From Ornatilinea sp. (lineage in GTDB: Bacteria > Chloroflexota > Anaerolineae > Anaerolineales > Anaerolineaceae): 64,000 bases of DNA. The stretch lies in contig JAHDQE010000016.1 in the NCBI GenBank assembly GCA_018433975.1, positions 1 to 64,000 of the forward strand, written 5' to 3'. Under the pieces are notes generated by a model. That model saw only the letters and a program-made list of their open reading frames with translations, was not told the DNA's origin and did not search any database. Made by a program: the position numbers and the translations under genes. Below are positions 1-64,000 of the stretch, piece by piece (within the stretch, counting starts at the first letter, position 1; every line of letters begins with the position of its first letter).

Positions 1-28
1 ATAAACCTGCTAAAATTGTCTTTTTCAT
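1..28 (-). CDS. 5' end of a gene running off the left edge
   Basis: An ATG on the minus strand at 28 is preceded by an AAGGAG ribosome-binding site about 8 nt upstream, and the frame stays open to the window edge, giving MKKTILAGL. The lysine-lysine start and hydrophobic residues look like the beginning of a signal peptide or lipoprotein. Only nine codons are visible, so no function can be given. It lies downstream of the phage structural genes, on the same strand. Confidence 0.5.
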
Positions 29-198
29 TTCTAAGCTCCTTCCTCATACAGAGGTCCTATTTGTTTTATATCAGTAGCTATAGGATACAACAGCGATATG
101 AAGAAGCTGTGAACAGCCTGTGGACGTTTTGTGGAAAAAATCTAAACAATGGGTGAATTCACGGCTTTCATCCTCTTTTTCTCCTTTCACCCGCCTTT

Positions 199-1518
199 TT
201 ATCCCATGATCCAGCCTTCGAAGCCGGAGGTGAAATAGTTGGTGTCGTCACCGTACATGGTGAAGCCGGTCTGCCGGGCGGTTTCGCACATGTAGTATTT
301 GTGGTAGCCCAGGCGGTTGAGATCCACCAGTCGAACGGACCCGGCTATGAAGGCATCTACCGAGGTGCCCAGGAACCCGCCGATGAGGGCGTAATGTTCC
401 GGGCTGGTGGTGCTGTCTATCCCGATCCCGGCAAAGCCTTTGAAGCTGTTGCCCGAGCCTGCAGCCCTAAGCGTGAGATCCAAAACGATCTCGTTGTGAC
501 AGGACAGGGCTTCGATGTGGTTATCCGGGTTGTTGTTGTAGGCTCTCCAGGTGCCTTCCAGATCGGTGGTGGACCAGCTTACATCGGTGGGATGGGCGAG
601 GATCTTACGCGGCTGCCGGTTGTAGTAGTTGGAGACCAAACGGGAGCCCACGGTGTCGCGGGTGGTCCCGCTGGCGAAGGTGCGGACCGCACCCACGAAG
701 CGGTGCCCGGCGTTTCCGGTTTTTACCAGTACGCCATCCTGCAGGTAGATTTCTACAGCGCGGGCGGTGTCGGAGGACCATTCGACTGCTTCGAGGGCCA
801 GCACTCCGGCGTTGTCGTAGACGAAAAAATCAACGTTCTTCCCGGACGCAATCCCCGAGAGGGACGCGCTGAGCTGGCTGAAGGTGTGCAGCTTCCAGGA
901 ACCGTCCGGCTCTCTCAACCCGATGCAGTTCCCTTTGTGGGGGGTGAAGTAAACCGTACCGGCCGAGCTGACATCTTCGGTGGTGACCGGTATCCCGGAA
1001 GTCAGTGTTAAGCGCCCGTTGCAGCTTTTAGCTGCAACCAGCCCGAGTACACTTTCCCAAAAGTCCCCTTCTGTTGTCTTGATGGTGTTCGGTTCAATGG
1101 CGGAGCCATTGAAGTAAAAGCTGCCGATGCGGCGCTGGTTGGCCGCGGCTACTGGCGAGGTGTTGACGGTGAGGGTGAAAGTGGCGCTGGCCGCGGAGCG
1201 GACAGCAAACACATAATAGGTGGCTGCCGCCCCAGAGGGGCGGGAGCCCGTTGCCAGGTCTACGTTTGAGGTGGCTTGCAGGGGGATGCCATCAATGACG
1301 ATGGATACCGGGTTGGTGGTGGTGGCTACCACGCGCAGCCGGTCGGTGTCGAGCAGGGAGAGCTTGAGGCCGGAAACGAAGCGGGAGAACAGGGCGCCCA
1401 GCAGGACGGAATCTTCTTCGGCCTGGCCGAAGCGCAGGGCGTCAGCCCGCAGGTTGTTGTAATGGGCGGCAGCCGTAGGCTGTCCGGCCGAGACGTCGGA
1501 GGATAAGGGGTAGGTCAT
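199..1518 (-). CDS. phage tail-fibre-like / virion structural protein
   Basis: This 439-residue protein starts at an ATG with AAAGGA upstream and lies at the distal end of the phage gene block. The N-terminus (about residues 1-60) has the 'TAAAHYNNLRADALRFGQ' type start seen in phage tail-associated proteins. The rest is Ser/Thr/Gly-rich beta-type sequence without signal peptide or membrane segment, as expected of a tail fibre, baseplate decoration or other virion surface protein. The family was not identified. Position after capsid and connector-like genes supports a late structural role. An enzyme domain is not evident. Confidence 0.6.
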   Translation of the reverse strand: MTYPLSSDVSAGQPTAAAHYNNLRADALRFGQAEEDSVLLGALFSRFVSGLKLSLLDTDRLRVVATTTNPVSIVIDGIPLQATSNVDLATGSRPSGAAATYYVFAVRSAASATFTLTVNTSPVAAANQRRIGSFYFNGSAIEPNTIKTTEGDFWESVLGLVAAKSCNGRLTLTSGIPVTTEDVSSAGTVYFTPHKGNCIGLREPDGSWKLHTFSQLSASLSGIASGKNVDFFVYDNAGVLALEAVEWSSDTARAVEIYLQDGVLVKTGNAGHRFVGAVRTFASGTTRDTVGSRLVSNYYNRQPRKILAHPTDVSWSTTDLEGTWRAYNNNPDNHIEALSCHNEIVLDLTLRAAGSGNSFKGFAGIGIDSTTSPEHYALIGGFLGTSVDAFIAGSVRLVDLNRLGYHKYYMCETARQTGFTMYGDDTNYFTSGFEGWIMG

Positions 1519-1535
1519 GGGTTAATGGTCCTTTC

Positions 1536-1560
1536 AGGCGAGGCATTGCCTCGCCCCTAC
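1536..1560. repeat. palindromic REP (GGCGAGGC...GCCTCGCC family)
   Basis: Inverted repeat with arms GGCGAGGC and GCCTCGCC followed by CCTAC. The same element recurs at 2546, 3272 and 3595, always at or near the 5' end of a phage gene. Confidence 0.75.
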
Positions 1561-1616
1561 AGATGGCAGTGGAACGCTGGCCGGGGCCCCCGTAAAGCGG
1601 AAGAACGGGGCTTGTG

Positions 1617-2035
1617 CACCAGGCCGAGCGCAGTCGAGGCCGCAGGTGCAACCGGCCAGCGGGGATGTTGTTTTTCGTGGGAGCTGCGGCGTTCTTTATG
1701 GCTTTGGGGCCTATAGCATGGCAGGCACACCAGGCCGAGCGCAGTCGAGGCCGCAGGTGCAACCGGCCAGCGGGGATGTTGTTTTTCGTGTGAGCCGCGG
1801 CGTTCTTCACGGCTTTGGCGTGAAAAGCAGCCCAGCCCCCCAGCCCGAAGCACGTCTGAGGGCCGCAGGGGGGCGCGGCTGCGGGGGTGCTGTTTTTCGT
1901 GGGAGCTTCGGCGTTCTTTTGTTGGGCGTGTGAAGCTGGCCAGGGATGCACCAGGCCGAGCGCAGTTCGAGGCCGCAGGTGCAACCGGCCAGCGTTGGCG
2001 TTGGCTTTCGTGTGAGAATTGCAAGGGTGAGATGA
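1617..2035. repeat. tandem repeat, about 110-bp period, four units
   Basis: Units start near 1617, 1728, 1839 and 1949. Each contains CACCAGGCCGAGCGCAGT, then a GCCGCAGGTGCAACCGGCC-like core, a TTGTTTTTCGTG segment and GCGGCGTTCTTTATGGC. The third unit has diverged strongly. The stretch separates two phage genes and encodes nothing convincing; open frames crossing it on both strands only reflect the period and GC content. Confidence 0.75.
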
Positions 2036-2533
2036 TCATCTCCAGTAGGAGGTAGCCCAGGTGAGAGAACCATCCCAGATGGATTGGTCCAGGACGGCGG
2101 GGTCGATGGGCGGGAAGTAGGAGCCGACATTGTTGAGCTGGCAGTAAAGAATGGAGTGGGTCGCAAAGTGTTTCTCCCGCGCAGTGTAGCCCAAGGCTCC
2201 CAGGTTGACAAAGGTCCCGATGGCCGACTCCAGGTTGATGGAGTCTTTCTGGTCCAGGTATTGGAGTAACATGGCGTACATTTGAGCCCGGTTCTGGTCG
2301 TGGTTGCTGCCATTGGGGTTCTTCAGGAAGTCGGAAAGGATCAGATCAAAATGGATCCACACCCGCATGCCGGTATCGTAGAACGAGACTTCTTCAGAGA
2401 ACACTTCGCGGGTGACCTGAATGCCTTCCGGACGGCTGCGGGTTTCGGGTGAGAGGATGAACCCGTAGGGCTGGCCACCGTTTACATCCGGATGGCTCAG
2501 GGTGATGTGACAGTCGGTGCCGATGGTGGGCAT
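2036..2533 (-). CDS. phage structural protein, probably tail or connector
   Basis: A 165-residue soluble protein with an ATG preceded by AAAGGA. It begins MPTIGTDCHITLSHPDVNGG and has alternating beta and short helical segments without membrane regions. I do not recognise the family. Its place between a head-connector-like gene and a tail-fibre-like gene, on the same strand, suggests a tail or neck component. A GC-rich palindrome (2546-2569) lies just upstream of its start. Confidence 0.6.
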   Translation of the reverse strand: MPTIGTDCHITLSHPDVNGGQPYGFILSPETRSRPEGIQVTREVFSEEVSFYDTGMRVWIHFDLILSDFLKNPNGSNHDQNRAQMYAMLLQYLDQKDSINLESAIGTFVNLGALGYTAREKHFATHSILYCQLNNVGSYFPPIDPAVLDQSIWDGSLTWATSYWR

Positions 2534-2545
2534 AGGATTCCTTTC

Positions 2546-2569
2546 GGGCGAGGCAAGCCTCGCCCCTAC
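2546..2569. repeat. palindromic REP (GGCGAGGC...GCCTCGCC family)
   Basis: Second copy of the palindrome seen at 1536. A half copy (CCTCGCCCCTACAGGTC) follows at about 2587, so the element is partly duplicated here between two phage genes. Confidence 0.75.
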
Positions 2570-2594
2570 AAGTCAAATTCGTCCAGCCTCGCCC

Positions 2595-3251
2595 CTACAG
2601 GTCGAACTCGTCCAGCTTCCAGCGCTGGCCGGGCAGGCCGTTGGTGGGTCCGGGGGCGGGCATGTTGGAAAGCGCGGTGAGAAAGTGGGCAAAAACCATC
2701 AGCTCCGCATTGGCCCATTCTTTAAGTTTGTTGCTCTCGTCACTGCGCTGGCCGTAGGCTTCGATCATGTTCTGCGCTCTGGTGAGGGCTGCTTTCCCGG
2801 CTGCACCATGGACCAATGGGGTGAAGTGCTGAGGGGGAAAGCTGGTGACGATTGCGCTGTCGAGGTCTTTGAGGGTGTGGGGAGCGGCGTAAACGATGCG
2901 GATTGAATCCCCTGCCTGCGGCACCTGGGAACCATTGAACAGTTCCAGCATTACCGCCCCATTCCTCCAGTAGTGGTAATACCCGTAGGGATAGGGCATC
3001 TGGTTTTCGTCGGTTGAATCATAGGGGAAGTCGATCCTGAGGATGTGCTGAAGATCCTCGAAGCCGGTAAGGGTTTGCTGCCGCCCGGCCGTGGCGGTGT
3101 GTACCGCTTCTTTGATTTGCGGGTATGCGGCGCTGTATTCTTCGACCGCGCTCCTGAGCGCTTCGGCCAACAGGTCCGTGGAATAACGGACGTTGGAGGA
3201 ATCTCCCAGGACGGCAGCGACCCGCCCGCGCAGCGTGGCGAGGTCGCTCAT
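2595..3251 (-). CDS. phage head-tail connector/adaptor-like protein
   Basis: A 218-residue protein starting MSDLATLRGRVAAVLGD. The N-terminal helical segment resembles short phage adaptor proteins (gp6/connector type), followed by a beta-rich middle and a C-terminal helix (about residues 150-200) with Ala/Gln/Glu. Its ATG overlaps the stop codon of the upstream gene (ATGA at 3248-3251), so the two are translationally coupled, and AAGGGC lies upstream. The connector role is inferred from the N-terminal pattern and from order behind the capsid gene. Confidence 0.5.
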   Translation of the reverse strand: MSDLATLRGRVAAVLGDSSNVRYSTDLLAEALRSAVEEYSAAYPQIKEAVHTATAGRQQTLTGFEDLQHILRIDFPYDSTDENQMPYPYGYYHYWRNGAVMLELFNGSQVPQAGDSIRIVYAAPHTLKDLDSAIVTSFPPQHFTPLVHGAAGKAALTRAQNMIEAYGQRSDESNKLKEWANAELMVFAHFLTALSNMPAPGPTNGLPGQRWKLDEFDL

Positions 3252-3820
3252 GATTTGCCCTTGCCTTTGGCGGGCGAGGCGGGCCTCGCCCCTACGGGTT
3301 CAGGTTTGTTGGAGGATGCTGGTGGGTTCCGCTGCGCTGTACCCACCCTACCGGTTACCGGTTTATTGGTTGTTTTTTCTCCGGATGTTTGCGGTTTGTT
3401 GGTACTCCGGAGCTGGTTTTCTCCCGCTTCGTTGTGTGTTACCGGCCGGTTTTCAGATGCTTTATTGGGTGTTGAACCTGCCCGGGTACGTGCTTTGTTG
3501 GGTGGTTTTGCTTGGATCTCTTGCGCTTTGTTGGGTGTTGGTGGGTTCCGCTGCGCTGCACCCACCCTACCGGCTTCGTTGGGTGATCCGGATTGGGCGA
3601 GGCGGGCCTCGCCCCTACCCTGTGGGGATTGTAATGACGTATCGGGCGCTTCGACAGGCTCAGCATTGGAAAAGATAAGCTTATGCCCCACGCGGTCGAT
3701 GATGACCAGGGTCCCAGGGTGGCGGGTGCTCCACCCCATGGCAAGGGGTTCTCCTCTCACCCCATCGGGGTGAGAGGCAATAAGCTTTTGAATGACGGCT
3801 TTAGAAGGGTAAGCTGTCAC
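3248..3820 (-). CDS. small phage protein with repeat-derived C-terminal half
   Basis: A 190-residue protein with a GTG start and a G-rich ribosome site. The first 55 residues (up to about IIDRVGHKLIFSNA) look like an ordinary small phage protein. From about residue 60 onward the sequence is low complexity and is largely the in-frame translation of several dispersed palindromes: GVGARPASP-like pieces come from the GGCGAGGC family, and VGAAQRNPP and VGTAQRNPP from the RAYT-type REP family. Between them are PNKA/TNKP-like repeats. It overlaps the holin-like gene by 20 nt and the next gene by 4 nt, so translation is probably real. Function unknown. Confidence 0.55.
   Translation of the reverse strand: MTAYPSKAVIQKLIASHPDGVRGEPLAMGWSTRHPGTLVIIDRVGHKLIFSNAEPVEAPDTSLQSPQGRGEARLAQSGSPNEAGRVGAAQRNPPTPNKAQEIQAKPPNKARTRAGSTPNKASENRPVTHNEAGENQLRSTNKPQTSGEKTTNKPVTGRVGTAQRNPPASSNKPEPVGARPASPAKGKGKS
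3272..3777. repeat. cluster of five palindromic repeats inside a coding sequence
   Basis: Within one gene there are two GGCGAGGC-type palindromes (3272-3295, 3595-3618), two REPs of the GGTGGGTTCCGCTGCGCTG type (3321-3352, 3540-3571), and one perfect 11-bp inverted repeat CCTCTCACCCC/GGGGTGAGAGG (3753-3763/3767-3777). All keep the reading frame open. A further GCTTCGACAGGCTCAGC half-palindrome lies at about 3648. Confidence 0.8.
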
Positions 3821-4298
3821 GATAGACCCCCCGTTTAATTAACACCCCCCCTTTGCTTAAAGCGGTACGGTTCAGGTTTTTGGTGCCGCTGTCGTCTATG
3901 GCCACCGTGCTGGAATACACCGAGAGGGCCGCTACAACTGCCTGGGCAAACTGCCAGACGGAGAGCTCCCCGGTGAGCAGCCCGCTGGCAGCGGTGAGAA
4001 TCGCAACCAGCAAGATCCAGAATTTACGGGAGGTGAGAATCATGCGGAGCTGTTCGGGGATGGAATACAGCACCAGGTCATAGATGTGCTGTTCTCCGGG
4101 GGAGCGCCAGCCGTCCGCCATGTCTTCTATGGCGATGCCGGTGGAGAATACGGCAAAGGCTACCAGGGCCGTTTTCATGAACTGCCAGAAGTTAATTTCT
4201 CCCATGACCAGGGCACCCACAAGGGTGACCAGGGAGAGGATCAGCGCCCAAAACTTGCGGGAGCGGAACAGATTTAAGATTTTTTGCCAAAATAACAC
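3801..4298 (-). CDS. duplicated two-helix membrane protein, holin-like
   Basis: A 165-residue protein with GTG start and GGAGG upstream. It is an internal duplication. Residues about 13-60 (RSRKFWALILSLVTLVGALV then a GEINFWQFMKTALVAF helix) match residues about 88-136 (SRKFWILLVAILTAASGLL then a GELSVWQFAQAVVAAL helix). Each half has two membrane helices and ends in AIED or AIDD. The size, hydrophobicity and phage context suggest a holin or related membrane protein; direct evidence for lysis is absent. Confidence 0.55.
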   Translation of the reverse strand: MLFWQKILNLFRSRKFWALILSLVTLVGALVMGEINFWQFMKTALVAFAVFSTGIAIEDMADGWRSPGEQHIYDLVLYSIPEQLRMILTSRKFWILLVAILTAASGLLTGELSVWQFAQAVVAALSVYSSTVAIDDSGTKNLNRTALSKGGVLIKRGVYRDSLPF

Positions 4299-4462
4299 GG
4301 TACACCTCCGAAGGGTTGAAAAAAAGCGGGTAATTTCGCGCGATTGGTTGGGTTCAGGTCATTTGATATGGTGAAATTTTTTTTGCTTTCTAAGGCGGTA
4401 AAGGAGTCCTTAGAGCGTTTTTTGTTTTTGGGACAAAGAGAAACCCCGACCGCCCACCCCGG

Positions 4463-4485
4463 CCCTCCCCCTGAAGGGGGGAGGG
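4463..4485. repeat. GC-rich hairpin between capsid and holin-like genes
   Basis: Arms CCCTCCCC (4463-4470) and GGGGAGGG (4478-4485) form an 8-bp stem just after the capsid stop codon. No long T-tract follows on either strand, so it is a dispersed palindrome or mRNA-end hairpin rather than a clear terminator. The rest of 4299-4505 has no recognisable gene. Confidence 0.5.
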
Positions 4486-4505
4486 AGGGGCAAGGAGAAA
4501 GGAGA

Positions 4506-6512
4506 TTAGGAGTCGGCGACGTTGGCTTTGTAAAGCGGGCGATAGTCGGCAACAAAGATGGAAACAAAGTGGCGGGCTTTGATGCGGATTTGATCGTTGG
4601 TGAACAGGGCACCGTTGAGCTGGTTGTCGGCCAGGAAGATTTCCGGCATGAGGCCGAAGCGTTCAGCGAGGACGATGGCCGGAGCCAGGCGCGGATCGGC
4701 CACCGCAGCCCAATCGGTAACATCGGTCCAGTCCGGAACCGTGATGACGTCCCCGTATTCTCCGCGCTGCATGTTCTCAGAATGAATGTTGGCGGTGTGT
4801 TCCAGGTTGGGGTACAACAGCTGCATGCCGGTGAGACGGAGGGCACGCGGAACCAGAAGATACTTTGCATCGAGGGCCAGTTTGGGGGCGGTGCCGCCCG
4901 AGGCAACGACCATGCTCTGGCCGTAAATGGCGGTTGAAGCTGCCTCCCAGGAAGAAGAACCCAGGGCAGCCGTGCCGAGGTTGGAATGGTCGGCATGAAA
5001 AACGTTTTTGGTGTCGGCCATGACCGGACCGGCTCCGGAGTTGGCGGTGAAAATGGCAGCTACCAGGTTAGAAATGCGGCGCAGGCCGGAGCTGGCTAAC
5101 TTCTGCGGGTACTGGCGGAGCTTGTGAGTTTCGTCCCGCTCGAACATCTCCAGGGTCAGACCGATGTAACCGCCGTACTTGGTCCAGCTGGCCGTTTCGG
5201 GGCTGTCGGATACGTCCAGCTCGGTGTAGGGTCCGCCTTCAGCTACGGAGGGCAGCAGGGTGACTTCACCCACCAGAACACCGGTGAGGGATTGCAGAGA
5301 GTTGAAGTGCTCGACGGACACCACCGGTTCCCACCAGCGGTAACCGGCACGCCCCAGCTCCTGCCATTTCTGGATGATGAGCTTGTTGAGGGCGTTCTTG
5401 AGCACACCGGGAAGGCTGGCGGTGGTGCTGGCAAACTGGACCCGGGAAGGATCGTACCCACCGATGAAATCATAATCCCCGGTCATGCCGAGATAGAGTT
5501 CCCGGATGCCGGACAGCCGGGCCGGGCTGACCTGCTGCAAGCCTTCGGGGCGCTCGGCTCCGAGCAGGTCATGAATGGCGGCGGAGATTTGATCTTCACT
5601 GGTGAACATGGCGGAGATGTTGGGACCGTGAACCGACTGCCCGGCGGTCAGCTCACTGACCATCTGGCGGCTGTCTTCGATGGCGGCCTGCAGCTCCGGC
5701 GCGGTGAAGATGCGGTCCTTGAATTGGGCGCGGACCCGCTCCGCAACGGGGGCGGGAAGGTGAGAAGAAGCCAGGGCCGAATCTAACAGGTAACCGCACA
5801 TGGAAAGCCGGACCTGCCGGGCTTCGGCGGCTTCCTGTTCAATGGCCTGCTGGCGGGCCGTTTCGTTGAGCAGCTCGCGGACCGCGGCCTGGTCTTCGGT
5901 AAGCTGCTGCTGCAGCGCCGCGGCCTGCGGCGCAGGGACAGGCGCAGCCTGGACTGCAGCAGGCGGCGCGGCGGGTTCTTCGACGGTAACGGGGGGTTGA
6001 GAAGTGGGGGGCATAGTTCCTCCTTGGGGGTAAGTTGAATTCAACGCCCGGAGGAAAGCTCCACCCCGGGCGGGGTCCATAACCAGATCGATGGATAAGA
6101 CTTTGAGAATGTTGGTGACGTTCTTTCCGCTGGATGTGAAAACCACATCGGCGGAGAAGCCGACATTGGGATTTGCTGCAGATTCTTCTTCGAGAACCTG
6201 TTTGCCCAGCTCAGCCAGGAGCGGCCCGGAGGGCCCGACCGGCTTGAGCTGGAGCTTGATGCCCTGGTGTTCCTCGTCCCACTCCGGGGAATGGCAGTGA
6301 CCGGCCAGGTCTCGAATGGAGTGACCAAACCAGGAATGATCGATGAAACACTCGGCCTGATCCCAGAGCTGAACCGAAGCCCGGAGGACTTCGGCAGAGA
6401 AATCCCAGCCGTTGCCGGTGCCGGCCGTAATGGCGAGGATCTCGAAAGATCCGGATGCGTTGACCGTGCCGGAGCCGGTCAGGGTTTCGCGGTGTTGGGT
6501 GGTTTCGGGCAT
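4506..6512 (-). CDS. fused phage prohead protease and major capsid protein
   Basis: This 668-residue protein starts at an ATG with a perfect AGGAGG site. Residues 1-160 look like a prohead protease: His59 in FIDHSWFG and Ser120 in GFSADVVF are candidate catalytic residues, and VLSIDLVMDPARGGAF is the typical end of that domain. Residues about 165-235 are a Pro/Ala/Gln linker that may act as scaffold. Residues about 300-668 are capsid-like (SLPGVLKNALNKL, KYGGYIGLTLEMFERDE, then VFHADHSNLG), closest in feel to Mu gpT-type heads. After assembly the protease would cut the scaffold from the shell. The fusion is visible; the exact fold is inferred. Confidence 0.7.
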   Translation of the reverse strand: MPETTQHRETLTGSGTVNASGSFEILAITAGTGNGWDFSAEVLRASVQLWDQAECFIDHSWFGHSIRDLAGHCHSPEWDEEHQGIKLQLKPVGPSGPLLAELGKQVLEEESAANPNVGFSADVVFTSSGKNVTNILKVLSIDLVMDPARGGAFLRALNSTYPQGGTMPPTSQPPVTVEEPAAPPAAVQAAPVPAPQAAALQQQLTEDQAAVRELLNETARQQAIEQEAAEARQVRLSMCGYLLDSALASSHLPAPVAERVRAQFKDRIFTAPELQAAIEDSRQMVSELTAGQSVHGPNISAMFTSEDQISAAIHDLLGAERPEGLQQVSPARLSGIRELYLGMTGDYDFIGGYDPSRVQFASTTASLPGVLKNALNKLIIQKWQELGRAGYRWWEPVVSVEHFNSLQSLTGVLVGEVTLLPSVAEGGPYTELDVSDSPETASWTKYGGYIGLTLEMFERDETHKLRQYPQKLASSGLRRISNLVAAIFTANSGAGPVMADTKNVFHADHSNLGTAALGSSSWEAASTAIYGQSMVVASGGTAPKLALDAKYLLVPRALRLTGMQLLYPNLEHTANIHSENMQRGEYGDVITVPDWTDVTDWAAVADPRLAPAIVLAERFGLMPEIFLADNQLNGALFTNDQIRIKARHFVSIFVADYRPLYKANVADS

Positions 6513-6657
6513 TGCACCTCCTGAAGTGAGAACAACCCACAGGGTACGGGGCGCTATTAGAAATTTTGTTCTGTATCCAGTATGCCACGCCCCACCCCCT
6601 TCCGCAACCTGTCAAAAGGGGCAGGTCGATATGTCATTAATGACAGGGGGTTTTAAG

Positions 6658-6763
6658 ACAGAAACCGAGTTTCTTGGGAAAAACTCGATGTTTTAATCCG
6701 CCCTTGGCTTGCCGTATGCTCATACTGGGGTTGTTTGCCCCCGAAAGACGCCCCAGTGGGACA
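6658..6763. repeat. two degenerate dispersed palindromes
   Basis: 6658-6694 is a degenerate copy of the AGAAACCGAGTTTTT/AAAAACTCGGTTTCT inverted repeat. 6741-6763 is a weak AGACGCCCC palindrome. They separate the phage block from the first promoter-leader module; 6513-6784 holds no gene. Confidence 0.6.
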
Positions 6764-6784
6764 ATATTTTACTTCGCATGGCAC

Positions 6785-6957
6785 TTGCATTTGGAAAACT
6801 AGCGGAATATACTATAAGTACTTATTTAATAAGTGGGGTATTTTAATGGTGAATGGTCAATATTAGATATACTATTTTCATTCGCGAGTTATCTGTTTAA
6901 TATCTTTCACTGATTTGTTATTAAAGATAATTAATAGCAATATTCCAATAATTAGGC
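6785..6957 (+). promoter_or_regulatory. promoter-leader module, copy 1 (drives Thoeris-like pair)
   Basis: -35 TTGCAT (6785-6790), 17-nt spacer, -10 TATACT (6808-6813). The tail has the conserved GTTATCTGTTTAATATCTTTCAC segment in modified form and ends ATTAGGC (6951-6957), 26 nt before the ATG. The leader hairpin is degraded in this copy. Confidence 0.8.
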
Positions 6958-6983
6958 AGACTAAATTTATGAAAGGATAGTTT

Positions 6984-7487
6984 ATGGCCTATCGAAATAA
7001 GACTTACGTTTCGTTTGACGGAGATAAAGACATTCACTATTATCGGCTTATGCGTGCATGGAAACAAAGCGACCATACTTTATTTAATTTTTATGATGCT
7101 CATGATCTAAACACTGCTCGCGATACTAGTTCTGAGGTCTCAATAAAAGCCCAATTAGCTGAACGTATGCGCAACTCGAAAACTTTTGTACTTTTAGTTG
7201 GTGAGCATACACAATATCTTTACAAATTCGTTCGTTGGGAGATTGAGCAAGCTTTAAATCGAGATTTTCCAATAATTGTCGTAAATCTAAACGGCAAACG
7301 ATATATTGACGAGAATAGATGTCCCCCCTTGCTACGTAATGAATTAGCCATCCACATATCTTTTAATGCTTTAATCATGCAATATGCTCTTGAGAATTGG
7401 ACATCTTCCCACTTAATGTATCGTTATAAAGGTAAAACAGGACCTTATTATTACAAAGAATCAGTTTATAAAAATCTTGGCCTATGA
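6984..7487 (+). CDS. thsB: TIR-domain protein, Thoeris ThsB-like
   Basis: A 167-residue protein of the TIR-like DUF1863 (ThsB) type. It starts KTYVSFDGDKDIHYYRLM, has an SKTFVLLVGEHT strand-helix and a conserved WE pair (W85-E86) in KFVRWEIEQAL, the position of the catalytic glutamate in ThsB-type TIRs. In Thoeris the TIR protein senses phage infection and makes a nucleotide signal from NAD+ that activates ThsA. The next gene overlaps by ATGA (7484-7487) and is a macro-domain membrane protein, which points to the type II Thoeris layout. The start has GAAAGGA upstream, after promoter-leader copy 1. Activity is inferred from family and context. Confidence 0.8.
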   Translation: MAYRNKTYVSFDGDKDIHYYRLMRAWKQSDHTLFNFYDAHDLNTARDTSSEVSIKAQLAERMRNSKTFVLLVGEHTQYLYKFVRWEIEQALNRDFPIIVVNLNGKRYIDENRCPPLLRNELAIHISFNALIMQYALENWTSSHLMYRYKGKTGPYYYKESVYKNLGL

Positions 7488-8464
7488 ACGCTACTCAGTT
7501 TTGTTTAATCTTGAAAAAGTGGCTATGCAATCTCATCTCTATTCGTTCTGGAACTGTACTATTAAATTTATTTGGTGCACTTTGGCTTTGTATTGAGATT
7601 GCTAATTATTTTTTCCCCGAAACACAACTTGCTATCATACTTCCACGAACTTGGTGGGTATTTTTGACTATGGGAATCTTTATTGCAGTCGCAATTGCCT
7701 TTCCGAAATTTCGGATGTCGCATAAATTAAAGGGACGTGATGTAACAATTGAAATCGCAGTTGGCAATATTTTTGAATTTCCCGGTACATTGGTTATAGG
7801 CTCTAATACTACATTTGATACTGAAATTTCGGAGCAATTAATTTCCGAAAATAGTATTCAAGGACAGTATTCTAAACGTTATTATAGTGACGAAAAACAA
7901 CTTAATAGAGAGATTGAAAGTCAATTGGAAAACATACCTGGAGAAACACTTTCAGGCAACCGTGTGGGGAAAAACATTAGGTACCCAATGGGAACAGTTG
8001 TAAGACTCAATCCTCGAGGTTCAGCAGCTTATTTCCTTGCAATAGCACATGTAAATGAGCATGGTGTTGCTTCGAGCAAATATGAAGATCTACAAGATTC
8101 GTTAGCAAAACTATGGGTTTTTATAGGTGAACATGGGAGTAAAGATTCTATTGTCATGCCAGTCATGGGTACAGGATACGGCCGATTAATACAGCCAAGA
8201 GAAGAAGTCGTGCAAGAAATTGTAAAGTCATTTGTAGCAGCTTGTGCAGATATGGTATTCTGCGACAAACTTACAATTGTTTTGTATTCCAGAGACGTGG
8301 AAAGACATCAAATATCCTTTGAAAAACTTAATGAGTATGTAAAATATGTATGTGACTATACAGAATTTACATCTTCCGATGGTTCAAGACGAGGCCATGC
8401 TGTTGAATACGCAATCCCTTATCCATCCGATTCCGTTTTAGGCAATGGGGATGTAGCGCAGTAA
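7484..8464 (+). CDS. thsA: two-TM macro-domain effector, type II Thoeris ThsA-like
   Basis: A 326-residue protein. Two membrane helices lie at about residues 23-43 and 54-74, followed by a macro domain of the DUF6430/ThsA type: VTIEIAVGNIFEFPGTLVIGSNTTFDTE, then IRYPMGTVVRLN and VMPVMGTGYGRLIQPREEVV, the glycine-rich loops that bind ADP-ribose-type ligands. In type II Thoeris this protein is the membrane effector that responds to an ADP-ribose-derived signal from the TIR partner. It overlaps its TIR gene by 4 nt and both are AT-rich compared with flanking DNA, consistent with acquisition as a unit. Stop at 8464 abuts a degenerate REP/RAYT remnant. Confidence 0.8.
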   Translation: MNATQFCLILKKWLCNLISIRSGTVLLNLFGALWLCIEIANYFFPETQLAIILPRTWWVFLTMGIFIAVAIAFPKFRMSHKLKGRDVTIEIAVGNIFEFPGTLVIGSNTTFDTEISEQLISENSIQGQYSKRYYSDEKQLNREIESQLENIPGETLSGNRVGKNIRYPMGTVVRLNPRGSAAYFLAIAHVNEHGVASSKYEDLQDSLAKLWVFIGEHGSKDSIVMPVMGTGYGRLIQPREEVVQEIVKSFVAACADMVFCDKLTIVLYSRDVERHQISFEKLNEYVKYVCDYTEFTSSDGSRRGHAVEYAIPYPSDSVLGNGDVAQ

Positions 8465-8473
8465 ACGTAGGCT

Positions 8474-8655
8474 GGGTAGAGCGCGCGAAAACCACCTCTT
8501 CATTCAAAACCCATATAGGAAATCCCCTCACATGCCTGATTATCGCTGCGTCCGGTTGCCGGGCCGCTCCATTTTCACGAGACAACAAAAGCAATGGATC
8601 TGATTTGGTGGATCCCAAGGTCAGAGGGTGGGCGATCAATACCCTGATGGGCACT
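8474..8655 (+). pseudogene. remnant of a RAYT 5' end with flanking REP
   Basis: 8474-8500 is a degenerate REP. It is followed by GGAAATCCCCTCACATGCCTG and a frame reading MPDYRC then RLPGR, closely matching the leader and N-terminus of the intact REP transposase at 11921. The frame is lost within about 20 codons. 8620-8655 carries ACCCTGATGGGCACTTAA, a variant of the repeat at 59266 and 62399. Confidence 0.65.
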
Positions 8656-8759
8656 TAATCGACCACGCCCTACAAGGCTGCAAAAATACAGTACATCAAG
8701 ATTTTATATAATTAATAGTTGGGTAGTATTGTATTATAGAGATTAACACGAGCCGAAAA

Positions 8760-9311
8760 ATGAAAATCAATATCTGGTTCCCTATAATAATAGTACTGTT
8801 AATACTTGCTTGTATTGCATCTTGTTGTGTTTCTGCCTTAATTCCTGAAAATCCGATCAAGCTTGGAAGTTCAATGTCAAGAGTTGAACTTCCAAAAGGG
8901 ACAACTATCGTAACCGACAATGATACCGGTCCAGGATTGCCTATTCCAGGTGGAGCTTCTGATGGATTCACATTCCTTGTTCTTCAAATACCCCCAGAAA
9001 AAATTGTGGAATTTACAACCACATTAAAAGAATCATCTTTTTGGAAACCTTTACCTCTTCCAGCAGAACTTGCAGAACATGAAAGAGCCATTCAACCATC
9101 CATTGCGGGCGGCATTGAAGAAACCATCCCCATTGCTACATCTACTGGCTATTACCTTTTTATAGATAAACAAGAAGAATACAACAAAAGGTCTGGAAAG
9201 CAGGTCTACCCGATCGAAACGCCTTTCTACGAGCGTCGCAGTTTCAACTTCACATTTGGTCTATTTAATGATAAGGATGGCAAATTGTATCTTTGGCGCC
9301 TTGATACTTAA
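8760..9311 (+). CDS. membrane-anchored extracytoplasmic protein of unknown function
   Basis: A 183-residue protein with an N-terminal membrane helix (about residues 5-27, IWFPIIIVLLILACIASCC) and a soluble outer domain with LPKGTTIVTDNDTGPG and a C-terminal YERRSFNFTFGLFNDKDG strand region. The double cysteine at the end of the helix could be a weak lipobox, but Lys/Asn precede a long helix, so an uncleaved anchor is also possible. No family recognised. The ribosome site is weak (GAGCCGAAAA). Upstream 8696-8759 is AT-rich and not clearly a promoter module. Confidence 0.6.
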   Translation: MKINIWFPIIIVLLILACIASCCVSALIPENPIKLGSSMSRVELPKGTTIVTDNDTGPGLPIPGGASDGFTFLVLQIPPEKIVEFTTTLKESSFWKPLPLPAELAEHERAIQPSIAGGIEETIPIATSTGYYLFIDKQEEYNKRSGKQVYPIETPFYERRSFNFTFGLFNDKDGKLYLWRLDT

Positions 9312-9350
9312 AAACAATGGTGCTGCACAGGGTAGAAACAGTAAACGTAT

Positions 9351-9445
9351 GACGGGTGGTGCGCAGCGAAATCCACCATTTCACCAAGACCTGATCAAGG
9401 AAATCCCCCCACATACCCGATTATCGCCGCGCCGGGTTGCGGAGT
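9351..9445 (+). pseudogene. second remnant of a RAYT 5' end with REP
   Basis: REP-like GGTGGTGCGCAGCGAAATCC is followed by CAAGGAAATCCCCCCACATACCC and TTATCGCCGCGCCGGGTTGC, which parallels the upstream region and first codons of the intact transposase at 11921. The ATG has become ATA and the frame ends at once. This is a decayed or partial copy. Confidence 0.6.
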
Positions 9446-9572
9446 AGAATGGAACTTCAAACCAGCGAAGCACATGATCCTCCCCTTCCCTTCCCCAACA
9501 TTCCCTGGTGGCTCATAAAAAATCCTGTTCGGATTAAAAAAATTTGGTGGCAACAGCCGCTCCATGTTCGCC

Positions 9573-9682
9573 CAGAAACTGAGTTTTTAAAAAAACTCGG
9601 TTTCTTAACGCACGGGTGAATCTCCACCCTGCCGCGAATTCCCCCAATGCACCACGTAGAGACGCCTAGCCGGGACGTCTCG
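9573..9682. repeat. two dispersed palindromes
   Basis: 9573-9606: AGAAACTGAGTTTTT and AAAAAACTCGGTTTCT arms. 9656-9682: GTAGAGACGCC and GGGACGTCTC arms. Both families recur in other intergenic regions of the window (for example 46289 and 46364). Confidence 0.75.
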
Positions 9683-9696
9683 CGTTCCCCGGCAGC

Positions 9697-9838
9697 TTGC
9701 ATTTTGTAATCCAGGGGAATATACTATCCATACTTATTTGTGGGGCAATTTATTGGTGAATGGTGAGCGGTGGGCTTGCCATTTTTATTTTCTGACGATT
9801 TGTTGTAAGGAATATTTGTGGATTGTGCAAATGATAAA
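9697..9838 (+). promoter_or_regulatory. promoter-leader module, copy 2
   Basis: -35 TTGCAT (9697-9702), 17-nt spacer with AGGGGAA, -10 TATACT (9720-9725). The leader hairpin ATGGTGAG (9760-9767)/CTTGCCAT (9775-9782) is followed by TTTTATTTTC. The tail ends in a degenerate GATTGTGCAAATGAT. 9839-10072 has nothing else recognisable before the lipoprotein gene. Confidence 0.85.
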
Positions 9839-10072
9839 TATCACTATACTAAAAACAACTGCTTTCTATTCTCTCAATTTTTATGAAGCTGCTTGATGTA
9901 ATTGTTGAGGACCGGGAAATATTTCTCACAATTGTAAAAATATACTTAGAAGCGTCTAATGCACGATTATTCGGCTCTGGCGAGCGGTGAACAAGACCAA
10001 TACAGTATGCGGTCGGGCAAATCAATCCATCTGGCCCTTTGCAGAAAGCCGCAATCAGTGGAAAGGCAGAAT

Positions 10073-11230
10073 ATGAGAAATAAATTCATCATCGTCATAG
10101 CATTCTTTTTATGCCTTTCGGCCTGCAGCGGGGGTGAGGAACAATCGAAACTCGTTGGACGTTGGGAACGCCTACCAGAACCAGCCGGGGGCTCAAATAC
10201 ATGGGCCTACGAGTTTTTTGAAGATGGAACCGGTTTTTTCGTGGAGGGTGACCAAGCCTCCGAGTTTAACTATAAGCAAAGTGGTTCTGAACTTCAAATC
10301 ACAATAATAGATAGCAACGTTGCCAGGCAGCCCTATGAATTGAAAACAAAATTTGAAAGCGAGAGCAATTTGACACTCTGGCGGGTAAATGATAAAGGAG
10401 GCCTTTTCTGGGAGGAGGCCTGGTTGAGAAAGCCCATGTTCGACCTGCCGATCGAATTAAAGAAACAACTGGTTGAGGAAATCCCGTATGAATTTACCAT
10501 TTTAGACGCGATGATATCCGGAGATGATTCCGAGGAGTGGACACTGACAATTGAGACCCAGCGGGGACACAATATCATCAATGAATATCAAATCAGAAAA
10601 GCCTCGTCCCTTGCTGAATGGTCCGTGGTTAAAATATTAAATACTGAAGAACGAGCAACAGCCACAGTAAAGGCAGTAAGGGAAATAACCGCAACGGCAG
10701 AGTGGAGCGAAGCTACCAGAGCAGCGGACTTTCAGCAGACTCTCATTGCAATGGAACCTACCGCCATTCCTCGATTGAGCAACCAGGATTTGAGCAGTAT
10801 GTTGGCAAGAGCGTCAACGCTATGCTCAAATTCTTCTAATTCTTCCGGCAAGCCCACAAACCCAATCCGTGTACCTTTCCCAGGGGTAGTGATAACGGAC
10901 ATAGATCGTGGACCCGATATGGAATTTAGTTGGGAATCAGATTTTCTGCAGCAGGCAAGCACGCCGGATGAAGTCCAGACGCTCGTGTGCATTCTCACGG
11001 ATAGAGCGAAGATCTGGGACTATTCAAATGGCTCGGTTGGGTACACGATCATCCGAAAAGTCAATATCCTAAGCTGGCCTGATGGCACCCTGTTGCTACA
11101 AAATGAATTTTCCGGATCTTCTCCGCAACAAATTATTACTTCCTCCACTCCCTTGGAACCTAATTCCTCGATCTATGGAAGCGATCCCAAAGATGCAATC
11201 ATGGATTGGGTTGTTTCAGTAATTGAATGA
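10073..11230 (+). CDS. lipoprotein of unknown function
   Basis: A 385-residue protein. An upstream in-frame ATG exists at 9959, but the start at 10073 gives a canonical lipoprotein signal (MRNKFIIVIAFFLCLSAC, lipobox LSAC with Cys18) and has a GAAAGG site. Residues about 25-110 are a beta-rich domain (KLVGRWERLPEP then YEFFEDGTGFFVEG) of the lipocalin-like 'WxR ... F.dGt' style. The rest has no recognised domain and ends PKDAIMDWVVSVIE. It is presumably exported and anchored at the outer face of the membrane. It follows promoter-leader copy 2. Confidence 0.7.
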   Translation: MRNKFIIVIAFFLCLSACSGGEEQSKLVGRWERLPEPAGGSNTWAYEFFEDGTGFFVEGDQASEFNYKQSGSELQITIIDSNVARQPYELKTKFESESNLTLWRVNDKGGLFWEEAWLRKPMFDLPIELKKQLVEEIPYEFTILDAMISGDDSEEWTLTIETQRGHNIINEYQIRKASSLAEWSVVKILNTEERATATVKAVREITATAEWSEATRAADFQQTLIAMEPTAIPRLSNQDLSSMLARASTLCSNSSNSSGKPTNPIRVPFPGVVITDIDRGPDMEFSWESDFLQQASTPDEVQTLVCILTDRAKIWDYSNGSVGYTIIRKVNILSWPDGTLLLQNEFSGSSPQQIITSSTPLEPNSSIYGSDPKDAIMDWVVSVIE

Positions 11231-11316
11231 GTGGGTTAGTGTCGGGATGGGGAATAATGAGCTTACCATCATTCACCAATCACCCCAAAGACTACCAGAA
11301 TCAAAAAGCCAGTAAT

Positions 11317-11776
11317 GGTAGGGCAGGTGAAGCGCAGCAGAACCCACCATTTCAACCCAACCCCAACCAAGAAACTTCTTCGCCATAGCCACCCACCGGC
11401 ATTACCCTGTTTTCACGAAATAGAAACAATGAAACAAAATAGTTCGATGGGTTCTGGGGCGAAAGAAAATTCCGAAACCGCCCAAGCGCTTCACCGCCCC
11501 TCCACCCATCCTACACATCATTCAACCTGCTGCATCACAAAGCAACGGTAGGGTGGGTGCAGCGCAGCGGAACCCACCATTTCAAACCAACCCAATCAAG
11601 GAACTTCTTCACCATAGCCATCCACCGGCATCACCCTGTTTTCACGAAATAGAAACAATGAAACAAAACGGTTCGATGGGTTCCGGGACGGAAGAAAATC
11701 CCGAAACCGCCCGAGCACTTCACCGTCCCTCCACCCACTCTACATATCATTCAACTTTCTGCTTTACAAAGTCCTT
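11317..11776. repeat. 230-bp direct tandem duplication headed by REPs
   Basis: Unit 1 is 11317-11546 and unit 2 is 11547 to about 11776. Each starts with a REP (GGTAGGGTGGGTGCAGCGCA type) and then shares CACCATTTCAA, CACGAAATAGAAACAATGAAAC and TTCGATGGGTTC. They differ at scattered bases only. The matching 78-codon open frames in the two units follow from the duplication and are not taken as genes. Confidence 0.8.
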
Positions 11777-11851
11777 GAGGGAAAATTAGGATTTATAATT
11801 AAACAAAATAACGTGGATCATTCAATCCATCTCTTAAATTCTGCGAGAGAA

Positions 11852-11884
11852 ACGGCAGGGTGGGTGCAGCGCAGCGAAACCCAC
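11852..11884 (+). repeat. REP immediately upstream of the RAYT gene
   Basis: GGCAGGGTGGGTGCAGCGCA followed by GCGAAACCCACC forms the inverted repeat adjacent to the REP transposase at 11921. It is the likely cognate substrate. The same family is found at 3321, 3540, 11317, 11547 and, diverged, 60294, 62851 and 63063. Confidence 0.75.
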
Positions 11885-11920
11885 CAATTCAACCCAAAAC
11901 AATAAGGGAAATCCCCTCAA

Positions 11921-12472
11921 ATGCCCGATTATCGCCGCGTCTGGTCGCCGGGCGGGACCTATTTCTTCACCGTGGTTACCCACCAGCGCCGTCCAATACT
12001 GATCGAAGCCAAAGCCCGCCGGTTGTTGCGGCAGGCCTTTCTACACGCCAGACAAAATGCAGGGGCCTTCCGGATAGACGCGCTTTGCCTGCTCCCGGAT
12101 CATTTGCATTGCATCTGGACCCTGCCGGAAAACGACTGCAATTACGCCACCCGTTGGAAGATCATCAAAGCCTATTTCAGCCATTCCTATCGCAAACAGG
12201 GAGGAGCTTCCGGAGCCTTGAGCGAATCCAAAATCAAGAAAGGCGAGCTTGGAATCTGGCAGCGCCGGTATTGGGAACATCTGATCCGCGACCGGGAAGA
12301 CCTCTACCGGCATGTTGACTACATCCATTACAACCCGGTCAAGCACGGCCTGGTCCAATCGGTCGGTGAGTGGCCCTGGTCCACCTTTCACCGTTATGTG
12401 CGCGAAGGATACTACGCCTCGGATTGGGGCGACAAGGATTTCAGCCCGGTTGAAATTGGTTCAATCGAATAA
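11921..12472 (+). CDS. REP-associated tyrosine transposase (RAYT, TnpA_REP)
   Basis: A 183-residue protein of the IS200/IS605-related Y1 transposase family. It shows the N-terminal WSPGGTYFFTVVTHQRRPIL, the metal-binding HxH-type motif in LLPDHLHCIWTLPENDCNYATRW, and the RAYT signature WQRRYWEHLIRDREDLYRHV followed by YIHYNPVKHGLV. Such proteins nick and join REP hairpins as single strands. A REP of matching family lies 37 nt upstream and many more are scattered nearby. Length is about normal. It appears intact, and at least two decayed 5' copies are present (8474, 9351). Confidence 0.9.
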   Translation: MPDYRRVWSPGGTYFFTVVTHQRRPILIEAKARRLLRQAFLHARQNAGAFRIDALCLLPDHLHCIWTLPENDCNYATRWKIIKAYFSHSYRKQGGASGALSESKIKKGELGIWQRRYWEHLIRDREDLYRHVDYIHYNPVKHGLVQSVGEWPWSTFHRYVREGYYASDWGDKDFSPVEIGSIE

Positions 12473-12583
12473 ATTGGTCGGATGGGTTCTGCTGCAATTC
12501 AATCTGCCGCATCTCAGAAATTAGCCTGTATAATTGAGCGAAACCACCAGATGGATAACGCCCCCTGAAAGGAAAAGACGCCC

Positions 12584-12910
12584 ATGTTTTACAAGAGCAA
12601 TCGCGAAGGATACAAACCCGCCCTGGACGGCATCAAATTGAAAGCCCTCGCTTATGGGGAAAAGACGCTTCTCACCGAATTCCGGATGGAAAAGGACAGT
12701 CAACTGCCGTCCCATACCCACCCGCATGAGCAAACGGGGTATTTGGTCGCCGGGCGAATCCGGCTTTTCGTCGGAGAGGAAGTGTACGAGGTCGAACCCG
12801 GCGACAGTTGGTGTATCCTCAGCAATGTCGAACACCGGGCAGAAATTCTGGAAGATTCGGTCGCCATTGAAGTTTTTTCGCCGGTGCGGGAAGATTATTT
12901 ACCGGACTGA
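12584..12910 (+). CDS. small cupin-domain protein
   Basis: A 108-residue single-domain cupin with start after GAAAGGAAAAG. Motif 1 is seen as SHTHPHEQTGYLVAGRIRLFVG (metal-binding His residues and Glu), and motif 2 as VEPGDSWCILSNVEHRAEIL (PGD and His). Conserved cupins of this size bind a metal or small ligand and may be isomerases, dioxygenase-like enzymes or sensors. The substrate is not indicated by neighbours. It is soluble and has no signal peptide. Confidence 0.8.
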   Translation: MFYKSNREGYKPALDGIKLKALAYGEKTLLTEFRMEKDSQLPSHTHPHEQTGYLVAGRIRLFVGEEVYEVEPGDSWCILSNVEHRAEILEDSVAIEVFSPVREDYLPD

Positions 12911-13037
12911 TCCAACCACGATAAAAACCACCGTTCACCCCCAACCCAATATCAGGAAATCCCCGCCTATCCGGCATTCGCTGAACCCGGATTCCGAAGA
13001 TAACAAAAGAATCGATTCACATCCCGCCAATAGCATA

Positions 13038-13065
13038 TTGGCAGCGCATCCGGAATCCGTATAAT
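13038..13065 (+). promoter_or_regulatory. sigma-70-type promoter for the glycosyltransferase operon
   Basis: TTGGCA (13038-13043), 16-nt spacer, TATAAT (13060-13065), 53 nt before the chosen start codon. It is not a clear copy of the dispersed module. Confidence 0.55.
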
Positions 13066-13118
13066 TAATGAGAAAATAATTCCATTTCCCTGATATGGAT
13101 AAGGAAAGACCGTTCATC

Positions 13119-14393
13119 ATGAGGGTCACCGTATTTGCCGCAGGTTCACGAGGGGATATCCAGCCCTGTGTCGTCCTCAGTCGGGGGCTGCAGCAGGCCG
13201 GGTATGAGGTATGTCTGGCCGCCCCTCAAGACTTTGCCGGTTTCGTCCAGGAACACGGCGTCAGCTTCTACCCCCTGCGCGGGGATGTCCAGCAGATCAT
13301 GGCGAGTGACACGGGGAAGGAATTCATGGAGACCGGTGGCGCCAACCCCCTCAAATCGATTCGCGCCATCCGCGCCCTGATTGCCCCGGTCATCCGGGAA
13401 ATGCTGGAGGACCTTTACGCGGCGTGCCAGGACGCGGACGCGATGATCTGCCTGGGCGTTTTCAGCGCCTTCGGGAACTCCATCGCCGAAGCCTTGGGGA
13501 TCCCGATCCTCAATATCGAACCGACCCCTCTGCTGCCGACAAGAGCTTTCCCGGCCCCCTCCTGGCCGATCCAGAGGAATCTGGGGGGAGCGCACAATTC
13601 CCTATCGGGCATCGCAATGCTGCGGGTGCTCTGGCTGTGGTACAGCCCTTTCGTGAACGACTTCAGAAAGCGCCTGGGGCTTCCCAAATACACCGCCGCC
13701 GGTTTCTACCGCGGGTTAAAGTCCACGCCCATGATCGGCGCCTACAGCCCCGGCATCATCCCCCACCCGGCGGACTGGCCGGAAAGCGTGCACATCACCG
13801 GCAGCTTATTCCTGGACAGCATGGCCGGCTGGCAGCCATCCCCCGAACTGCAAGCCTTTTTGGAAGCGGGCGATCCTCCCGTCTACGTCGGGTTTGGCAG
13901 CATGGCAGGCCGCAGCCCGGAACAGCTTGCCGGGCTGATCTTTGAGGCCCTCGCCCGGAGCGGCCGGCGGGGGCTCCTGCTCACCGGTTGGGGCGGTTTG
14001 CGGACCGGGTCGGTCCCGGAGGATGTCTTCCTGCTGGAGGCGGCCCCCCATCACTGGCTGTTCCCCCGCATGTCGGCCCTGGTGCATCACGGCGGCGCGG
14101 GCACCACTGCCGAAGCCCTGCGCTCGGGCGTACCCTCCGTGATCGTTCCCTTCATCCTGGACCAGCCCTTCTGGGGAGCGCGGATCAAAGCGCTGGGGCT
14201 GGGGCCGGACCCCATCCCGCAGAAGAAGCTGACCGCGGAACGCCTCGCCCAGGCGATCAGGATCGCGGTGACCGATCCGGGCATCCGGCAGCGGGCCGGT
14301 GCGTACGGCGCAGCCGTCCGGGCCGAGGACGGCATAGGCAGCGCGGTGAAAATCGTCCAACGATATTTCGGAGAAAGCGAGCAGCAGCCATGA
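13119..14393 (+). CDS. UDP-glycosyltransferase-like enzyme (GT1, sterol/macrolide type)
   Basis: A 424-residue GT-B fold glycosyltransferase. The N-terminal MRVTVFAAGSRGDIQPCVVL is typical of the sterol 3-beta-glucosyltransferase/rhamnosyltransferase group. The C-terminal donor site HHGGAGTTAEALRSGVPSVI with VPFILDQPFWGARI (nucleotide-sugar binding, DQ end) is complete. I chose the ATG at 13119 because homologues start at this phrase; an in-frame ATG at 13095 has no ribosome site. It transfers a sugar to a lipid or small hydrophobic acceptor, identity unknown. The stop overlaps the next start by ATGA, so it is coupled to the acyltransferase-like gene. Confidence 0.85.
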   Translation: MRVTVFAAGSRGDIQPCVVLSRGLQQAGYEVCLAAPQDFAGFVQEHGVSFYPLRGDVQQIMASDTGKEFMETGGANPLKSIRAIRALIAPVIREMLEDLYAACQDADAMICLGVFSAFGNSIAEALGIPILNIEPTPLLPTRAFPAPSWPIQRNLGGAHNSLSGIAMLRVLWLWYSPFVNDFRKRLGLPKYTAAGFYRGLKSTPMIGAYSPGIIPHPADWPESVHITGSLFLDSMAGWQPSPELQAFLEAGDPPVYVGFGSMAGRSPEQLAGLIFEALARSGRRGLLLTGWGGLRTGSVPEDVFLLEAAPHHWLFPRMSALVHHGGAGTTAEALRSGVPSVIVPFILDQPFWGARIKALGLGPDPIPQKKLTAERLAQAIRIAVTDPGIRQRAGAYGAAVRAEDGIGSAVKIVQRYFGESEQQP

Positions 14394-15175
14394 AAACAGA
14401 ACACGACGCGCATACCGTCCTGCCCTATCCCCGGACCCGGCTTCTCATGGCCGACGGCGGGCGGATGGGGCTCCGCAAACATACCGTGCACGGGCTGGTC
14501 GAGTTTGATATCACCCGCGCCCGCGAAGCCCTCCGCCGGCACATCGATCAAACCGGCCAGGCCCTGTCTTTCTCGGCGTTCTTCCTGGCCTGTCTGGGAA
14601 AGGCCATCGACCAGGACAAACAAATGCACGCCTACCGGAACTGGCGCAACCAGTTGATCGTCTTTGATGAAGTGGATGTGAATATGCTGTTTGAGGTCGA
14701 AGTGGACGGCGAGAAGACCATCCGCCCGCACATCCTCCGCGGGGTCAACAAAAAGAACGCTCAGGAAATCCATGAGGAAATCGAGACCTTCAAAACCCGG
14801 CATCAGAGCAGCGAGGAATCAAAGTTCATCAATTGGTTTATATGGCTGCCCGGCTTTATCCGGCGGTTGTTCCTCTGGTTTCTCTTCAAGAACCCGCAGA
14901 TGCTCAAGGAATATTACGGCACCGTGCTGGTAACTTCCATCGGTATGTTTGGGTCCGGGAGCGGGTGGGGAATCCCGGTGTCCAACCATTCCCTCCAGCT
15001 CACCCTGGGCGGGATCGGCGAAAAACCGCGCGCCGTGGACCAGCGCATTGAGGTGCACAAATACCTGAGCGTGACCATCAGCTTTGACCACGATGTGATC
15101 GACGGCGCGCCGGTGGCCCGCTTCACCTACCGGTTGAAGAAATTGATCGAAAGCGGCTACGGGCTGAACGGTTAA
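14390..15175 (+). CDS. 2-oxoacid dehydrogenase E2-type acyltransferase, catalytic domain only
   Basis: A 261-residue protein with the E2/CAT fold. Its C-terminal active-site motif is ISFDHDVIDGAPVARF (His-x3-Asp-Gly) and it has SIGMFGSGSGWGIPVSNHSLQ. It lacks the lipoyl and peripheral-subunit binding domains, so it is unlikely to be part of a dehydrogenase complex. A hydrophobic insert (WFIWLPGFIRRLFLWFLF, about residues 145-165) could sit at the membrane. It starts inside the stop of the glycosyltransferase (ATGA), suggesting that the pair makes and then acylates a glycoside. That pathway is inferred. Confidence 0.75.
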   Translation: MKTEHDAHTVLPYPRTRLLMADGGRMGLRKHTVHGLVEFDITRAREALRRHIDQTGQALSFSAFFLACLGKAIDQDKQMHAYRNWRNQLIVFDEVDVNMLFEVEVDGEKTIRPHILRGVNKKNAQEIHEEIETFKTRHQSSEESKFINWFIWLPGFIRRLFLWFLFKNPQMLKEYYGTVLVTSIGMFGSGSGWGIPVSNHSLQLTLGGIGEKPRAVDQRIEVHKYLSVTISFDHDVIDGAPVARFTYRLKKLIESGYGLNG

Positions 15176-15220
15176 AAAAATGCCTCGATCTTTTAATCCC
15201 CTTCAAAACGGACGAAATCA

Positions 15221-16030
15221 TTGAACGAAGATAGGGACAATCCAAAAAGATTAAAAATTGCGGCGTTCCAATTCGCGGCTTGCGAGAGCATCGAAAGCAA
15301 CCTCGCATCCATCAAACGGGGGATTGAGCAGGCCGGGGACGAGAAAGTCCGGCTGCTGCTCACACAGGAATGCGCGTTATGCGGCTACCCACCGGTTGAA
15401 ACCCCGTCGGTTCAGGCAATCGACAAAGACCAGCAGCACGAAGCGTATCAGGAGATTTCGGAGCTGGCAAAAAAACACAAAATGGTTATTGCGCTCGGCA
15501 TGGTAACGTTCGATGGGAGCAACACCCATAATTCCATCCGGCTGGTCCACCCTGACGGAGACTCGTTGAAACCGTACCATAAAAGGGCATTATGGGGTTG
15601 GGATAAAGACAATTTTCAGCCCGGAAACGAAACCGGAATATACACCATCGATGGGATCAAAGTAGGGATTCGAATTTGCTTTGAAGTCCGCTTCCCGGAA
15701 TATTTCCGGGAGTTGTTCGTTGAGCATGTGGATCTGGCGATGGTTTCGTTTGCCGATGTTGGCAAAGAAGAACAAAGTGGAAAATCAGACATCATCCGGT
15801 CCCATCTGGTCAGCCGGGCGACAGAGAACGCAATGTACGTTCTCTCGGCAAATTCAACCTCACAACACCAGTTGGCGCCAACCTGTGTGATCAACCCGGA
15901 TGGGAATGTGTTGGACACAGCGCCATTGAATGAAGAATACTTATTGACAACAGAAATTGAAATCACCGAACCGGGGTTTGGACGGGAAGGAAGGATTACC
16001 TGCTCCAGAGCCTTAACGGCTTCACGTTGA
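15221..16030 (+). CDS. carbon-nitrogen hydrolase (nitrilase superfamily)
   Basis: A 269-residue enzyme with the nitrilase Glu-Lys-Cys triad: Glu in LLLTQECALCGYPP, Lys in PYHKRALWGWD, Cys in GIRICFEVRFPEYF. It hydrolyses a C-N bond in an amide, nitrile or carbamoyl compound; the substrate is unknown. The only good start is a TTG at 15221, with a weak ribosome site, and the fold begins at KRLKIAAFQFA. It lies 45 nt downstream of the acyltransferase and may be in the same transcript. Confidence 0.85.
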   Translation: MNEDRDNPKRLKIAAFQFAACESIESNLASIKRGIEQAGDEKVRLLLTQECALCGYPPVETPSVQAIDKDQQHEAYQEISELAKKHKMVIALGMVTFDGSNTHNSIRLVHPDGDSLKPYHKRALWGWDKDNFQPGNETGIYTIDGIKVGIRICFEVRFPEYFRELFVEHVDLAMVSFADVGKEEQSGKSDIIRSHLVSRATENAMYVLSANSTSQHQLAPTCVINPDGNVLDTAPLNEEYLLTTEIEITEPGFGREGRITCSRALTASR

Positions 16031-16384
16031 GCGCTGCTGCAAACAACGTAAGCGGTTCAATGCTGCTTGTATTTCTATGTTTGCCGGTACCGCAACGGCC
16101 CGGCAAGCAGCTCACAGCCTATACGAAACGCCCTGCTGCCCTGAGATTGGCAGACTCCCTTTCAAACAAGATAAGAGGATTCCTTCACACTAAACCACCC
16201 GCCTAATCGCAGAAACCGCGTTTTTTGAAAAAACGCAGTTTCTTAACGTCGGGAAGAATTTCTGCTCTAACGGAAGAATCGCTCCAGACCGCCCTACCTA
16301 TACCAGAAGTAAACCAAATAAAGTACTGAAAATTGTAAACTCAATGGGTGATTGATCTCGTAGATTGATTCAAAGGATATGGAA
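16031..16384. other. intergenic region with one dispersed palindrome
   Basis: 16210-16244 is an AGAAACCGCGTTTTTT/AAAAAACGCAGTTTCT inverted repeat, which may end transcription of the upstream genes on either strand. The rest shows no gene or clear promoter. Confidence 0.6.
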
Positions 16385-17959
16385 ATGAAAAAGTTTTACC
16401 CGTTGCTCCTGATCACCCTCCTTACCATGCCCCTCTCCGGATGTACTTCCCTCACAGCAAATCAAAGCGCGGACGCCCATACGGTGCAGGCTGCCAGTTC
16501 TGATGAAGACAGCCACAGCAAGGATACCGAACCGGATTACGCGGCCGTTTTCCCGCAGGATTCCGTCAACCGGATCGATATCACCCTTTCCGGCGAGTCC
16601 TGGAGCGCGCTGCAAACCGAGATGGAAGACCTGTTCGGGCAGCAGGGCACCGGGGATCGCAGTGCCGATAACGCGGGGGCGATGCCCGGCAGACAGGCCC
16701 CCGGCGGTCAACCACCGGCAGGTGACCGGCAGCCGCCGGAGGGTCTTCAGCCTGAGGACCAGCAAGCACCTGGTGATTTTCAGCCCGGCGACCGGCCCGG
16801 CGGCAACATGGGCAGGATGAACTTCGGCGATACCAGCTACGTCAGCAGCACGGTGACCTTTAACGGTGAGACCTGGAACAGTGTCGGCTTCCGCTACAGC
16901 GGCAACTCGACCCTGCAAACCTCCTGGCGCAACGGCACCCAAAAAATCTCTTTCCGTCTGGACTTCGATGAATTTGAAGACCAGGACCCTTCCACCGAAG
17001 ACCAGCGTTTCTACGGCTTCAAACAACTGTCTTTCAAGAGCAACGCCATGGACAGCTCCTATCTGCGCGAGAAGGTAACCGGCGACATCTTCCGCGAGTC
17101 CGGGGTGATCGCTCCGCAAACGGCTTTTTACGAGGTGTACGTGGATTACGGTGAAGGGCCGCAGTATTTCGGCCTGTACACCGTGGTGGAAATTGTGGAT
17201 GACACCCTGATCGAAACCCAGTTCTCGGATGATGGCGGCAACGTTTACAAGCCGGAAGGCTCCGGGGCCGCCTTTGTGGATGGGACCTTCAACGAGGATA
17301 CCTTTGAGAAGCAGACCAACCAGAAGGAAGCGGATTGGAGCGACATCGAGGCCGTGTTCGCCGCGCTGAACTCCGACCTGCGCACCAGCGATCCCGCCGC
17401 CTGGCGTGCCGGGCTGGAAAGCGTCTTTGACGTGGATACTTTCATCCGCTGGCTGGCGGTCAACACCACCCTCCAGAACTGGGATACTTACGGCGTCATG
17501 GCGCACAACTACTACCTCTACACCGACCCGAGCGACGGCCTGGTGACCTGGATCCCCTGGGACAACAATATGGCCCTCAGCGCGAGCATGGGCCCGGGCG
17601 ACCGTGGCGGAGGCGGCGATCGCGGTGGCGGTGGGGGCCGCGGGCGAAACGTGCTCGATCTGGATATGTCCTCGGTCAGCGATCAATGGCCGCTCATCCG
17701 CTACCTGATGGACGACCCCGCCTATCAGGCAAAATACGATCAATACCTGAAAGAGACCATCGAGGGCGCGTTCCAACCCGAAAAACTGGCGGCAACCTAC
17801 CGGGAATACAATGATCTGATTGCCCCGTATGTCGAAAAGGAAACAAAAGAGGCCACCCAGCTGAATTCCATCGAGAGCTTCAACCAGTCGCTTGATGAAT
17901 TGATCCAGCACGCGCAGAGCCGCTACGACGCGGTGAGGGCGTATCTGGCAGGCAGGTAA
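16385..17959 (+). CDS. CotH-like kinase family lipoprotein
   Basis: A 524-residue lipoprotein. An ATG six bases earlier (16379) is in frame, but AAAGGA spacing favours 16385. Lipobox LSGC follows a short hydrophobic signal. Residues about 40-75 contain the RIDITLSGESWSAL start of CotH domains, then a Pro/Gly/Gln-rich insert (about 85-145) that is unusual. The core has SVGFRYSGNST, SFRLDFDEFE, FYGFKQLSFKSNAMDSSYLREK, YFGLYTVVEIVDD and the WIPWDNNMAL active-site region. Members phosphorylate spore-coat or surface proteins. A glycine-rich patch (DRGGGGDRGGG) lies near residue 405. Here it acts on an unknown extracytoplasmic target. Confidence 0.8.
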   Translation: MKKFYPLLLITLLTMPLSGCTSLTANQSADAHTVQAASSDEDSHSKDTEPDYAAVFPQDSVNRIDITLSGESWSALQTEMEDLFGQQGTGDRSADNAGAMPGRQAPGGQPPAGDRQPPEGLQPEDQQAPGDFQPGDRPGGNMGRMNFGDTSYVSSTVTFNGETWNSVGFRYSGNSTLQTSWRNGTQKISFRLDFDEFEDQDPSTEDQRFYGFKQLSFKSNAMDSSYLREKVTGDIFRESGVIAPQTAFYEVYVDYGEGPQYFGLYTVVEIVDDTLIETQFSDDGGNVYKPEGSGAAFVDGTFNEDTFEKQTNQKEADWSDIEAVFAALNSDLRTSDPAAWRAGLESVFDVDTFIRWLAVNTTLQNWDTYGVMAHNYYLYTDPSDGLVTWIPWDNNMALSASMGPGDRGGGGDRGGGGGRGRNVLDLDMSSVSDQWPLIRYLMDDPAYQAKYDQYLKETIEGAFQPEKLAATYREYNDLIAPYVEKETKEATQLNSIESFNQSLDELIQHAQSRYDAVRAYLAGR

Positions 17960-18043
17960 AACCCAAATCCTTATTCGAATGGAGAAGGGCACGGTTGTAT
18001 CCGTGCTCTTTCGTTTTCTCCAGAAGCATTTTTTTCAATCCGC

Positions 18044-18130
18044 AGAGACGCCCCGGTGGGGCGTCTTGCGTTGGAACACCCAGGGGAATATACTGTGAGT
18101 ACTTATTCGCAAAGTTCTGCTTTCTTCATT
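18044..18130 (+). promoter_or_regulatory. promoter-leader module, copy 3
   Basis: -35 TTGCGT (18066-18071), 17-nt spacer with AGGGGAA, -10 TATACT (18089-18094). The -35 overlaps the right arm of an AGACGCCCC/GGGGCGTCT palindrome (18046-18066). The leader is truncated after ACTTATTCGC. The next gene starts at 18322. Confidence 0.8.
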
Positions 18131-18321
18131 ATAGAAGTAAACAGCACCATGTTCTTTGCGGGTTTATCATCCAGCGCCTGTACAGGATGCCCCACAGGAG
18201 CAGCATGGGAAAAACAGGATATTAAAAAACAAATTTCCGGTAACCCGGTTTATCTGTTGAAGATCCGGAAGAGCACTGCCGGGAAAACGGAAAACTGGCA
18301 CGAGACAGAAACGGAGGAAAA

Positions 18322-18732
18322 ATGATCCCAACAGAAAATTCATCCGAAAAAGATATCGCATCCGCGGTCATTGCCTTAGAATCTGCGGCCCTGGAGCGCT
18401 GGGGGAATGGGGACCCCTTGGGGTTCCTGGAGATCTGTGCGCCCGATGTGGTGTACTTTGATCCGAACCTGGAGAGCCGCATCGACGGCCTTGAATCGCT
18501 CACCTGGTACTACGAACCCATTCGGGGAAAGATCTTTTTTGAACGGTTTGAACTGCTCAACCCCAAAGTCCAGGTTGTTGGTGACGCCGCCGTTTTAACA
18601 TTCAATTACATCTCCTACGATGCAGACGACCGCCAAAGCCCATGGAACTGTACGGAAGTATATCGCCGGACAGGCTCCACATGGAAAATTATCCAGACGC
18701 ACTGGTCGTACACCAAATCGGTAAGGGCATAG
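18322..18732 (+). CDS. SnoaL-like/DUF4440-type NTF2-fold protein
   Basis: A 136-residue soluble protein starting after ACGGAGG. It has the NTF2-like pattern: helix with ALERWGNGDPLGFLEICAPDVVYFDP, the LESRIDGLESLTWYY segment, and terminal strands AAVLTFNYISY and STWKIIQTHWSYTK. Such proteins are isomerases, hydrolases or ligand-binding proteins; there is no clue to the substrate. It follows promoter-leader copy 3 by 228 nt. Confidence 0.75.
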   Translation: MIPTENSSEKDIASAVIALESAALERWGNGDPLGFLEICAPDVVYFDPNLESRIDGLESLTWYYEPIRGKIFFERFELLNPKVQVVGDAAVLTFNYISYDADDRQSPWNCTEVYRRTGSTWKIIQTHWSYTKSVRA

Positions 18733-18894
18733 GCTCGCCGCCGCCACGGACCGAAAGCCAACCTCCTCTCACAGCAAGTTCAAGCCTGAAAATCCGGAAA
18801 ATGAGAGCTTAACTGCGCTGTCTTTATAGTATGATGGGGATATCAAAATACGGTATCATATCTCATAAATCAGTCTTATAGATCAGGAGGTTAT

Positions 18895-19365
18895 ATGGAT
18901 ATTGGCATTATTGTTTATTCTCGCACCGGGCACACATTGTCTGCAGCCAGAAAGCTGAAAGAAAAATTATCCGCGGACGGGCACAGGGTCACACTGGAAC
19001 AAATCGAGACGGCCGGGCCGGTAAACCGGAGCGCTACCAGCGCCAGGCTTAAAACAAAGCCCGCAATCAACGCATATCAGGGCCTGGTGTTGGGCTGTCC
19101 CGTACAGGGAGGAGCCCCGGCAGGGCCCATGTTGAGCTACCTGGAGCAAATGCCGTCCCTGGAAGGCAAGCGCGTCGCCTGTCTGGTCACCGGCTTCTTC
19201 CCCGTGGCAGATTGGGGCCGCGACCAGACTCTGGCCCGCATGGAACAGATCTGTGAATCCAAAGGCGGGGAGGTCTGCGGAAAAGGGAGTGTGGGCTGGT
19301 TCAGCCTGACGCGCAGACGCCAGATCTCCGGGGTTGCGGACAGCCTGAGCGCATTGTTTAAATAA
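18895..19365 (+). CDS. flavodoxin-family protein
   Basis: A 156-residue protein with a perfect AGGAGG site. The FMN phosphate loop is IIVYSRTGHTLSAARKL, matching the (S/T)xTGxT style of flavodoxins. LVLGCPVQGGAPAGPMLSYL is the second FMN loop, and VTGFFPVADWGRDQTL follows. It probably carries electrons or reduces quinones. It lies 163 nt after the SnoaL-like gene and 127 nt before an LLM flavin enzyme, which may share redox partners. Confidence 0.8.
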   Translation: MDIGIIVYSRTGHTLSAARKLKEKLSADGHRVTLEQIETAGPVNRSATSARLKTKPAINAYQGLVLGCPVQGGAPAGPMLSYLEQMPSLEGKRVACLVTGFFPVADWGRDQTLARMEQICESKGGEVCGKGSVGWFSLTRRRQISGVADSLSALFK

Positions 19366-19492
19366 TCCGATGTCTTCACGGCCTGCCGGACGGCGGGCCA
19401 TTTTTACGTCTCATGGACTCAACCCGGCTGGTGATATCCGCCATGGATTAGCCTTACCGAAAACATATCCATAAACCTGAAGGAACTCTTTC

Positions 19493-20479
19493 ATGAAAAA
19501 TAAAAAAAACTGCAACCTGGGGATCATGTTCCGGCGCGAATATCCCCCCGAAGTACTGCCCGATTTCGCCCGCCGGGCCGAAGAAGCCGGATTCGATGAA
19601 CTCTGGGTGGTGGAAGATTGTTTTTACGGCAGCGGGATCGCTTCCGCTGCCGCTGCCCTGGCCTGCACCGGCAGCATCACCATCGGGTTGGGCATTATGC
19701 CCGCCGTCGCCCGCAACCCGGTCTTCACCGCAATGGAAATTGCCACCCTGGCCCGGCTCTACCCCGGGCGCTTTTTGCCCGGCATCGGTCACGGCGTGGC
19801 AAAGTGGATGCACCAGATCGGCGCCTTTCCTCCCTCACAGCTTACCGCGCTGGAGGAAACCACCGTCACCGTCCGCAGGCTGCTTACAGGAGAACGATTC
19901 TCCTATGAAGGGAAACAGATCCACCTGGACCAGGTCGAACTGGTGCACCCCCCCGACAGCATTCCGCCGGTATCCCTGGGGGTGAGAGGCGCGAAATCCC
20001 TGGCTATTTCCGGACGGGTAGCCGATGGCACCATCCTGGCCGAATACGCGGCCCCGGCCTATGTCTCGTGGGCCCGGGAGCAGATCCGGAGCGGGCAGCT
20101 CGAAGCAGGGCGCGCGGGTGACCACCGGTTGACGGTCTTTGTCCTGGCCTGCGCAGCCGCCACAACCGGTGAGGCCCGCAGTCAGCTGCGCCACCAGATC
20201 GCCTCGGCGGTCGCCTCCGGGAAGGTCGATTCACAGCTCGCCCCACTGGGGATCCTGCCTCAAGCCCACGAACTGCTGGAAAGCACCGGACCCGAGGGCT
20301 TTGAAGCCGCCATGCCGGATGAATGGATTGACCAACTGGCTCTGGCCGGCACGCCGGATGACTGGGGCCGCGCCATAGACCGCCTCGCCGAAGCCGGCGC
20401 GGATACCATTGTCCTGGTGCCGTCCTCCGGCAAAGGCCCCGAAGAACTGGAAGTATTCGCGCGCAACCTGAAGAGATAG
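19493..20479 (+). CDS. LLM-class flavin-dependent oxidoreductase (F420- or FMN-dependent)
   Basis: A 328-residue luciferase-like TIM-barrel enzyme. It has GIMFRREYPPEVLPDFARRA, EEAGFDELWVVEDCF, SITIGLGIMPAVARNPVFTA, and LYPGRFLPGIGHGVAKWM (the usual 'GRf.lGiG.G' loop), then ISGRVADGTILAEYAAPAYV. Members use F420 or FMN to oxidise or reduce small compounds. The choice of cofactor cannot be settled from the sequence alone. The start follows GAAGGA. Confidence 0.85.
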   Translation: MKNKKNCNLGIMFRREYPPEVLPDFARRAEEAGFDELWVVEDCFYGSGIASAAAALACTGSITIGLGIMPAVARNPVFTAMEIATLARLYPGRFLPGIGHGVAKWMHQIGAFPPSQLTALEETTVTVRRLLTGERFSYEGKQIHLDQVELVHPPDSIPPVSLGVRGAKSLAISGRVADGTILAEYAAPAYVSWAREQIRSGQLEAGRAGDHRLTVFVLACAAATTGEARSQLRHQIASAVASGKVDSQLAPLGILPQAHELLESTGPEGFEAAMPDEWIDQLALAGTPDDWGRAIDRLAEAGADTIVLVPSSGKGPEELEVFARNLKR

Positions 20480-20584
20480 ACACCAGATAGAATAAAAATT
20501 GAGGTTGCAGGTCTGGGTAAGGAGGCTTTTCTCTAAAAAAACACCTTATCCATAAATCGCACCATTCAATCAGGAGTATAAAAA

Positions 20585-21076
20585 ATGGATCCGGAAACAA
20601 ATCCATTATTAGCGGCCTGCGGCCTGTACTGCGGAGCCTGTTACCATTACCGGGCATCCTCCTATGACAGCGACCGCCTCTCCGCGGAGGCCGCCCGCCG
20701 CAATCGCGACGTGGAAGGCTTCACCTGCCAGGGCTGCCGGTCGGGCCAGCTCTATATTTACCCCGGATGCGCGCAGTGTGAGATCAGGGCCTGTGCCGAT
20801 GACAGAGGGATTCTGCACTGCGGGTTGTGCGCTGAATTTCCCTGTGATCGCATCCGCGCTTTTCAGAATGACGGTCGGGTCCACCACCTGGATATCGTGA
20901 CACAGCTTGAGCGGCTGCACGAAATTGGTGCGGAACAATGGCTGGCAGAGCAAAAGCAGAAATGGACATGCGCCTGTGGGGAGCCCTTCAGCTGGTATGA
21001 AGAAACCTGCTGCAACTGCGGCAGGCCGCTTGCTTCCTACGGGGCCGATCCAACTATCCGGCGGGCCGGCACTTGA
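20585..21076 (+). CDS. DUF3795 cysteine-rich protein
   Basis: A 163-residue protein with many paired cysteines. Residues about 10-20 contain ACGLYCGACYHY, followed by FTCQGCRSG, CAQCEIRACA, ILHCGLCAEFPCDRI and a C-terminal ribbon WTCACGEPFSWYEETCCNCG. This is the DUF3795 pattern: a small metal-binding protein of unknown role. A paralogue occurs at 41233, with the same order of motifs. AGGAG lies upstream of the ATG. Confidence 0.85.
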   Translation: MDPETNPLLAACGLYCGACYHYRASSYDSDRLSAEAARRNRDVEGFTCQGCRSGQLYIYPGCAQCEIRACADDRGILHCGLCAEFPCDRIRAFQNDGRVHHLDIVTQLERLHEIGAEQWLAEQKQKWTCACGEPFSWYEETCCNCGRPLASYGADPTIRRAGT

Positions 21077-21374
21077 GTAGAGGATTTGAAACCCAACTAC
21101 CCGGGGCGGCCCGCGAGAGAACAGGGGATCATAGCCGGGACATTTTGCCGGTACTCCAGCGCTTACTTCTCTCTTCGCAGGATGAAAAATGCTGTCAGGA
21201 CTTCTAGTAATAAAGGAACCGTCTGAAAGTAAAAAAGCATTTACCCGACCCAATGCTTTATAATCAGAGACTGCCCCTCATAACGTGCAGAGGCCTTTCC
21301 CAAACCATGGCTGGCCGCGCACAAATGAGCGTCTTCGCTGTAATCTTTAAAAAATTCATAACACAGGAGGTGAC

Positions 21375-21446
21375 ATGATGAAAATAAACTTCAAAAACAC
21401 ACCGGTCGTATCAGCGATAATTAATATTAGGGTCGTCACGATCTGA
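21375..21446 (+). CDS. very small ORF with strong ribosome-binding site
   Basis: ATGATG at 21375 is preceded by a perfect AGGAGG at 6-nt spacing and encodes 23 residues (MMKINFKNTPVVSAI then INIRVVTI), ending TGA 53 nt before the methyltransferase. It may be a leader peptide for that gene, a true microprotein, or the truncated head of a lost gene. The region 21077-21374 otherwise holds nothing recognisable. Confidence 0.35.
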   Translation: MMKINFKNTPVVSAIINIRVVTI

Positions 21447-21499
21447 AGAAATGATTGTCGCTGAATAAACGTTAAAAATTTATTTGGAGACAAAACACC

Positions 21500-22339
21500 A
21501 TGTATTCGCAGTTAAAAGAAATTAACCACAAACCAGAACCTTTTGAGTTCTATACCGCCGATTCCCTGTGGACGGATCCTCACACCTCGGAACAGATGCT
21601 GTCATATCATCTCAACGAGAACGTCGATATGGCTTCAAGAAGGAAAGTCTTTATCGAAAAATCGATTGAGTGGATCGCCTCACATTTTGCAATCGATGAG
21701 CAGACAAAAATATGTGATTTCGGGTGCGGGCCGGGTCTGTATGCATCCGGTCTGGCGCGAAAAGGCGCACAGGTAACCGGGGTAGATTTCTCCGCGCGTT
21801 CCATTGCGTACGCTCAAAAATACGCCCAACAAGAGGGATTGAAAATTAACTACATCCTTCAAAATTACCTGGAATATGATACTGAAGAACGATATGACCT
21901 GATCACGATGATCTTTTGTGATTTCTGTGCCCTGAGCCCATCACAAAGAAAAGTACTGCTTGAAAAATTCCACAGGCTGCTCAAAGACGGTGGCGCCGTC
22001 TTGCTGGACGTTTTTTCACTTGAGGCCTTCAACAACCGGTCCGAAGTATCCCTGTACGAGCACAGGCAGTTGAATGGGTTCTGGTCCGCAAATGATTATT
22101 ACGGGTTCATGAACACCTTTAAGTATGATCAGGAGAAAGTCATCCTTGATAAATACACCATCATCGAGGAAGAAAAAACAAAAGTAGTATACAACTGGCT
22201 GCAGTATTTCAGCGAAGGAATGTTGAAAAATGAATTGCAAAATTCCGGTTTTGTAATTCAGGAAACCTACGCGGATGTGGCAGGTTCTGAATATTCGGAG
22301 AACAACGAAGAGTTCGCGATCGTCGCAGTCAAGAAATAG
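21500..22339 (+). CDS. SAM-dependent methyltransferase (class I)
   Basis: A 279-residue class I methyltransferase. Motif I is KICDFGCGPGLYASGLA, the acidic ribose-binding residue is in VTGVDFSARSIAYA, and motif post-II is DLITMIFCDFCALSP. The N-terminal 55 residues (SEQMLSYHLNENVDMASRR) act as substrate cap, and the C-terminus has a VVYNWLQYFSEGMLKNEL helix. It resembles small-molecule methyltransferases of the Methyltransf_25/11 group. The substrate is unknown. The start has GGAGA upstream. Confidence 0.85.
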   Translation: MYSQLKEINHKPEPFEFYTADSLWTDPHTSEQMLSYHLNENVDMASRRKVFIEKSIEWIASHFAIDEQTKICDFGCGPGLYASGLARKGAQVTGVDFSARSIAYAQKYAQQEGLKINYILQNYLEYDTEERYDLITMIFCDFCALSPSQRKVLLEKFHRLLKDGGAVLLDVFSLEAFNNRSEVSLYEHRQLNGFWSANDYYGFMNTFKYDQEKVILDKYTIIEEEKTKVVYNWLQYFSEGMLKNELQNSGFVIQETYADVAGSEYSENNEEFAIVAVKK

Positions 22340-22486
22340 ATTAACCAGCACACTGTTGTGCTGACCAAACCAACAACTCTCGCTGTCACAGGCGGCAATG
22401 CCAGGCACTGTCACTTGTGGCAGCGGATCATTTAAATCATGAACGTTATTCTGCACCCATCACGGCAAACTCCATTGAAGCCTCTC

Positions 22487-22560
22487 TTGCGCACAACACC
22501 CCACCGGAATATACTATCCGTACGGATTCGCGGGGACATTTATTGGTGCTGCAGAGAATC
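22487..22560 (+). promoter_or_regulatory. promoter-leader module, copy 4 (diverged)
   Basis: -35 TTGCGC (22487-22492), 17-nt spacer, -10 TATACT (22510-22515), then ACGGATTCGCGGGGACATTTATTGGTG, matching the first part of the leader. The hairpin is lost. Confidence 0.75.
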
Positions 22561-22648
22561 TTTTCTGTCCGTCAAACGTCTTCAGTTGCAAAGCTTCATC
22601 TCACTCAGTCCGAAATCAGGTAGCGAAGTATGAGGAAACAGGTAAAAA

Positions 22649-23653
22649 ATGGAACATTTACCGGCAGTTACCCACCGTGTAGCACATGGATTGTGCATCG
22701 TTAACGGCATCCGAGACCTGATCCATTGGCGCACAGGCCGCGACTGGTCAAACGAATTCGTGTATGGTCTGGGACAGGGCAGCGGCTTCGCTTACATCCG
22801 CTCCAGGGCAGCCAATCCACCCCGGCAGGTCTATTGGGGTGTTGCCACGCCGCGCCAGCATGAATATCTGGCACAACTGCTCGGCGCGGTTTACACTGTG
22901 GTTGAAAACCGCACTTTCAAGTTCACATGGAAGAAAGCGCAGGAAGCCATGCAGGCGGGTACACCTCCCATCCTCGGGCCATTGGATATGTACCATCTTC
23001 CCTATTTTGAGCACATTTACCATAAGTGGCACATCCCGATTCATTATGTGCTGCTTGTTGGCGGTGGAGACCGTGATGCTCGGGTTTACGACACGGATAT
23101 GGAAACGGTCCAGACCGTCCCTTTGGACGAGCTTGAACAGGCCTGGAATGTAAATATACCGGCAATGGGCAGGAAGAACCGGCTGACAATCATCGACATC
23201 CCCGCTAAACCCGTACCCGGAGAAGCCCTGGTGCACCGGTCCATTGAGGACAAGTGCCGGACGATGCTGCACCCGCCGGTCAATATGCTGGGAATTCCGG
23301 GCATGAAAAAACTGGCGCGGGAGATTACCCATTGGCCGCAAGAGCTGGGAAATGAAACCACCGCGGCCTGCCTGCGTCAGGCACGCGAATACCTCAACAC
23401 CCCTCCGGATATCCGCGGCGGTCACCTTACCGCCACCCGTGATCTGTATATCACCTTCTTAGAGGAAGCAGCCCCTCTGCTTGGCCTGGACTTCACAAAG
23501 CCGGTTGCCCTCTTGCAAGAATCCATGCGGATCATTCCGCAGATCTCTCATGCTTTCCAGTGTGACAATCTGGAAGAGGCGGCAAAATATCTGGATCAGA
23601 TTGCCGGGATCGAAACCAGGGCGTATGCTGATCTGAGTGAGATGGTGACTTGA
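22649..23653 (+). CDS. BtrH-like acyltransferase/peptidase-fold protein (BtrH_N + DUF4872)
   Basis: A 334-residue protein of the type related to butirosin biosynthesis protein BtrH. The N-terminal half has a Cys16 near HRVAHGLCIVNGIRDL, SNEFVYGLGQGSGFAYI, and HIPIHYVLLVGGGDRDARVYD, as in the papain-like BtrH_N domain in which a Cys/His pair transfers an acyl group. The C-terminal half is helical as in DUF4872. Stand-alone copies of this pair are found in many genomes without an antibiotic cluster, and none is seen here, so its acceptor is unknown. Confidence 0.7.
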   Translation: MEHLPAVTHRVAHGLCIVNGIRDLIHWRTGRDWSNEFVYGLGQGSGFAYIRSRAANPPRQVYWGVATPRQHEYLAQLLGAVYTVVENRTFKFTWKKAQEAMQAGTPPILGPLDMYHLPYFEHIYHKWHIPIHYVLLVGGGDRDARVYDTDMETVQTVPLDELEQAWNVNIPAMGRKNRLTIIDIPAKPVPGEALVHRSIEDKCRTMLHPPVNMLGIPGMKKLAREITHWPQELGNETTAACLRQAREYLNTPPDIRGGHLTATRDLYITFLEEAAPLLGLDFTKPVALLQESMRIIPQISHAFQCDNLEEAAKYLDQIAGIETRAYADLSEMVT

Positions 23654-23773
23654 GGCGCCGAAAGCCGTCCGCTACGTTGAGAATCCGGGTACAATTTCTG
23701 TGGCCAAACACATCGTTTTTTAGATGGCTTTTAGAAGAACCCAACAACACAAACTCGCTGAAAGGGAATCGAG

Positions 23774-24292
23774 ATGATCAAAAAAGAATGGACGATCCAG
23801 TTGGAAGATGGAGAGCACAATATCAAACTGGAGCAGGATTTTCTTTCCACCAGCCGGAAAGTGCGTCTGGATGGTCAGTTATTGGAAAAGGACATCAACT
23901 CAACCCAGTCTTTTTTCGGAAACAACGAGTTTGATTTTGAAATTGGAGAGCATCCCATCAAAATATCCATGCGGGATAGCGGGCTGATAATCCGCTATGA
24001 CCTGTTCGTTGACGGAAAATCGATTTCCACCGGAAAGCCTTACGCTCCTTTGGCACCGCTGCCTCCCTGGGTCTGGCTGTTCATCATCGCCAATGGAGCT
24101 ATTCCTGCACTTACGATTGGCGGGGCTATCCCGGCAGTGATTGGGATTGGCGGAGCGGCTATTTGTATTTCTCAATCGCGTAACACGGCCAGATCCGTCC
24201 GGAACAGGGTTTTGGTCTGCGTGGGCGTGACCCTCCTGGCCTGGGTCTTATTTCTGGCATTTGCTACAGGGCTTGCTTACTTCCAGCAATAA
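23774..24292 (+). CDS. FAIM-like beta domain fused to two or three membrane helices
   Basis: A 172-residue protein. Residues 1-90 resemble the FAIM1 beta-sandwich: KKEWTIQLEDGEHNIKLEQDF, RKVRLDGQLLEKD, FEIGEHPIKISM, and YDLFVDGKSIST. Residues about 97-172 hold hydrophobic helices (WVWLFIIANGAIPALTIGG, AVIGIGGAAICI, VLVCVGVTLLAWVLFLAFA). The N-terminal domain would face the cytoplasm. The role in bacteria is not established. AAAGGGA lies upstream of the ATG. Confidence 0.6.
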   Translation: MIKKEWTIQLEDGEHNIKLEQDFLSTSRKVRLDGQLLEKDINSTQSFFGNNEFDFEIGEHPIKISMRDSGLIIRYDLFVDGKSISTGKPYAPLAPLPPWVWLFIIANGAIPALTIGGAIPAVIGIGGAAICISQSRNTARSVRNRVLVCVGVTLLAWVLFLAFATGLAYFQQ

Positions 24293-24395
24293 GCTGCCGG
24301 TAAGACAAAGCCGGAATTAACGTGACCGCAGTCGCAGATTCTTATCCAAATCATTTATTGCATCGTCTTTATAATTTTGACTTTGTGGAGGCTTT

Positions 24396-24791
24396 ATGAA
24401 AAAACTCTTCCTGGCTGTTTTGCTTTTGGTCACCGCACTCACTTTAGCCAGCTGCGGTTCAGGGACATTCGCCATCAAAGATGTAAATTTCCAGGCGTCG
24501 GATGCCTGCGATGGGACGGGAACGCTGGAAGTTTTTATGGAAAACGACTCGGTTCAGGCCAAAGCGCTGGACGACATCCAGACAAAATTGATTAAATCCG
24601 GCTTCCCTTCCATGTGGTGCCATGGATTGGTCCATCAATACAGTGGCACGGTAGAAGTATCCGGTTACACTTTTGAAAGTGATGCAAATGATCCCTTGCA
24701 GTTTAAGGTGGATCGAACAAAGGGCTTTTACTACCTTTCAGGTAAAGGCACGGTAACAGATCCCAACGGTAAGGTGACAACCCTGCCCTGA
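24396..24791 (+). CDS. small lipoprotein of unknown function
   Basis: A 131-residue protein with GGAGG before its ATG, a hydrophobic signal and lipobox LASC at Cys20. The mature part has paired cysteines (DACDG and MWCHG) that could form a disulphide, and ends in beta strands (GFYYLSGKGTVTD). The domain was not recognised. It is expected at the outside of the cytoplasmic membrane. Confidence 0.7.
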   Translation: MKKLFLAVLLLVTALTLASCGSGTFAIKDVNFQASDACDGTGTLEVFMENDSVQAKALDDIQTKLIKSGFPSMWCHGLVHQYSGTVEVSGYTFESDANDPLQFKVDRTKGFYYLSGKGTVTDPNGKVTTLP

Positions 24792-25032
24792 AAAAAGGAA
24801 CCCTCCGGCGCCGCCCAACACCGGCACCAACAGGCCATGATTTTTCTTGTATCACGGTCCGTTTTCCGGGTTTTATGTCATAATAAGAGTAATTCGCCCC
24901 GCGGATAACACAGGCTGTTGGTGATCCGGGACAACCTGTTTTTTAAGTTCCAATATCTGCCGGCAAAATCAATCCTCTTGTTCTGGCAGGATCAAATTCA
25001 TAAGTGCAATCATTAAGGAGAAATAAAAAAGT

Positions 25033-25410
25033 ATGGCAGTGTTACCTGAAAAAGTGAGCAAGGCATGGGAAGATCGGAAGGGGCCCATCATTTTATCAAC
25101 AACGGATAAAAACGGAAACCCGAATGCAATATATGCAACTTGCGTATCAAAATACAACGAAGAAATAATCCTGGTGGCGAACAACTACTTCTCGAAAACA
25201 CTCGAGAATATTCTTTCAGGCAGCAAAGGATCGATTCTTTTTATCACAAAAGATGGCGCATCCTATCAGATTAAAGGGAGTATTGAATATCACAAAGAAG
25301 GTGTTCTCTTTGAAGATATGAAAAAATGGAATCCGGAAGAGCATCCGGGGCATGCTGCAGCGGCATTGAAAGTGGAAGAAGCTTATAAAGGAGCACAAAA
25401 GCTTTTATAA
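25033..25410 (+). CDS. pyridoxamine 5'-phosphate oxidase-family flavin-binding protein
   Basis: A 125-residue split-barrel protein: the N-terminal AWEDRKGPIILSTTDKNGNPN with AIYATCVSKYNEEIILVANNYF is the standard FMN-binding start of this family, and KGSILFITKDGASYQIKGSIEY the central strands. Most such proteins bind FMN or F420. The start is after AAGGAG. The reaction is unknown; the family is broad. Confidence 0.8.
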   Translation: MAVLPEKVSKAWEDRKGPIILSTTDKNGNPNAIYATCVSKYNEEIILVANNYFSKTLENILSGSKGSILFITKDGASYQIKGSIEYHKEGVLFEDMKKWNPEEHPGHAAAALKVEEAYKGAQKLL

Positions 25411-25572
25411 ATATCCAGCAGCCGTCGTTCGACCTCATCCGGTTACAAGGACGTTTCACCCTTCTGCCAACCAACCCGCGTCACTTGTCCTGCCGGACAC
25501 TGATACGGGCTGGTTGTGCTGTTGAATAACAGTATCGATTTTGAATTGCAAGCCTCGAGGTTTCACAGCAGC

Positions 25573-25601
25573 TTGAATTCGGGAACCTTGGGAAATATAA
25601 T
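25573..25601 (+). promoter_or_regulatory. promoter of the dispersed module, copy 5
   Basis: -35 TTGAAT (25573-25578), 17-nt spacer ending GGGAAA, -10 TATAAT (25596-25601). The preceding AGC and the spacer match the module, but the downstream leader is missing. It would transcribe the small ORF at 25630 and the GGDEF-EAL gene. Confidence 0.65.
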
Positions 25602-25629
25602 TTTTGTGGCAGGGATAAAAGGGGAAAAA

Positions 25630-25743
25630 ATGGAGTATTCGGAACGCACTCTGCCGGCTAAGGCAGTCAGATTAGAAATTTTAAAAGTAACACGCGACCT
25701 CGCACTGAAGCTCCATAGAAGCAATGGCCCGGTAGATCGTTGA
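25630..25743 (+). CDS. possible small ORF ahead of the GGDEF-EAL gene
   Basis: A 37-codon frame (MEYSERTLPAKAVRLEI then LKVTRDLALKLHRSN) begins after AAAAGGGG, 29 nt from the -10 box, and ends 28 nt before the next start. Lys/Arg/Leu content suggests a helix. It might be a leader peptide or nothing; there is no homology I can see. Confidence 0.3.
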   Translation: MEYSERTLPAKAVRLEILKVTRDLALKLHRSNGPVDR

Positions 25744-25771
25744 TCGATTTTTGACTTAAAGGCTAATACCT

Positions 25772-27775
25772 ATGAACAAGAATTTTTCTCGTACTCCTCC
25801 CTCTTCCTCAACCAATCCCTCCGGGCACATCCGGAGCAGCTTCTGGCGACGGTTAGTGGAGCCGGTCACGACTATTACCAACGCCAGTGAGCGGCGGCAG
25901 GCCAGTCTGGTGTCAACCATGCTGCTCCTTTTAACGCTAACCATGATCAGTGGCGTAGTTTACATGGGACTTTTTAACTCAAACACGATTGTCGCTTTCA
26001 TCCTGGCCGGCGCAGACATCGCCATGGGAATAGCTTATGCCTTGAGCCGCACCAAACATTATCCATCAGCCGCCCTCCTTTCCCTCGTTATTCTGGCCAT
26101 TATACCTATTTTGAATGTTGTGCTGGGAACTGATCACAGCTCGGAAGGTCTCCTTATCCTGCTTATTTGGAACACCCTGACCATTCTCCTCGGCAGCGCG
26201 ATAACCTCCACCCGCAATACACTCTTATTTGCTATCATCAATGTTCTAACCCTCCTGTTATTTCCCGTATTTATACCGGTTGTCACTTTCAAAAATCTCG
26301 CCTTGCCGCTGATCTTTAACGTCGTCATGTCCATCACTATTCTGGCTTTTACGCAGCACCGCAATCTGGTGGAAAGGGACCGATTGCTAGAAGTGTCACG
26401 GGTTAACGACCAATTGCAAGTTGAACTCACGGAACGCAAGCGCGCTGAACAGCAGTTGGCCCATACCGCTTTACACGACCCCCTGACGGATCTACCCAAC
26501 CGCTTATTGTTTATGGATCGCCTGCGCCATGTAATAGAGCACGCCAGGCGGCACAAAGGTTATATGTATGCCGTTCTCTTCCTCGATTTAGACCGCTTCA
26601 AAGTTGTGAATGACAGTCTGGGACATAATATCGGAGACCAGTTGCTGATCGAAAGCGCACGCCGTCTCACGGCTTGCCTGCGGAGTGAAGATACGGTCGC
26701 CCGTTTTGGAGGGGATGAGTTCGTTATTTTGCTTGAAGATATTCAAGATGCCTCAGATGCCATACAAATCGCAGAGCGCATCCAAAATGATCTGGCTTTG
26801 CCTTATGATTTAGGAAATCATAAGGTCGTTATCTTTGTAAGCACGGGGATTGTACTGGGTGAAGCCGGTTACGAACAACCGGACGATGTCTTGCGCGATG
26901 CCGACATTGCCATGTACCGCGCCAAAGGGCAGGGCCTGGGACGCTATAAGATTTTTGATTCAGCCATGCTGGACCGTGTCATGTCACGCATGGAACTGGA
27001 AAACAACCTGCAGAAGGCTTTAGAACACCAGGAGTTTATTGTTCATTACCAACCCATTCTGGATGTGAGAACCAATCGAATTGCCGGATTCGAGGCATTG
27101 GTGCGCTGGCAGCATCCCATCAAGGGTCTCATTCCGCCAGCCGAGTTCATCCCAACGGCTGAAGAGACCGGACTCATTGTCCCGATTGGTTATTGGGTTC
27201 TGGACGAAGCATGTCGCCAGATTGGTATCTGGCAGGCGCAATTTCCTGCAGATCCGCCATTAACAATTAATGTCAATTTATCCACCAGGCAATATACCCA
27301 ACCGGACTTGATCCCAAGGATTACGGATATACTGCAAAAAAACAAGTTGGATGCAGGTAGTTTGAAATTGGAACTGACGGAAAGTTTGGTCATAGAAGAT
27401 TCTGAATCTACCTCGCTCACGCTTTCAAAATTACGTGGATTGGGTATACAGGTGCAAATCGACGACTTTGGCACAGGGTACTCCTCACTGAGTTACCTGC
27501 ACACGCTGCCTATCGACACGCTCAAAGTGGATCGCAGTTTTATCAGCCGCCTGGGGACAAACACAAACAGTTCAGAGATCGTCCGTACCATCTTAACCCT
27601 GGCACACAACCTGGGAATGAAAGTCATTGCAGAAGGTGTAGAAACAGATGAACAGTTATCCAGACTAAAGGCCATGGATTGCGAGTATATACAGGGTTTT
27701 CTCTTTGCCAAACCGGTTGACAACCAGGAGGCAGGTGCCTTACTGGAAAAATCTTTTACCGGAACGGACGACTGA
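25772..27775 (+). CDS. membrane GGDEF-EAL cyclic-di-GMP protein
   Basis: A 667-residue protein. Residues about 45-205 hold six or so membrane helices (VSTMLLLLTLTMISGVVYMG and on), then a short coiled coil (VNDQLQVELTERKRAEQQL). The GGDEF domain (about 230-395) has HDPLTDLPNRLLF, FLDLDRFKVVNDSLGH and an intact RFGGDEF active site. The EAL domain (about 415-660) has GFEALVRWQHP, NVNLSTRQ, LELTES, DDFGTGYSSLSYL and EGVETDEQL, all catalytic residues being present. It can thus potentially make and degrade cyclic di-GMP. A convergent GGDEF gene follows. Confidence 0.9.
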   Translation: MNKNFSRTPPSSSTNPSGHIRSSFWRRLVEPVTTITNASERRQASLVSTMLLLLTLTMISGVVYMGLFNSNTIVAFILAGADIAMGIAYALSRTKHYPSAALLSLVILAIIPILNVVLGTDHSSEGLLILLIWNTLTILLGSAITSTRNTLLFAIINVLTLLLFPVFIPVVTFKNLALPLIFNVVMSITILAFTQHRNLVERDRLLEVSRVNDQLQVELTERKRAEQQLAHTALHDPLTDLPNRLLFMDRLRHVIEHARRHKGYMYAVLFLDLDRFKVVNDSLGHNIGDQLLIESARRLTACLRSEDTVARFGGDEFVILLEDIQDASDAIQIAERIQNDLALPYDLGNHKVVIFVSTGIVLGEAGYEQPDDVLRDADIAMYRAKGQGLGRYKIFDSAMLDRVMSRMELENNLQKALEHQEFIVHYQPILDVRTNRIAGFEALVRWQHPIKGLIPPAEFIPTAEETGLIVPIGYWVLDEACRQIGIWQAQFPADPPLTINVNLSTRQYTQPDLIPRITDILQKNKLDAGSLKLELTESLVIEDSESTSLTLSKLRGLGIQVQIDDFGTGYSSLSYLHTLPIDTLKVDRSFISRLGTNTNSSEIVRTILTLAHNLGMKVIAEGVETDEQLSRLKAMDCEYIQGFLFAKPVDNQEAGALLEKSFTGTDD

Positions 27776-27879
27776 AAGTCTGAAATTTCGACCTGAGTCC
27801 TCAAGATCGGTCACGAGATCCTACCTCCAGCAAACGCTGTTCTATGGCAGAAGAGTGATGGTATTGAATCCATCTAAAA

Positions 27880-27948
27880 AAACCGCATCGTTGTCATTTG
27901 AACTGCACCCCAAAAGGTGAACACAACCAACAGAAAGGGGTGCGGTTT
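27880..27948. terminator. possible bidirectional terminator between convergent genes
   Basis: AAACCGCA (27880-27887) pairs with TGCGGTTT (27941-27948), and the alternative GCACCCC (27905-27911) pairs with GGGGTGC (27937-27943). An A-run on the left and ATTTTT on the right flank the stem, as expected between two convergent genes. Confidence 0.45.
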
Positions 27949-27989
27949 AGATTTTTACAAATCAGATTAGAAAGGGTTTTCCCAATCCC

Positions 27990-28883
27990 TTAATCGTATT
28001 CAAACAACCTATAAGTATTCGTTTGTTTCTTCGCCTGGTACATGGCGTGATCGGCACATTTGAGCAGCAAGGCTCCATTTCCACCGTGGCGTGGATAAAC
28101 GCTGATACCAATTGAAACAGTGGACCCAATTGCAGACAAGTGCCCAAAGCTCGTGATAATCCTTTCGGCAACAGTACGAACTTCTTCTTCATCCCGGATT
28201 ACTTCCATCAGAATCGCGAATTCATCACCGCCCAGGCGGGCAACGGTATCTGAATCGCGGACAATGTCTTTCAAATGAGCGGAGACCTGTTTCAGGAATT
28301 CATCACCGGCATCATGCCCGTTCTGATCATTAATTCTTTTAAAATGGTCCAGATCTAAATAGAGAATCGCAAACGAAGTCTGGTATCTTTTAGTCCGTTG
28401 AATGGTTTGCTCCAGTCGGTCGAAGAACAGATAACGGTTGGGTAAAGAGGTCAGCAGATCATGCGTCGCAATATATTGCAAATCTCTTTCTCTCTTCTTT
28501 AAATCGTTTATTTCACGCGAAATTCCCAGCATGCCGATAATTTTTCCCGCAGAATTACGTAATGGAAATTTGGTGGTGGAGGTCCAATTCGTTTCCCCGT
28601 TCTCATTTCGGTTTTCTTCCACCAGACCAATGATCGGCAAACCGCTTTCCATCACCTGTAAATCATCTATACGAGTCTTCTTCCCAAATTCCTCGCCGAA
28701 TAATTCTATGTCGGTTTTGCCAATTAATTGAGAAGGATCGCTGAATCCCAGCGATAAAGCCATCCTTCGGCTGACTCGTACCAGCCGGCATTGACGATCT
28801 TTAAAATAGATACTGTCTGCCATATTATCCATCAGGGCAGAAAATAAATCATATTCATCGAGATCAAATACATTTTCATCCAT
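27990..28883 (-). CDS. PAS-GGDEF diguanylate cyclase
   Basis: A 297-residue soluble protein. The PAS domain (residues about 15-130) includes LMDNMADSIYFKDRQCRLV and ends GKIIGMLGISREINDLKKRE. The GGDEF domain follows with HDLLTSLPNRYLFFDRL, LYLDLDHFKRINDQNGHDAGD and an intact RLGGDEFAIL. It likely makes cyclic di-GMP in response to a ligand sensed by PAS. It is one of three minus-strand genes in the accessory stretch and is convergent with the GGDEF-EAL gene. The ribosome site is weak (AAGTGA). Confidence 0.88.
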   Translation of the reverse strand: MDENVFDLDEYDLFSALMDNMADSIYFKDRQCRLVRVSRRMALSLGFSDPSQLIGKTDIELFGEEFGKKTRIDDLQVMESGLPIIGLVEENRNENGETNWTSTTKFPLRNSAGKIIGMLGISREINDLKKRERDLQYIATHDLLTSLPNRYLFFDRLEQTIQRTKRYQTSFAILYLDLDHFKRINDQNGHDAGDEFLKQVSAHLKDIVRDSDTVARLGGDEFAILMEVIRDEEEVRTVAERIITSFGHLSAIGSTVSIGISVYPRHGGNGALLLKCADHAMYQAKKQTNTYRLFEYD

Positions 28884-28945
28884 AATTGATCACTTTTTAT
28901 AGCATTAGTATAGCATCTATTTTATAGTACGTAATAATGGTAGAG

Positions 28946-28982
28946 ACCCGGCCCAATAAGAGTAAATCTCATCGGGCCGGGT
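28946..28982. repeat. 9-bp GC-rich inverted repeat
   Basis: ACCCGGCCC (28946-28954) and GGGCCGGGT (28974-28982) with a 19-nt loop, in the divergent intergenic region upstream of the GGDEF gene. No T-tract follows, so it may be an operator or a dispersed palindrome. The remaining 28884-29149 holds no gene. Confidence 0.6.
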
Positions 28983-29149
28983 TAGTACTTCGAGACTTCC
29001 TTGTAGAGTTTCTTTCTTGAAAATGCATTTCAAAATAGTGTACGCCTGAAATAGAAGCTGAGCGCACTGCCGTGAAAGCCAGGTCCAATAGGGGGCACTC
29101 CCTGAATGGTCTTATGGAACATCCACGATAATTTATTTCACGCAGCATC

Positions 29150-29317
29150 TTGAACCCAAACATCCAACTCCATATAATATACATGGATATGGATTGATTT
29201 ATCGGTAGATGGCAAGCGCCGTGCTTGCCATTTCGTTTCTTCATTTGAGATCCCCTGGATAAACCCCTTCCCCAGATGTCATATACAGAAGCAGCACAGG
29301 TGATCCAATTATTAGGC
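29150..29317 (+). promoter_or_regulatory. promoter-leader module, copy 6
   Basis: -35 TTGAAC (29150-29155), 17-nt spacer, -10 TATAAT (29173-29178). The leader hairpin is perfect here: ATGGCAAGC (29209-29217)/GCTTGCCAT (29223-29231), followed by TTCGTTTCTTC. The tail ends GTGATCCAATTATTAGGC (29300-29317), 21 nt from the start codon. Confidence 0.85.
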
Positions 29318-29338
29318 AGCAAAAGTTCCGGTGAAAAA

Positions 29339-30007
29339 ATGCAACCGATGTCAAACAATAAAAGGCCTGGGTGGTTTATCTATCCCGCATGGGTCGTATT
29401 GAGCACCATCAGCATTCCCCTTGCCTGGGTTGTCGCATGGGTGTTGATTTCTCAGACAAAAAAGATTGTGGGCGCCACGATACAGGTAGGAGGAACTACC
29501 CGAATCACCGAAGACTACCTGTTATCCTACTTTTTCTTACCAGCGTTGGGTCTTCTAATGGGTTTCTTGCAGTATCTTTTGCTTCGCCGCCACCTGCAGC
29601 GAATGGGCTGGTGGGTCGCTGTGACCACATTGGGATTGCTGTTAATCCTCCTGAGCGGGAAGTTCCTCTTCAGCCCCTTCTATGCCGCTTTCGGCTCAGC
29701 AATCTGGCTTAGAATCTTGACGACGGCGCTGATGGGCGGTTTTGTAGGATTGGTCCAGTGGCTAGTTCTGCGCCAGCGTGTAAATCACGCCGCCTGGTGG
29801 ATTTTGGCAAACCTGCTTGGCTGGGCAATAGTCGGCTGGGGAGCAGCAACCCTTTCTAACCAGATGGTGTTTTTCGCTGTAGGTACATTGATGGTGCCGG
29901 GGATCGTCACGAGCCTTACTTTGTGGCTGCTGCTGGACCGGCTGCCGCAGCACGATGACAGCCGGAAGAATCCCCTCCTCAACAAATCACTGGAAACAAC
30001 TCGCTGA
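29339..30007 (+). CDS. polytopic membrane protein of unknown function
   Basis: A 222-residue protein with about six membrane helices, beginning WFIYPAWVVLSTISIPLAWVV and including LPALGLLMGFLQYLLL and GGFVGLVQWLVLRQRV, a repeated 'G(F/L)xQxLxLRxxxxxxxxW' pattern. I chose the ATG at 29339 because the earlier in-frame ATG at 29276 lies inside the conserved tail of the promoter-leader module. No enzyme motif. It ends with a charged tail. Confidence 0.65.
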   Translation: MQPMSNNKRPGWFIYPAWVVLSTISIPLAWVVAWVLISQTKKIVGATIQVGGTTRITEDYLLSYFFLPALGLLMGFLQYLLLRRHLQRMGWWVAVTTLGLLLILLSGKFLFSPFYAAFGSAIWLRILTTALMGGFVGLVQWLVLRQRVNHAAWWILANLLGWAIVGWGAATLSNQMVFFAVGTLMVPGIVTSLTLWLLLDRLPQHDDSRKNPLLNKSLETTR

Positions 30008-30153
30008 TCCGGAACCGTTTTGAAGAGGCGCCCCTTTAAATGCTGCATCTTTAGTTGCCCGGAACGCTGTTTCATCCATAAAAATTATCCCTCAAAGGGG
30101 CAGTTCCGCCCCACAGGTTGTAATACAAACTGCAACATCATTAAGAAAAAGCG

Positions 30154-30501
30154 ATGAAACCAATCACAAAACAAGTTCTTTTCTGGACGCCCAGAATTTT
30201 TTGCATACTTTTCGCAATATTTTTGAGCGTGTTCGCTTTGGATGTCTTTAGTGAAGGGTATAGCTTTGGAGAAACAATTCTTGCCCTGTTGATCCACCTG
30301 GTTCCGACGTACCTTGTTATGATTACATTGGTCATCGCCAGGCGATGGGAATGGGTTGGGGCAGCTTTATTCATCGCTTTGGCATTGTTCTATATCCTCT
30401 CCAGCGGAGGCCAGAGTTGGCTCATTTCCGGGCCATTGTTTTTGTTAAGTGTTCTTTTTCTGTTCAACTGGATATACAGAGCGCAGTTGAAAACGCAATA
30501 A
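30154..30501 (+). CDS. small membrane protein of unknown function
   Basis: A 115-residue protein with four membrane helices (about residues 8-30, 39-60, 66-85, 88-110), starting PRIFCILFAIFLSVFALDVF and ending WIYRAQLKTQ. The layout resembles DUF7670-type membrane proteins. It sits 146 nt after the previous gene with only a weak ribosome site. Confidence 0.6.
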   Translation: MKPITKQVLFWTPRIFCILFAIFLSVFALDVFSEGYSFGETILALLIHLVPTYLVMITLVIARRWEWVGAALFIALALFYILSSGGQSWLISGPLFLLSVLFLFNWIYRAQLKTQ

Positions 30502-30564
30502 GTGCCGCCTGGTAACCGGTACATTTTTCTGTAATCCCCATGTCTGGTCATAGGAGGGATTCCC

Positions 30565-31065
30565 GTGAACACGAAACTCAAAAGGTCTGTCATACCGCTG
30601 GTATTGGCACTCACCGTGGCGCTAATCCTGGATTGCGTTGTCGGTTGGCAGTTGTTTACAATTGCCGCGAAAAACTATACAATCACTTCGCTGAACTGGG
30701 CGCGCAGTCAGGGCGTGTTTGACACCCCTCAAGAAGGGGTAATTTCCCGTGCAAACCGGGAATACTGCGGGCTCGAAAATGTAGAGATCGAGCAGGCTGC
30801 CACCAATTCATTTGACGGCTCCGACCCGCACATCTGGTATGTCGTTTTCACAGTTTACGCTCAGAACCACATTCCCTGTGACCCCGAGAACCCCGGCCCC
30901 GCACTGCACCACCAGACCTATGAAAGTGGTGGAAGCTTCTACCTCAATACACTGGAGGGATGGGTGTGGATGCCCGAAGGCCGGTTTCCGGAGTTCATTG
31001 GATACTGGATGAAGAAGCTCAACCTGGCCGGGCCGGGTGATTCCACCCACGTGCCACGCAATTAG
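30565..31065 (+). CDS. secreted or membrane-anchored protein of unknown function
   Basis: A 166-residue protein with GTG start and a strong TAGGAGGG site. Residues 8-28 form a membrane helix or signal (SVIPLVLALTVALILDCVVG). The outer domain has several Cys (YCGLE and HIPCDPE) that might pair. No family recognised. The end, WMPEGRFPEFIGYWMKKL, suggests a compact domain. It is 63 nt after the previous membrane protein and may share its transcript. Confidence 0.6.
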   Translation: MNTKLKRSVIPLVLALTVALILDCVVGWQLFTIAAKNYTITSLNWARSQGVFDTPQEGVISRANREYCGLENVEIEQAATNSFDGSDPHIWYVVFTVYAQNHIPCDPENPGPALHHQTYESGGSFYLNTLEGWVWMPEGRFPEFIGYWMKKLNLAGPGDSTHVPRN

Positions 31066-31251
31066 ACCGGCCGGTTGTTTTACCCGGTCTTTCCACCCTG
31101 TTTCCAGACCTACTCGCAGACTCTTTTCCTCTTCAAACTTCCCGGCTGCTCACGCCGTTTTGTTCCCCTTACAGAGATATCTCCATGGTTCGTCGGTGCC
31201 AATGTACGCGCCCGGCTGTTGGATGGACGCGACCAAATTGTTTTCAATAAC

Positions 31252-31400
31252 TTGTATTTGAAACCTCAAGAGAATATACTGTAAGTACTTATTGACGGGG
31301 TTATTTATTGATAAACCGGAACAATCTATTCCTTCATTTTTGAACAATCTATTAATACGCTTCACCGATTTGTTACGCAGCATGGGGAGTTATTCATCGT
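31252..31400 (+). promoter_or_regulatory. promoter-leader module, copy 7
   Basis: -35 TTGTAT (31252-31257), 17-nt spacer, -10 TATACT (31275-31280), then GTAAGTACTTATTGACGGGGTTATTTATTGAT. The hairpin is degraded; TTCACCGATTTGTTACGCAGC corresponds to the conserved tail. Confidence 0.8.
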
Positions 31401-31426
31401 TGACAGGGGTAGGGAAGGTCATCTTC

Positions 31427-34400
31427 ATGAAGTTAAAAGTCCGCTTCTTTATTCTGTGGTTTTTAATCACAACAATGCTCTCGGCTTGCCTGCCCGCAGC
31501 GACCTCTTCCAGCACAACCACTGCCCAAAGCCCTACCCCACCGCCTCAAGCATCTTCAACACACACCGCTGTTTCGTCGCCAACCTTACTACCAACACCA
31601 ACACCTGTTCTTACCCCCACAGCCATACCCACGCCAACCTCATTCTTCCCGCAAGCAAGTAATAGTTATCCCATTGGTCTTTCCCTCCGCCCCCGAACGG
31701 GTACCTGGCTGCAGGTATTGGGAGCGCCGGATGATATGGCCGGGACTTCTGTGGTTTCCCTGGAAAATTCCAATTATGTCGTAGCAGCCGGTTTCACCCC
31801 GGGCCTGCCGGATGATTTTGGTCTGCTCCGGTTCGACCCGGATGGACAGGTGCAGGCGCAGCGTTACACAAGCGACCGGGAACATACCAGTGGTCTGGCT
31901 GCCCAATTATCAGGCAATTCTCTCTGGGTAAAAGCCATCGCTCTGGAAAGCGGTAAACTCGGCCTGGTCTTTGATGATGTTTGGCTTCCGGAGGTTGGAA
32001 CGGACGATACACTGGCGGGGTGGCAGGTTTCCCCCGGCAGCAATCATCCGGCCGGGTGGATGTTGACCGATCTCGTGAAAGCGGAAGATGGCTTCTTCCT
32101 GCGGGCCGTTGTTTCAGGTCCACCGGCTCATTTGGCGATCTTGAAGGTCAGGCCCAATGGAACCGTGGACTGGGCTGCCGAATACCCAACCATACGGGTG
32201 GAACAGAAGGGCAAGATGTTCCTGACCTCCGAGGGTCAGTTGCTCACCGGTGGCTACATACGAACCGAGGACGATGAAAAGGCTGTTGTGCTCTGGGTGA
32301 ACCAGGATGGGAGCCTGTTCCGTTCCGTTACGGTAAAAATGGAGCCTTACAAACTCTTTTCCGATGCCCAATTAGCAAAAAGTTCCGGATATCAGGACCT
32401 GGCCCTGCTTCCGGATGGAGACATCATTCTGGTGCAGGATTTCGGTATTTGCGCGAGAAGCTGCCCGGGGAGCGGGACCCTGATCACCCGCCTTACGCCC
32501 AATGGCGAGCACATCTGGACGGTTGGACTGCATGCCCTCGGGCATATTGGGGGAACAACCTTTGTGCGTGAGATCCGTCAGGAAGGAGATCAATTGATCC
32601 TGGTGGGCGGCAGCACTGCTTTTAACCCACCGGGGGATTACTCCAGAAATCAGCATATCGACATTCTGATGGCCAAATTAGATCGTAACGGCCAGCCGGT
32701 CTGGATCCGCTCACTGGGTCAGACCAAAATCTCAAGCAGTTCACGCGAATATAAAACCGACTATGCCAACGCCTTATTACCCATTGGAGATGGCCGCATG
32801 ATCGTTACCGGCACAAGCGATTCGTTCGGCAGCGACCAGAATTTTGACGGCGCTCCGTATATCCAGCATTATGACCTCGTGCTGGGCATGGTTGGGTTGG
32901 ACAATGGCGGCATTCAGGGCGCCAGCGGCCTGATGTGGACGCCCGATCTGAACGACGAGTATGACGTCTGGGCAGATCAAAAATCGGTCTCTCTGGGAAC
33001 CTGTAATGATTGCGATGTGCAGTATTTGGAAGGGATTTCCTTGGACCCGGTGATCTACACTGCTGAAAGCTTGGAACTCGTGAATCGGGACTTGAATAGC
33101 GGCTTACCCGATAACCTGAAAGGATTACAATTCTCCGTTCTGGACGATGGCCGCGGGTTGATCAGCAGCAGCACTTTCCTGACCGACCCCAACCAGGATA
33201 TTGACCATGATGGTCTTGACCAGACCTGGGAAAACGCCGCGTTGGAGCTGGTAAAACCTATCATCGAACTGGATGAAGAAGAGCTTTGGCTGGAAAACCG
33301 TGACCAGCACTATGTGGTGCTCTTTACACGGGTTTCCCCTTACCCATCTCCGGACCTTCCCACATATATTTTGTTCCAGTACGCGGTCACCTGGAGCTAT
33401 GATTATGGCGCTGAGGATGTGATTGAATCGCATCGCGGAGATGTGGAGCTGGTCATCCTGGCTTTCCGGGTACAAACGGAACGCTCTCTGCAGCTGGAGT
33501 GGGTCTATACCTCCGCACATGGCGGCGTCAATAACCATGCAGGAGCCTGGCATGTGGATGACCCGACCTGCAACCGGGCCTACATTGCCGACACAGGCTA
33601 CCTCTCGCTGGACACCCCTGAAACAGTAGGGACTGAATTGATGTGTGCTGAAATCACCTTCAAGAGGAATCGCGTTTGGCTTCTGGCCTCTGAAAACAAA
33701 CATGCGCTATATCCATCCAGAGACGTCTGCGAGAATCATGCCCACCTGGTTGCATGGACCGGGGGAGAGGTCTGGGGGGAGGATTGCGGAGGCGGCGGTG
33801 AATTTCTCTTCGACGCTTATAACATTGGAGAGCCATACCCTTATCTGATCGAAAACCTGGGCAACACCTCACTGTGGAGTGGATTGACCGAGAGTCAGGT
33901 CGAAGCCCTGCACAGTTTATTCCCCAATGAGAAGGTAACCGGCGGGAATGCCGAATATCCTACGAAGTTCTGCGGTGGGCTGCTGGCCCCTCCGGAGAAT
34001 TGCGCCGGTTCCACGATTGCCAGCAAGTTAAGCTTCCCACCCCCAGGCACGCTGGAAACCAGGCTTGGCCCAACCACCTATCGGGTGCGCATTCAAACCA
34101 AAGATGTCCTTCTCGCCGGCACGGATGCAGAAGTGAGCATCACGCTCTACGCGGAAGACGGCAGCCAGTTCAGCGAGGTTCTGGATGGATCTTTTGAAAG
34201 AAACTCGGTCGACATCTTCCATATTGGAAACCCCTCCAACTACCTTGGCGATATTGCAAAGATTGGTTTGAGGAGAAACGACGACGAATCCAATCCGGAT
34301 TATTACATTGATCTTTTAGGGTTCCAACAACTCGATCTCTCCGACTTAAATCCCACCGCAGACTGGAATGTGGGAAAAGTACAGGTAGAGGATACGGTCA

Positions 34401-34483
34401 CGGGGAACAGGTGGGTTTTCACCATCAATCAGGACCTGACCGATTCGAACTTGCATGAGTACCTGCCCGATTCAGAACCCTGA
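31427..34483 (+). CDS. large lipoprotein with beta-repeat region and C-terminal PLAT domain
   Basis: A 1018-residue lipoprotein. The ATG at 31427 follows GGGAAGG and gives lipobox LSAC; an upstream in-frame ATG at 31292 lies in the promoter-leader tail. Residues about 20-75 are a Ser/Thr/Pro linker (TPTPVLTPTAIPTPT), as in proteins displayed away from the membrane. Residues about 85-520 hold repeated strands with ALLPDGDIILVQDFG, GNGQPVWIRSL-like phrases, suggesting a beta propeller. Near 585, DPNQDIDHDGLDQTWE is a calcium-loop-like motif. The C-terminus (about 880-1010) is a PLAT/LH2 domain: YRVRIQTKDVLLAGTDAEVSI with HIGNPSNYLGDIAKIGLRR. Probably a surface binding protein. Confidence 0.7.
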   Translation: MKLKVRFFILWFLITTMLSACLPAATSSSTTTAQSPTPPPQASSTHTAVSSPTLLPTPTPVLTPTAIPTPTSFFPQASNSYPIGLSLRPRTGTWLQVLGAPDDMAGTSVVSLENSNYVVAAGFTPGLPDDFGLLRFDPDGQVQAQRYTSDREHTSGLAAQLSGNSLWVKAIALESGKLGLVFDDVWLPEVGTDDTLAGWQVSPGSNHPAGWMLTDLVKAEDGFFLRAVVSGPPAHLAILKVRPNGTVDWAAEYPTIRVEQKGKMFLTSEGQLLTGGYIRTEDDEKAVVLWVNQDGSLFRSVTVKMEPYKLFSDAQLAKSSGYQDLALLPDGDIILVQDFGICARSCPGSGTLITRLTPNGEHIWTVGLHALGHIGGTTFVREIRQEGDQLILVGGSTAFNPPGDYSRNQHIDILMAKLDRNGQPVWIRSLGQTKISSSSREYKTDYANALLPIGDGRMIVTGTSDSFGSDQNFDGAPYIQHYDLVLGMVGLDNGGIQGASGLMWTPDLNDEYDVWADQKSVSLGTCNDCDVQYLEGISLDPVIYTAESLELVNRDLNSGLPDNLKGLQFSVLDDGRGLISSSTFLTDPNQDIDHDGLDQTWENAALELVKPIIELDEEELWLENRDQHYVVLFTRVSPYPSPDLPTYILFQYAVTWSYDYGAEDVIESHRGDVELVILAFRVQTERSLQLEWVYTSAHGGVNNHAGAWHVDDPTCNRAYIADTGYLSLDTPETVGTELMCAEITFKRNRVWLLASENKHALYPSRDVCENHAHLVAWTGGEVWGEDCGGGGEFLFDAYNIGEPYPYLIENLGNTSLWSGLTESQVEALHSLFPNEKVTGGNAEYPTKFCGGLLAPPENCAGSTIASKLSFPPPGTLETRLGPTTYRVRIQTKDVLLAGTDAEVSITLYAEDGSQFSEVLDGSFERNSVDIFHIGNPSNYLGDIAKIGLRRNDDESNPDYYIDLLGFQQLDLSDLNPTADWNVGKVQVEDTVTGNRWVFTINQDLTDSNLHEYLPDSEP

Positions 34484-34570
34484 TCATAACTGGTCGATGA
34501 ATTAACTGCCGGCTCTGAAACGGTGAAAACAAAATGATATGAAGTTTAAATGGTTTGCCCGGAGGGGAAA

Positions 34571-34996
34571 ATGAACCTTCACATTCCAGAAGCTGCTATC
34601 TTCCTGCTGGTTGGTCTGGGAATCATCCTGATAATCCTTTGTGGAATTATTGCGTTGACGAACCGGATCGGTTTCCGTCTGGGGAAAGCAGACACGCCAA
34701 AATTAAAGGTCCAGTTTGCCATCGCGGTATTACAAATTTTGCTGGGTGTTGTGACCGTGTTTGTCGTCAAAGCAATCCAGGACGAACCTGCCATTGCCCT
34801 TGGAGCTGGTTTAGGAATGGTGCTTTTTTCCGGTCTATTTTTAACAAAATGGATCCTTAAATGCGGTTGGAAGCAATTGCTGCGTGTATGGGCTGTCGCA
34901 GCAGGTATACAACTGGTGCTTGTGCCGGTCTGTTCGTCGGTTATGCTGGTGGGCTTTATCATGCTGATCTACAAGCTTTACCCACCCCAATTTTAA
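34571..34996 (+). CDS. small four-helix membrane protein
   Basis: A 141-residue protein starting at 34571 after GGAGGGG; an earlier in-frame ATG at 34550 overlaps that site. Four hydrophobic helices are seen (IFLLVGLGIILIILCGIIAL; FAIAVLQILLGVVTVFVV; AIALGAGLGMVLFSGLFL; IQLVLVPVCSSVMLVGFIML). A helix-3 to helix-4 segment KWILKCGWKQLLRVW is basic. No family recognised. Confidence 0.65.
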   Translation: MNLHIPEAAIFLLVGLGIILIILCGIIALTNRIGFRLGKADTPKLKVQFAIAVLQILLGVVTVFVVKAIQDEPAIALGAGLGMVLFSGLFLTKWILKCGWKQLLRVWAVAAGIQLVLVPVCSSVMLVGFIMLIYKLYPPQF

Positions 34997-35173
34997 AGTA
35001 ATTGCAATCGCCAATGCTGCGCCATACAGGCGGGAGAAAAACCCAAACACACGGGGAATGAGTGTTTCGGAAAAAATCTAGAAAATATCTCATGCCGCGC
35101 TGCACGTCCTTTCCCCAAGGGCGGCAGCGCGGTGTCTTATGCCGGTAAACACGACTGAAGCTTTTCACATCGG

Positions 35174-35203
35174 TTTACAATTAAAATTACAGGACAATAT
35201 ACT
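35174..35203 (+). promoter_or_regulatory. promoter of the dispersed module, copy 8 (no clear gene)
   Basis: TTTACA (35174-35179), 18-nt spacer, TATACT (35198-35203), followed by GTGAATAAAGC. Within 160 nt a strong hairpin follows (35341), so any transcript would be short. Upstream 35100-35150 carries the GGGCGGCAGCGCGGTG arm of the module. Confidence 0.6.
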
Positions 35204-35340
35204 GTGAATAAAGCATCTGAAAGGGAAACAAGCCCAACAAAAACCTGTGTTAGATTGGTGAAGCTCGCGTTTGCCGGATTGAATTATTTCTGGCATGAGC
35301 ATTTACCATTATCATGGGCATTGTTCATACCCACCAACAT

Positions 35341-35367
35341 ACCCCGGCGGCTGTGCCGGGGCTTTTG
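35341..35367 (+). terminator. intrinsic terminator-like hairpin
   Basis: CCCCGGC (35342-35348) and GCCGGGG (35355-35361) with a 6-nt loop, followed by CTTTTGC. It lies between promoter copies 8 and 9. No convincing gene precedes it. Confidence 0.55.
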
Positions 35368-35507
35368 CAAATCTCGGGCTCAGCACGATGCTCAGGCACC
35401 AAATTCCGTATTAAAAAGCTTGGCTGCTTAATACCAGACATGGAATCACGTCCACACACTTATAGAGCCCGCCCGGCAGGGTATCCGTCCTAATTCCAAC
35501 CGGCGTG

Positions 35508-35639
35508 TTGAGCCCGAATATCCGGCACAATAGAATGAGAACAGTCTGCCGTTAATTTACAGGTGGATAGTGAGCGGCGAATTTACTATCTTTGTTTCCA
35601 ACATTGGTCCGTCATACTGAAACAATCCAGTAGTTAGGA
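35508..35639 (+). promoter_or_regulatory. promoter-leader module, copy 9
   Basis: -35 TTGAGC (35508-35513), 17-nt spacer, -10 TAGAAT (35531-35536). A weak leader hairpin ATAGTGAG...TTTACTAT lies at about 35569-35591, followed by CTTTGTTTCC. The tail is AACAATCCAGTAGTTAGGA, ending near 35639. The spacer shares ATATCCGGCACAA with copy 13 at 40642. Confidence 0.7.
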
Positions 35640-35935
35640 ATAGTATCAGCTTCAAAAAGACGAAGAGATGTTTTTTCAAAGCTTCTTTAACATTCTCACA
35701 ATCTTCCCTCCGGTAAGGCAGCCGTTTCGCTGTGAATATTTGCAACTTTGGTCATTTTTTCCCTGTGGAAACTCGCTGGAGTTCCTCACCTCCGCAAGGA
35801 GAATTCCCCTGTCGAGCGCTTCTGGTTTTGGGCATTGCAACTCTCGTTTCCGCTCTTGTGATTGCACTCAACTTCGCCATGGCGAACCGCACGGAGCTGG
35901 CTGCTCCTCTGCTGGGAAGCAGACTGCGCCGCAGC
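35640..35935 (+). other. gap with a possible gene remnant
   Basis: After the module there is no intact gene. A stretch at about 35820-35925 translates as LLVLGIATLVSALVIALNF then AMANRTELAAPLLG, like a signal peptide and the start of a secreted protein, with AAGGAG at about 35799, but no ATG/GTG is suitably placed and the frame runs into the next promoter. It may be a truncated cassette gene. Confidence 0.3.
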
Positions 35936-36068
35936 TTGCATTTGAAAACATGCCGGAATATACTATGCATATTGATTTGTGGGGCAATTTATTGGTTCAT
36001 AGCAAGTCCACCCTCTGTTTTTCAAAATTTCGCCATACAGAATCATCATAGATTATCCAATAATCAGC
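35936..36068 (+). promoter_or_regulatory. promoter-leader module, copy 10
   Basis: -35 TTGCAT (35936-35941), 17-nt spacer, -10 TATACT (35959-35964), then TTGATTTGTGGGGCAATTTATTGGTTCATAG. The tail is ATAGATTATCCAATAATCAGCC, ending about 32 nt before the gene. The hairpin is degraded. Confidence 0.82.
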
Positions 36069-36099
36069 CAACGCTAAAGCAGCGAGAAAACAAAAAGCC

Positions 36100-37287
36100 A
36101 TGAAACTCCAGCGGATTGCCATTTTTATCATTTCCTTTTCATTCCTCCTGACAAGTTGCAATACCCAATATCGAGCCTCCCAGACTCCCACGCAAACCGC
36201 AAATCCGACAATTACAAACTTACCAAAACCTACCTCAACAAGGAAGGCAACCATTACTCCATCCCCCACACTTTCACCAGCGCAGGAAACCGCGACTGCC
36301 GTTCATATTCAAGTTGAAGAAATGAGTCAAACACAGGAGCATTTCATGTTTACAGCACTACCAGCCACACTTGAAGCACGGGATGTAAAATGCAGAAATG
36401 GCTTTGTTTTAGAGCGTGAAATAGAGCTCCTACGATACTCGAATGATGATTGGACACTATTTACCTGTTCACCCGTTTCAAAGAACAAAAACGAGCAATG
36501 GACACCTGGAGTGGTTGATTATGGGACAAGGTATACTCAGATAACAAAAACCGATTTATCGCAAACCTGGATCATTCAACACAATACGTTTGACTATTCA
36601 AAAATCAACAGACCGGACGCCTGGATGCTCCCCTTCCGCTGGACGGCAGACGGTAAGTATTTATACCTTTACCCGCAGTATTATCCTGATGGTAGTGGTG
36701 CATTTCCCAACTCTGAATACCTTCGAACATGTATCAATGATTTATATCGCATTAACCTGGAAACCGGGAAATTTGAACTTGTTATTAAGAAGGATCAATT
36801 TGGTGCCCTGGGATTATCGCCCGACGACCAATCTCTTGTGTATTCAGAACTAGACAGACCACACATTATTCATGTAAGGAGCATGGAAAGTGATAAAGAT
36901 TTACAAGTTAAACTGAATACAGAAATTGTTGCCTCTGGATCCTTTGTTTGGAATCCCGAAGGCACAAAGGTTGTTTTCGCTGTCGCTTATGGTAAAAAAA
37001 GTGATGAGCGGCGGGATGATATCTCCAGCACCTCCATATTTGTTCTGACACCCAGGTATATGCATGCACAAATGATCCTGGCGGAGGATACTCGCCTGCT
37101 CATTCCTTGGAGTTGTGAAGACAAAATCTGGTTAGATGCAAATACAATACACTTAAGGGCATTAAGTGATAAGTTTGCGGAAGGGGAAAATATCTTTACA
37201 ATCGATATTCAATCCGGTTCTGTAAAGAAGTTTTCCACCCCAGCTCCGGAATTTAACGCAACTTCAACCAGTACACCACAACCCTGA
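36100..37287 (+). CDS. lipoprotein with TolB/WD40-like propeller
   Basis: A 395-residue lipoprotein: lipobox LTSC at Cys20, then a Thr/Pro-rich linker (about 25-70). The body has propeller-type strands with the 'W-x-DGK-Y-L' pattern: FRWTADGKYLYLYPQYYPDG, LGLSPDDQSLVYSELDRPHI, FVWNPEGTKVVFAVAYGKK. TolB-like repeats usually bind other proteins or ligands. It ends in a second T/S/P tail. It is like the protein at 49183 in type. The ribosome site is weak. Confidence 0.7.
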   Translation: MKLQRIAIFIISFSFLLTSCNTQYRASQTPTQTANPTITNLPKPTSTRKATITPSPTLSPAQETATAVHIQVEEMSQTQEHFMFTALPATLEARDVKCRNGFVLEREIELLRYSNDDWTLFTCSPVSKNKNEQWTPGVVDYGTRYTQITKTDLSQTWIIQHNTFDYSKINRPDAWMLPFRWTADGKYLYLYPQYYPDGSGAFPNSEYLRTCINDLYRINLETGKFELVIKKDQFGALGLSPDDQSLVYSELDRPHIIHVRSMESDKDLQVKLNTEIVASGSFVWNPEGTKVVFAVAYGKKSDERRDDISSTSIFVLTPRYMHAQMILAEDTRLLIPWSCEDKIWLDANTIHLRALSDKFAEGENIFTIDIQSGSVKKFSTPAPEFNATSTSTPQP

Positions 37288-37325
37288 ACGGGCAATAAGC
37301 AATCTCACGGCTGGAGACAAAAATA

Positions 37326-37841
37326 ATGCCAGACTATTCAATCGTTTCACCTTACCTTCAGCAATTGCAGAACCAGGCCGAACTTATTCAGGCTGTGATT
37401 GAAGAATTACTTGAAGCATATCAAGCCCAGCCCGTGGGGAATGGATATATTGATGCAATCCTGGATAAAGAAAACGCAATACACTTGATTAACGAACTTA
37501 CAAAATTACCTGTGGCCATTACCCGAATAACCTGGTGGTGCAACTGCACCCCTGAAACAAAAGCAAAATATGGTTGTCCACATGGTATGGGAGGACCTGG
37601 TAAAAAATTTGGAGAAGGCTGGTACAGCGAATGTGTACACTATCCGGATTTCCTGATTTCAGAGCAACCAAACCCGCCGGATGAATTTTCAATGATTCCC
37701 AAGGTATTTGCAGAAGAATGCAATCGACTAACCATCAATTACATCAAAAATGTATTGCCGCTTGAGAGTTTTTACAGTCCCTGTCTATGCCCAGGATTAT
37801 GGTTACATGTTTCGGATGACTGGATAAGAAAAAACATATAG
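37326..37841 (+). CDS. conserved-looking hypothetical with Cys/His cluster
   Basis: A 171-residue soluble protein with GGAGA before the ATG. Residues 1-50 are helical (YLQQLQNQAELIQAVIEELLEAY). Residues about 75-105 hold ITWWCNCTPETKAKYGCPHGMGGPG, then WYSECVHYP; the cysteines and histidines could bind a metal. The C-terminus has SPCLCPGLWLHV. No family recognised. It lies 38 nt downstream of the propeller lipoprotein and probably shares its promoter. Confidence 0.6.
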   Translation: MPDYSIVSPYLQQLQNQAELIQAVIEELLEAYQAQPVGNGYIDAILDKENAIHLINELTKLPVAITRITWWCNCTPETKAKYGCPHGMGGPGKKFGEGWYSECVHYPDFLISEQPNPPDEFSMIPKVFAEECNRLTINYIKNVLPLESFYSPCLCPGLWLHVSDDWIRKNI

Positions 37842-37900
37842 CATCATCTATCTCGAGCCGCACACGAAAGCTTCATTATTATCTCTACACTGTGCGCGGC

Positions 37901-38000
37901 TTGCTTTTAAATTCGCTCAAGAATATACTATCTTATAATAATCAACGGGGGCATTTACGAATGCCTGGAAGACAAGGCTCTTGGCATTTTATTCAGACAG
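37901..38000 (+). promoter_or_regulatory. promoter-leader module, copy 11 (diverged leader)
   Basis: -35 TTGCTT (37901-37906), 17-nt spacer, -10 TATACT (37924-37929). A different hairpin, AATGCC...GGCATT (about 37960-37990) followed by TTATTC, takes the place of the usual leader stem. Confidence 0.72.
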
Positions 38001-38105
38001 TACAGTTATCTCAATATTCTTCTCAGAGAATCAGTTCAGCATTCTTTGCCGGTGCCAATAACTAAATACAGGCTCACGACCTTCGTACATAGAGGAGAAC
38101 GCAAA

Positions 38106-38984
38106 ATGGTAGAAACCACAGCTTTACCACAAAACGATAATGAAAACAAAAAAGATGGAGGCTTTTTGTCCTGGTTCATATTCATGGCTAAAGGCTTTAT
38201 CTTTCCATGCTTCAGTCCTTCGTTTTACAAGACCGCATCCAGGAAAAGACTGATCACCCCTGTGGCATTCTTCATATTGCTTGGCATCATCATAACATTT
38301 GTGACCACAATCCAGGTCGTTGTTGCGATGAACAAATTTGGAAACGAGATTCAGGGGGCTTATGAACGTGGGGAGATTCCAACAATCGTCATTGAAGATG
38401 GAATAGCCAGCGTGGATGGTCCGCAGCCGATGATCTTCGAGGACGATAGAACTATTTTTGCGATTGACACTACGGGTAAGATAACAGAGATAGACACCCG
38501 GAATTATAGCGAGGGCTTTTTACTTACCCGTACGGAGTTTCATGTAGTAAATGATGATGGATATCGAGTTATCTTATTAAATGATCTCCACCAAAGACTG
38601 GGGAATCCAATTGTCATTGACAAGACTCAGACATCTAACCTTTGGAAAAAGATTTCATTTGGCATCAATGTATTTGCCTTTATCGGGATATTGATTTGGA
38701 ATTCATTATTCCGATTCACTTATACGGTATTAATTGGGTTGATCGCCTGGGGGCTTACTTCGATCATTCGAAAAGGTATCGGTTTCAGTCCAATTTTGAT
38801 TACAGGTATTTACGCAACTGTCCCTGTGATCTATCTCAAGTTCCTTCTAAAACTGGTGAACATCAAATTCTTCGGTTTATATACCCTGCTTCTGATCGCA
38901 ATATGGGCATTAGCTTTGTGGAGTATTTTAAGGAATACAGAAGAAAAAATAGAGGTTCCTCTCGATACAGATTTCATAGAGTAA
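38106..38984 (+). CDS. DUF1189-like membrane protein
   Basis: A 292-residue protein; the ATG at 38106 has a perfect GAGGAG site. The pattern matches DUF1189: a cytoplasmic start with FLSWFIFMAKGFIFPCFSPSFYKTASRKRL, a helix (VAFFILLGIIITFVTTIQVV), an external domain with IPTIVIEDGIASVDGPQPMI and FAIDTTGKI, and three or four C-terminal helices. The role of the family is unknown. The external domain resembles regulators that monitor the cell envelope. Confidence 0.7.
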   Translation: MVETTALPQNDNENKKDGGFLSWFIFMAKGFIFPCFSPSFYKTASRKRLITPVAFFILLGIIITFVTTIQVVVAMNKFGNEIQGAYERGEIPTIVIEDGIASVDGPQPMIFEDDRTIFAIDTTGKITEIDTRNYSEGFLLTRTEFHVVNDDGYRVILLNDLHQRLGNPIVIDKTQTSNLWKKISFGINVFAFIGILIWNSLFRFTYTVLIGLIAWGLTSIIRKGIGFSPILITGIYATVPVIYLKFLLKLVNIKFFGLYTLLLIAIWALALWSILRNTEEKIEVPLDTDFIE

Positions 38985-39068
38985 CTTATTCATCGGTTAT
39001 GTGACTTCCCTGGAAATCAGCATTCCGGTTCTTCATCAACAAAAAATTCATTGAAAAAGGGTCTGGTT

Positions 39069-39632
39069 ATGGCAAAGTGTCCTGTTTGTAAAAACGTTGT
39101 TTTAAAATTATCGAATCTCGAAGATTCTCTGCCCGTAAGGCAATGTCGTTCTTGCGGCGGGTACTGGTTAAGAGCAAACGATTATGCGCGCTGGCTCAAA
39201 TCGCAAACCCCAGGTTCTTTTGAAGAAGAAAAAACAAAAGAAGCCAGTACACGCTTTCCTGTTGCAGAATCAAATCAAACTGCAATTTGCCCGGATTGCG
39301 GTCACTTTCTTCGAAAATACAAGATCAGCGCAAAAGTTGATTTTCATTTAGATCGCTGCAACAATTGCAATGGCGTTTGGTTGGATAAGAATGAATGGGA
39401 AGCCCTGAAAGCAGGAGATTTGCATGACGAAATCAACCAAATTTTCACAGCACCCTGGCAGCAGAATATTCAAAACAAAACAATCACCAGCAAGTTGGAT
39501 GCAATGTACCTGCAAAGATTTGGAGAGAGCGACTACCAGAAAATAAAAGAGATCAGAGCATGGCTCCAGGGGAACCCAAATCGAAATTATTTGATGGCTT
39601 TCTTATTGGATAAAGATCCATTTTCAACATAA
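39069..39632 (+). CDS. double zinc-ribbon (TFIIB-type) protein
   Basis: A 187-residue protein starting at ATG 39069 after AAAGGG. Two zf-TFIIB-type ribbons are seen: MAKCPVCKNV with VRQCRSCGGYWL, and AICPDCGHFL with LDRCNNCNGVWLDKNEWEAL. The C-terminal 70 residues are helical and end QGNPNRNYLMAFLLDKDPF. The zinc ribbons suggest nucleic-acid or protein binding. Partner unknown. Confidence 0.8.
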   Translation: MAKCPVCKNVVLKLSNLEDSLPVRQCRSCGGYWLRANDYARWLKSQTPGSFEEEKTKEASTRFPVAESNQTAICPDCGHFLRKYKISAKVDFHLDRCNNCNGVWLDKNEWEALKAGDLHDEINQIFTAPWQQNIQNKTITSKLDAMYLQRFGESDYQKIKEIRAWLQGNPNRNYLMAFLLDKDPFST

Positions 39633-39671
39633 CCCCACTTGATTAGTGAAACGTGTCGCTGCATCCTTCAG

Positions 39672-39796
39672 AGGGTGGTGCAGTGTTTTATAGTACGGAG
39701 TAAAACCTGAATTTTTACTCGCTGGCTCCACAGGTTGCGATTGAGGTCAATTGTATCTCCCGCTGTGTTATATGAAATAATTGCAGGGTATCCAAT
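39672..39796 (+). promoter_or_regulatory. degenerate promoter-leader module
   Basis: The tail GAAATAATTGCAGGG followed by TATCCAATAGTTTAGC (ending about 39794) is clearly that of the module. A diverged promoter CTTCAG, 17 nt, TATAGT lies near 39668-39696. The gene starts about 25 nt after the tail. Confidence 0.5.
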
Positions 39797-39819
39797 AGTT
39801 TAGCTATTTTTTGTGTGTG

Positions 39820-40461
39820 ATGAAAATGAAATCGAGCATATTACTAATAATCGTTCTAAGCACATTTCTTGTCTCTTGTACAACATCACTTCCAACAGAG
39901 CAACCCGTTTCAACTTTTTCCATTATCCCTATTCAATCAACCGACATACCAAAATCCACAGCAATTTTCAAACATCCCTGGTTGTTTCGAGATACTTTCG
40001 ACAGCGGAAGTTTAAATACGGAATGGAACGTTTTAGAAGGACAGCCCCAAATAAGATATGGGAGGTTAGAAACGGACAATGAAAAAATTATTCTACAAAT
40101 TGATGATTTATATCCGAATAACTTTACTATTCAATTTGACATAAATCAGTGTGGAAATGATGGTTATGTACAGTTAACTTTAGGCAATCAACTACGGTTT
40201 GAATTAATGTCTGACTTAAGCACTAATCAACGTCTATACCAGGATAATCAATGGGTGGAATTGCCAGCGGGGAAGATTCATCGATGCGCAACACACATTG
40301 CCATTCTGATAAAATCACCATATTACATTATCTTAAATGTTCATAATGATGAAGTCGTACAGATACTTGAAGGGAAAAACATTGAAGACATAAACGGACC
40401 CATTATACTGATGATGACACCTGCCGCATCTATAGATAATCTTTTAATCACTTCCCCATAA
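39820..40461 (+). CDS. lipoprotein with concanavalin-like beta-sandwich
   Basis: A 213-residue protein. ATGs at 39820 and 39826 are both possible; neither has a strong ribosome site. The signal ends in LVSC (lipobox). Residues about 55-213 look like a jelly-roll (FRDTFDSGSLNTEWNVLEG start, then FTIQFDINQCG and YYIILNVHNDEVVQI), as in LamG/DUF1080-type sugar- or protein-binding domains. No catalytic residues recognised. Confidence 0.65.
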   Translation: MKMKSSILLIIVLSTFLVSCTTSLPTEQPVSTFSIIPIQSTDIPKSTAIFKHPWLFRDTFDSGSLNTEWNVLEGQPQIRYGRLETDNEKIILQIDDLYPNNFTIQFDINQCGNDGYVQLTLGNQLRFELMSDLSTNQRLYQDNQWVELPAGKIHRCATHIAILIKSPYYIILNVHNDEVVQILEGKNIEDINGPIILMMTPAASIDNLLITSP

Positions 40462-40590
40462 AAGACGTCCATTGACAATGTGTTGAACCCCTAATTCTTG
40501 CAGCTATCACTAAGCACAGAGTCTTTCACCTTTCCTATCTCTTTTTCACGCCAGAGGTCCTCCATCTCTCCAGATTTCAGGATGAGGCCC

Positions 40591-40626
40591 AGATACCGAG
40601 TTTTTTAGAAAAAAACCGGCGTCTTA
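40591..40626. repeat. dispersed palindrome (AGAAACCGAG family, degenerate)
   Basis: ATACCGAGTTTTTTAG and AAAAAAACCGGCGTCTT arms, a degenerate copy of the inverted repeat at 46289 and 53398. 40462-40590 has nothing else recognisable. Confidence 0.55.
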
Positions 40627-40641
40627 ATGCGCGGCAGAATC

Positions 40642-40670
40642 TTGAATCCCGATATCCGGCACAATAGAAT
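40642..40670 (+). promoter_or_regulatory. promoter of the dispersed module, copy 13 (drives toxin gene)
   Basis: -35 TTGAAT (40642-40647), 17-nt spacer, -10 TAGAAT (40665-40670), only 40 nt before the ATG. The long leader and hairpin are missing here. Confidence 0.65.
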
Positions 40671-40710
40671 ACTGATAAAATCAATAAAATCCTGAATTTG
40701 TGGAGGGTAA

Positions 40711-41085
40711 ATGGTCATCAGCCAGGGAGACATATACTGGGTCCCATTAGAGGGACCCGATGGATCGGATCCGGGGTATACCCATCCTCACGTGGTAATC
40801 CAGGATAATATCCTCAACCGCAGCCGCATCGACACTGTGGTGGTTTGTGCGCTGTCAACAAATATGAAACGGGCCAAATCGCCCGGCAATATATTGCTTG
40901 AAAAAGGTGAAGCCAATTTACCCAAGCAAAGTATTGTCGTCGTTTCGCAGGTATCTACCGTAAATAAAACGCAGTTGGGCGAATACATTGGATCATTAAC
41001 GAAACAGCGGATCCATCAAATATTGACCGGCATGCAGTTTCTACAGTTGATGACGGAACACCACACAACAGATGAAGAAAAGTAA
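40711..41085 (+). CDS. MazF/PemK-family endoribonuclease toxin (no antitoxin seen)
   Basis: A 124-residue PemK-type toxin. It begins ISQGDIYWVPLEGPDGSDPG with the typical RP/HP-type strand YTHPHVVIQD, then VVVCALSTNMKRAKSPGNILL, VVVSQVSTVNKTQLGEYIGSL and the C-terminal helix QRIHQILTGMQFL. Such toxins cleave mRNA. No antitoxin-sized frame lies directly upstream (40462-40710) or downstream, so it may be orphan. GGAGG lies 4-5 nt before the ATG. Confidence 0.85.
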   Translation: MVISQGDIYWVPLEGPDGSDPGYTHPHVVIQDNILNRSRIDTVVVCALSTNMKRAKSPGNILLEKGEANLPKQSIVVVSQVSTVNKTQLGEYIGSLTKQRIHQILTGMQFLQLMTEHHTTDEEK

Positions 41086-41232
41086 TCGGGCAAACATGGA
41101 ATCCGGCGAATAAAGCTTGCGAGCGCATGGACCGCTGTTCAGTCCACCAGAAAATATCCTGACCTCAAATCTTTCCACGCCCGAGTGACATCCACGATCA
41201 AATATGTTTTATATGGTGAGGTAAGAAATAGA

Positions 41233-41664
41233 ATGGATCAACAAAAACTCCTCGAGACGAATCTGGCAGGCCCGTGCGGATTCTATTGCGGTACTTGCAG
41301 TCATTACCTCGCCAGAGCAAAAGGTTTGTTAAAAGAAAAGAACCTGAAGCATGGCTGTAAAGGCTGCCGGATACAGGATAAAAAATGCGCCTGGGTTAAA
41401 AGAGATTGCACCTTATTACGAAAGAAACAAATTGAGTTTTGTTTTGAATGTGCAGATTTTCCCTGTGCGAATCTCGTCAAACTCGATCAACGTCATGTTC
41501 GTGACGACAATATGAGCCTCATTAATAATTTGCTGCGAATCAAAAAGGTTGGCGCAGCACAATGGCTCAAGGAGCAGGAAGATCAATGGAGATGTCCTGA
41601 ATGTGGGGGAAACATTTGTGTTATAGACAAAAAGTGCTACGATTGTGGGTATAAGATTCGCTGA
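41233..41664 (+). CDS. DUF3795 cysteine-rich protein, second paralogue
   Basis: A 143-residue relative of the protein at 20585: LAGPCGFYCGTCSHYL, KHGCKGCRIQDKKCAWVKRDC, EFCFECADFPCANL and a C-terminal ribbon WRCPECGGNICVIDKKCYDCG. I prefer the ATG at 41233 (GAGG upstream) over an earlier GTG at 41185. The order of motifs is identical to the first paralogue, but identity is low, so these are old paralogues or separate acquisitions. Confidence 0.82.
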   Translation: MDQQKLLETNLAGPCGFYCGTCSHYLARAKGLLKEKNLKHGCKGCRIQDKKCAWVKRDCTLLRKKQIEFCFECADFPCANLVKLDQRHVRDDNMSLINNLLRIKKVGAAQWLKEQEDQWRCPECGGNICVIDKKCYDCGYKIR

Positions 41665-41674
41665 AGACGAGGAG

Positions 41675-41775
41675 CGAGTGATTCGAATCCACTCCAACAG
41701 GCTTTTCAGGAGCGGTGCACCCTGCCGGGATGTGCCGCTTTGGTTTTAAATACCAGTGAACGGGGGTCCACATGT
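41675..41775. repeat. tRNA-T-arm-like + terminator-like repeat, copy A
   Basis: GAGTGATTCGAATCCACTC looks like a tRNA T-arm, followed by CTTTTCAGGAGCGGTGCACC, a hairpin to ATGTGCCGC, then GGTTTTAAATACC. Similar runs occur near 48775, 51637 and 60111. No tRNA body is present. The rest of 41776-42096 has no gene. Confidence 0.45.
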
Positions 41776-42096
41776 AAAGTTTTACTCTTTCTCCATTTCA
41801 TTTTCGCGCCGAACTGTAACGTCATCTATGTAGTCCCGCTTGTTTACCATAAACATGCAATCGAAACCGGACAGAACAGGCCAATTTCGAACGGCATAGG
41901 GAGTGAAGAGCCTTCCTTCCCCATGGACACGAGCGTTACACGACAATCTACAGCTCTCGTGCCATCACGAACCGCCGGGTGCCTTACCCGGTGCTGTGGC
42001 AGTTTCCTTTTCCGTCTCCGCTGGCATCATTCCTGAGTGACCGCGAAGAACGAAGAAGCTTTCTCACAATGGCCTCCCCGTACCGCGTACAGAGAC

Positions 42097-42190
42097 TTGT
42101 TTGTGGATCGGATACGAAATATACTGAAATTGTGATTGGTCATATAACAATTTTTTATCATTAGCCGGCGTTTCAATAAGAGAAACGCCG
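42097..42190 (+). promoter_or_regulatory. promoter of the dispersed module, copy 14, with local hairpin
   Basis: -35 TTGTTT (42097-42102), 17-nt spacer, -10 TATACT (42120-42125). A perfect 9-bp hairpin CGGCGTTTC (42166-42174)/GAAACGCCG (42182-42190) precedes the ATG by 18 nt and could shield the ribosome site. Confidence 0.65.
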
Positions 42191-42208
42191 AATTACGTCT
42201 GGTTAAAA

Positions 42209-43114
42209 ATGGCAAAGTTATTGACCCGCGAGCAGCTCATCAAGAGGGGGGAACTTCTCCACAAACTTATGGAGATTATCCATAAAGTTCAAACCATCGG
42301 CTTTAAAAACCCATCCCTGCAGAATGAGATCTTTATCGAGACAGAATTCGGAAAGGTCCGGACCTTGTGGTACGGGTTTAAAAACACCAAAAAAGCTCCC
42401 GTCTATTTCGACCTGCACGGCGGCGGTTTCCTGTTTGGAAGCGCCGACATGGATGAAAAGCTGAATTTAGAGCTGCACAAACAGGTCGGATGCAAGATCA
42501 TCAGCATTGAATACGCAAAGGCCCCCGAGTTTCCCTATCCCACCGCGGTCAACCAGGTGTACGCCGTGGTAAAACAGGTTTTCGAAAACGCGGAAAAATA
42601 CGCGATTGACCGCGGCAAAATGGCCATTGGAGGACACAGCGCGGGCGGTAACCTGAGCACGGTTGCCTGCATGAAGGCCAAAGAAGAAGGCGCCTTCCAA
42701 TTTGCGTGCCAGATATTGAATTGTCCACCGCTCGACCTGGCAGCCGACCCCTTTGATAAACCGCGCCCCAAAGGGGCCATTCCGCCGCAGCTGGCAAGGA
42801 TATTCAACGCCTGTTACGTTGACCCGGCCCAGGCAAACACCCCGCATGTTTCGCCGGTCTATGCAGCTCAGAAAGACTTGCAGGGCCTCCCCCCCGCTCT
42901 GTTCATCCTGGCAGGAGGAGATTCCCTGCATGATGAAGGGGCAAAATACTGCGAAATGCTAAAAACAGCAGGCGTGGCAGCGGAAAGCCACGATTATCCC
43001 CATCGACCGCATGGATTCACCTATCAATCCTCTGCGGACGCAATCAACGCACGGAGCAAAATGGCGGCTTTCTTAAAGAAATACCTCCAGGCTGATATTG
43101 TCTGGCGCGAATGA
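42209..43114 (+). CDS. alpha/beta hydrolase (hormone-sensitive-lipase family)
   Basis: A 301-residue esterase/lipase. The oxyanion hole is DLHGGGFLFGS, the nucleophile is Ser in MAIGGHSAGGNLS, the acid is Asp in ILAGGDSLHDEG, and the base is His in YPHRPHGFTYQ. It has no signal peptide. It hydrolyses carboxylic esters, substrate unknown. It is followed by a DUF4256 gene 30 nt downstream, probably in the same transcript. Confidence 0.88.
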   Translation: MAKLLTREQLIKRGELLHKLMEIIHKVQTIGFKNPSLQNEIFIETEFGKVRTLWYGFKNTKKAPVYFDLHGGGFLFGSADMDEKLNLELHKQVGCKIISIEYAKAPEFPYPTAVNQVYAVVKQVFENAEKYAIDRGKMAIGGHSAGGNLSTVACMKAKEEGAFQFACQILNCPPLDLAADPFDKPRPKGAIPPQLARIFNACYVDPAQANTPHVSPVYAAQKDLQGLPPALFILAGGDSLHDEGAKYCEMLKTAGVAAESHDYPHRPHGFTYQSSADAINARSKMAAFLKKYLQADIVWRE

Positions 43115-43144
43115 AACCAGGCGGAAAGGTAAAGGACAGAAAAC

Positions 43145-43690
43145 ATGCAAACGGAACAATTTGAAGAACTCCTTAAAGTATTAAAAGCCCGTTTTGAGAA
43201 CAACATGAACCGCCATAAAGGCCTTGAATGGGACGGAATACAGGTAAAGCTGGAAGCGAATACTGAGAAACTGCGATCCCTCAGCGAAATGGAGCGGTCC
43301 GGCGGTGAACCGGATGTTGTAGGACTGGATGAAAAGACAGGCGAGACCATTTTTTATGATTGCTCGGCGGAAAGCCCGGAAGGCCGCAGGAGCGTCTGTT
43401 ACGACCGTGAAGCGCTGGAGGCAAGGAAAGCTCACAAACCGGAGAACAACGCTGTGGATATGGCAGCCGCTATGGGCATTGAGCTTTTAACGGAAGACCA
43501 ATATCGGGAGCTGCAGAAACTTGGGGAGTTTGATACGAAAACGTCGAGCTGGGTGAAAACCCCTCCCGATGTCAGGAAACTCGGCGGCGCTCTCTTTTGT
43601 GACCGCCGCTACGACACGGTCTTTGTATATCACAACGGGGCGGACTCTTACTACGCCGCCAGGGGGTTCCGCGGCGCGCTGAGGGTCTGA
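43145..43690 (+). CDS. DUF4256 family protein
   Basis: A 181-residue soluble protein with AAAGGA before the ATG. It follows the DUF4256 pattern: ELLKVLKARFENNMNRHKGLEW at the start, MERSGGEPDVVGLDEKTGE in the middle, AAMGIELLTEDQYRELQKLGEFDTKTSSW, and a terminal HNGADSYYAARGFRGALRV. No function is known. Length is normal. Transcription likely starts upstream of the esterase gene. Confidence 0.85.
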   Translation: MQTEQFEELLKVLKARFENNMNRHKGLEWDGIQVKLEANTEKLRSLSEMERSGGEPDVVGLDEKTGETIFYDCSAESPEGRRSVCYDREALEARKAHKPENNAVDMAAAMGIELLTEDQYRELQKLGEFDTKTSSWVKTPPDVRKLGGALFCDRRYDTVFVYHNGADSYYAARGFRGALRV

Positions 43691-43756
43691 TCTTTGTACG
43701 GCCGTCGTAGCTCGCCAGGATACGGTTGAAGGCGCAGCCCGAAACCCAACACCCCT

Positions 43757-43784
43757 GTAGAGACGCCCCGGCAGGCGTTTCTAC
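43757..43784. repeat. dispersed palindrome (GTAGAGACGCC family)
   Basis: GTAGAGACGCCCC and GGCGTTTCTAC arms. The same family occurs at 9656, 18044, 46364 and, as GTAGAGCCGCCCC, 53475. Nothing else is seen in 43691-44026. Confidence 0.7.
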
Positions 43785-44026
43785 CTCAATCAATCACAAA
43801 ACCAACCCGGATGGAAAAGAGCCGGGCAGCTTGCCTTGGGGAAGCCAGGAGAATCTACTCGCCAAGGATCAAAGATGCTCTGGATGATTATCAAATGAGG
43901 AAGATATAAGCTTTAAGATGGGGGCTCTTTTCAGATCACAATCACAAGTCTTACCTCTCTCGTCCCGAAAGGCGACAGCACAGTTTGTTTTTTGTTTTGG
44001 AAACGATCCGCTCCATTCCTAACGGC

Positions 44027-44119
44027 TTGTATTTGGAAAAATAATCAATATAATGTAAATAATTCTTTGTAGGGATATTTGCTGAAAAATGGTAAGAAAA
44101 GATCTTACCATTTTTCAGC
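44027..44119 (+). promoter_or_regulatory. promoter-leader module, copy 15, with perfect 17-bp hairpin
   Basis: -35 TTGTAT (44027-44032), 16-nt spacer, -10 TATAAT (44049-44054). The hairpin has 17 perfect pairs: 44081-44097 with 44103-44119, loop 5 nt. Its ATGGTAAG/CTTACCAT core is the leader stem of the module. No T-tract follows, but TTTTT lies within the right arm. Confidence 0.8.
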
Positions 44120-44596
44120 TATAGAAACAAAAAGATAACGGTTTCGTGAAAAAAATATTCGGGAAGACACAAGGAGTTAATAAGGGAAGAGAAAAACAGG
44201 GCAAAAACAATTTAAAATTTATTATAAAGGGGGAACTGGATATTCGTCGTCGCTCGAAATATACGGAAATCCATGAAGCATCAAAGAAATAGGGGGCTGG
44301 ACCAAACGTTCTCATTCATCATTCCAGTTGTGCCTGGGTATATTTTCATTAAGTTTTCACTCCGAATCCTGAATTTTGTTTTTCAGTGATCCATATCCTT
44401 GTTTATTTTGACAGAACAAGCCGGATCATTATTCCGCTAACAGGTGGTAAGAAATTCTTAGATTCGTTATGGCAAATGAAATAAGACTCGAAAGTCAAAA
44501 GAATTCATATCTACCAATAAAGGAGTTGATAAATAGAAGTTATAAAAAGTTCTTTAATTACCATCCCTGCTACAACAATCAGAGAAAGGGGCAAAA
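44120..44596. other. AT-rich gap without recognisable gene
   Basis: 477 nt between the hairpin and the next gene. No frame with a ribosome site is convincing. The distance from promoter to gene is much longer here than in other units, so a deleted gene or a short RNA is possible. Confidence 0.4.
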
Positions 44597-45034
44597 ATGC
44601 TAGGCAAATTATTTGGAAAAGAGAAGAACCCAAAGGATGTGGTCTGGGAAAAACTGCAAAATGCTAAAGAAGGATCATTGCGTGGGTCAAATAACATCAT
44701 TTCAATAGCTATTCTATATGAAAATCCTCGAGATATTGCATTGCCTGAAAAAACAAAACTTGCTGAAATATTAGTTAACCAGTATAGAGGGCCAAACTTT
44801 ATTCCCAACAATCTATTGATCAACCATAACACAGCGATAGCTGCACGAAAACTTGTATACGGTAAAGAAATCAGCAAAAACAGCGGCCTTGCTTCATCCG
44901 AATCCAACAAGATACTTGCTGAAATGCTGATTTCAGCGGTCAACCCAGGCAAAATTGAAAACACCAAAGCAATGGCCTTTACCGGTGACAGTCCGGCATT
45001 AGGGCAAACTTTCTTTGCATTGTTAACGGAATAA
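44597..45034 (+). CDS. uncharacterised protein, paralogue of next gene
   Basis: A 145-residue soluble protein after AAAGGGG. It starts MLGKLFGKEKNPKDVVWEKL and has NIISIAILYENPRD, PEKTKLAEILVN and ENTKAMAFTGDSPALGQTFF. The layout of strands and helices parallels the protein encoded at 45084, so the pair arose by old duplication or both belong to one family. Function is unknown. Confidence 0.6.
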   Translation: MLGKLFGKEKNPKDVVWEKLQNAKEGSLRGSNNIISIAILYENPRDIALPEKTKLAEILVNQYRGPNFIPNNLLINHNTAIAARKLVYGKEISKNSGLASSESNKILAEMLISAVNPGKIENTKAMAFTGDSPALGQTFFALLTE

Positions 45035-45083
45035 AACCTGGGAATATTCACCCCCGGGAAAAAACGTGAAGGGAATTATTAAA

Positions 45084-45482
45084 ATGTCTTCTCAAAAAGA
45101 TACCGAAACGATCATTAAGGGACTAATGCAACGGACATTTAAACTGAAGGGTGACCATATTCTGGCTGTTGCAGTTATTTATCCCTCCATCAGAAAATCG
45201 CCCCCATCCACAAAGTTGATTGCGGAACTCATTAAAAAACGACACGATATCACCCCTGCGTTTTCATCATCTCCAGGAACGATCTTTGAGATCAGAAAGA
45301 TGAATCCTGAAAAAGATATTGGAATTGAAAGAAATCCGGGCAACTTCCTCGCGCCAATATTAGCCAGACAACTGGCGGATATTGATTTGAGTGGCTGTGA
45401 AGCTATAGCCTACAGGGATTTCGATGATAATCTCGGCGCATGGGAAGGAGCATTGTATATTGGTATCGTCACTCAAGCTTAA
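45084..45482 (+). CDS. uncharacterised protein, paralogue of previous gene
   Basis: A 132-residue soluble protein; ATG at 45084 with AAGGGA, preferred over a GTG at 45066. It has DHILAVAVIYPSIRK, PSTKLIAELIKKRHD, FEIRKMNPEKDIGIERNPGNF and CEAIAYRDFDDNLGAW. The phrases TKLxAE and RK...I..N.G align with the previous gene. It sits 49 nt downstream and they probably form an operon. Confidence 0.6.
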   Translation: MSSQKDTETIIKGLMQRTFKLKGDHILAVAVIYPSIRKSPPSTKLIAELIKKRHDITPAFSSSPGTIFEIRKMNPEKDIGIERNPGNFLAPILARQLADIDLSGCEAIAYRDFDDNLGAWEGALYIGIVTQA

Positions 45483-45567
45483 TGGACAAAAAAGCAGGCC
45501 GCCCCATTCATGGTCCGGTAATCGATAATATTATTCCAAAGTAAATGCTGCCAAAAAGGAGAAACTC

Positions 45568-46032
45568 GTGGGAACATGTGAGATTTGTGGTAAAACGAAG
45601 GATGAGACAAACAACTTTACGATTTATACTGCACGATCTCTCGGTCAGGCAAGAGAGAAGACCGGTTTTAAGACGCATACGGTTACAACCAGCTTTGGGG
45701 ATTTCAAAGAGCATACCTATGAGGTGTGCAATTCGTGCAATATTAGAAGGACATGCCTTATACCGTTAATTGTGTATCTGATATCTGCGGTACTTCTTGC
45801 TCTTGTATTCGGAATCAGAAATAGCACTTCTTTTTGGAATGCGATGCTATATGTAGGAGGAGCACTATTTGTAGCATTTGGACCAGCGGGCCTTGTTCTC
45901 GCAAATACCAGGGTTGAAGAAAAACTGCTTAGAAACGCGATAGCATATCGTAAAGCGTCAAACCCTGGTGAAAAAATTAAAGGATACACATCGCAAGCAT
46001 ATCAAACGATAAAAAAGACCCGGCGTTTATGA
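45568..46032 (+). CDS. zinc-ribbon protein with two membrane helices
   Basis: A 154-residue protein. The start is GTG at 45568 with a strong AAGGAG site. The N-terminus has CEICGKTKDETN and CNSCN, a four-cysteine zinc site separated by about 45 residues. Two membrane helices (LIPLIVYLISAVLLALVFG and AMLYVGGALFVAFGPAGLVL) follow, and a basic C-terminal tail. Cytoplasmic zinc site plus membrane anchor; function unknown. Confidence 0.65.
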   Translation: MGTCEICGKTKDETNNFTIYTARSLGQAREKTGFKTHTVTTSFGDFKEHTYEVCNSCNIRRTCLIPLIVYLISAVLLALVFGIRNSTSFWNAMLYVGGALFVAFGPAGLVLANTRVEEKLLRNAIAYRKASNPGEKIKGYTSQAYQTIKKTRRL

Positions 46033-46288
46033 CATCGATGGGTAACGGCCTGAAAAAAATTTTGGGCCGCACTTTTGCCATTTTTTAACGCGGATCAACT
46101 CCGTTTATAGCAGTCCGGGTTTCCGCCCGTGACGACGTGACTCTTTGGAGTTTGCGACGAGGCACTTAATGCCGGTAAGCGCAGCCCGGTAAGCTGCGTT
46201 GAGGGTTTTCCCGGAATCCAACAACCCCTTGCCGCGCGCAAAGTTTTTTCCATCTCCTTTCCCTCTTTCGCGGTGAGTTGCGACACTC

Positions 46289-46391
46289 AGAAACCGAGTT
46301 TTTCAGAAAAACTCGGTTTCTAAAACGCCCCCCACCATGGAGAGGATACCCCATGCAAACCCTGTAGAGACGCCCGACGGGGCGTCTCTAC
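46289..46391. repeat. two dispersed palindromes side by side
   Basis: 46289-46322: AGAAACCGAGTTTTT/AAAAACTCGGTTTCT, near-perfect. 46364-46391: GTAGAGACGCCCG/GGGGCGTCTCTAC. The rest of 46033-46436 holds no gene. Confidence 0.8.
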
Positions 46392-46436
46392 CTCACTCAG
46401 CCACGAAACCAATCCGGCTGGAAAAGAACCGCCGGC

Positions 46437-46500
46437 TTGCGTTGGAATACCCAGAACAATATAATGGAGTTACTTATTCGTAGGACAGTTTATAGGTAAT
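46437..46500 (+). promoter_or_regulatory. promoter-leader module, copy 16 (truncated leader)
   Basis: -35 TTGCGT (46437-46442), 17-nt spacer, -10 TATAAT (46460-46465), then GGAGTTACTTATTCGTAGGACAGTTTATAGG. The hairpin is missing. The gene starts 286 nt after the -10. Confidence 0.75.
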
Positions 46501-46750
46501 CCGAGTAGGCATCCAAATTAATTGATGGGATATCACAATATTTAAGTGTTGATCATTCAATATGTTTTTTAGATACTGTGAGAAAAAAGTAGCCGTTTTC
46601 AACAGAAATTAAACGACTTATTCGCAGTATATTCAATGATGAAGGTGTAACAGTAACAATATGACGCAATGCCCTGCATATCAAGAGTCCGTATAATTGA
46701 TCATTGAGGCATGTTCGAAAGCCAAAAACAGAATAAGATAAGGTCAATAT

Positions 46751-47215
46751 ATGAGTCAAATTACAGAAGATATATTAAAAGGTGCAGAATGGATTTCACA
46801 GGCTCTTCAAAGTTCTGGTTACCGTGCAGATTTTTCTCCTGAAAGTCTTTGGGAAATTGATTTATTTTTTAATGATCATAGCAAGAATGGAGAAGCCAGA
46901 CCAAATGGACTTTTATCTGAAAAGCTTGGGACAAGATTATTTGCCCTTGGTGGGTATGTGGGAGAAGTCCTTCGTCGGAATATTGGAGGTGAATGGCGTG
47001 GGGATGATGATGATCCAGAAGCCGAAATCAATGTAGAGTTGGAACTCTCATCAGGTGTAACATGTTGGCCTGTACAGAGGGTTATGAAAAGATTCAAAAA
47101 CGGCGGAGAAGACGGTATCGCCGTTTATGGTCTGGCAATGGGTTTACAAGTTGGAGCAAAGCCCTTACGGCTTCAAGATCAGAATTCTAAAAAACCATGG
47201 TGGAAATTCTGGTAA
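46751..47215 (+). CDS. conserved hypothetical protein
   Basis: A 154-residue soluble protein. It has SLWEIDLFFNDHSKNGEARP, GLLSEKLGTRLFALGGYVGE, a GGEWRGDDDDPEAEINVEL acidic segment and WPVQRVMKRFKNGGEDGIA. The phrases look strongly conserved, and I believe similar proteins are found as scattered accessory genes, but I cannot name the family or function. It ends KKPWWKFW. Ribosome site AAGG. Confidence 0.6.
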   Translation: MSQITEDILKGAEWISQALQSSGYRADFSPESLWEIDLFFNDHSKNGEARPNGLLSEKLGTRLFALGGYVGEVLRRNIGGEWRGDDDDPEAEINVELELSSGVTCWPVQRVMKRFKNGGEDGIAVYGLAMGLQVGAKPLRLQDQNSKKPWWKFW

Positions 47216-47379
47216 AAATCTACTCAACCCGGCATCAGGATTCCGTGGCATGTTCGGGCTTTATCCAAACCCAGGCAGAATCCTCTCTCGAAGTGAATCC
47301 ACGCCTGCCGGCAGATAACACAAACCGTTAGTCGGCCATTTGCAAAGGACATCATTTTTAAAGGTAAAAGAGACAGATT

Positions 47380-47877
47380 ATGGAAATCAGCGTTCGGAAA
47401 GCAACCATTGACGATTACAACGCCATGTGCGAACTGTTCAATGAAATAGATGCTTTGCACCGCGACAACCTCCCGCGCCTCTTCCGGAAGCCGGACGGCG
47501 CGGCACGAGAACGGGATTACTACTCGGGGCTGATCGCCGATGAGAACACAGCTTTGTTTGTCGCGGAAGCAGGCGGGGAACTTGTTGGGTTTGTCCACGC
47601 GATGGTCAGAGAGACACCCGCCCTTCCGGTTTTCGTTCCCCGGCGTTATGCAATTGTTGATGGCATTGTCGTAAAATCCGGGTTCCAGAATCGCGGAATA
47701 GGAAGGACCCTGATGGAGAAAATGCAGGCATGGGCCATCGCTAAAGGCGCGACCTCCATCGAGTTGAACGTGTATGAATTCAACCGGACCGCGATCTCTT
47801 TTTATGAAAGCCTCGGTTATCAAACTTTGAGCCGGAAGATGAGCAAAGACCCCAAAAGGGACCAGGTGGCCAGCTGA
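47380..47877 (+). CDS. GNAT-family N-acetyltransferase
   Basis: A 165-residue enzyme. It begins VRKATIDDYNAMCELFNEID (motif C/D) and has LVGFVHAMVRE, IVDGIVVKSGFQNRGIGRTL (acetyl-CoA pyrophosphate loop Q-x2-G-x-G) and IELNVYEFNRTAISFYESLGY (motif B). The acceptor amine is unknown. GNAT enzymes are common in cassette arrays. It is not preceded by a clear module copy. Confidence 0.88.
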   Translation: MEISVRKATIDDYNAMCELFNEIDALHRDNLPRLFRKPDGAARERDYYSGLIADENTALFVAEAGGELVGFVHAMVRETPALPVFVPRRYAIVDGIVVKSGFQNRGIGRTLMEKMQAWAIAKGATSIELNVYEFNRTAISFYESLGYQTLSRKMSKDPKRDQVAS

Positions 47878-48117
47878 CGCAACATACACCGGATAGTGGA
47901 ATTCGCTTCAAAGAGCGGCGGCGTGGTGTTTTAAAACAGGAAGCACATCCCGAAAACCAACCCCACGCTCCGAAGGTAACAAGCCATTTCCCCGTCCAAT
48001 TGAAATAGAAGCCATGTTGGGGAACTTGAAACAAAATTGGATTTTCCGGAAGTTCCTTCTCAGGGGAAAAAGGTCAAAACAGAGTGGGGAATCCTCTTAC
48101 AGTTTATAAGATTGCCA

Positions 48118-48148
48118 AAGCAGCGGTCTGATAACCGCTGCTTTTTTT
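48118..48148 (+). terminator. strong intrinsic terminator
   Basis: AAGCAGCGGT and ACCGCTGCTT arms around CTGATA, followed by TTTTTT. It is the clearest terminator in the window. No gene is seen in 47878-48117; it may end the GNAT transcript. Confidence 0.75.
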
Positions 48149-48318
48149 AAACTTCCTCCATACCCCTCTTTTCCATACCGGAAAAAAGGAATCTGCTTAT
48201 TGAAAGCAAAAGAGGCTTCCCTTTTGGACAGCCCCGTTGTCTTTGTAATAATCAGTGCTATGGTCTGTTGATTGGCTGATTTTTAGTTCTGCCAATCTCT
48301 TTTGTGTAATGCCGTGCC

Positions 48319-48570
48319 CTAGCTTTCGCGGTCCTCCGGCTCGTTTTTCTCCATACCAATCTCTTTTTTGAGCGGAGCCCCACCCACACGGCCTTGCGGC
48401 TCATTTCTCTCCCTGCCGATCTCTCTTTTCAGCGGAGCCCCTTCCACACGGCCTTGTGGCTCATTTTTCTCCATACCGATCTCTTTTTTGAGCGGAGCCT
48501 CGTCATCCACACGATTTTTCGGCTCGTTTTTTTCCATGCCAATTTCTTTCTTATCCTTGTTGCTTACCAT
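48319..48570 (-). CDS. small charged tandem-repeat protein
   Basis: An 83-residue protein made of four copies of an approximately 20-residue repeat KKEIGMEKNEPxxRVxxAPL (DNA period about 57-60 bp). I chose ATG 48570 because GGAAGG lies 9 nt upstream; an earlier in-frame ATG at 48591 has no ribosome site. It is highly charged and probably disordered. It is alone on the minus strand between two plus-strand units. No known family. DNA repeats may be expanding or contracting. Confidence 0.5.
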   Translation of the reverse strand: MVSNKDKKEIGMEKNEPKNRVDDEAPLKKEIGMEKNEPQGRVEGAPLKREIGRERNEPQGRVGGAPLKKEIGMEKNEPEDRES

Positions 48571-48774
48571 CTTTTTATTCCTTCCACTCATTTTACCTAT
48601 TAACCACTTTAAATCATTATAGCCACAATCAAATGACTAAGTTCACCTTTGTATACTGTTTTTTAACTTTATCCAATTGAATTTATCTTCCAGACAGATC
48701 AGACCGCAGGGGCTGCTTGCTATCGGCGCCGGTCAACCCACTTGCAAAATCCGGCGCTTTGTTCGGAGGCACCC

Positions 48775-48984
48775 TGATCTGCTTTGAGTTTGTCATGACG
48801 GCAGTCCCCTTTCCGGGCCGACCCTTTTGATTTTAAATTCCGGTGATGGAGGGCTTGGGTTTTCATGTATTGGGGTTCACTGTGGCGGGGCTTATCCCAG
48901 AGGGAGGCGGCGGCGCGGTGCTTTGTGTCAGTGAGCGCGGCTGGGGATTTATATTAGCAAGCAACCGGAGCCATTCCCGGCGGC
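48775..48984 (+). repeat. T-arm-like repeat copy B and upstream arm of module copy 17
   Basis: About 48775-48875 carries CCGGTGATGGAGGGCTTGGG preceded by ATTTTAAATT, shared with 51715 and 60190. 48905-48984 is the GC-rich arm GGCGGCGCGGTGCTTTGTGT and TTAGCAAGCAACCGG of the promoter module. Confidence 0.5.
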
Positions 48985-49155
48985 TTGCATTTTAAAAATC
49001 AGGGGAATATACTATTTCTACTTATCTGTGGGGTTATTTATTGGTGAATGGTCAAAGGTGGCCCAGCCATTTTTGTTTTTCATTTGTGATGATCTGTTTA
49101 CTACCCTTCACGGGTTTGTTATACAAGGATAATCGTAGGTTGTCCAATTATTAGC
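48985..49155 (+). promoter_or_regulatory. promoter-leader module, copy 17 (near full length)
   Basis: -35 TTGCAT (48985-48990), 17-nt spacer, -10 TATACT (49008-49013). The leader has GTGGGGTTATTTATTGGTGA, a shortened hairpin ATGG...CCAT with TTTTTGTTTTTC, and the tail GTAGGTTGTCCAATTATTAG ending near 49154. Confidence 0.88.
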
Positions 49156-49182
49156 TTGTCTTTCCTGAATGGAGTTCTCAGT

Positions 49183-50319
49183 ATGAAAAATAAAGGGTTG
49201 GTAAAAACATTTTTCTTCATATTACTTTTGGCGTTATCTGCAAAGGCTTTCCAATCGCATACACCATCTCAAGACTCAAAATATGGCACGCTCTATTTTC
49301 CGCTACCAAATGGCAGACTTGCTTTCATGTCTGCAGATTGTCTAATTACGGATTCAAAGTGCCCTGAACCCAAATCCACTTGGTTTCCAGTTAGAGCAAG
49401 CCAGTGGACAACACTGAGTTGGTCACCTGATGGCACAAAGGCATTTGTTGTGGTAGCAGGGAACAAATCCGATTCGATAGGTGTTGAAGAAGATGATGAA
49501 TTATTTTTACTTAACCCCAAAACCTATTCTCTTAAGTCGTTAATTCTCATGTCATATATAAATGATGCATCTTGGTCACCAGACGGAAAGTGGTTGGCAG
49601 TTGCAGGGGTGAAAGAAGGCCATGACGCAGCAACTACAGATGTTCAAATTGCATTATCCGAAATTTTTATTATTTCTCCGGATGGTAAATCAATAGTTAA
49701 TTTAACCGATGGTTTACACGGAATGAAGCTTCATCTTTCATGGTTAGATCAAGACACAATTCTTTTTGAAGTAGACGATTACCCTAATGGCTGCGGCACA
49801 TATTCCTTTGATATTCATGAAAAGACCTGGGTTTCCTTACTCGAAAAGCCAGATTGTTATACTTTTCCTCAGCCCTCTCCAGATGGCAAGTTGATTGCTT
49901 ATGGAGGCGTCAAAGGAGATAATGACAACGAATTATTTATGATGAATTCGGATGGGACAGACAAAACATTATTAGCGGAGTTAGACACCCTGAGTGTACG
50001 GCCTGTTTGGTCTCCAAATCAAGAATGGATTAGACTCGACACCATAGACAAAAGAATAAACTCATCGATTTTTATTATTTTCCCAGATGGGACAGGACTG
50101 CAAAATGTCTATCAAAGTGAAAACTTTGCCCGTGTAGCTTGGGCTCCAATAAACGAATCATATTTGTTGATCAGCGAATTTGATCAAGGATCTGTATCAA
50201 AATTACTGGGTATCAAAATTCCAGATGGAAAGGTTAGAATCTTATCCATTTTCGATGAAAATCATCCTCCTCATTGGGTGTCATGGCGCCCACCATTAAG
50301 CACGATTTCCAATCCATAA
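49183..50319 (+). CDS. secreted TolB/WD40-like propeller protein
   Basis: A 378-residue protein. ATG 49183 has GGAG 8 nt upstream; an earlier start at 49156 would lie against the module tail. An N-terminal hydrophobic signal (TFFFILLLALSAKAF) is followed by propeller repeats: LSWSPDGTKAFVVVAGNK, ASWSPDGKWLAVAGVKEG, IISPDGKSIVNLTDG, QPSPDGKLIAYGGV and PVWSPNQEWIRL. This is the TolB/PD40 'SPDGK' pattern. It likely binds a ligand or protein at the cell surface. Confidence 0.78.
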   Translation: MKNKGLVKTFFFILLLALSAKAFQSHTPSQDSKYGTLYFPLPNGRLAFMSADCLITDSKCPEPKSTWFPVRASQWTTLSWSPDGTKAFVVVAGNKSDSIGVEEDDELFLLNPKTYSLKSLILMSYINDASWSPDGKWLAVAGVKEGHDAATTDVQIALSEIFIISPDGKSIVNLTDGLHGMKLHLSWLDQDTILFEVDDYPNGCGTYSFDIHEKTWVSLLEKPDCYTFPQPSPDGKLIAYGGVKGDNDNELFMMNSDGTDKTLLAELDTLSVRPVWSPNQEWIRLDTIDKRINSSIFIIFPDGTGLQNVYQSENFARVAWAPINESYLLISEFDQGSVSKLLGIKIPDGKVRILSIFDENHPPHWVSWRPPLSTISNP

Positions 50320-50524
50320 AACGGGCTGATAAAGCGTGCATTTGACAAGTGCCGGCGGACGCGGTGCTTTGTACCAGTGCGCGCGGCTTGGGGTTGGGGG
50401 GCGGAGTTGGTGGATTGCGGGGCGGTAGGGGACGCGAATAATCCTAAGATGCCGCTCACCCGTTCACCAACCTTACTGTTGAATTCCAGGATTACTATTA
50501 GTCCGTGAGGTCGTGCAGCAGCAC

Positions 50525-51433
50525 TTAATCCGGCCAATATTTCTCGGCGATTTGAGTTGTTTTATCATCCTTACATAAATCCAGACTGATTTTCCACAGT
50601 TTCTCTTGCATCGCCTTATCCAGTACGTCTTTATCTTCCGCTATCTCAATGAACGCACCCTTTTTCCAGGTGATAAATTTCCCCGATCTATTCAAACTCG
50701 CTTCCCGCTCTTCAGTGAACAAAGGAGTCATAATCATCCCACATTCTTCGATTGAAATAAATGTGCCAAAAAACCGCATCACACTGGCCATTGCTTTCAT
50801 AAAAAATGGAATAATATTGATCTGGTTGCTCCATACTGTCTGGGCGATTTGAAATCCCAAGAAAGAAACCTTTGGGTCTCCGATTTTCCCGTACAAATCA
50901 TGCAAATGAACATAAAACATTCTTTTGGCGACCATCGCCTGGTGAATGCCATTTTCATACCCCCATTTTTTCTTCATTTGCATGTCATCCCAAAATATTT
51001 CACCCCCTTCCGTTACGTTAAAAATCACTCTCCCGCCATTTTCGGATTTTTCCAACAAGTCCAATAAATTTAAAGTGAGCATAAATTGAGATAAATAATT
51101 CACCTGGAAATGCGGATCCATTCCATCTTCAGTTTCTACACGTCTGGCAGCATAACCCAGGCCGGCATTGATAAATAAACCATCCAGATATTCATGTTGA
51201 CGATGAATCTCATTAATTACATTTCGAACATCGCTGAGTTTAGCGAGATCACATAAAACCATGGAAATCTTTTGATTTTTGGTATCTGCTTTTATCTCTT
51301 TGATCGTAGCTTCACCGCGTTCTTTGGACCTGCACAAAATGATAATTTCATGAATTTGATCGTCAATTCCGGCTAAAACTTTAGCTACGCCTTTTCCCAT
51401 TCCATTGGTACCGCCTGTTACCAGTACTTTCAT
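50525..51433 (-). CDS. short-chain dehydrogenase-like protein with altered active site
   Basis: A 302-residue Rossmann protein. ATG at 51433 has a perfect AAGGAGG; upstream in-frame starts to 51526 lack one. The cofactor loop is VLVTGGTNGMGKGVAKVL, and NAGLGYAARR is the usual NAG motif. The catalytic region differs: FNVTEGGEIFWDD replaces the Ser-containing strand, and at the Tyr-x3-Lys position the sequence is HQAMVAKRMF, with Ala instead of Tyr. It may be a non-catalytic or unusual reductase. Divergent in direction from neighbours. Confidence 0.75.
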   Translation of the reverse strand: MKVLVTGGTNGMGKGVAKVLAGIDDQIHEIIILCRSKERGEATIKEIKADTKNQKISMVLCDLAKLSDVRNVINEIHRQHEYLDGLFINAGLGYAARRVETEDGMDPHFQVNYLSQFMLTLNLLDLLEKSENGGRVIFNVTEGGEIFWDDMQMKKKWGYENGIHQAMVAKRMFYVHLHDLYGKIGDPKVSFLGFQIAQTVWSNQINIIPFFMKAMASVMRFFGTFISIEECGMIMTPLFTEEREASLNRSGKFITWKKGAFIEIAEDKDVLDKAMQEKLWKISLDLCKDDKTTQIAEKYWPD

Positions 51434-51636
51434 TTCTGCTGCCTCCTTATCTTGAACCGATAAAAAAAGAATAGCCCAGACTGCTTCTAATGTCAAACGA
51501 TCCATAGATAACAAACTCGAAACCATGTGTCACAAATTACAGTTATTCTTTGGTGAATAAGTGGAACCAAACAGGATATAAACCTGAAACCGCCTGGTTG
51601 TGATGTCTACCAATAGGATTTGACCCACACTCCGCC

Positions 51637-51745
51637 AGGTCTGTAGTCCGAGATCACTTCAAAAATCTTTTAGCGGGAGGCGCCCCCTGGCTGGATGCGT
51701 CTCTTTTTTATGATATTCCGGTGATGGCAGGCTTGGGTTCTCATG
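51637..51745 (+). terminator. T-arm-like repeat copy C with intrinsic terminator
   Basis: Terminator stem GAGGCGC (51677-51683)/GCGTCTC (51697-51703), followed by TTTTTT. Downstream, CCGGTGATGGCAGGCTTGGG is shared with 48840 and 60193. The rest of 51434-51924 holds no gene. Confidence 0.6.
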
Positions 51746-51924
51746 TGCCGGGGCAATCCCCGGGATTGGTGGGACGGGTTCCGGCAAGCTGCGCCGCAGG
51801 GAATGGCGAGAAGACGGTCACGGTGCGCATCTGGGTGCCGGGGAATGAGGGACCGCGGGAGCTGTTGGTGAGGTGTGGAAGATCTCAGAATACAAGAGCT
51901 CTCTGATTTTGAAGGTAGTCCTAT

Positions 51925-51953
51925 TTGCTTTTTGATTTTCGAATCAGTATACT
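51925..51953 (+). promoter_or_regulatory. promoter of the dispersed module, copy 18 (diverged)
   Basis: -35 TTGCTT (51925-51930), 17-nt spacer, -10 TATACT (51948-51953), then TAAGCAAGTG. The leader is not recognisable. The gene starts 114 nt downstream. Confidence 0.6.
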
Positions 51954-52066
51954 TAAGCAAGTGTTTCTTGTTGGGCTGGTTCTGATTGTTCAGCCAGCCT
52001 CAAAGTCTATTTTCAAATTTCAGGGAGCGAGTTCCAAAATCATCGTTGCCAGAAAACGGGGAAAAC

Positions 52067-53155
52067 ATGAAGCGTTTACAATGGAAACAAATCAAATTGT
52101 TGGCATTTCTGGGGATTCTAATGGTCTCAACGCTCGGGTGCTTTGGATGCGGTATTTTCAATTTGCTTTCTGACGAAGAGGATAAACCAGTAGTTGAAGT
52201 AAATGAAGACGGCTCTGTAGAAGTAAATCCAACAGCCGCGGCAAACGCGGAATTCGCAGTCCAAACAAGAGTTGTAGAAGTAGAAGCTACGCAGCAATTC
52301 CTGATGGAAAATCTCCAGAAGACTGTGCAGGTACTGGTTACTGCAGATGCTCAATCGATCACACCGATGCCGGAAAATTCACCAATGCCTGTGTATACGC
52401 CTCCTTCACCCGGGGTAACTACGCTAAGCGTAAGCGCCAATACCAACTGCCGCTCCGGCCCAGGACTCAGTTATGATCGTCTGGATATTGTTTACGTGGG
52501 GCAGAATGTGGAAGTCTTAGGCGTTGATGCCAGCGGTGCATATTACATTGTGCGGGCTCCGAACGGTCAAATTTGCTGGTTATGGTCACACTATGCCATA
52601 TTGAACGGTGACACAGAATCATTGGTAGTGATGACGCCCCCCGCACCGCCTACGACCGTCATCATAGAAGATTGGCATGATGATCCCTTCATCCAAACCT
52701 CGGAAGGTTTTTCGTGGGAGGGAAATTGGATCGTTGGTGTGGACAGTGGAATGACCGTTGCTGAATCGTATAATCCAGGGGTTAGCGATTGTAATGAATG
52801 CTGGAGAGTTGCTTCTGAAGAAATTCATTTCACCCGCAGCGGCGATTTTTTAGAAGTGATAGGAACGCAACAAACCTATTGGCTAAATGGAGATACGGCA
52901 ACGAATACCTGGTATGGAGTAGCGCAAGTATCCGAAGACAATTCTATGGTGATAGGTGTATTCTACTTATGGGAACAAACTTTCTCAACGGGCCTCGGGG
53001 AAGGTTCGTATCCTTTGAATCTCCCATTCATCTTTTATCAAAACGGGAACCCTGATCAATTTGTCGGTGATAGTTATTATCTAAACTATAGTCATCATCC
53101 GCTGTGTGGTGCAAGAGAGGGAGCGGCCATTCCCTCACCTTGTTCAGGGCCATGA
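52067..53155 (+). CDS. lipoprotein with SH3b domain
   Basis: A 362-residue protein. ATG 52067 follows GGGGAAAAC; the N-terminus has a hydrophobic segment with LGCFGCG, giving lipobox TLGC. Residues about 40-110 are acidic and linker-like. A bacterial SH3 domain spans about 118-185: LSVSANTNCRSGPGLSYDRL, VGQNVEVLGVDASGAYYIVR, GQICWLWSHYA. The last 170 residues are a beta-rich domain with YNPGVSDCNECWRVAS and no name. Probably a surface protein that binds cell-wall or another polymer. Confidence 0.75.
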   Translation: MKRLQWKQIKLLAFLGILMVSTLGCFGCGIFNLLSDEEDKPVVEVNEDGSVEVNPTAAANAEFAVQTRVVEVEATQQFLMENLQKTVQVLVTADAQSITPMPENSPMPVYTPPSPGVTTLSVSANTNCRSGPGLSYDRLDIVYVGQNVEVLGVDASGAYYIVRAPNGQICWLWSHYAILNGDTESLVVMTPPAPPTTVIIEDWHDDPFIQTSEGFSWEGNWIVGVDSGMTVAESYNPGVSDCNECWRVASEEIHFTRSGDFLEVIGTQQTYWLNGDTATNTWYGVAQVSEDNSMVIGVFYLWEQTFSTGLGEGSYPLNLPFIFYQNGNPDQFVGDSYYLNYSHHPLCGAREGAAIPSPCSGP

Positions 53156-53397
53156 GCGTTTGGGATAAATTGAATGAACACACCCGGTGCCGGCTGAGCA
53201 TCGGGTGTTTTTTTGAGATGCGTTGGAGGAGTACGGGACTGCGGTCACGGTGCGCCCACTGGTCCCGGCTCCAGGGAGAGAAGCCGAAGGAGTTGTTGGA
53301 GAGGTGAGGCGGCCCGGAAACCAACCCCTCACCCCGCGGAGAATCCACCATTTCCCCCATCCTGCGTTCATGTCAAGCCACCTCAAGAGAACACCCA

Positions 53398-53502
53398 GAA
53401 ACCGAGTTTTTTCGAAAAACTCGGTTTCTTATTCGCTGTTCCTCACCTGGAACCCACTCCCCATGCGAACCCATGTAGAGCCGCCCCGCCGGGCGGCTCT
53501 AT
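53398..53502. repeat. two dispersed palindromes
   Basis: 53398-53430: AGAAACCGAGTTTTTT/AAAAACTCGGTTTCTT. 53475-53502: GTAGAGCCGCCCC/GGGCGGCTCTAT, a compensated variant of the GTAGAGACGCC palindrome. 53156-53397 holds no gene. Confidence 0.75.
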
Positions 53503-53545
53503 GTATCACTCTGTAATAAAATCAACTCGCCTAGCAGTGCCTACT

Positions 53546-53694
53546 AGGGCAAGCGCATTCTCCAAATTCTGGTCACAACCTTTCCACTTTCGTTTCAATA
53601 ATGGCAGTACTAAAACCAATTGGACCTATTTTATGCTGAAAAATTGGTTATTTTGATAGTTATTTTCCACAAGAAATTAGAATGCGATTGCCCT
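53546..53694. mobile_element. MITE-like element with 16-bp terminal inverted repeats
   Basis: Left end AGGGCAAGCGCATTCT (53546-53561), right end AGAATGCGATTGCCCT (53679-53694), 15 of 16 matched as inverted repeats. The 149-bp body has no gene. Flanks CAGTGCCTAC and CAGTACCTAC could be a diverged target duplication. The right 84 bp recur in opposite orientation at 61328-61411. Confidence 0.65.
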
Positions 53695-53714
53695 ACAGTA
53701 CCTACCATATCAAC

Positions 53715-53850
53715 TTGCGGTTGGAAACATAGTGAAATATACTATAAATTACTTTCTTTTGGGGTTATTTGTAAGTATCCATTGAGTGGGGTATTTTATA
53801 CATCAATGATATTTTGTTTAATATTTTTCGCTAGTTAGTTTTGTACTGAA
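53715..53850 (+). promoter_or_regulatory. promoter-leader module, copy 19
   Basis: -35 TTGCGG (53715-53720), 17-nt spacer, -10 TATACT (53738-53743), then TTGGGGTTATTTGTAAG. The tail CGCTAGTTAGTTTTGTACTG is diverged. No hairpin. Confidence 0.75.
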
Positions 53851-53905
53851 GAGTTACAACATATAAAGGTTAGCCCATCTCAGTTTACGCAGGAGGACAT
53901 GTGAC

Positions 53906-54364
53906 ATGTTTAAAAATATAGATTGGTTCGATTTTGTTGTTGGTGGAATCATTATAGGCTTTATCGTGAACCTCGCAGCAAATTTTGCACAACCTGTAAT
54001 AGAGCAATGGTGGATTCGATACAATACATCACGGCGAAATAAAAACGAAGCCATAAAACGAGCTTTTGATGAAAGAGTAGAAAACCTAATCAACAATAAA
54101 CATGAAGAGATAATTGCACGGATACAAGCTAATAGGCTTGCTACCTTTGGGATTTTTATGACACTTCTTGGCATACAACCAACATTATTTAGTATCATGC
54201 TCATGCTTCAACGATCAAGTGGAATATTCTCAATATTCTTGTTCGTGAGCATAATAATAGGGGTTTTGGGATTTGGTAGGGCATACAACGCATTTATTGA
54301 GCGAAATAACATAGTTCAGATTCTTAATGCAGTAGATAAAAAACTCGGCAGAAACTTCCGCTAA
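53906..54364 (+). CDS. membrane protein with cytoplasmic helical loop
   Basis: A 152-residue protein with AGGAGG before the ATG. A first helix (FDFVVGGIIIGFIVNLAANF) is followed by a basic/acidic coiled segment (SRRNKNEAIKRAFDERVENL, NNKHEEIIARIQA), then two helices (FGIFMTLLGIQPTLFSIMLM and SIFLFVSIIIGVLGFG). No family recognised. AT-rich and typical of a transferred gene. It has its own module upstream. Confidence 0.65.
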   Translation: MFKNIDWFDFVVGGIIIGFIVNLAANFAQPVIEQWWIRYNTSRRNKNEAIKRAFDERVENLINNKHEEIIARIQANRLATFGIFMTLLGIQPTLFSIMLMLQRSSGIFSIFLFVSIIIGVLGFGRAYNAFIERNNIVQILNAVDKKLGRNFR

Positions 54365-54483
54365 TCGATAATTAATCATTGATAAAACTGCAATAAAAGC
54401 ACATTTACCAATGGAGCAAGTTGTAGCGAATAGAATATACAATATAGTTTTTTCTAAGCAAGTCAACAGAAATTGCCGACAGC

Positions 54484-54657
54484 TTGCATTTTCAAAATGA
54501 GGGGAATATACTATTTTTTACCTATCAGTGGGGTTATTTATTGGTGAATGGTGAGAAGTGGGCTTGCCATTTTTATTTTTCACTTGCGGATTGTCTGTTT
54601 CATATCTTTTATAAGGTTGTTATACAGAAAAATTGCAGTAGATCAAATAAGTTAGGC
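54484..54657 (+). promoter_or_regulatory. promoter-leader module, copy 20 (full length)
   Basis: -35 TTGCAT (54484-54489), 17-nt spacer, -10 TATACT (54507-54512). Hairpin ATGGTGAG (54548-54555)/CTTGCCAT (54563-54570), then TTTTATTTTTC. The tail ends GTTAGGC (54651-54657) exactly, 25 nt before the ATG. Confidence 0.92.
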
Positions 54658-54682
54658 TTTAGGTCTCATTTAGGAGCATTAG

Positions 54683-56221
54683 ATGGGTATCAAAAATGAG
54701 TTGCTTTCCTTTCTTAATCTCAATATTAAAGAAAAAGGCACCAAAACACGCAACATAGAGATAATTGCATACTATTACGGCTTTAGAGGATCTTCGTGGC
54801 CAACACTTGATGAAACAGCAAGAGAATTTAACATTGGAACCCGTGAACGAATAAGGCAAATTATTGATGACAATTTTAGAAATATTGTGGATTTAGTTTA
54901 CATCCCATCAATAGTAAAAATTGGAGAAGTTGTTGAAAGCAACCCGTTTTGGATACAAGCTGAGTTGGAGAATAAACTTATTGAACTAGAAGTTATTAAA
55001 AACATCTTCAGCATTCGAGGTTTGTTTAACTTGATAGAAGATGTGGGAATAGATAATAGATACAAGATTTATTCTCCAGATTTGAAGGAAGCAACAAGAA
55101 GTTCAATAGCTAGATATGAACAGAATTTCATTATTAAAAATTCTGAAATCAAAAAAATTAAATCAATTTATAAGAAAGCCCAAAATATTCCAGGCATGAG
55201 TGGAATTTCAAATTTAAAACACTTAGAAGATGAAATCACAGATTTTAGCATTTATTCCACCATAATAAGAGATTTGATTAAGTACTCTGAAAATGCTTGG
55301 ATAAAGGCCTATGGTGATAATTTTTGGTATTTGTTTGAAAATAAGCATAACACCCTCATAAATTATAGTGAGAAAATATTCACGGTTATTGATAACTGTG
55401 ATGTAAAAAGACTTGCTGAGACATATAGAAATGCTCTTAACCGGCGCACTTATAAATTCCCATACCCACCTGTTGAGATAATTACCGAATATCTGAGAAG
55501 TTCTATTTATTTCGAAAACAACCAAGACACACTAACCTTTATAGGCGAGACCACTCCATTAAACGAAATAGAAAAAGATGTTGTTGAATACCTCAAAGCT
55601 AAAGGTTCTGTAAAATATCCGGAATTTCGCGATCATCTAATCACCAAAGGACATGGAAACGCACATACAGATAAAGTTATCATGTCATCTCCATTTGTTC
55701 ATGTTGATAAAAGTAAGGGACGCCTTAATTATGAATATACTCTTGTAAGTAAAATTAAAGAAACTGTGTCTCAAAATGCTATGTTGAATGATAGATACAG
55801 ACAATTTGTTTTGAAACTGAGAAACATATCTGATAGAGGTACCGATGAACCAGTAGAACAGAAAAGGCGCAGAGAGCAGAAAATATTACAACAGTGGTTA
55901 TTTGATGGTAAGGATCAGGAAAGATGTGCAATTTGTGGAAATAAATACAGCGTAGATGCGCTAGTAACCGCGCACAAAAAGAAGAGAGCCAATTGTAATG
56001 AAGCCGAACGTCTTGATCCATATATAGTTATGCCAGTTTGTGTTTTCGGATGTGATTACCTTTATGAAAACAAACACATTTATATTGAAGACGGAGTTAT
56101 AAAAGCTGGTTTGCCAATAAAATATGATGGTCAAGAACAGAAAATAATTAAAATGCTCGTAGGTCGAAAAATTGATAAAGAATGGCAAAAAGGACGGAAG
56201 ACATATTTTGAACCGGTCTAA
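54683..56221 (+). CDS. sigma-region-4-like HTH protein with C-terminal HNH nuclease domain
   Basis: A 512-residue protein after AGGAG. Residues about 25-65 (SWPTLDETAREFNIGTRERI and RQIIDDNF) look like a sigma-70 region 4 helix-turn-helix. The middle (70-400) is helical and unknown. The C-terminus (about 415-512) has RCAICGNKYSVDALVTAHKK, then DPYIVMPVCVFGCDYLYEN: Cys pairs and a His as in HNH nucleases (CxxC, AH, CxxxC). A DNA-binding nuclease with a possible defence role is suggested by analogy with other HNH restriction-type proteins. AT-rich, single gene in its unit. Confidence 0.65.
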   Translation: MGIKNELLSFLNLNIKEKGTKTRNIEIIAYYYGFRGSSWPTLDETAREFNIGTRERIRQIIDDNFRNIVDLVYIPSIVKIGEVVESNPFWIQAELENKLIELEVIKNIFSIRGLFNLIEDVGIDNRYKIYSPDLKEATRSSIARYEQNFIIKNSEIKKIKSIYKKAQNIPGMSGISNLKHLEDEITDFSIYSTIIRDLIKYSENAWIKAYGDNFWYLFENKHNTLINYSEKIFTVIDNCDVKRLAETYRNALNRRTYKFPYPPVEIITEYLRSSIYFENNQDTLTFIGETTPLNEIEKDVVEYLKAKGSVKYPEFRDHLITKGHGNAHTDKVIMSSPFVHVDKSKGRLNYEYTLVSKIKETVSQNAMLNDRYRQFVLKLRNISDRGTDEPVEQKRRREQKILQQWLFDGKDQERCAICGNKYSVDALVTAHKKKRANCNEAERLDPYIVMPVCVFGCDYLYENKHIYIEDGVIKAGLPIKYDGQEQKIIKMLVGRKIDKEWQKGRKTYFEPV

Positions 56222-56322
56222 CACAGTGTGCACTCGACAAGTACGGGCAACCTAGTATTTTTGTGCCAGTGAGTGCGGCTTGGGGTTTGTATTGGCAAGC
56301 GGCCGCAGTTTTTAGCGGCGGC

Positions 56323-56494
56323 TTGTATTTGGAAAAGCCGGGTCATATAATGGGATTACTTATTAGTGGGTAGTTTATTGGTGGATGGTGAGCAGCGAGC
56401 TTGCCATTTTTGTTTCTTCATCTGCAAATGATCTGGTTAATATCCTTCACGGGTTTGTTGTAAAGAATGATTGCAGGTTATCCAATAGTTGGGC
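56323..56494 (+). promoter_or_regulatory. promoter-leader module, copy 21 (full length)
   Basis: -35 TTGTAT (56323-56328) in a CAAGCGGCCGC...GCGGCGGCTTG hairpin, 17-nt spacer, -10 TATAAT (56346-56351). Leader stem ATGGTGAG (56385-56392)/CTTGCCAT (56400-56407), then TTTTGTTTCTTC. Tail GCAGGTTATCCAATAGTTGG, ending GTTGGGC (56488-56494). The upstream arm begins at the stop codon of the nuclease gene (GTCTAACACAGTGTGCACTC). Confidence 0.92.
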
Positions 56495-56602
56495 GCCAAT
56501 TAGAATGAGGAATCTTTTTCTTATTGAGAAGTGTGTAAGTACCAACTTTTTAAGTATCGCTCTTATTATTTACTGATTCTGCGTATAAAAGGAGGTTGTT
56601 AA

Positions 56603-56908
56603 ATGGGTGAGGTAAAAAGTTGGATGGGAATTTCCGCAGGAAGTATTGATGAAGAGGGAGGAGTGCATAGCATCATTGGCATTAAGGTTGGTTGGGTTGA
56701 CGAAAGCGGAGATGTATATAACTTATTTAACATGAAGGTTGGCAATGTTGATCAAGATGGAACAATAAAAAGTTTTCTTGGAATAAAAATGGGATCTGTT
56801 CAACGGGACGGGACAATCAAATCACTATTAAATATTCCAGTTGGAAAAGCTGATCCTTCCGATGGGATTATTAGGATAGGTGCTGCCGGATTATTATTGC
56901 TACTCTAA
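56603..56908 (+). CDS. small beta-repeat protein (five-fold beta-flower-like)
   Basis: A 101-residue protein with AGGAGG before the ATG. It is built of about five repeats of GxVDxDGxIxSxxGIKxG: ISAGSIDEEGGVHSIIG, IKVGWVDESGDVYNLFN, MKVGNVDQDGTIKSFLG, IKMGSVQRDGTIKSLLN, then IPVGKADPSDG. Each would be a beta strand pair, as in the five-fold beta-flower domains of some small secreted or phage-like proteins. It ends in a leucine run (GAAGLLLLL). Function unknown. Confidence 0.6.
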   Translation: MGEVKSWMGISAGSIDEEGGVHSIIGIKVGWVDESGDVYNLFNMKVGNVDQDGTIKSFLGIKMGSVQRDGTIKSLLNIPVGKADPSDGIIRIGAAGLLLLL

Positions 56909-57072
56909 AAAGCGGCGGAGAATAAATATTGATAAAGGAAAATGATAGGCGGCCAACAAAGCGTATATCCGACAGATGGGAGTAGCTCCGAAGGCCCGCG
57001 GCGCGGTGCTTTATGCCAGTGAGTGCGGCTTGAGCTTTGTTCTGGCAAGCAACCGTATTCTTTCCCGGAGGC

Positions 57073-57231
57073 TTGCATTTCCAAAATGAGGGGAATATAC
57101 TATTTTTACTTATGAGTGGGGCAGTTTATTGGTGAGTAGCCAGCTTGCCATTTTTTCAATGCGGAGAATCTGTTTTATACCTTTCACTGGGATGTTCTAC
57201 AGAATAATAGCAGCATATCTAATCGTTAGGC
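57073..57231 (+). promoter_or_regulatory. promoter-leader module, copy 22
   Basis: -35 TTGCAT (57073-57078), 17-nt spacer, -10 TATACT (57096-57101). The hairpin is shortened (CAGCTTGCCATTTTTT remains). The tail ends exactly GTTAGGC (57225-57231), 21 nt before the ATG. The upstream arm, from GGCCAACAAAGCG at about 56951, includes GCGCGGTGCTTTATGCCAGT. Confidence 0.9.
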
Positions 57232-57252
57232 CGATGAAAGGATGTCTCGAAT

Positions 57253-57948
57253 ATGAAAACAGGAAGCGTATTTCAGAGACCGGGCTTCCGCTCTCAGGAT
57301 CGAACCATGGGAATAGTCGGAGCCTGGACTGTCTTCGTTGTGAATGAGGCATACGCTGTTACCTCAGGTCTCGGCTATCTCTCTATCAAGGCCCCCTCTG
57401 ATCCAATCAGCGATCCGTACCTCTCCATCATGTCTTTGCTCATTGTTCTGATGGCCCCTTTCCTCGTCATCACGATGGTAGCCGTTCATACCTACGCGGC
57501 GCCCGAGTACAAGCGCTACAGCCTGGCTGCCCTTGTATTCATGATCCTTCTCGCAGGCATCACATCCAGCGTTAATTTCGCCCTGTTCGCCGTCGCCCGA
57601 CAACCCACCCCCCTATCATCACAGTGGGTCCTGTCGTATACCACCTCCGAATGGCCGCCATTGCCGCAAGCGCTGGACTTTTTTGCCTGGGACTGGTTCT
57701 TTGCGTTTTCTATGCTCTTCGCGTCCCCTGTGTTTCGGGGCGGCAGATTGGAGAACGCGGTGCGCGTGCTCATGCTCCTCACCACCGTCCTGTGCTTCCT
57801 GGCACTTGCATGGTTCCCGGTTTCACCTTCCCAGGCCACCCTTATCGGAACCATCGGCTGGGGAGTAGCCGGCCCAATTGTGTTCCTGCTGCTGGCGAAC
57901 CTCTTTACCCGCATCCGGCCCGACCCTGGCCCGTCCCCGGCGGCCTGA
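57253..57948 (+). CDS. GC-rich polytopic membrane protein of unknown function
   Basis: A 231-residue protein with AAAGGA before the ATG and six or so membrane helices (LSIMSLLIVLMAPFLVITMV; SLAALVFMILLAGITSSV; FFAWDWFFAFSMLFASPV; VLMLLTTVLCFLALAWF; LIGTIGWGVAGPIVFLLLAN). No family named. The gene is clearly more GC-rich than the neighbours at 54683 and 56603, so it has a separate origin while sharing the same promoter-leader module. Confidence 0.65.
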   Translation: MKTGSVFQRPGFRSQDRTMGIVGAWTVFVVNEAYAVTSGLGYLSIKAPSDPISDPYLSIMSLLIVLMAPFLVITMVAVHTYAAPEYKRYSLAALVFMILLAGITSSVNFALFAVARQPTPLSSQWVLSYTTSEWPPLPQALDFFAWDWFFAFSMLFASPVFRGGRLENAVRVLMLLTTVLCFLALAWFPVSPSQATLIGTIGWGVAGPIVFLLLANLFTRIRPDPGPSPAA

Positions 57949-58051
57949 CACAGTTGCAGTGCCACAAAAAAACCGACATGGTTTGTTTGTGCTAATGAGC
58001 GTGGCCTGGGGTTTGTTCTGGCAAGCGGTCGGTGGTGTTGTTGCCAGCGGC

Positions 58052-58223
58052 TTGCGTTTGGGTAGCCAGGGGAATATACTATGAATACACATTAGCAGAG
58101 TAATTTTCTGTTGAATGGCGAGCGTTGGGCTTGCCATTTTTGTTTTTTGATTTGCGGAGGGTCTGAGTCTGTCCTTCAGAGTTTTTTTATAAAGTATAAT
58201 TTTTGGTTATCTGCAAGTTAGAA
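58052..58223 (+). promoter_or_regulatory. promoter-leader module, copy 23
   Basis: -35 TTGCGT (58052-58057), 17-nt spacer with AGGGGAA, -10 TATACT (58075-58080). Leader hairpin ATGGCGAG...CTTGCCAT (about 58115-58138) with TTTTGTTTTTTG; the C:G pair replaces the usual T:G wobble. Tail ends CAAGTTAGAA (58223). Confidence 0.88.
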
Positions 58224-58249
58224 GGACAGCCTAAAACCAAGGAGAAAAA

Positions 58250-58972
58250 ATGTCGCAACCAGAACAATTTACCGATACCAATACTACAGATTCTCGCTGG
58301 CATTGGCTCTATAAAGTGGCTGGCATATCAGCCCTGGTCACAGCCGTGCTTATCGTGGTTCAGATGATCGTTTTCATCCTCTGGCCGCCACCCAGCACCG
58401 CCATCGATTACTTCAAGTTGTTTCAAGACAATGCGCTTCTGGGATTCCTGTCGCTTGATCTCTTGTATGTTATCGACAATGTCCTCTTGATCCCGATTCT
58501 ACTCGCCCTCTATGTTGCTCTCCGAAGGACTAATGAAACTTTCATGCTAATCGGTACGGCCCTTGGCTTCGTCGGGATTGCCGCCCTCTTCGCATCCAAC
58601 CCGGCCGCTAACATGCACTTCCTCAGCAGACAATACGCGGCTGCGACCACGGATGCACAGCGCGCGCCCTTGCTCGCAGCAGGGGAAGCGATGCTGGCTG
58701 TCAACGCCGGCACAGCCTACCATATCTCTTTGATCCTCGGCTCCGTTGCATTGGTGATCATCCCCATCGTTATGCTGCAAAGTAAAATCTTCAGCAAGGC
58801 AACCGGTTATATGGGAATTCTGGCTAATGTACTCGCATTTGGCTTTTATGTACCCAGGATAGGCATTTACATCCTGCTCTTTTCCGTCATATTCTTGTTG
58901 GTGTGGTATATCCTGATTACCCGAACACTGTTCCAGCTAGGTCGGGACATGCCGAAAGAAGAGTTGCAATGA
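58250..58972 (+). CDS. DUF4386-like membrane protein
   Basis: A 240-residue protein after AAGGAG with about seven helices: VAGISALVTAVLIVVQMIVF, DNVLLIPILLALYVAL, MLIGTALGFVGIAALFA, TAYHISLILGSVALVIIPIV, MGILANVLAFGFYVP and IYILLFSVIFLLVWYILI. The layout resembles the DUF4386 group of polytopic proteins with no known function. It is GC-moderate. The stop is followed by CTCAACACCGCGTGCACCGG, resembling an attC left half. Confidence 0.6.
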   Translation: MSQPEQFTDTNTTDSRWHWLYKVAGISALVTAVLIVVQMIVFILWPPPSTAIDYFKLFQDNALLGFLSLDLLYVIDNVLLIPILLALYVALRRTNETFMLIGTALGFVGIAALFASNPAANMHFLSRQYAAATTDAQRAPLLAAGEAMLAVNAGTAYHISLILGSVALVIIPIVMLQSKIFSKATGYMGILANVLAFGFYVPRIGIYILLFSVIFLLVWYILITRTLFQLGRDMPKEELQ

Positions 58973-59125
58973 AACGATCGAGGAGCGGTTGAAAGAAAAG
59001 TTCCTCAACACCGCGTGCACCGGATAAGCGCGGGCTGCGCCTGAGAGTAAGCGGCGCGGTTTGGTTGTGGTAGTGTTCGCAGCCTGGGTTTGGAGTTGCA
59101 AGCCGCCGGAGTATTTGGTGGCGGC

Positions 59126-59154
59126 TTGCGTTTGTGGAGGGTCGGGAATATACT
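59126..59154 (+). promoter_or_regulatory. promoter of the module, copy 24 (variant leader)
   Basis: -35 TTGCGT (59126-59131), 17-nt spacer, -10 TATACT (59149-59154). The leader is a variant with GTGGGGTGGTTTCTATGTATG and CTACATTTTCACAG, shared with copy 27 (62958). Confidence 0.8.
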
Positions 59155-59265
59155 ATTAACGGTCGGTCGTGGGGTGGTTTCTATGTATGCTGAACGGGGA
59201 ATTTCCATTTGTTTCTACATTTTCACAGTTCTGTCATATCCTCTCACCTGGCTTGTTGATGGATG

Positions 59266-59325
59266 AAATATGGTGCGGTCGGTCATACCCTGAAGGGCAC
59301 TTAAAAACAACTGCACCCTACGGAC
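59266..59325 (+). repeat. ACCCTGAAGGGCACTTAA repeat, copy 1
   Basis: GGTCATACCCTGAAGGGCAC followed by TTAAAAACAACTGC recurs at 62399 and, changed, at 8620. Here it stands in the leader of the 59361 gene; at 62399 it supplies a stop codon. Confidence 0.75.
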
Positions 59326-59360
59326 TGACTTTTCAAAAGGCCTACTTTAAGGAGAAAAAT

Positions 59361-59945
59361 ATGGCACGATTGACAGCGTCTGTGAGGCAAAGAATCCTAG
59401 AGCAGAACGAAGGTTTCACAACTAGAACATATTATGATGCAAAAAACTTCAGAGAAGAAAGGATATACACAATTTCAGGTGGAATGCTTCATGTACGTTC
59501 TGTAGGAAAAACATCTTGGGCTGATAGCCGTTTTGACAATGAATGGATTGCTAGTGACGAGGAAGCACATAGATTTTTATACAAGCATCAATCAGAAATG
59601 AATCTTGATGAACTGGATATTACTGAAGATAGAAAAAAAGAAATTCGACAGGCAACTTCAATTACAAAACAAAAAATAAATAAGTTAGAAGATGAAGATT
59701 TAGCAATTGAGAGTGATAGCTACTTTAATGAAGATGCAGGTACAACAGATGCCAATGATGACGATATTGTTGTGGCTGTAGGTATGTTACTTATAGCAGG
59801 ATTGGTTTATGGGACTTATGAAGTGGCTCCCTCTATTAATCATTGGTGGCATGATAAGGCCGTACCCAGCCTAAAAAAAATGAAGAATAAGGTTACTGGC
59901 AAAGCAGAAAAAACAGAAGAAGAGACTGAATTAAAAGCAGGCTAA
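59361..59945 (+). CDS. small protein with C-terminal membrane helix
   Basis: A 194-residue protein; ATG 59361 has AAGGAG 6 nt upstream (earlier in-frame starts lie in repeats). Residues 1-55 resemble a compact basic/beta domain (VRQRILEQNEGFTTRTYYD, GGMLHVRSVGKTSWADSRFD). The middle is acidic. A membrane helix (IVVAVGMLLIAGLVYGTYEV) lies at about residue 135-155, and the C-terminus is basic/acidic (KKMKNKVTGKAEKTEEE). No family named. Its stop codon overlaps the left arm of the attC-like site. Confidence 0.6.
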   Translation: MARLTASVRQRILEQNEGFTTRTYYDAKNFREERIYTISGGMLHVRSVGKTSWADSRFDNEWIASDEEAHRFLYKHQSEMNLDELDITEDRKKEIRQATSITKQKINKLEDEDLAIESDSYFNEDAGTTDANDDDIVVAVGMLLIAGLVYGTYEVAPSINHWWHDKAVPSLKKMKNKVTGKAEKTEEETELKAG

Positions 59946-60063
59946 CCCAAGCTGCACCTGACCCGGCGGCGCTGCGCTTCCGCCTTGGTGAGGGTCGGAC
60001 GAAAAATCCGTGCCAGTGGGATCTTGGGTACTCACCGCCGGGCAGGTGAGCACATCGTTATCA
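59940..60063 (+). other. attC-like integron recombination site
   Basis: The stop codon lies inside GGCTAAC (R''-like), then CACCTG (59955-59960), one unpaired A, CCCGGCGG (59962-59969). On the right: CCGCCGGG (60035-60042), CAGGTG (60043-60048) and GTTATC (60057-60062, R'-like). Arms pair perfectly over 6 and 8 bp with one extrahelical base, and the central loop is about 65 nt. This is the layout of attC. The boxes differ from GTTRRRY at one or two bases. Confidence 0.65.
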
Positions 60064-60110
60064 GTTGATTTTACAACTTGCATACCGCCTGAACTGAAAA
60101 TAATAGTGCC

Positions 60111-60225
60111 AGGTTAGTAGTTCAATCCCACTTTGAGCAGACTTTTTATAATAGGTGCACCTGTTCCAAATGCGCCTCTGTATTTTTAAACTCCGGTGAT
60201 GGTGGGCTTGGGTTCTCCGGTGTCC
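60111..60225 (+). repeat. T-arm-like repeat, copy D
   Basis: GGTTAGTAGTTCAATCCC, then ACTTTTTATAATAGGTGCAC and ATGCGCC hairpin, TATTTTTAAACTCC, then CCGGTGATGGTGGGCTTGGG. It shares the order of parts with 41675, 48775 and 51637. Confidence 0.5.
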
Positions 60226-60293
60226 GGATCCACGGCAGCGGGATCTATTCCGCTGGGGGTGTTTGATTTATGGCTCTTGCGCTCCAGGTAGTG

Positions 60294-60436
60294 TGTAGGA
60301 TGGGTGAAGCGAAACCCATCATCCAACCATTGGAGATTCGCGTCCCTCGTCCCGAAGGGCGGCGGCGTGGTTTGGGTTTGCCAGTGTTCGCGGCCTGGGT
60401 GTGGGGGTGCAAGCGGCCGCAGTTTTTGGCGGCGGC
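60294..60436 (+). repeat. REP variant and upstream arm of module copy 25
   Basis: GTAGGATGGGTGAAGCGAAA with CCCATCATCC (60294-60324) is a diverged RAYT-type REP. Then CGTCCCTCGTCCCGAAGGGC leads to GGCGGCGTGGTTTGG and the AAGCGGCCGC...GCGGCGGCTT hairpin just before the -35. Confidence 0.7.
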
Positions 60437-60609
60437 TTGTATTTGGATAGCCAGAGTCATACAATGTGATTACTTATTTGTGGGGTTATTTATTGGTGAA
60501 TGGTAAGCAGCGAGCTTGCCATTTTTGTTTCTTCACTTGCGGACGATCTGGTTAATATCCTTCATGGTCTTGTTGTTAAAAATAATTGCAGGTTGTCCAA
60601 TAGCTGACC
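60437..60609 (+). promoter_or_regulatory. promoter-leader module, copy 25 (full length)
   Basis: -35 TTGTAT (60437-60442), 17-nt spacer, -10 TACAAT (60460-60465). Leader hairpin ATGGTAAG (60500-60507)/CTTGCCAT (60515-60522), then TTTTGTTTCTTC. Tail CAGGTTGTCCAATAGCTGAC (ends 60609). Confidence 0.88.
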
Positions 60610-60751
60610 TGCATCTTGCAAATTAAAGTAAGTGAAAATTGTCAAAACCGTGTCGATAGTTAAGTGAGAAAACATGCTTCAATCTTTTCTTGATATAAAT
60701 GGTCATCACAAAAGTAAAAATAGATCTTCCTCATTGAAAAGAGAATATGAG

Positions 60752-61264
60752 ATGAATACAGATTTTTACGACCCGAAACTTGAAAGCTTAAGATTTCAAC
60801 TTGAAATTCTCAAGTCTGAACTCGAAAGCATTGACAAAACTATTGAGCGAATTGATGAAATCACCCAAACAATAAAGAATTGGGCTATTGTAACTTGGGC
60901 AGGCATTATTTCAATAGCGGCTGGTCAGCTTGAATTAAGAAAATACATCATTTTCACTGCGATTTTGCCCTTTGTGTTTTGGTATAGTGATGGTCATTGG
61001 CGGCATCTTCAAAGACGTTCTACATTTCGGGCTATAAAAATTAAAGAGTTCCTCAATGATGAAAGATTACAAAAATCATTTGAGCAGAAAAAACTTGTTG
61101 ATTTTATTGTCTACGACCCAATAGGGCGTCAATATAAAAGACTTCCCGAATACAAAAAACATGTTTCCACTTGGCACTGCCTAAATTTTTTAGAAGTACG
61201 AAATTTTTATCTTGGTTTAATTGGAATAAGTATTGTGTTAGGTGTTATTTTCAACTTCTTATAG
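60752..61264 (+). CDS. coiled-coil membrane protein of unknown function
   Basis: A 170-residue protein. ATG 60752 begins the conserved-looking NTDFYDPKLESLRFQLEILK coiled coil (residues 7-50); an in-frame ATG at 60674 is the alternative, 64 nt after the module tail, and cannot be excluded. Two helices (WAIVTWAGIISIAAGQL and YIIFTAILPFVFWYSDG), a basic soluble part (HWRHLQRRSTFRAIKIKEFL) and a C-terminal helix (FYLGLIGISIVLGVIFNFL) follow. The organisation recalls small 2-TM plus coiled-coil proteins of defence islands, but no specific family is named. Confidence 0.6.
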   Translation: MNTDFYDPKLESLRFQLEILKSELESIDKTIERIDEITQTIKNWAIVTWAGIISIAAGQLELRKYIIFTAILPFVFWYSDGHWRHLQRRSTFRAIKIKEFLNDERLQKSFEQKKLVDFIVYDPIGRQYKRLPEYKKHVSTWHCLNFLEVRNFYLGLIGISIVLGVIFNFL

Positions 61265-61327
61265 TTTTCATTATTACAAGGATATGTGTCTTTATAGAGA
61301 AAAGCAAACTAACAAAGCATGTATCTC

Positions 61328-61411
61328 AGGGCAATCGCATTCTAATTTCTTGTGGAAAATAACTGGCAAAATATCCAGTTTTTCAGCATAAAATGGGGCC
61401 AATTGGTTTTA
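61328..61411 (-). mobile_element. inverted 84-bp copy of the MITE end
   Basis: AGGGCAATCGCATTCTAATT, CTTGTGGAAAATAACT and TTTTTCAGCATAAAAT match the reverse complement of 53611-53694. Only one terminal repeat is present. Within it AACTGG (61361-61366)/CCAGTT (61375-61380) followed by TTTT may serve as terminator for the gene before it. Confidence 0.7.
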
Positions 61412-61491
61412 TGCGTAGCGGCGCGGTGCTTTGTGCCAGTGAGTACGGCTTGGGTTTTAACTTGCAAGCAGTCGCTGTTGTTGGCGGCGGC

Positions 61492-61640
61492 TTGTATTTG
61501 GGAACCCAGGTTCATATAATGTGATTACTTATTAGTGGGGTTGTTTATTGGTGAATGGTGAGCTGTGGGTTTGCCATTTTTGTTTTTCCATCCGCGGAGA
61601 ATCTGTTTAATATCCTTTACGAGGTTGTTGTGAAGAATAC
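61492..61640 (+). promoter_or_regulatory. promoter-leader module, copy 26
   Basis: -35 TTGTAT (61492-61497), 17-nt spacer, -10 TATAAT (61515-61520). Leader stem ATGGTGAG (61555-61562)/TTTGCCAT (61570-61577), TTTTGTTTTTCC follows. The tail keeps GATATTAAAC-like TTTAATATCC and GTTGTTGTGAAGAATACC, then passes directly into the gene's ribosome site. Confidence 0.88.
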
Positions 61641-61658
61641 CAAGAAAGGAGCAAGATT

Positions 61659-62426
61659 ATGGCTTGGAACATAAAAGGTGGAGTAATAATAATTGGATCG
61701 CTTTTGTGGCAAGACTATCTATACAAAGATGATGACACTGTAAGGCTTGATTGGAGAAACTCTCATTTAGATATTGAAAATAAAATCCCTGTGAAAGTTC
61801 CCATCAGGTATGGCAGAAAATCGAATGGCGGGATTATCACCATGGTTTTTTCAAACCAAATGGCGAGGAGAAAAGGGATTGGATATGTCGTTCCATTCAA
61901 AAATGCAATTAATAGTCTAAATGAATTGCTTTGTGAATGTATAGCCTTATCAAAAGCAGAAGGTATGCAAGGAGATTTCGTAACTAATTGGGGGGTATTA
62001 GCTTATCTGCTAAACGATTCGATAATTGAAGCAGAGACAAAGAAAGAAATAGTCAAGTTATTTAGACAACAGAAAAACGAGTACCAGAAAAAAGTTAAAG
62101 AGGAAAAGAAATTTAAAATTTCTCAGTATAAAGTTAACGCAGAACGAAGTTGTGTTACCAAATCGCTAAAATTAGATATTAACTGGGTTACCCCAGTTAC
62201 AGATAGTGATAAAAGCAAATTAGATGAGTTGCATTTTCTATTAGCGACGCCTACCAAACCAACAGACGAGACATCTTGCGAAGCAATTGCAGAGACCGTC
62301 AAAGCTGATACAAAGCGAAAATACTTCGATAATAATCGCGCCAACGGAATCATCACGTATGATGATTCCGAAATAGATAAATATAAAAATGAATATTGGT
62401 GCGGTCATACCCTGAAGGGCACTTAA
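61659..62426 (+). CDS. uncharacterised protein, weakly GGCT-like start; C-terminus in a repeat
   Basis: A 255-residue soluble protein after AAAGGAG. The start GGVIIIGSLLWQDYLYKDDD resembles the glycine loop of gamma-glutamylcyclotransferase-like folds, followed by VPIRYGRKSNGGIITMVFS and GIGYVVPF. The assignment is weak. The middle is rich in Lys/Glu. The last residues WCGHTLKGT and the stop codon are encoded by the dispersed repeat at 62399, so the original C-terminus may have been replaced. Confidence 0.55.
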   Translation: MAWNIKGGVIIIGSLLWQDYLYKDDDTVRLDWRNSHLDIENKIPVKVPIRYGRKSNGGIITMVFSNQMARRKGIGYVVPFKNAINSLNELLCECIALSKAEGMQGDFVTNWGVLAYLLNDSIIEAETKKEIVKLFRQQKNEYQKKVKEEKKFKISQYKVNAERSCVTKSLKLDINWVTPVTDSDKSKLDELHFLLATPTKPTDETSCEAIAETVKADTKRKYFDNNRANGIITYDDSEIDKYKNEYWCGHTLKGT

Positions 62427-62450
62427 AAACAACTGCTCTCTACGGGCTAC
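62399..62450 (+). repeat. ACCCTGAAGGGCACTTAA repeat, copy 2 (supplies a stop codon)
   Basis: Identical to copy 1 at 59266 over CATACCCTGAAGGGCACTTA and AAAACAACTGC. The frame of the 61659 gene ends at the TAA inside it. Confidence 0.75.
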
Positions 62451-62483
62451 CTGGTTATAACGTTGGAAAAGAAGGAAAACACA

Positions 62484-62855
62484 ATGACCTGGCAACAATT
62501 GAAAGAAAGAATTCTAACTGAGATACAACCAAGCCATCAGGGCATTCTAAAATGCCGTGGTGACAAACGACGTTCAATCGTTTCAAATGATGGCAACAAA
62601 ATTCTAATAAAAACAGGCGTTAAGCCCAATACTGCCAAACCAATCACCTATGAAATGATTAAGTTCGCCTACGATAAGATTTCCTCTGGCGAAGATTTTG
62701 ACTCGGCGTATTACCAGAATCGTTATGCCAATGAATACCATAATGGCCCATGTCGATATTCGATAGTAGGTGGTATCCTAGTTGAAATGGCGGAGGCCGA
62801 GAGGATTCCTTTCGGTGGTAATAGTTGCATTTATCGTAAAAAAGTAAGTGCGTAG
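62484..62855 (+). CDS. small soluble hypothetical protein
   Basis: A 123-residue protein; ATG 62484 with AAGG upstream (an earlier TTG at 62463 is in frame). It begins TWQQLKERILTEIQPSHQG and contains IVSNDGNKILIKTGVKPNTA, ITYEMIKFAYDKISSG and a C-terminal EAERIPFGGNSCIYRKK. The pattern suggests a compact DNA- or nucleotide-binding domain but no family is recognised. It is 58 nt behind the 61659 gene and probably cotranscribed. Its stop directly abuts a REP. Confidence 0.6.
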   Translation: MTWQQLKERILTEIQPSHQGILKCRGDKRRSIVSNDGNKILIKTGVKPNTAKPITYEMIKFAYDKISSGEDFDSAYYQNRYANEYHNGPCRYSIVGGILVEMAEAERIPFGGNSCIYRKKVSA

Positions 62856-62957
62856 GATGGGTGAAGCGAAGCGAAACCCCATTATCCCACTATTGGAGAT
62901 TCGCGTCCCTCGTCCCGAAGGGCGGTGGCGCGGTTTGTTTGTGGCAGTGAGCGTGGC
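62851..62957 (+). repeat. REP variant and upstream arm of module copy 27
   Basis: CGTAGGATGGGTGAAGCGAA with CCCCATTATCC, then CGTCCCTCGTCCCGAAGGGC, GGTGGCGCGGTTTGTTTGTG and AGTGAGCGTGGC up to the -35 box. The same order is seen at 60294 and 63063. Confidence 0.75.
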
Positions 62958-63060
62958 TTGCGTTTGGCTATGCAGGGGAATATACTATTAATGGTCGTGT
63001 GTGGGGTGGTTTCTGTGTATGCTGAACGGGGCGATATCCATTTTGTTTCTACATTTTCAC
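62958..63060 (+). promoter_or_regulatory. promoter of the module, copy 27 (variant leader, no gene)
   Basis: -35 TTGCGT (62958-62963), 17-nt spacer with AGGGGAA, -10 TATACT (62981-62986). The leader is the copy-24 variant (GTGGGGTGGTTTCTGTGTAT, CTACATTTTCACAG). It runs straight into the next module, so no gene is present between copies 27 and 28. Confidence 0.82.
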
Positions 63061-63062
63061 AG

Positions 63063-63210
63063 TGTAGGATGGGTGAAGCGAAGCGAAACCCATCATCCCA
63101 TCATTGAAGATTTGCGTCCCTCGTCCCGAAGGGCGGCAGCGCGGTGCTTTGTGCCAGTGAGCACGGCCTAGGTTTGGTTTTAGTAAACGGCCGGAGTCAT
63201 TCCCGGAGGC
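63063..63210 (+). repeat. REP variant and upstream arm of module copy 28
   Basis: GTAGGATGGGTGAAGCGAAG and CCCATCATCCC (63063-63100), then GCGTCCCTCGTCCCGAAGGG, GGCAGCGCGGTGCTTTGTGC, AGTGAGCACGGC and CGGCCGGAGTCATTCCCGGA. This is the most complete upstream arm. Confidence 0.78.
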
Positions 63211-63310
63211 TTGCGTTTTCAAAATGAGGGGAATATACTATCAATACTTATTAGTGGGGTTATTTACTGGTGAATAGTAAGCGGCGAGCTTGCTATTTTT
63301 GTTTTCAATA
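63211..63310 (+). promoter_or_regulatory. promoter-leader module, copy 28
   Basis: -35 TTGCGT (63211-63216), 17-nt spacer with AGGGGAA, -10 TATACT (63234-63239). Leader hairpin ATAGTAAG (63274-63281)/CTTGCTAT (63289-63296): the third pair is A:T instead of G:C, a compensated change. TTTTGTTTTC follows. Confidence 0.9.
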
Positions 63311-63369
63311 ATGTTAATGAATTATCAATAACTATTTGAGCGGCTTTTCATCCAATCCAGGAGAAAAAT

Positions 63370-63789
63370 ATGCGAATAATAAAATTGGGCAAAGGTGAGT
63401 TTAAGACACTTGGGGAAGTTAAAGAATTCTTTGAAGGAGAATTGCTTCAGAGAGAACCAAAAGGAAAATTCAGACTCCGTAAATTGTCAATTGCTGAGGA
63501 TAAATTAAACATCGGTGAACCTATACTATTTTCATATCAAACCATTGTGTGCTTTTCCGCAAGAACAAAAACAGGAAGATTGATTAATTACGATAAGCAA
63601 GCAAACAAGTATCCTTATTATTTTGTGGTGGATATGGATACACTTCAACCCTCTAATATCAGACTAAAAATAGTAGAGGAAAGATTAAGAGATGAACTTG
63701 GTGGAAAACATTTGGTAAAGACACAACGTTGGCCTGCGCTTACTGATACTCCTGCAACAAATGAATTATGGGAATCTCTAAGGAAATAA
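63370..63789 (+). CDS. small soluble hypothetical protein
   Basis: A 139-residue protein with AGGAG before its ATG. It begins RIIKLGKGEFKTLGEVKEFF and contains KLNIGEPILFSYQTIVCFSA, DKQANKYPYYFVVDMDTLQP and a C-terminal RWPALTDTPATNELWESL. The mix of helices and strands suggests a single compact domain. No family recognised. It is the last complete gene in the window and has its own promoter-leader module. Confidence 0.6.
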   Translation: MRIIKLGKGEFKTLGEVKEFFEGELLQREPKGKFRLRKLSIAEDKLNIGEPILFSYQTIVCFSARTKTGRLINYDKQANKYPYYFVVDMDTLQPSNIRLKIVEERLRDELGGKHLVKTQRWPALTDTPATNELWESLRK

Positions 63790-63850
63790 CAACCAAATAA
63801 ACACCTTTATCCTGAAGGGCGGCGCGGTGCTTTGTGCCAGTGTTCGCGGC

Positions 63851-64000
63851 TTGTATTTGAAGTTTTAGCGCAATATAATGTGAATAATTATTGGTGGGGT
63901 AGTTTATTGATAAATGGTAAGCGGTGGGCTTGCCATTTTTGTTTTTATTTGCTGATGATCTATTTAATATAGATCATGAAAAAGAATAAATTCAGTACAT
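63851..64000 (+). promoter_or_regulatory. promoter-leader module, copy 29, running off the window
   Basis: -35 TTGTAT (63851-63856), 17-nt spacer, -10 TATAAT (63874-63879). Leader hairpin ATGGTAAG/CTTGCCAT at about 63915-63937, TTTTGTTTTT, then TCTATTTAATATAG. The upstream arm GGGCGGCGCGGTGCTTTGTG starts at about 63817. Confidence 0.88.

Follow-up and report, generated by a model that had tools for sequence, protein, structure and literature searches.

Positions 59940–60063 (+) of the window, the 64,000-nt stretch of DNA analysed here, most probably form an integron attC site, which would have served for recombination at the 3' end of a cassette carrying the open reading frame (ORF) at 59361 and is now either a relic or usable only in trans. 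We assign this reading a probability of about 0.9. The site is complete, overlaps the stop codon of the 59361 gene, and was recovered by a covariance model built from attC sites of the same phylum.

Anatomy of the site at 59940–60063

The sequence-only reading had described an R''-spacer-stem-loop-R' arrangement overlapping the stop codon of the 59361 gene, and a base-by-base check found each named element in its place. The gene and the parts of the site are as follows.

59361–59945 (+): putative cassette gene, 194 aa (ORF; single hydrophobic stretch by eye)
59940–60063 (+): complete attC site, R''-L''-loop-L'-R' (covariance model R1 score, base-by-base pair check)
59940–59946 (+): R'' box GGCTAAC, covering the TAA stop codon (59943–59945) of the 59361 gene
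59951–59969 (+): left arm, consisting of GCT, extrahelical G59954, CACCTG, extrahelical A59961 and CCCGGCGG
59970–60034 (+): loop, 65 nt
60035–60051 (+): right arm, consisting of CCGCCGGG, CAGGTG and AGC
60057–60063 (+): R' box GTTATCA, with the exchange point expected after G60057 (sequence and the cleavage rule in PMC9892861)

The left spacer spans 59947–59954 and the right spacer 60049–60056 (8 nt). CACCTG (59955–59960) is fully paired with CAGGTG (60043–60048), and CCCGGCGG (59962–59969) with CCGCCGGG (60035–60042), leaving A59961 as the one extrahelical base that had been noticed in the left arm. The check added a further pairing, GCT (59951–59953) with AGC (60049–60051), which makes G59954 a second extrahelical base. 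The stem comprises 3 + 6 + 8 bp, and all of its pairs (17/17) are standard. With GTTATCA in place of GTTRRRY as R', only 5/7 positions of R'' and R' pair. When the boxes were compared with RYYYAAC and GTTRRRY, the AAC and GTT were present, while GGCTAAC and GTTATCA both deviate from the consensus; in the alignment of phylum sites, several attC sites also have the GGCTAAC form of R''. The site lies on the same strand as the 59361 gene, at its 3' end. The likeness to attC in order, spacing and stop-codon overlap was borne out, and the orientation and both extrahelical positions (alignment A1) are those of the phylum's attC sites.

If the structure were a transcription terminator or an RNA hairpin at the end of the 59361 gene, attC-like by resemblance, then its position at the 3' end of the gene and its RNA folding energy of -52.3 kcal/mol would be accounted for. 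However, no T run follows the stem (CAGGTGAGCACATCGTTATC; 60043–60062), the RNA fold is ordinary compared with shuffles (z -1.65), and the R boxes, the spacer lengths, the extrahelical positions and the words CACCTGAC and CAGGTGA match attC sites of the phylum. We regard this explanation as very improbable. The bottom strand folded as DNA was likewise unremarkable (z -1.69), as were the energies of two other attC sites in the same genome, and folding energy was dropped as an attC discriminator. The evidence for an attC site is the arrangement of its parts, not folding energy.

A stem of this kind might also have arisen by chance as an inverted repeat, or be a REP-like palindrome, given a contig with a REP-associated transposase and several palindrome families. 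REP-like repeats lie nearby at 60295, 62852 and 63064, and the transposase gene at 11921–12472 (NF047646) is clear. Yet the whole site, unlike REP repeats, is single-copy in the genome, with no further copies found; a stem of its type (6 bp + 1-nt bulge + 8 bp around a loop of up to 110 nt) turned up a single time on the 72,133-base contig, where 60 dinucleotide shuffles predict 0.017 per contig; and it has attC boxes and is placed on a stop codon. Such an origin is extremely improbable. As for the repeats themselves, the GTAGGATGGGTGAAGCG...AAACCCATCATCC palindromes at the three positions may be the REP elements of the transposase, a REP-associated tyrosine transposase, and a second palindromic repeat, GGTGCGGTCATACCCTGAAGGGCACTTAAAAACAACCGCACC, occurs at 59280–59326, 62402–62448 and C93:58244–58291, in copies more than 90% identical.

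Covariance-model score and attC sites elsewhere in the genome

Scoring with an attC covariance model had been proposed as a check on the site. The model used (R1) was built in this analysis from 24 sites adjoining integron-integrase genes of the same phylum, the candidate being left out, rather than taken from IntegronFinder. In the R1 alignment, 95.6% of the cells at the R and L pairs are paired, and covariation was 0.447 vs 0.126 when shuffled and was lost once the partners were slid. A search of the contig with all filters off returned 59940–60062 (+) at 30.1 bits (E 7.7e-5), while the runner-up on the same contig reached 9.3 bits. The candidate was third among six R1 matches in the 5.26-Mb genome (E 0.0057), and its score is modest compared with the 45–78 bits of many attC sites adjoining integrases. 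A strict GTTRRRY/RYYYAAC scan of the contig gave no convincing site and missed 59940–60063 because R' deviates. A loose structural scan for attC did no better than reversed-sequence controls, and the covariance model was therefore used. An Rfam search of the 64-kb window returned no match.

The other R1 matches in the genome included C96:47727 and C96:48822 (the top two), C1:47280 and C13:47141. Contig C96 has the order attC-gene-attC-gene-attC, with a weak third site at 49800 (16.2 bits), and so holds an attC cluster (at least two sites) without intI; C1 and C13 each have a lone site, which on C13 directly follows a stop codon. A search of the assembly for integron integrases found none, the best match to TIGR02249 scoring 36.5 bits vs a cut-off of 265. 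This negative result counts against the attC reading, as do the assembly's 130 contigs and its estimated contamination of 9.45%. The tyrosine recombinases that were found did not exceed this cut-off, and the one examined closely, on C67, resembles Xer models more than the integron model. Nor was a complete integron, with intI and attI beside an array, found in the assembly. The sequence-only reading had named a poor attC score together with no integrase acting on the site as what would speak against it; the score stood clear of the contig background, and the search for an integron integrase in the assembly was negative.

Integron integrases (TIGR02249, E <= 1e-30) occur in 54/400 genomes of the phylum, and are present in the order too. 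Within the family, R1 attC sites were found in 24/61 genomes, and a full-length integron integrase in 2/61, plus two remnants. Many genomes with attC sites and few with integrases fit either integron loss that left attC relics or delivery from outside. In one relative (G104; C3:111797-116495; L129, L133), an attC cluster adjoins a broken integron-integrase fragment; to judge from its sequence, this locus is an integron caught in decay.

Putative cassette remnants, leaders and the phage head-gene cluster

A left-half attC profile was applied just past the stop codons of the contig's 55 plus-strand genes, with a score of at least 13 counted. Such left halves followed 6/55 genes (59940, 65909, 64765, 56216, 56951 and 59003), compared with a null mean of 0.44 and a maximum of 3 in 2000 draws; with the same profile, none was found past stops on the opposite strand. 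The remnants, including two of lower score, are as follows.

24813–24838 (+): attC left half after the 24396 gene, 12.5 bits
50324–50393 (+): degenerate attC after the 49156 gene, left half 7.8 bits
56216–56284 (+): degenerate attC overlapping the stop codon of the 54683 gene, left half 15.3 bits
56951–56976 (+): attC left half after the 56603 gene, 13.7 bits
59003–59088 (+): degenerate attC after the 58250 gene, left half 13.4 bits

Several left halves run on into a common right part, ...TTTGTGCCAGTGAGYGCGGCTTGGG, which reads as a putative degenerate attC right half that has lost the GTT of R'. The other attC-like sites on contig C107 are degenerate, and 59940–60063 is the sole intact one. 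Since left halves lie past the stops of 6/55 plus-strand genes, the 59361 gene is probably cassette-derived, and we infer that it is one of several such genes on the contig and arrived as a cassette. The cassette origin put forward by the sequence-only reading thereby gains support, both from these left halves and from the other attC sites in the genome. The 59361 protein had no Pfam, PADLOC or NCBIfam match and no homologue in 150 related genomes or among the genome contigs searched. Upstream of the gene no clear core site was seen, so no excisable cassette was delimited.

A leader of 150–240 nt with promoter-like sequence recurs in more than 20 copies on C107, C117, C93, C13, C95 and C105. 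Fifteen copies aligned on their terminal core (GTTRGGC-like) have a mean pairwise identity of 0.63 in the ten bases before the core, and identity falls to about 0.28 from ten bases past it; the start codon mostly lies 25–36 nt past the core. In the window these diverged, promoter-bearing leaders lie at 48912, 54482, 56260, 57000, 57986, 60379, 61420, 63139 and other positions, each preceding a gene. The leaders around the site, together with a remnant of a portal gene, are as follows.

56260–56494 (+): leader repeat ending at core GTTGGGC
57000–57231 (+): leader repeat with terminal core GTTAGGC; ATG follows after about 30 nt
59065–59160 (+): repeat and promoter-like leader (TATACT) upstream of the 59361 gene (repeat copies; promoter by eye)
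60171–60242 (-): phage portal gene, 3'-end remnant sharing 87.5% identity with the intact copy
60379–60609 (+): leader repeat upstream of the 60674 gene
61420–61640 (+): leader repeat upstream of the 61659 gene

The leader-core-gene layout resembles what a cassette inserted at an attI-like core might look like. The leader end is unproven as an attI because it had no match in the DNA around the integrases of relatives, although a few bases are similar to the stretch preceding intI in G418; the leader motif also had no match among the genome and viral contigs searched. That the contig is a cassette platform, with each cassette behind its own leader with an attI-like core (GTTRGGC) and the main platform inside the head-gene cluster, is doubtful. 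If it were so, the platform could take up cassettes, express each separately and perhaps have them packaged.

The array is flanked by a portal gene (contig 67351–68844, -) and a protease-capsid gene (4506–6512, -), and about 60 kb of plus-strand cargo here parts portal from capsid. In relatives the two genes are usually adjacent, with gaps of 26–320 bases in many, and each was found in about 33–35/81 genomes. The head-gene cluster consists of portal, terminase and protease-capsid (window 4506–6512 (-); L007:3351–6399 (-)), was found in most of the family, usually with its genes side by side and almost always in a single copy, and has the look of a domesticated phage or GTA-like cluster. Within the cargo there are remnants of the portal 3' end at 48826–48911, 51693–51752 and 60171–60242, and also at C117:42273 and C95:28124, as though each insertion at the portal end had brought the 3' end along or made a second copy of it. 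Genes for Thoeris ThsB (TIR), a ThsA-type macro-domain protein and AbiTii lie at the cargo's two ends (window 6984–8464; L007:981–1889).

Present activity and comparison with known systems

Herein, we describe how the site would have worked. The bottom strand of 59940–60063 would be extruded as a hairpin, whose R and L boxes an integron integrase would bind via the extrahelical bases. Strand exchange would then take place at the G|TT of R', i.e. at G60057|T60058, by analogy with known attC sites and their cleavage rule G|TTRRRY; phage-borne attC sites recombine this way with IntI1 (PMC9892861). The 59361 gene would have been delivered as a cassette by an integron since lost or located elsewhere, and the attC site today would be either a relic or a substrate solely for an integrase acting in trans.

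It could also be that the attC is still functional and undergoes shuffling in trans, through an integrase that the assembly lacks or that comes from outside. Its stem is fully paired with both extrahelical bases present, integrases exist in the family (the two full-length cases) and in the order, and the assembly is a draft of 130 contigs (97.8% complete). On the other side, the R' box is imperfect, there is no second intact attC on the contig, and the neighbouring attC remnants are mostly degenerate. We regard continued shuffling as rather unlikely. The site is most likely a relic or usable in trans only, because it is the only intact attC on the contig, has an imperfect R box, and has no second core bounding the gene. 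The imperfect R boxes and the missing 5' core argue against ready excision of a cassette, and present-day mobility is unsupported because the search of the assembly gave no integron integrase and no partner core lies 5' of the gene. If the attC reading is correct, integrons had at least some share in delivering genes to this cargo island, where Thoeris and AbiTii defence genes are found as well, and an integron relic sits inside a conserved phage head-gene cluster, in a bacterial family with common attC sites and rare integrases.

Compared with the attC sites of integron cassettes, 59940–60063 shares the R''-L''-L'-R' order, spacer lengths, extrahelical bases, covariance score, stop-codon overlap and location on the gene's own strand, and differs in its R' (GTTATCA, not GTTRRRY), its 65-nt loop and its solitary position on the contig. 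It is like a CALIN in being an attC without an integrase, as is the run of three sites on C96 (one of them weak), but it is unlike one in being a lone intact attC; IntegronFinder 2 demands at least two attC sites for a CALIN, and its authors grant that single ones can be true (PMC9024848). As in phage integrons and attC clusters (PMC9892861), the attC adjoins phage genes. Those cases lie in phage genomes, whereas here the contig is cellular, its head genes are ones that a bacterial family has conserved, and portal and capsid enclose the attC-bearing cargo. In conclusion, an attC without a detected integron integrase in its genome is of an already known kind, and what is unusual is its context, a cargo of about 60 kb in which promoter leaders recur, set within a phage head-gene cluster that is conserved.
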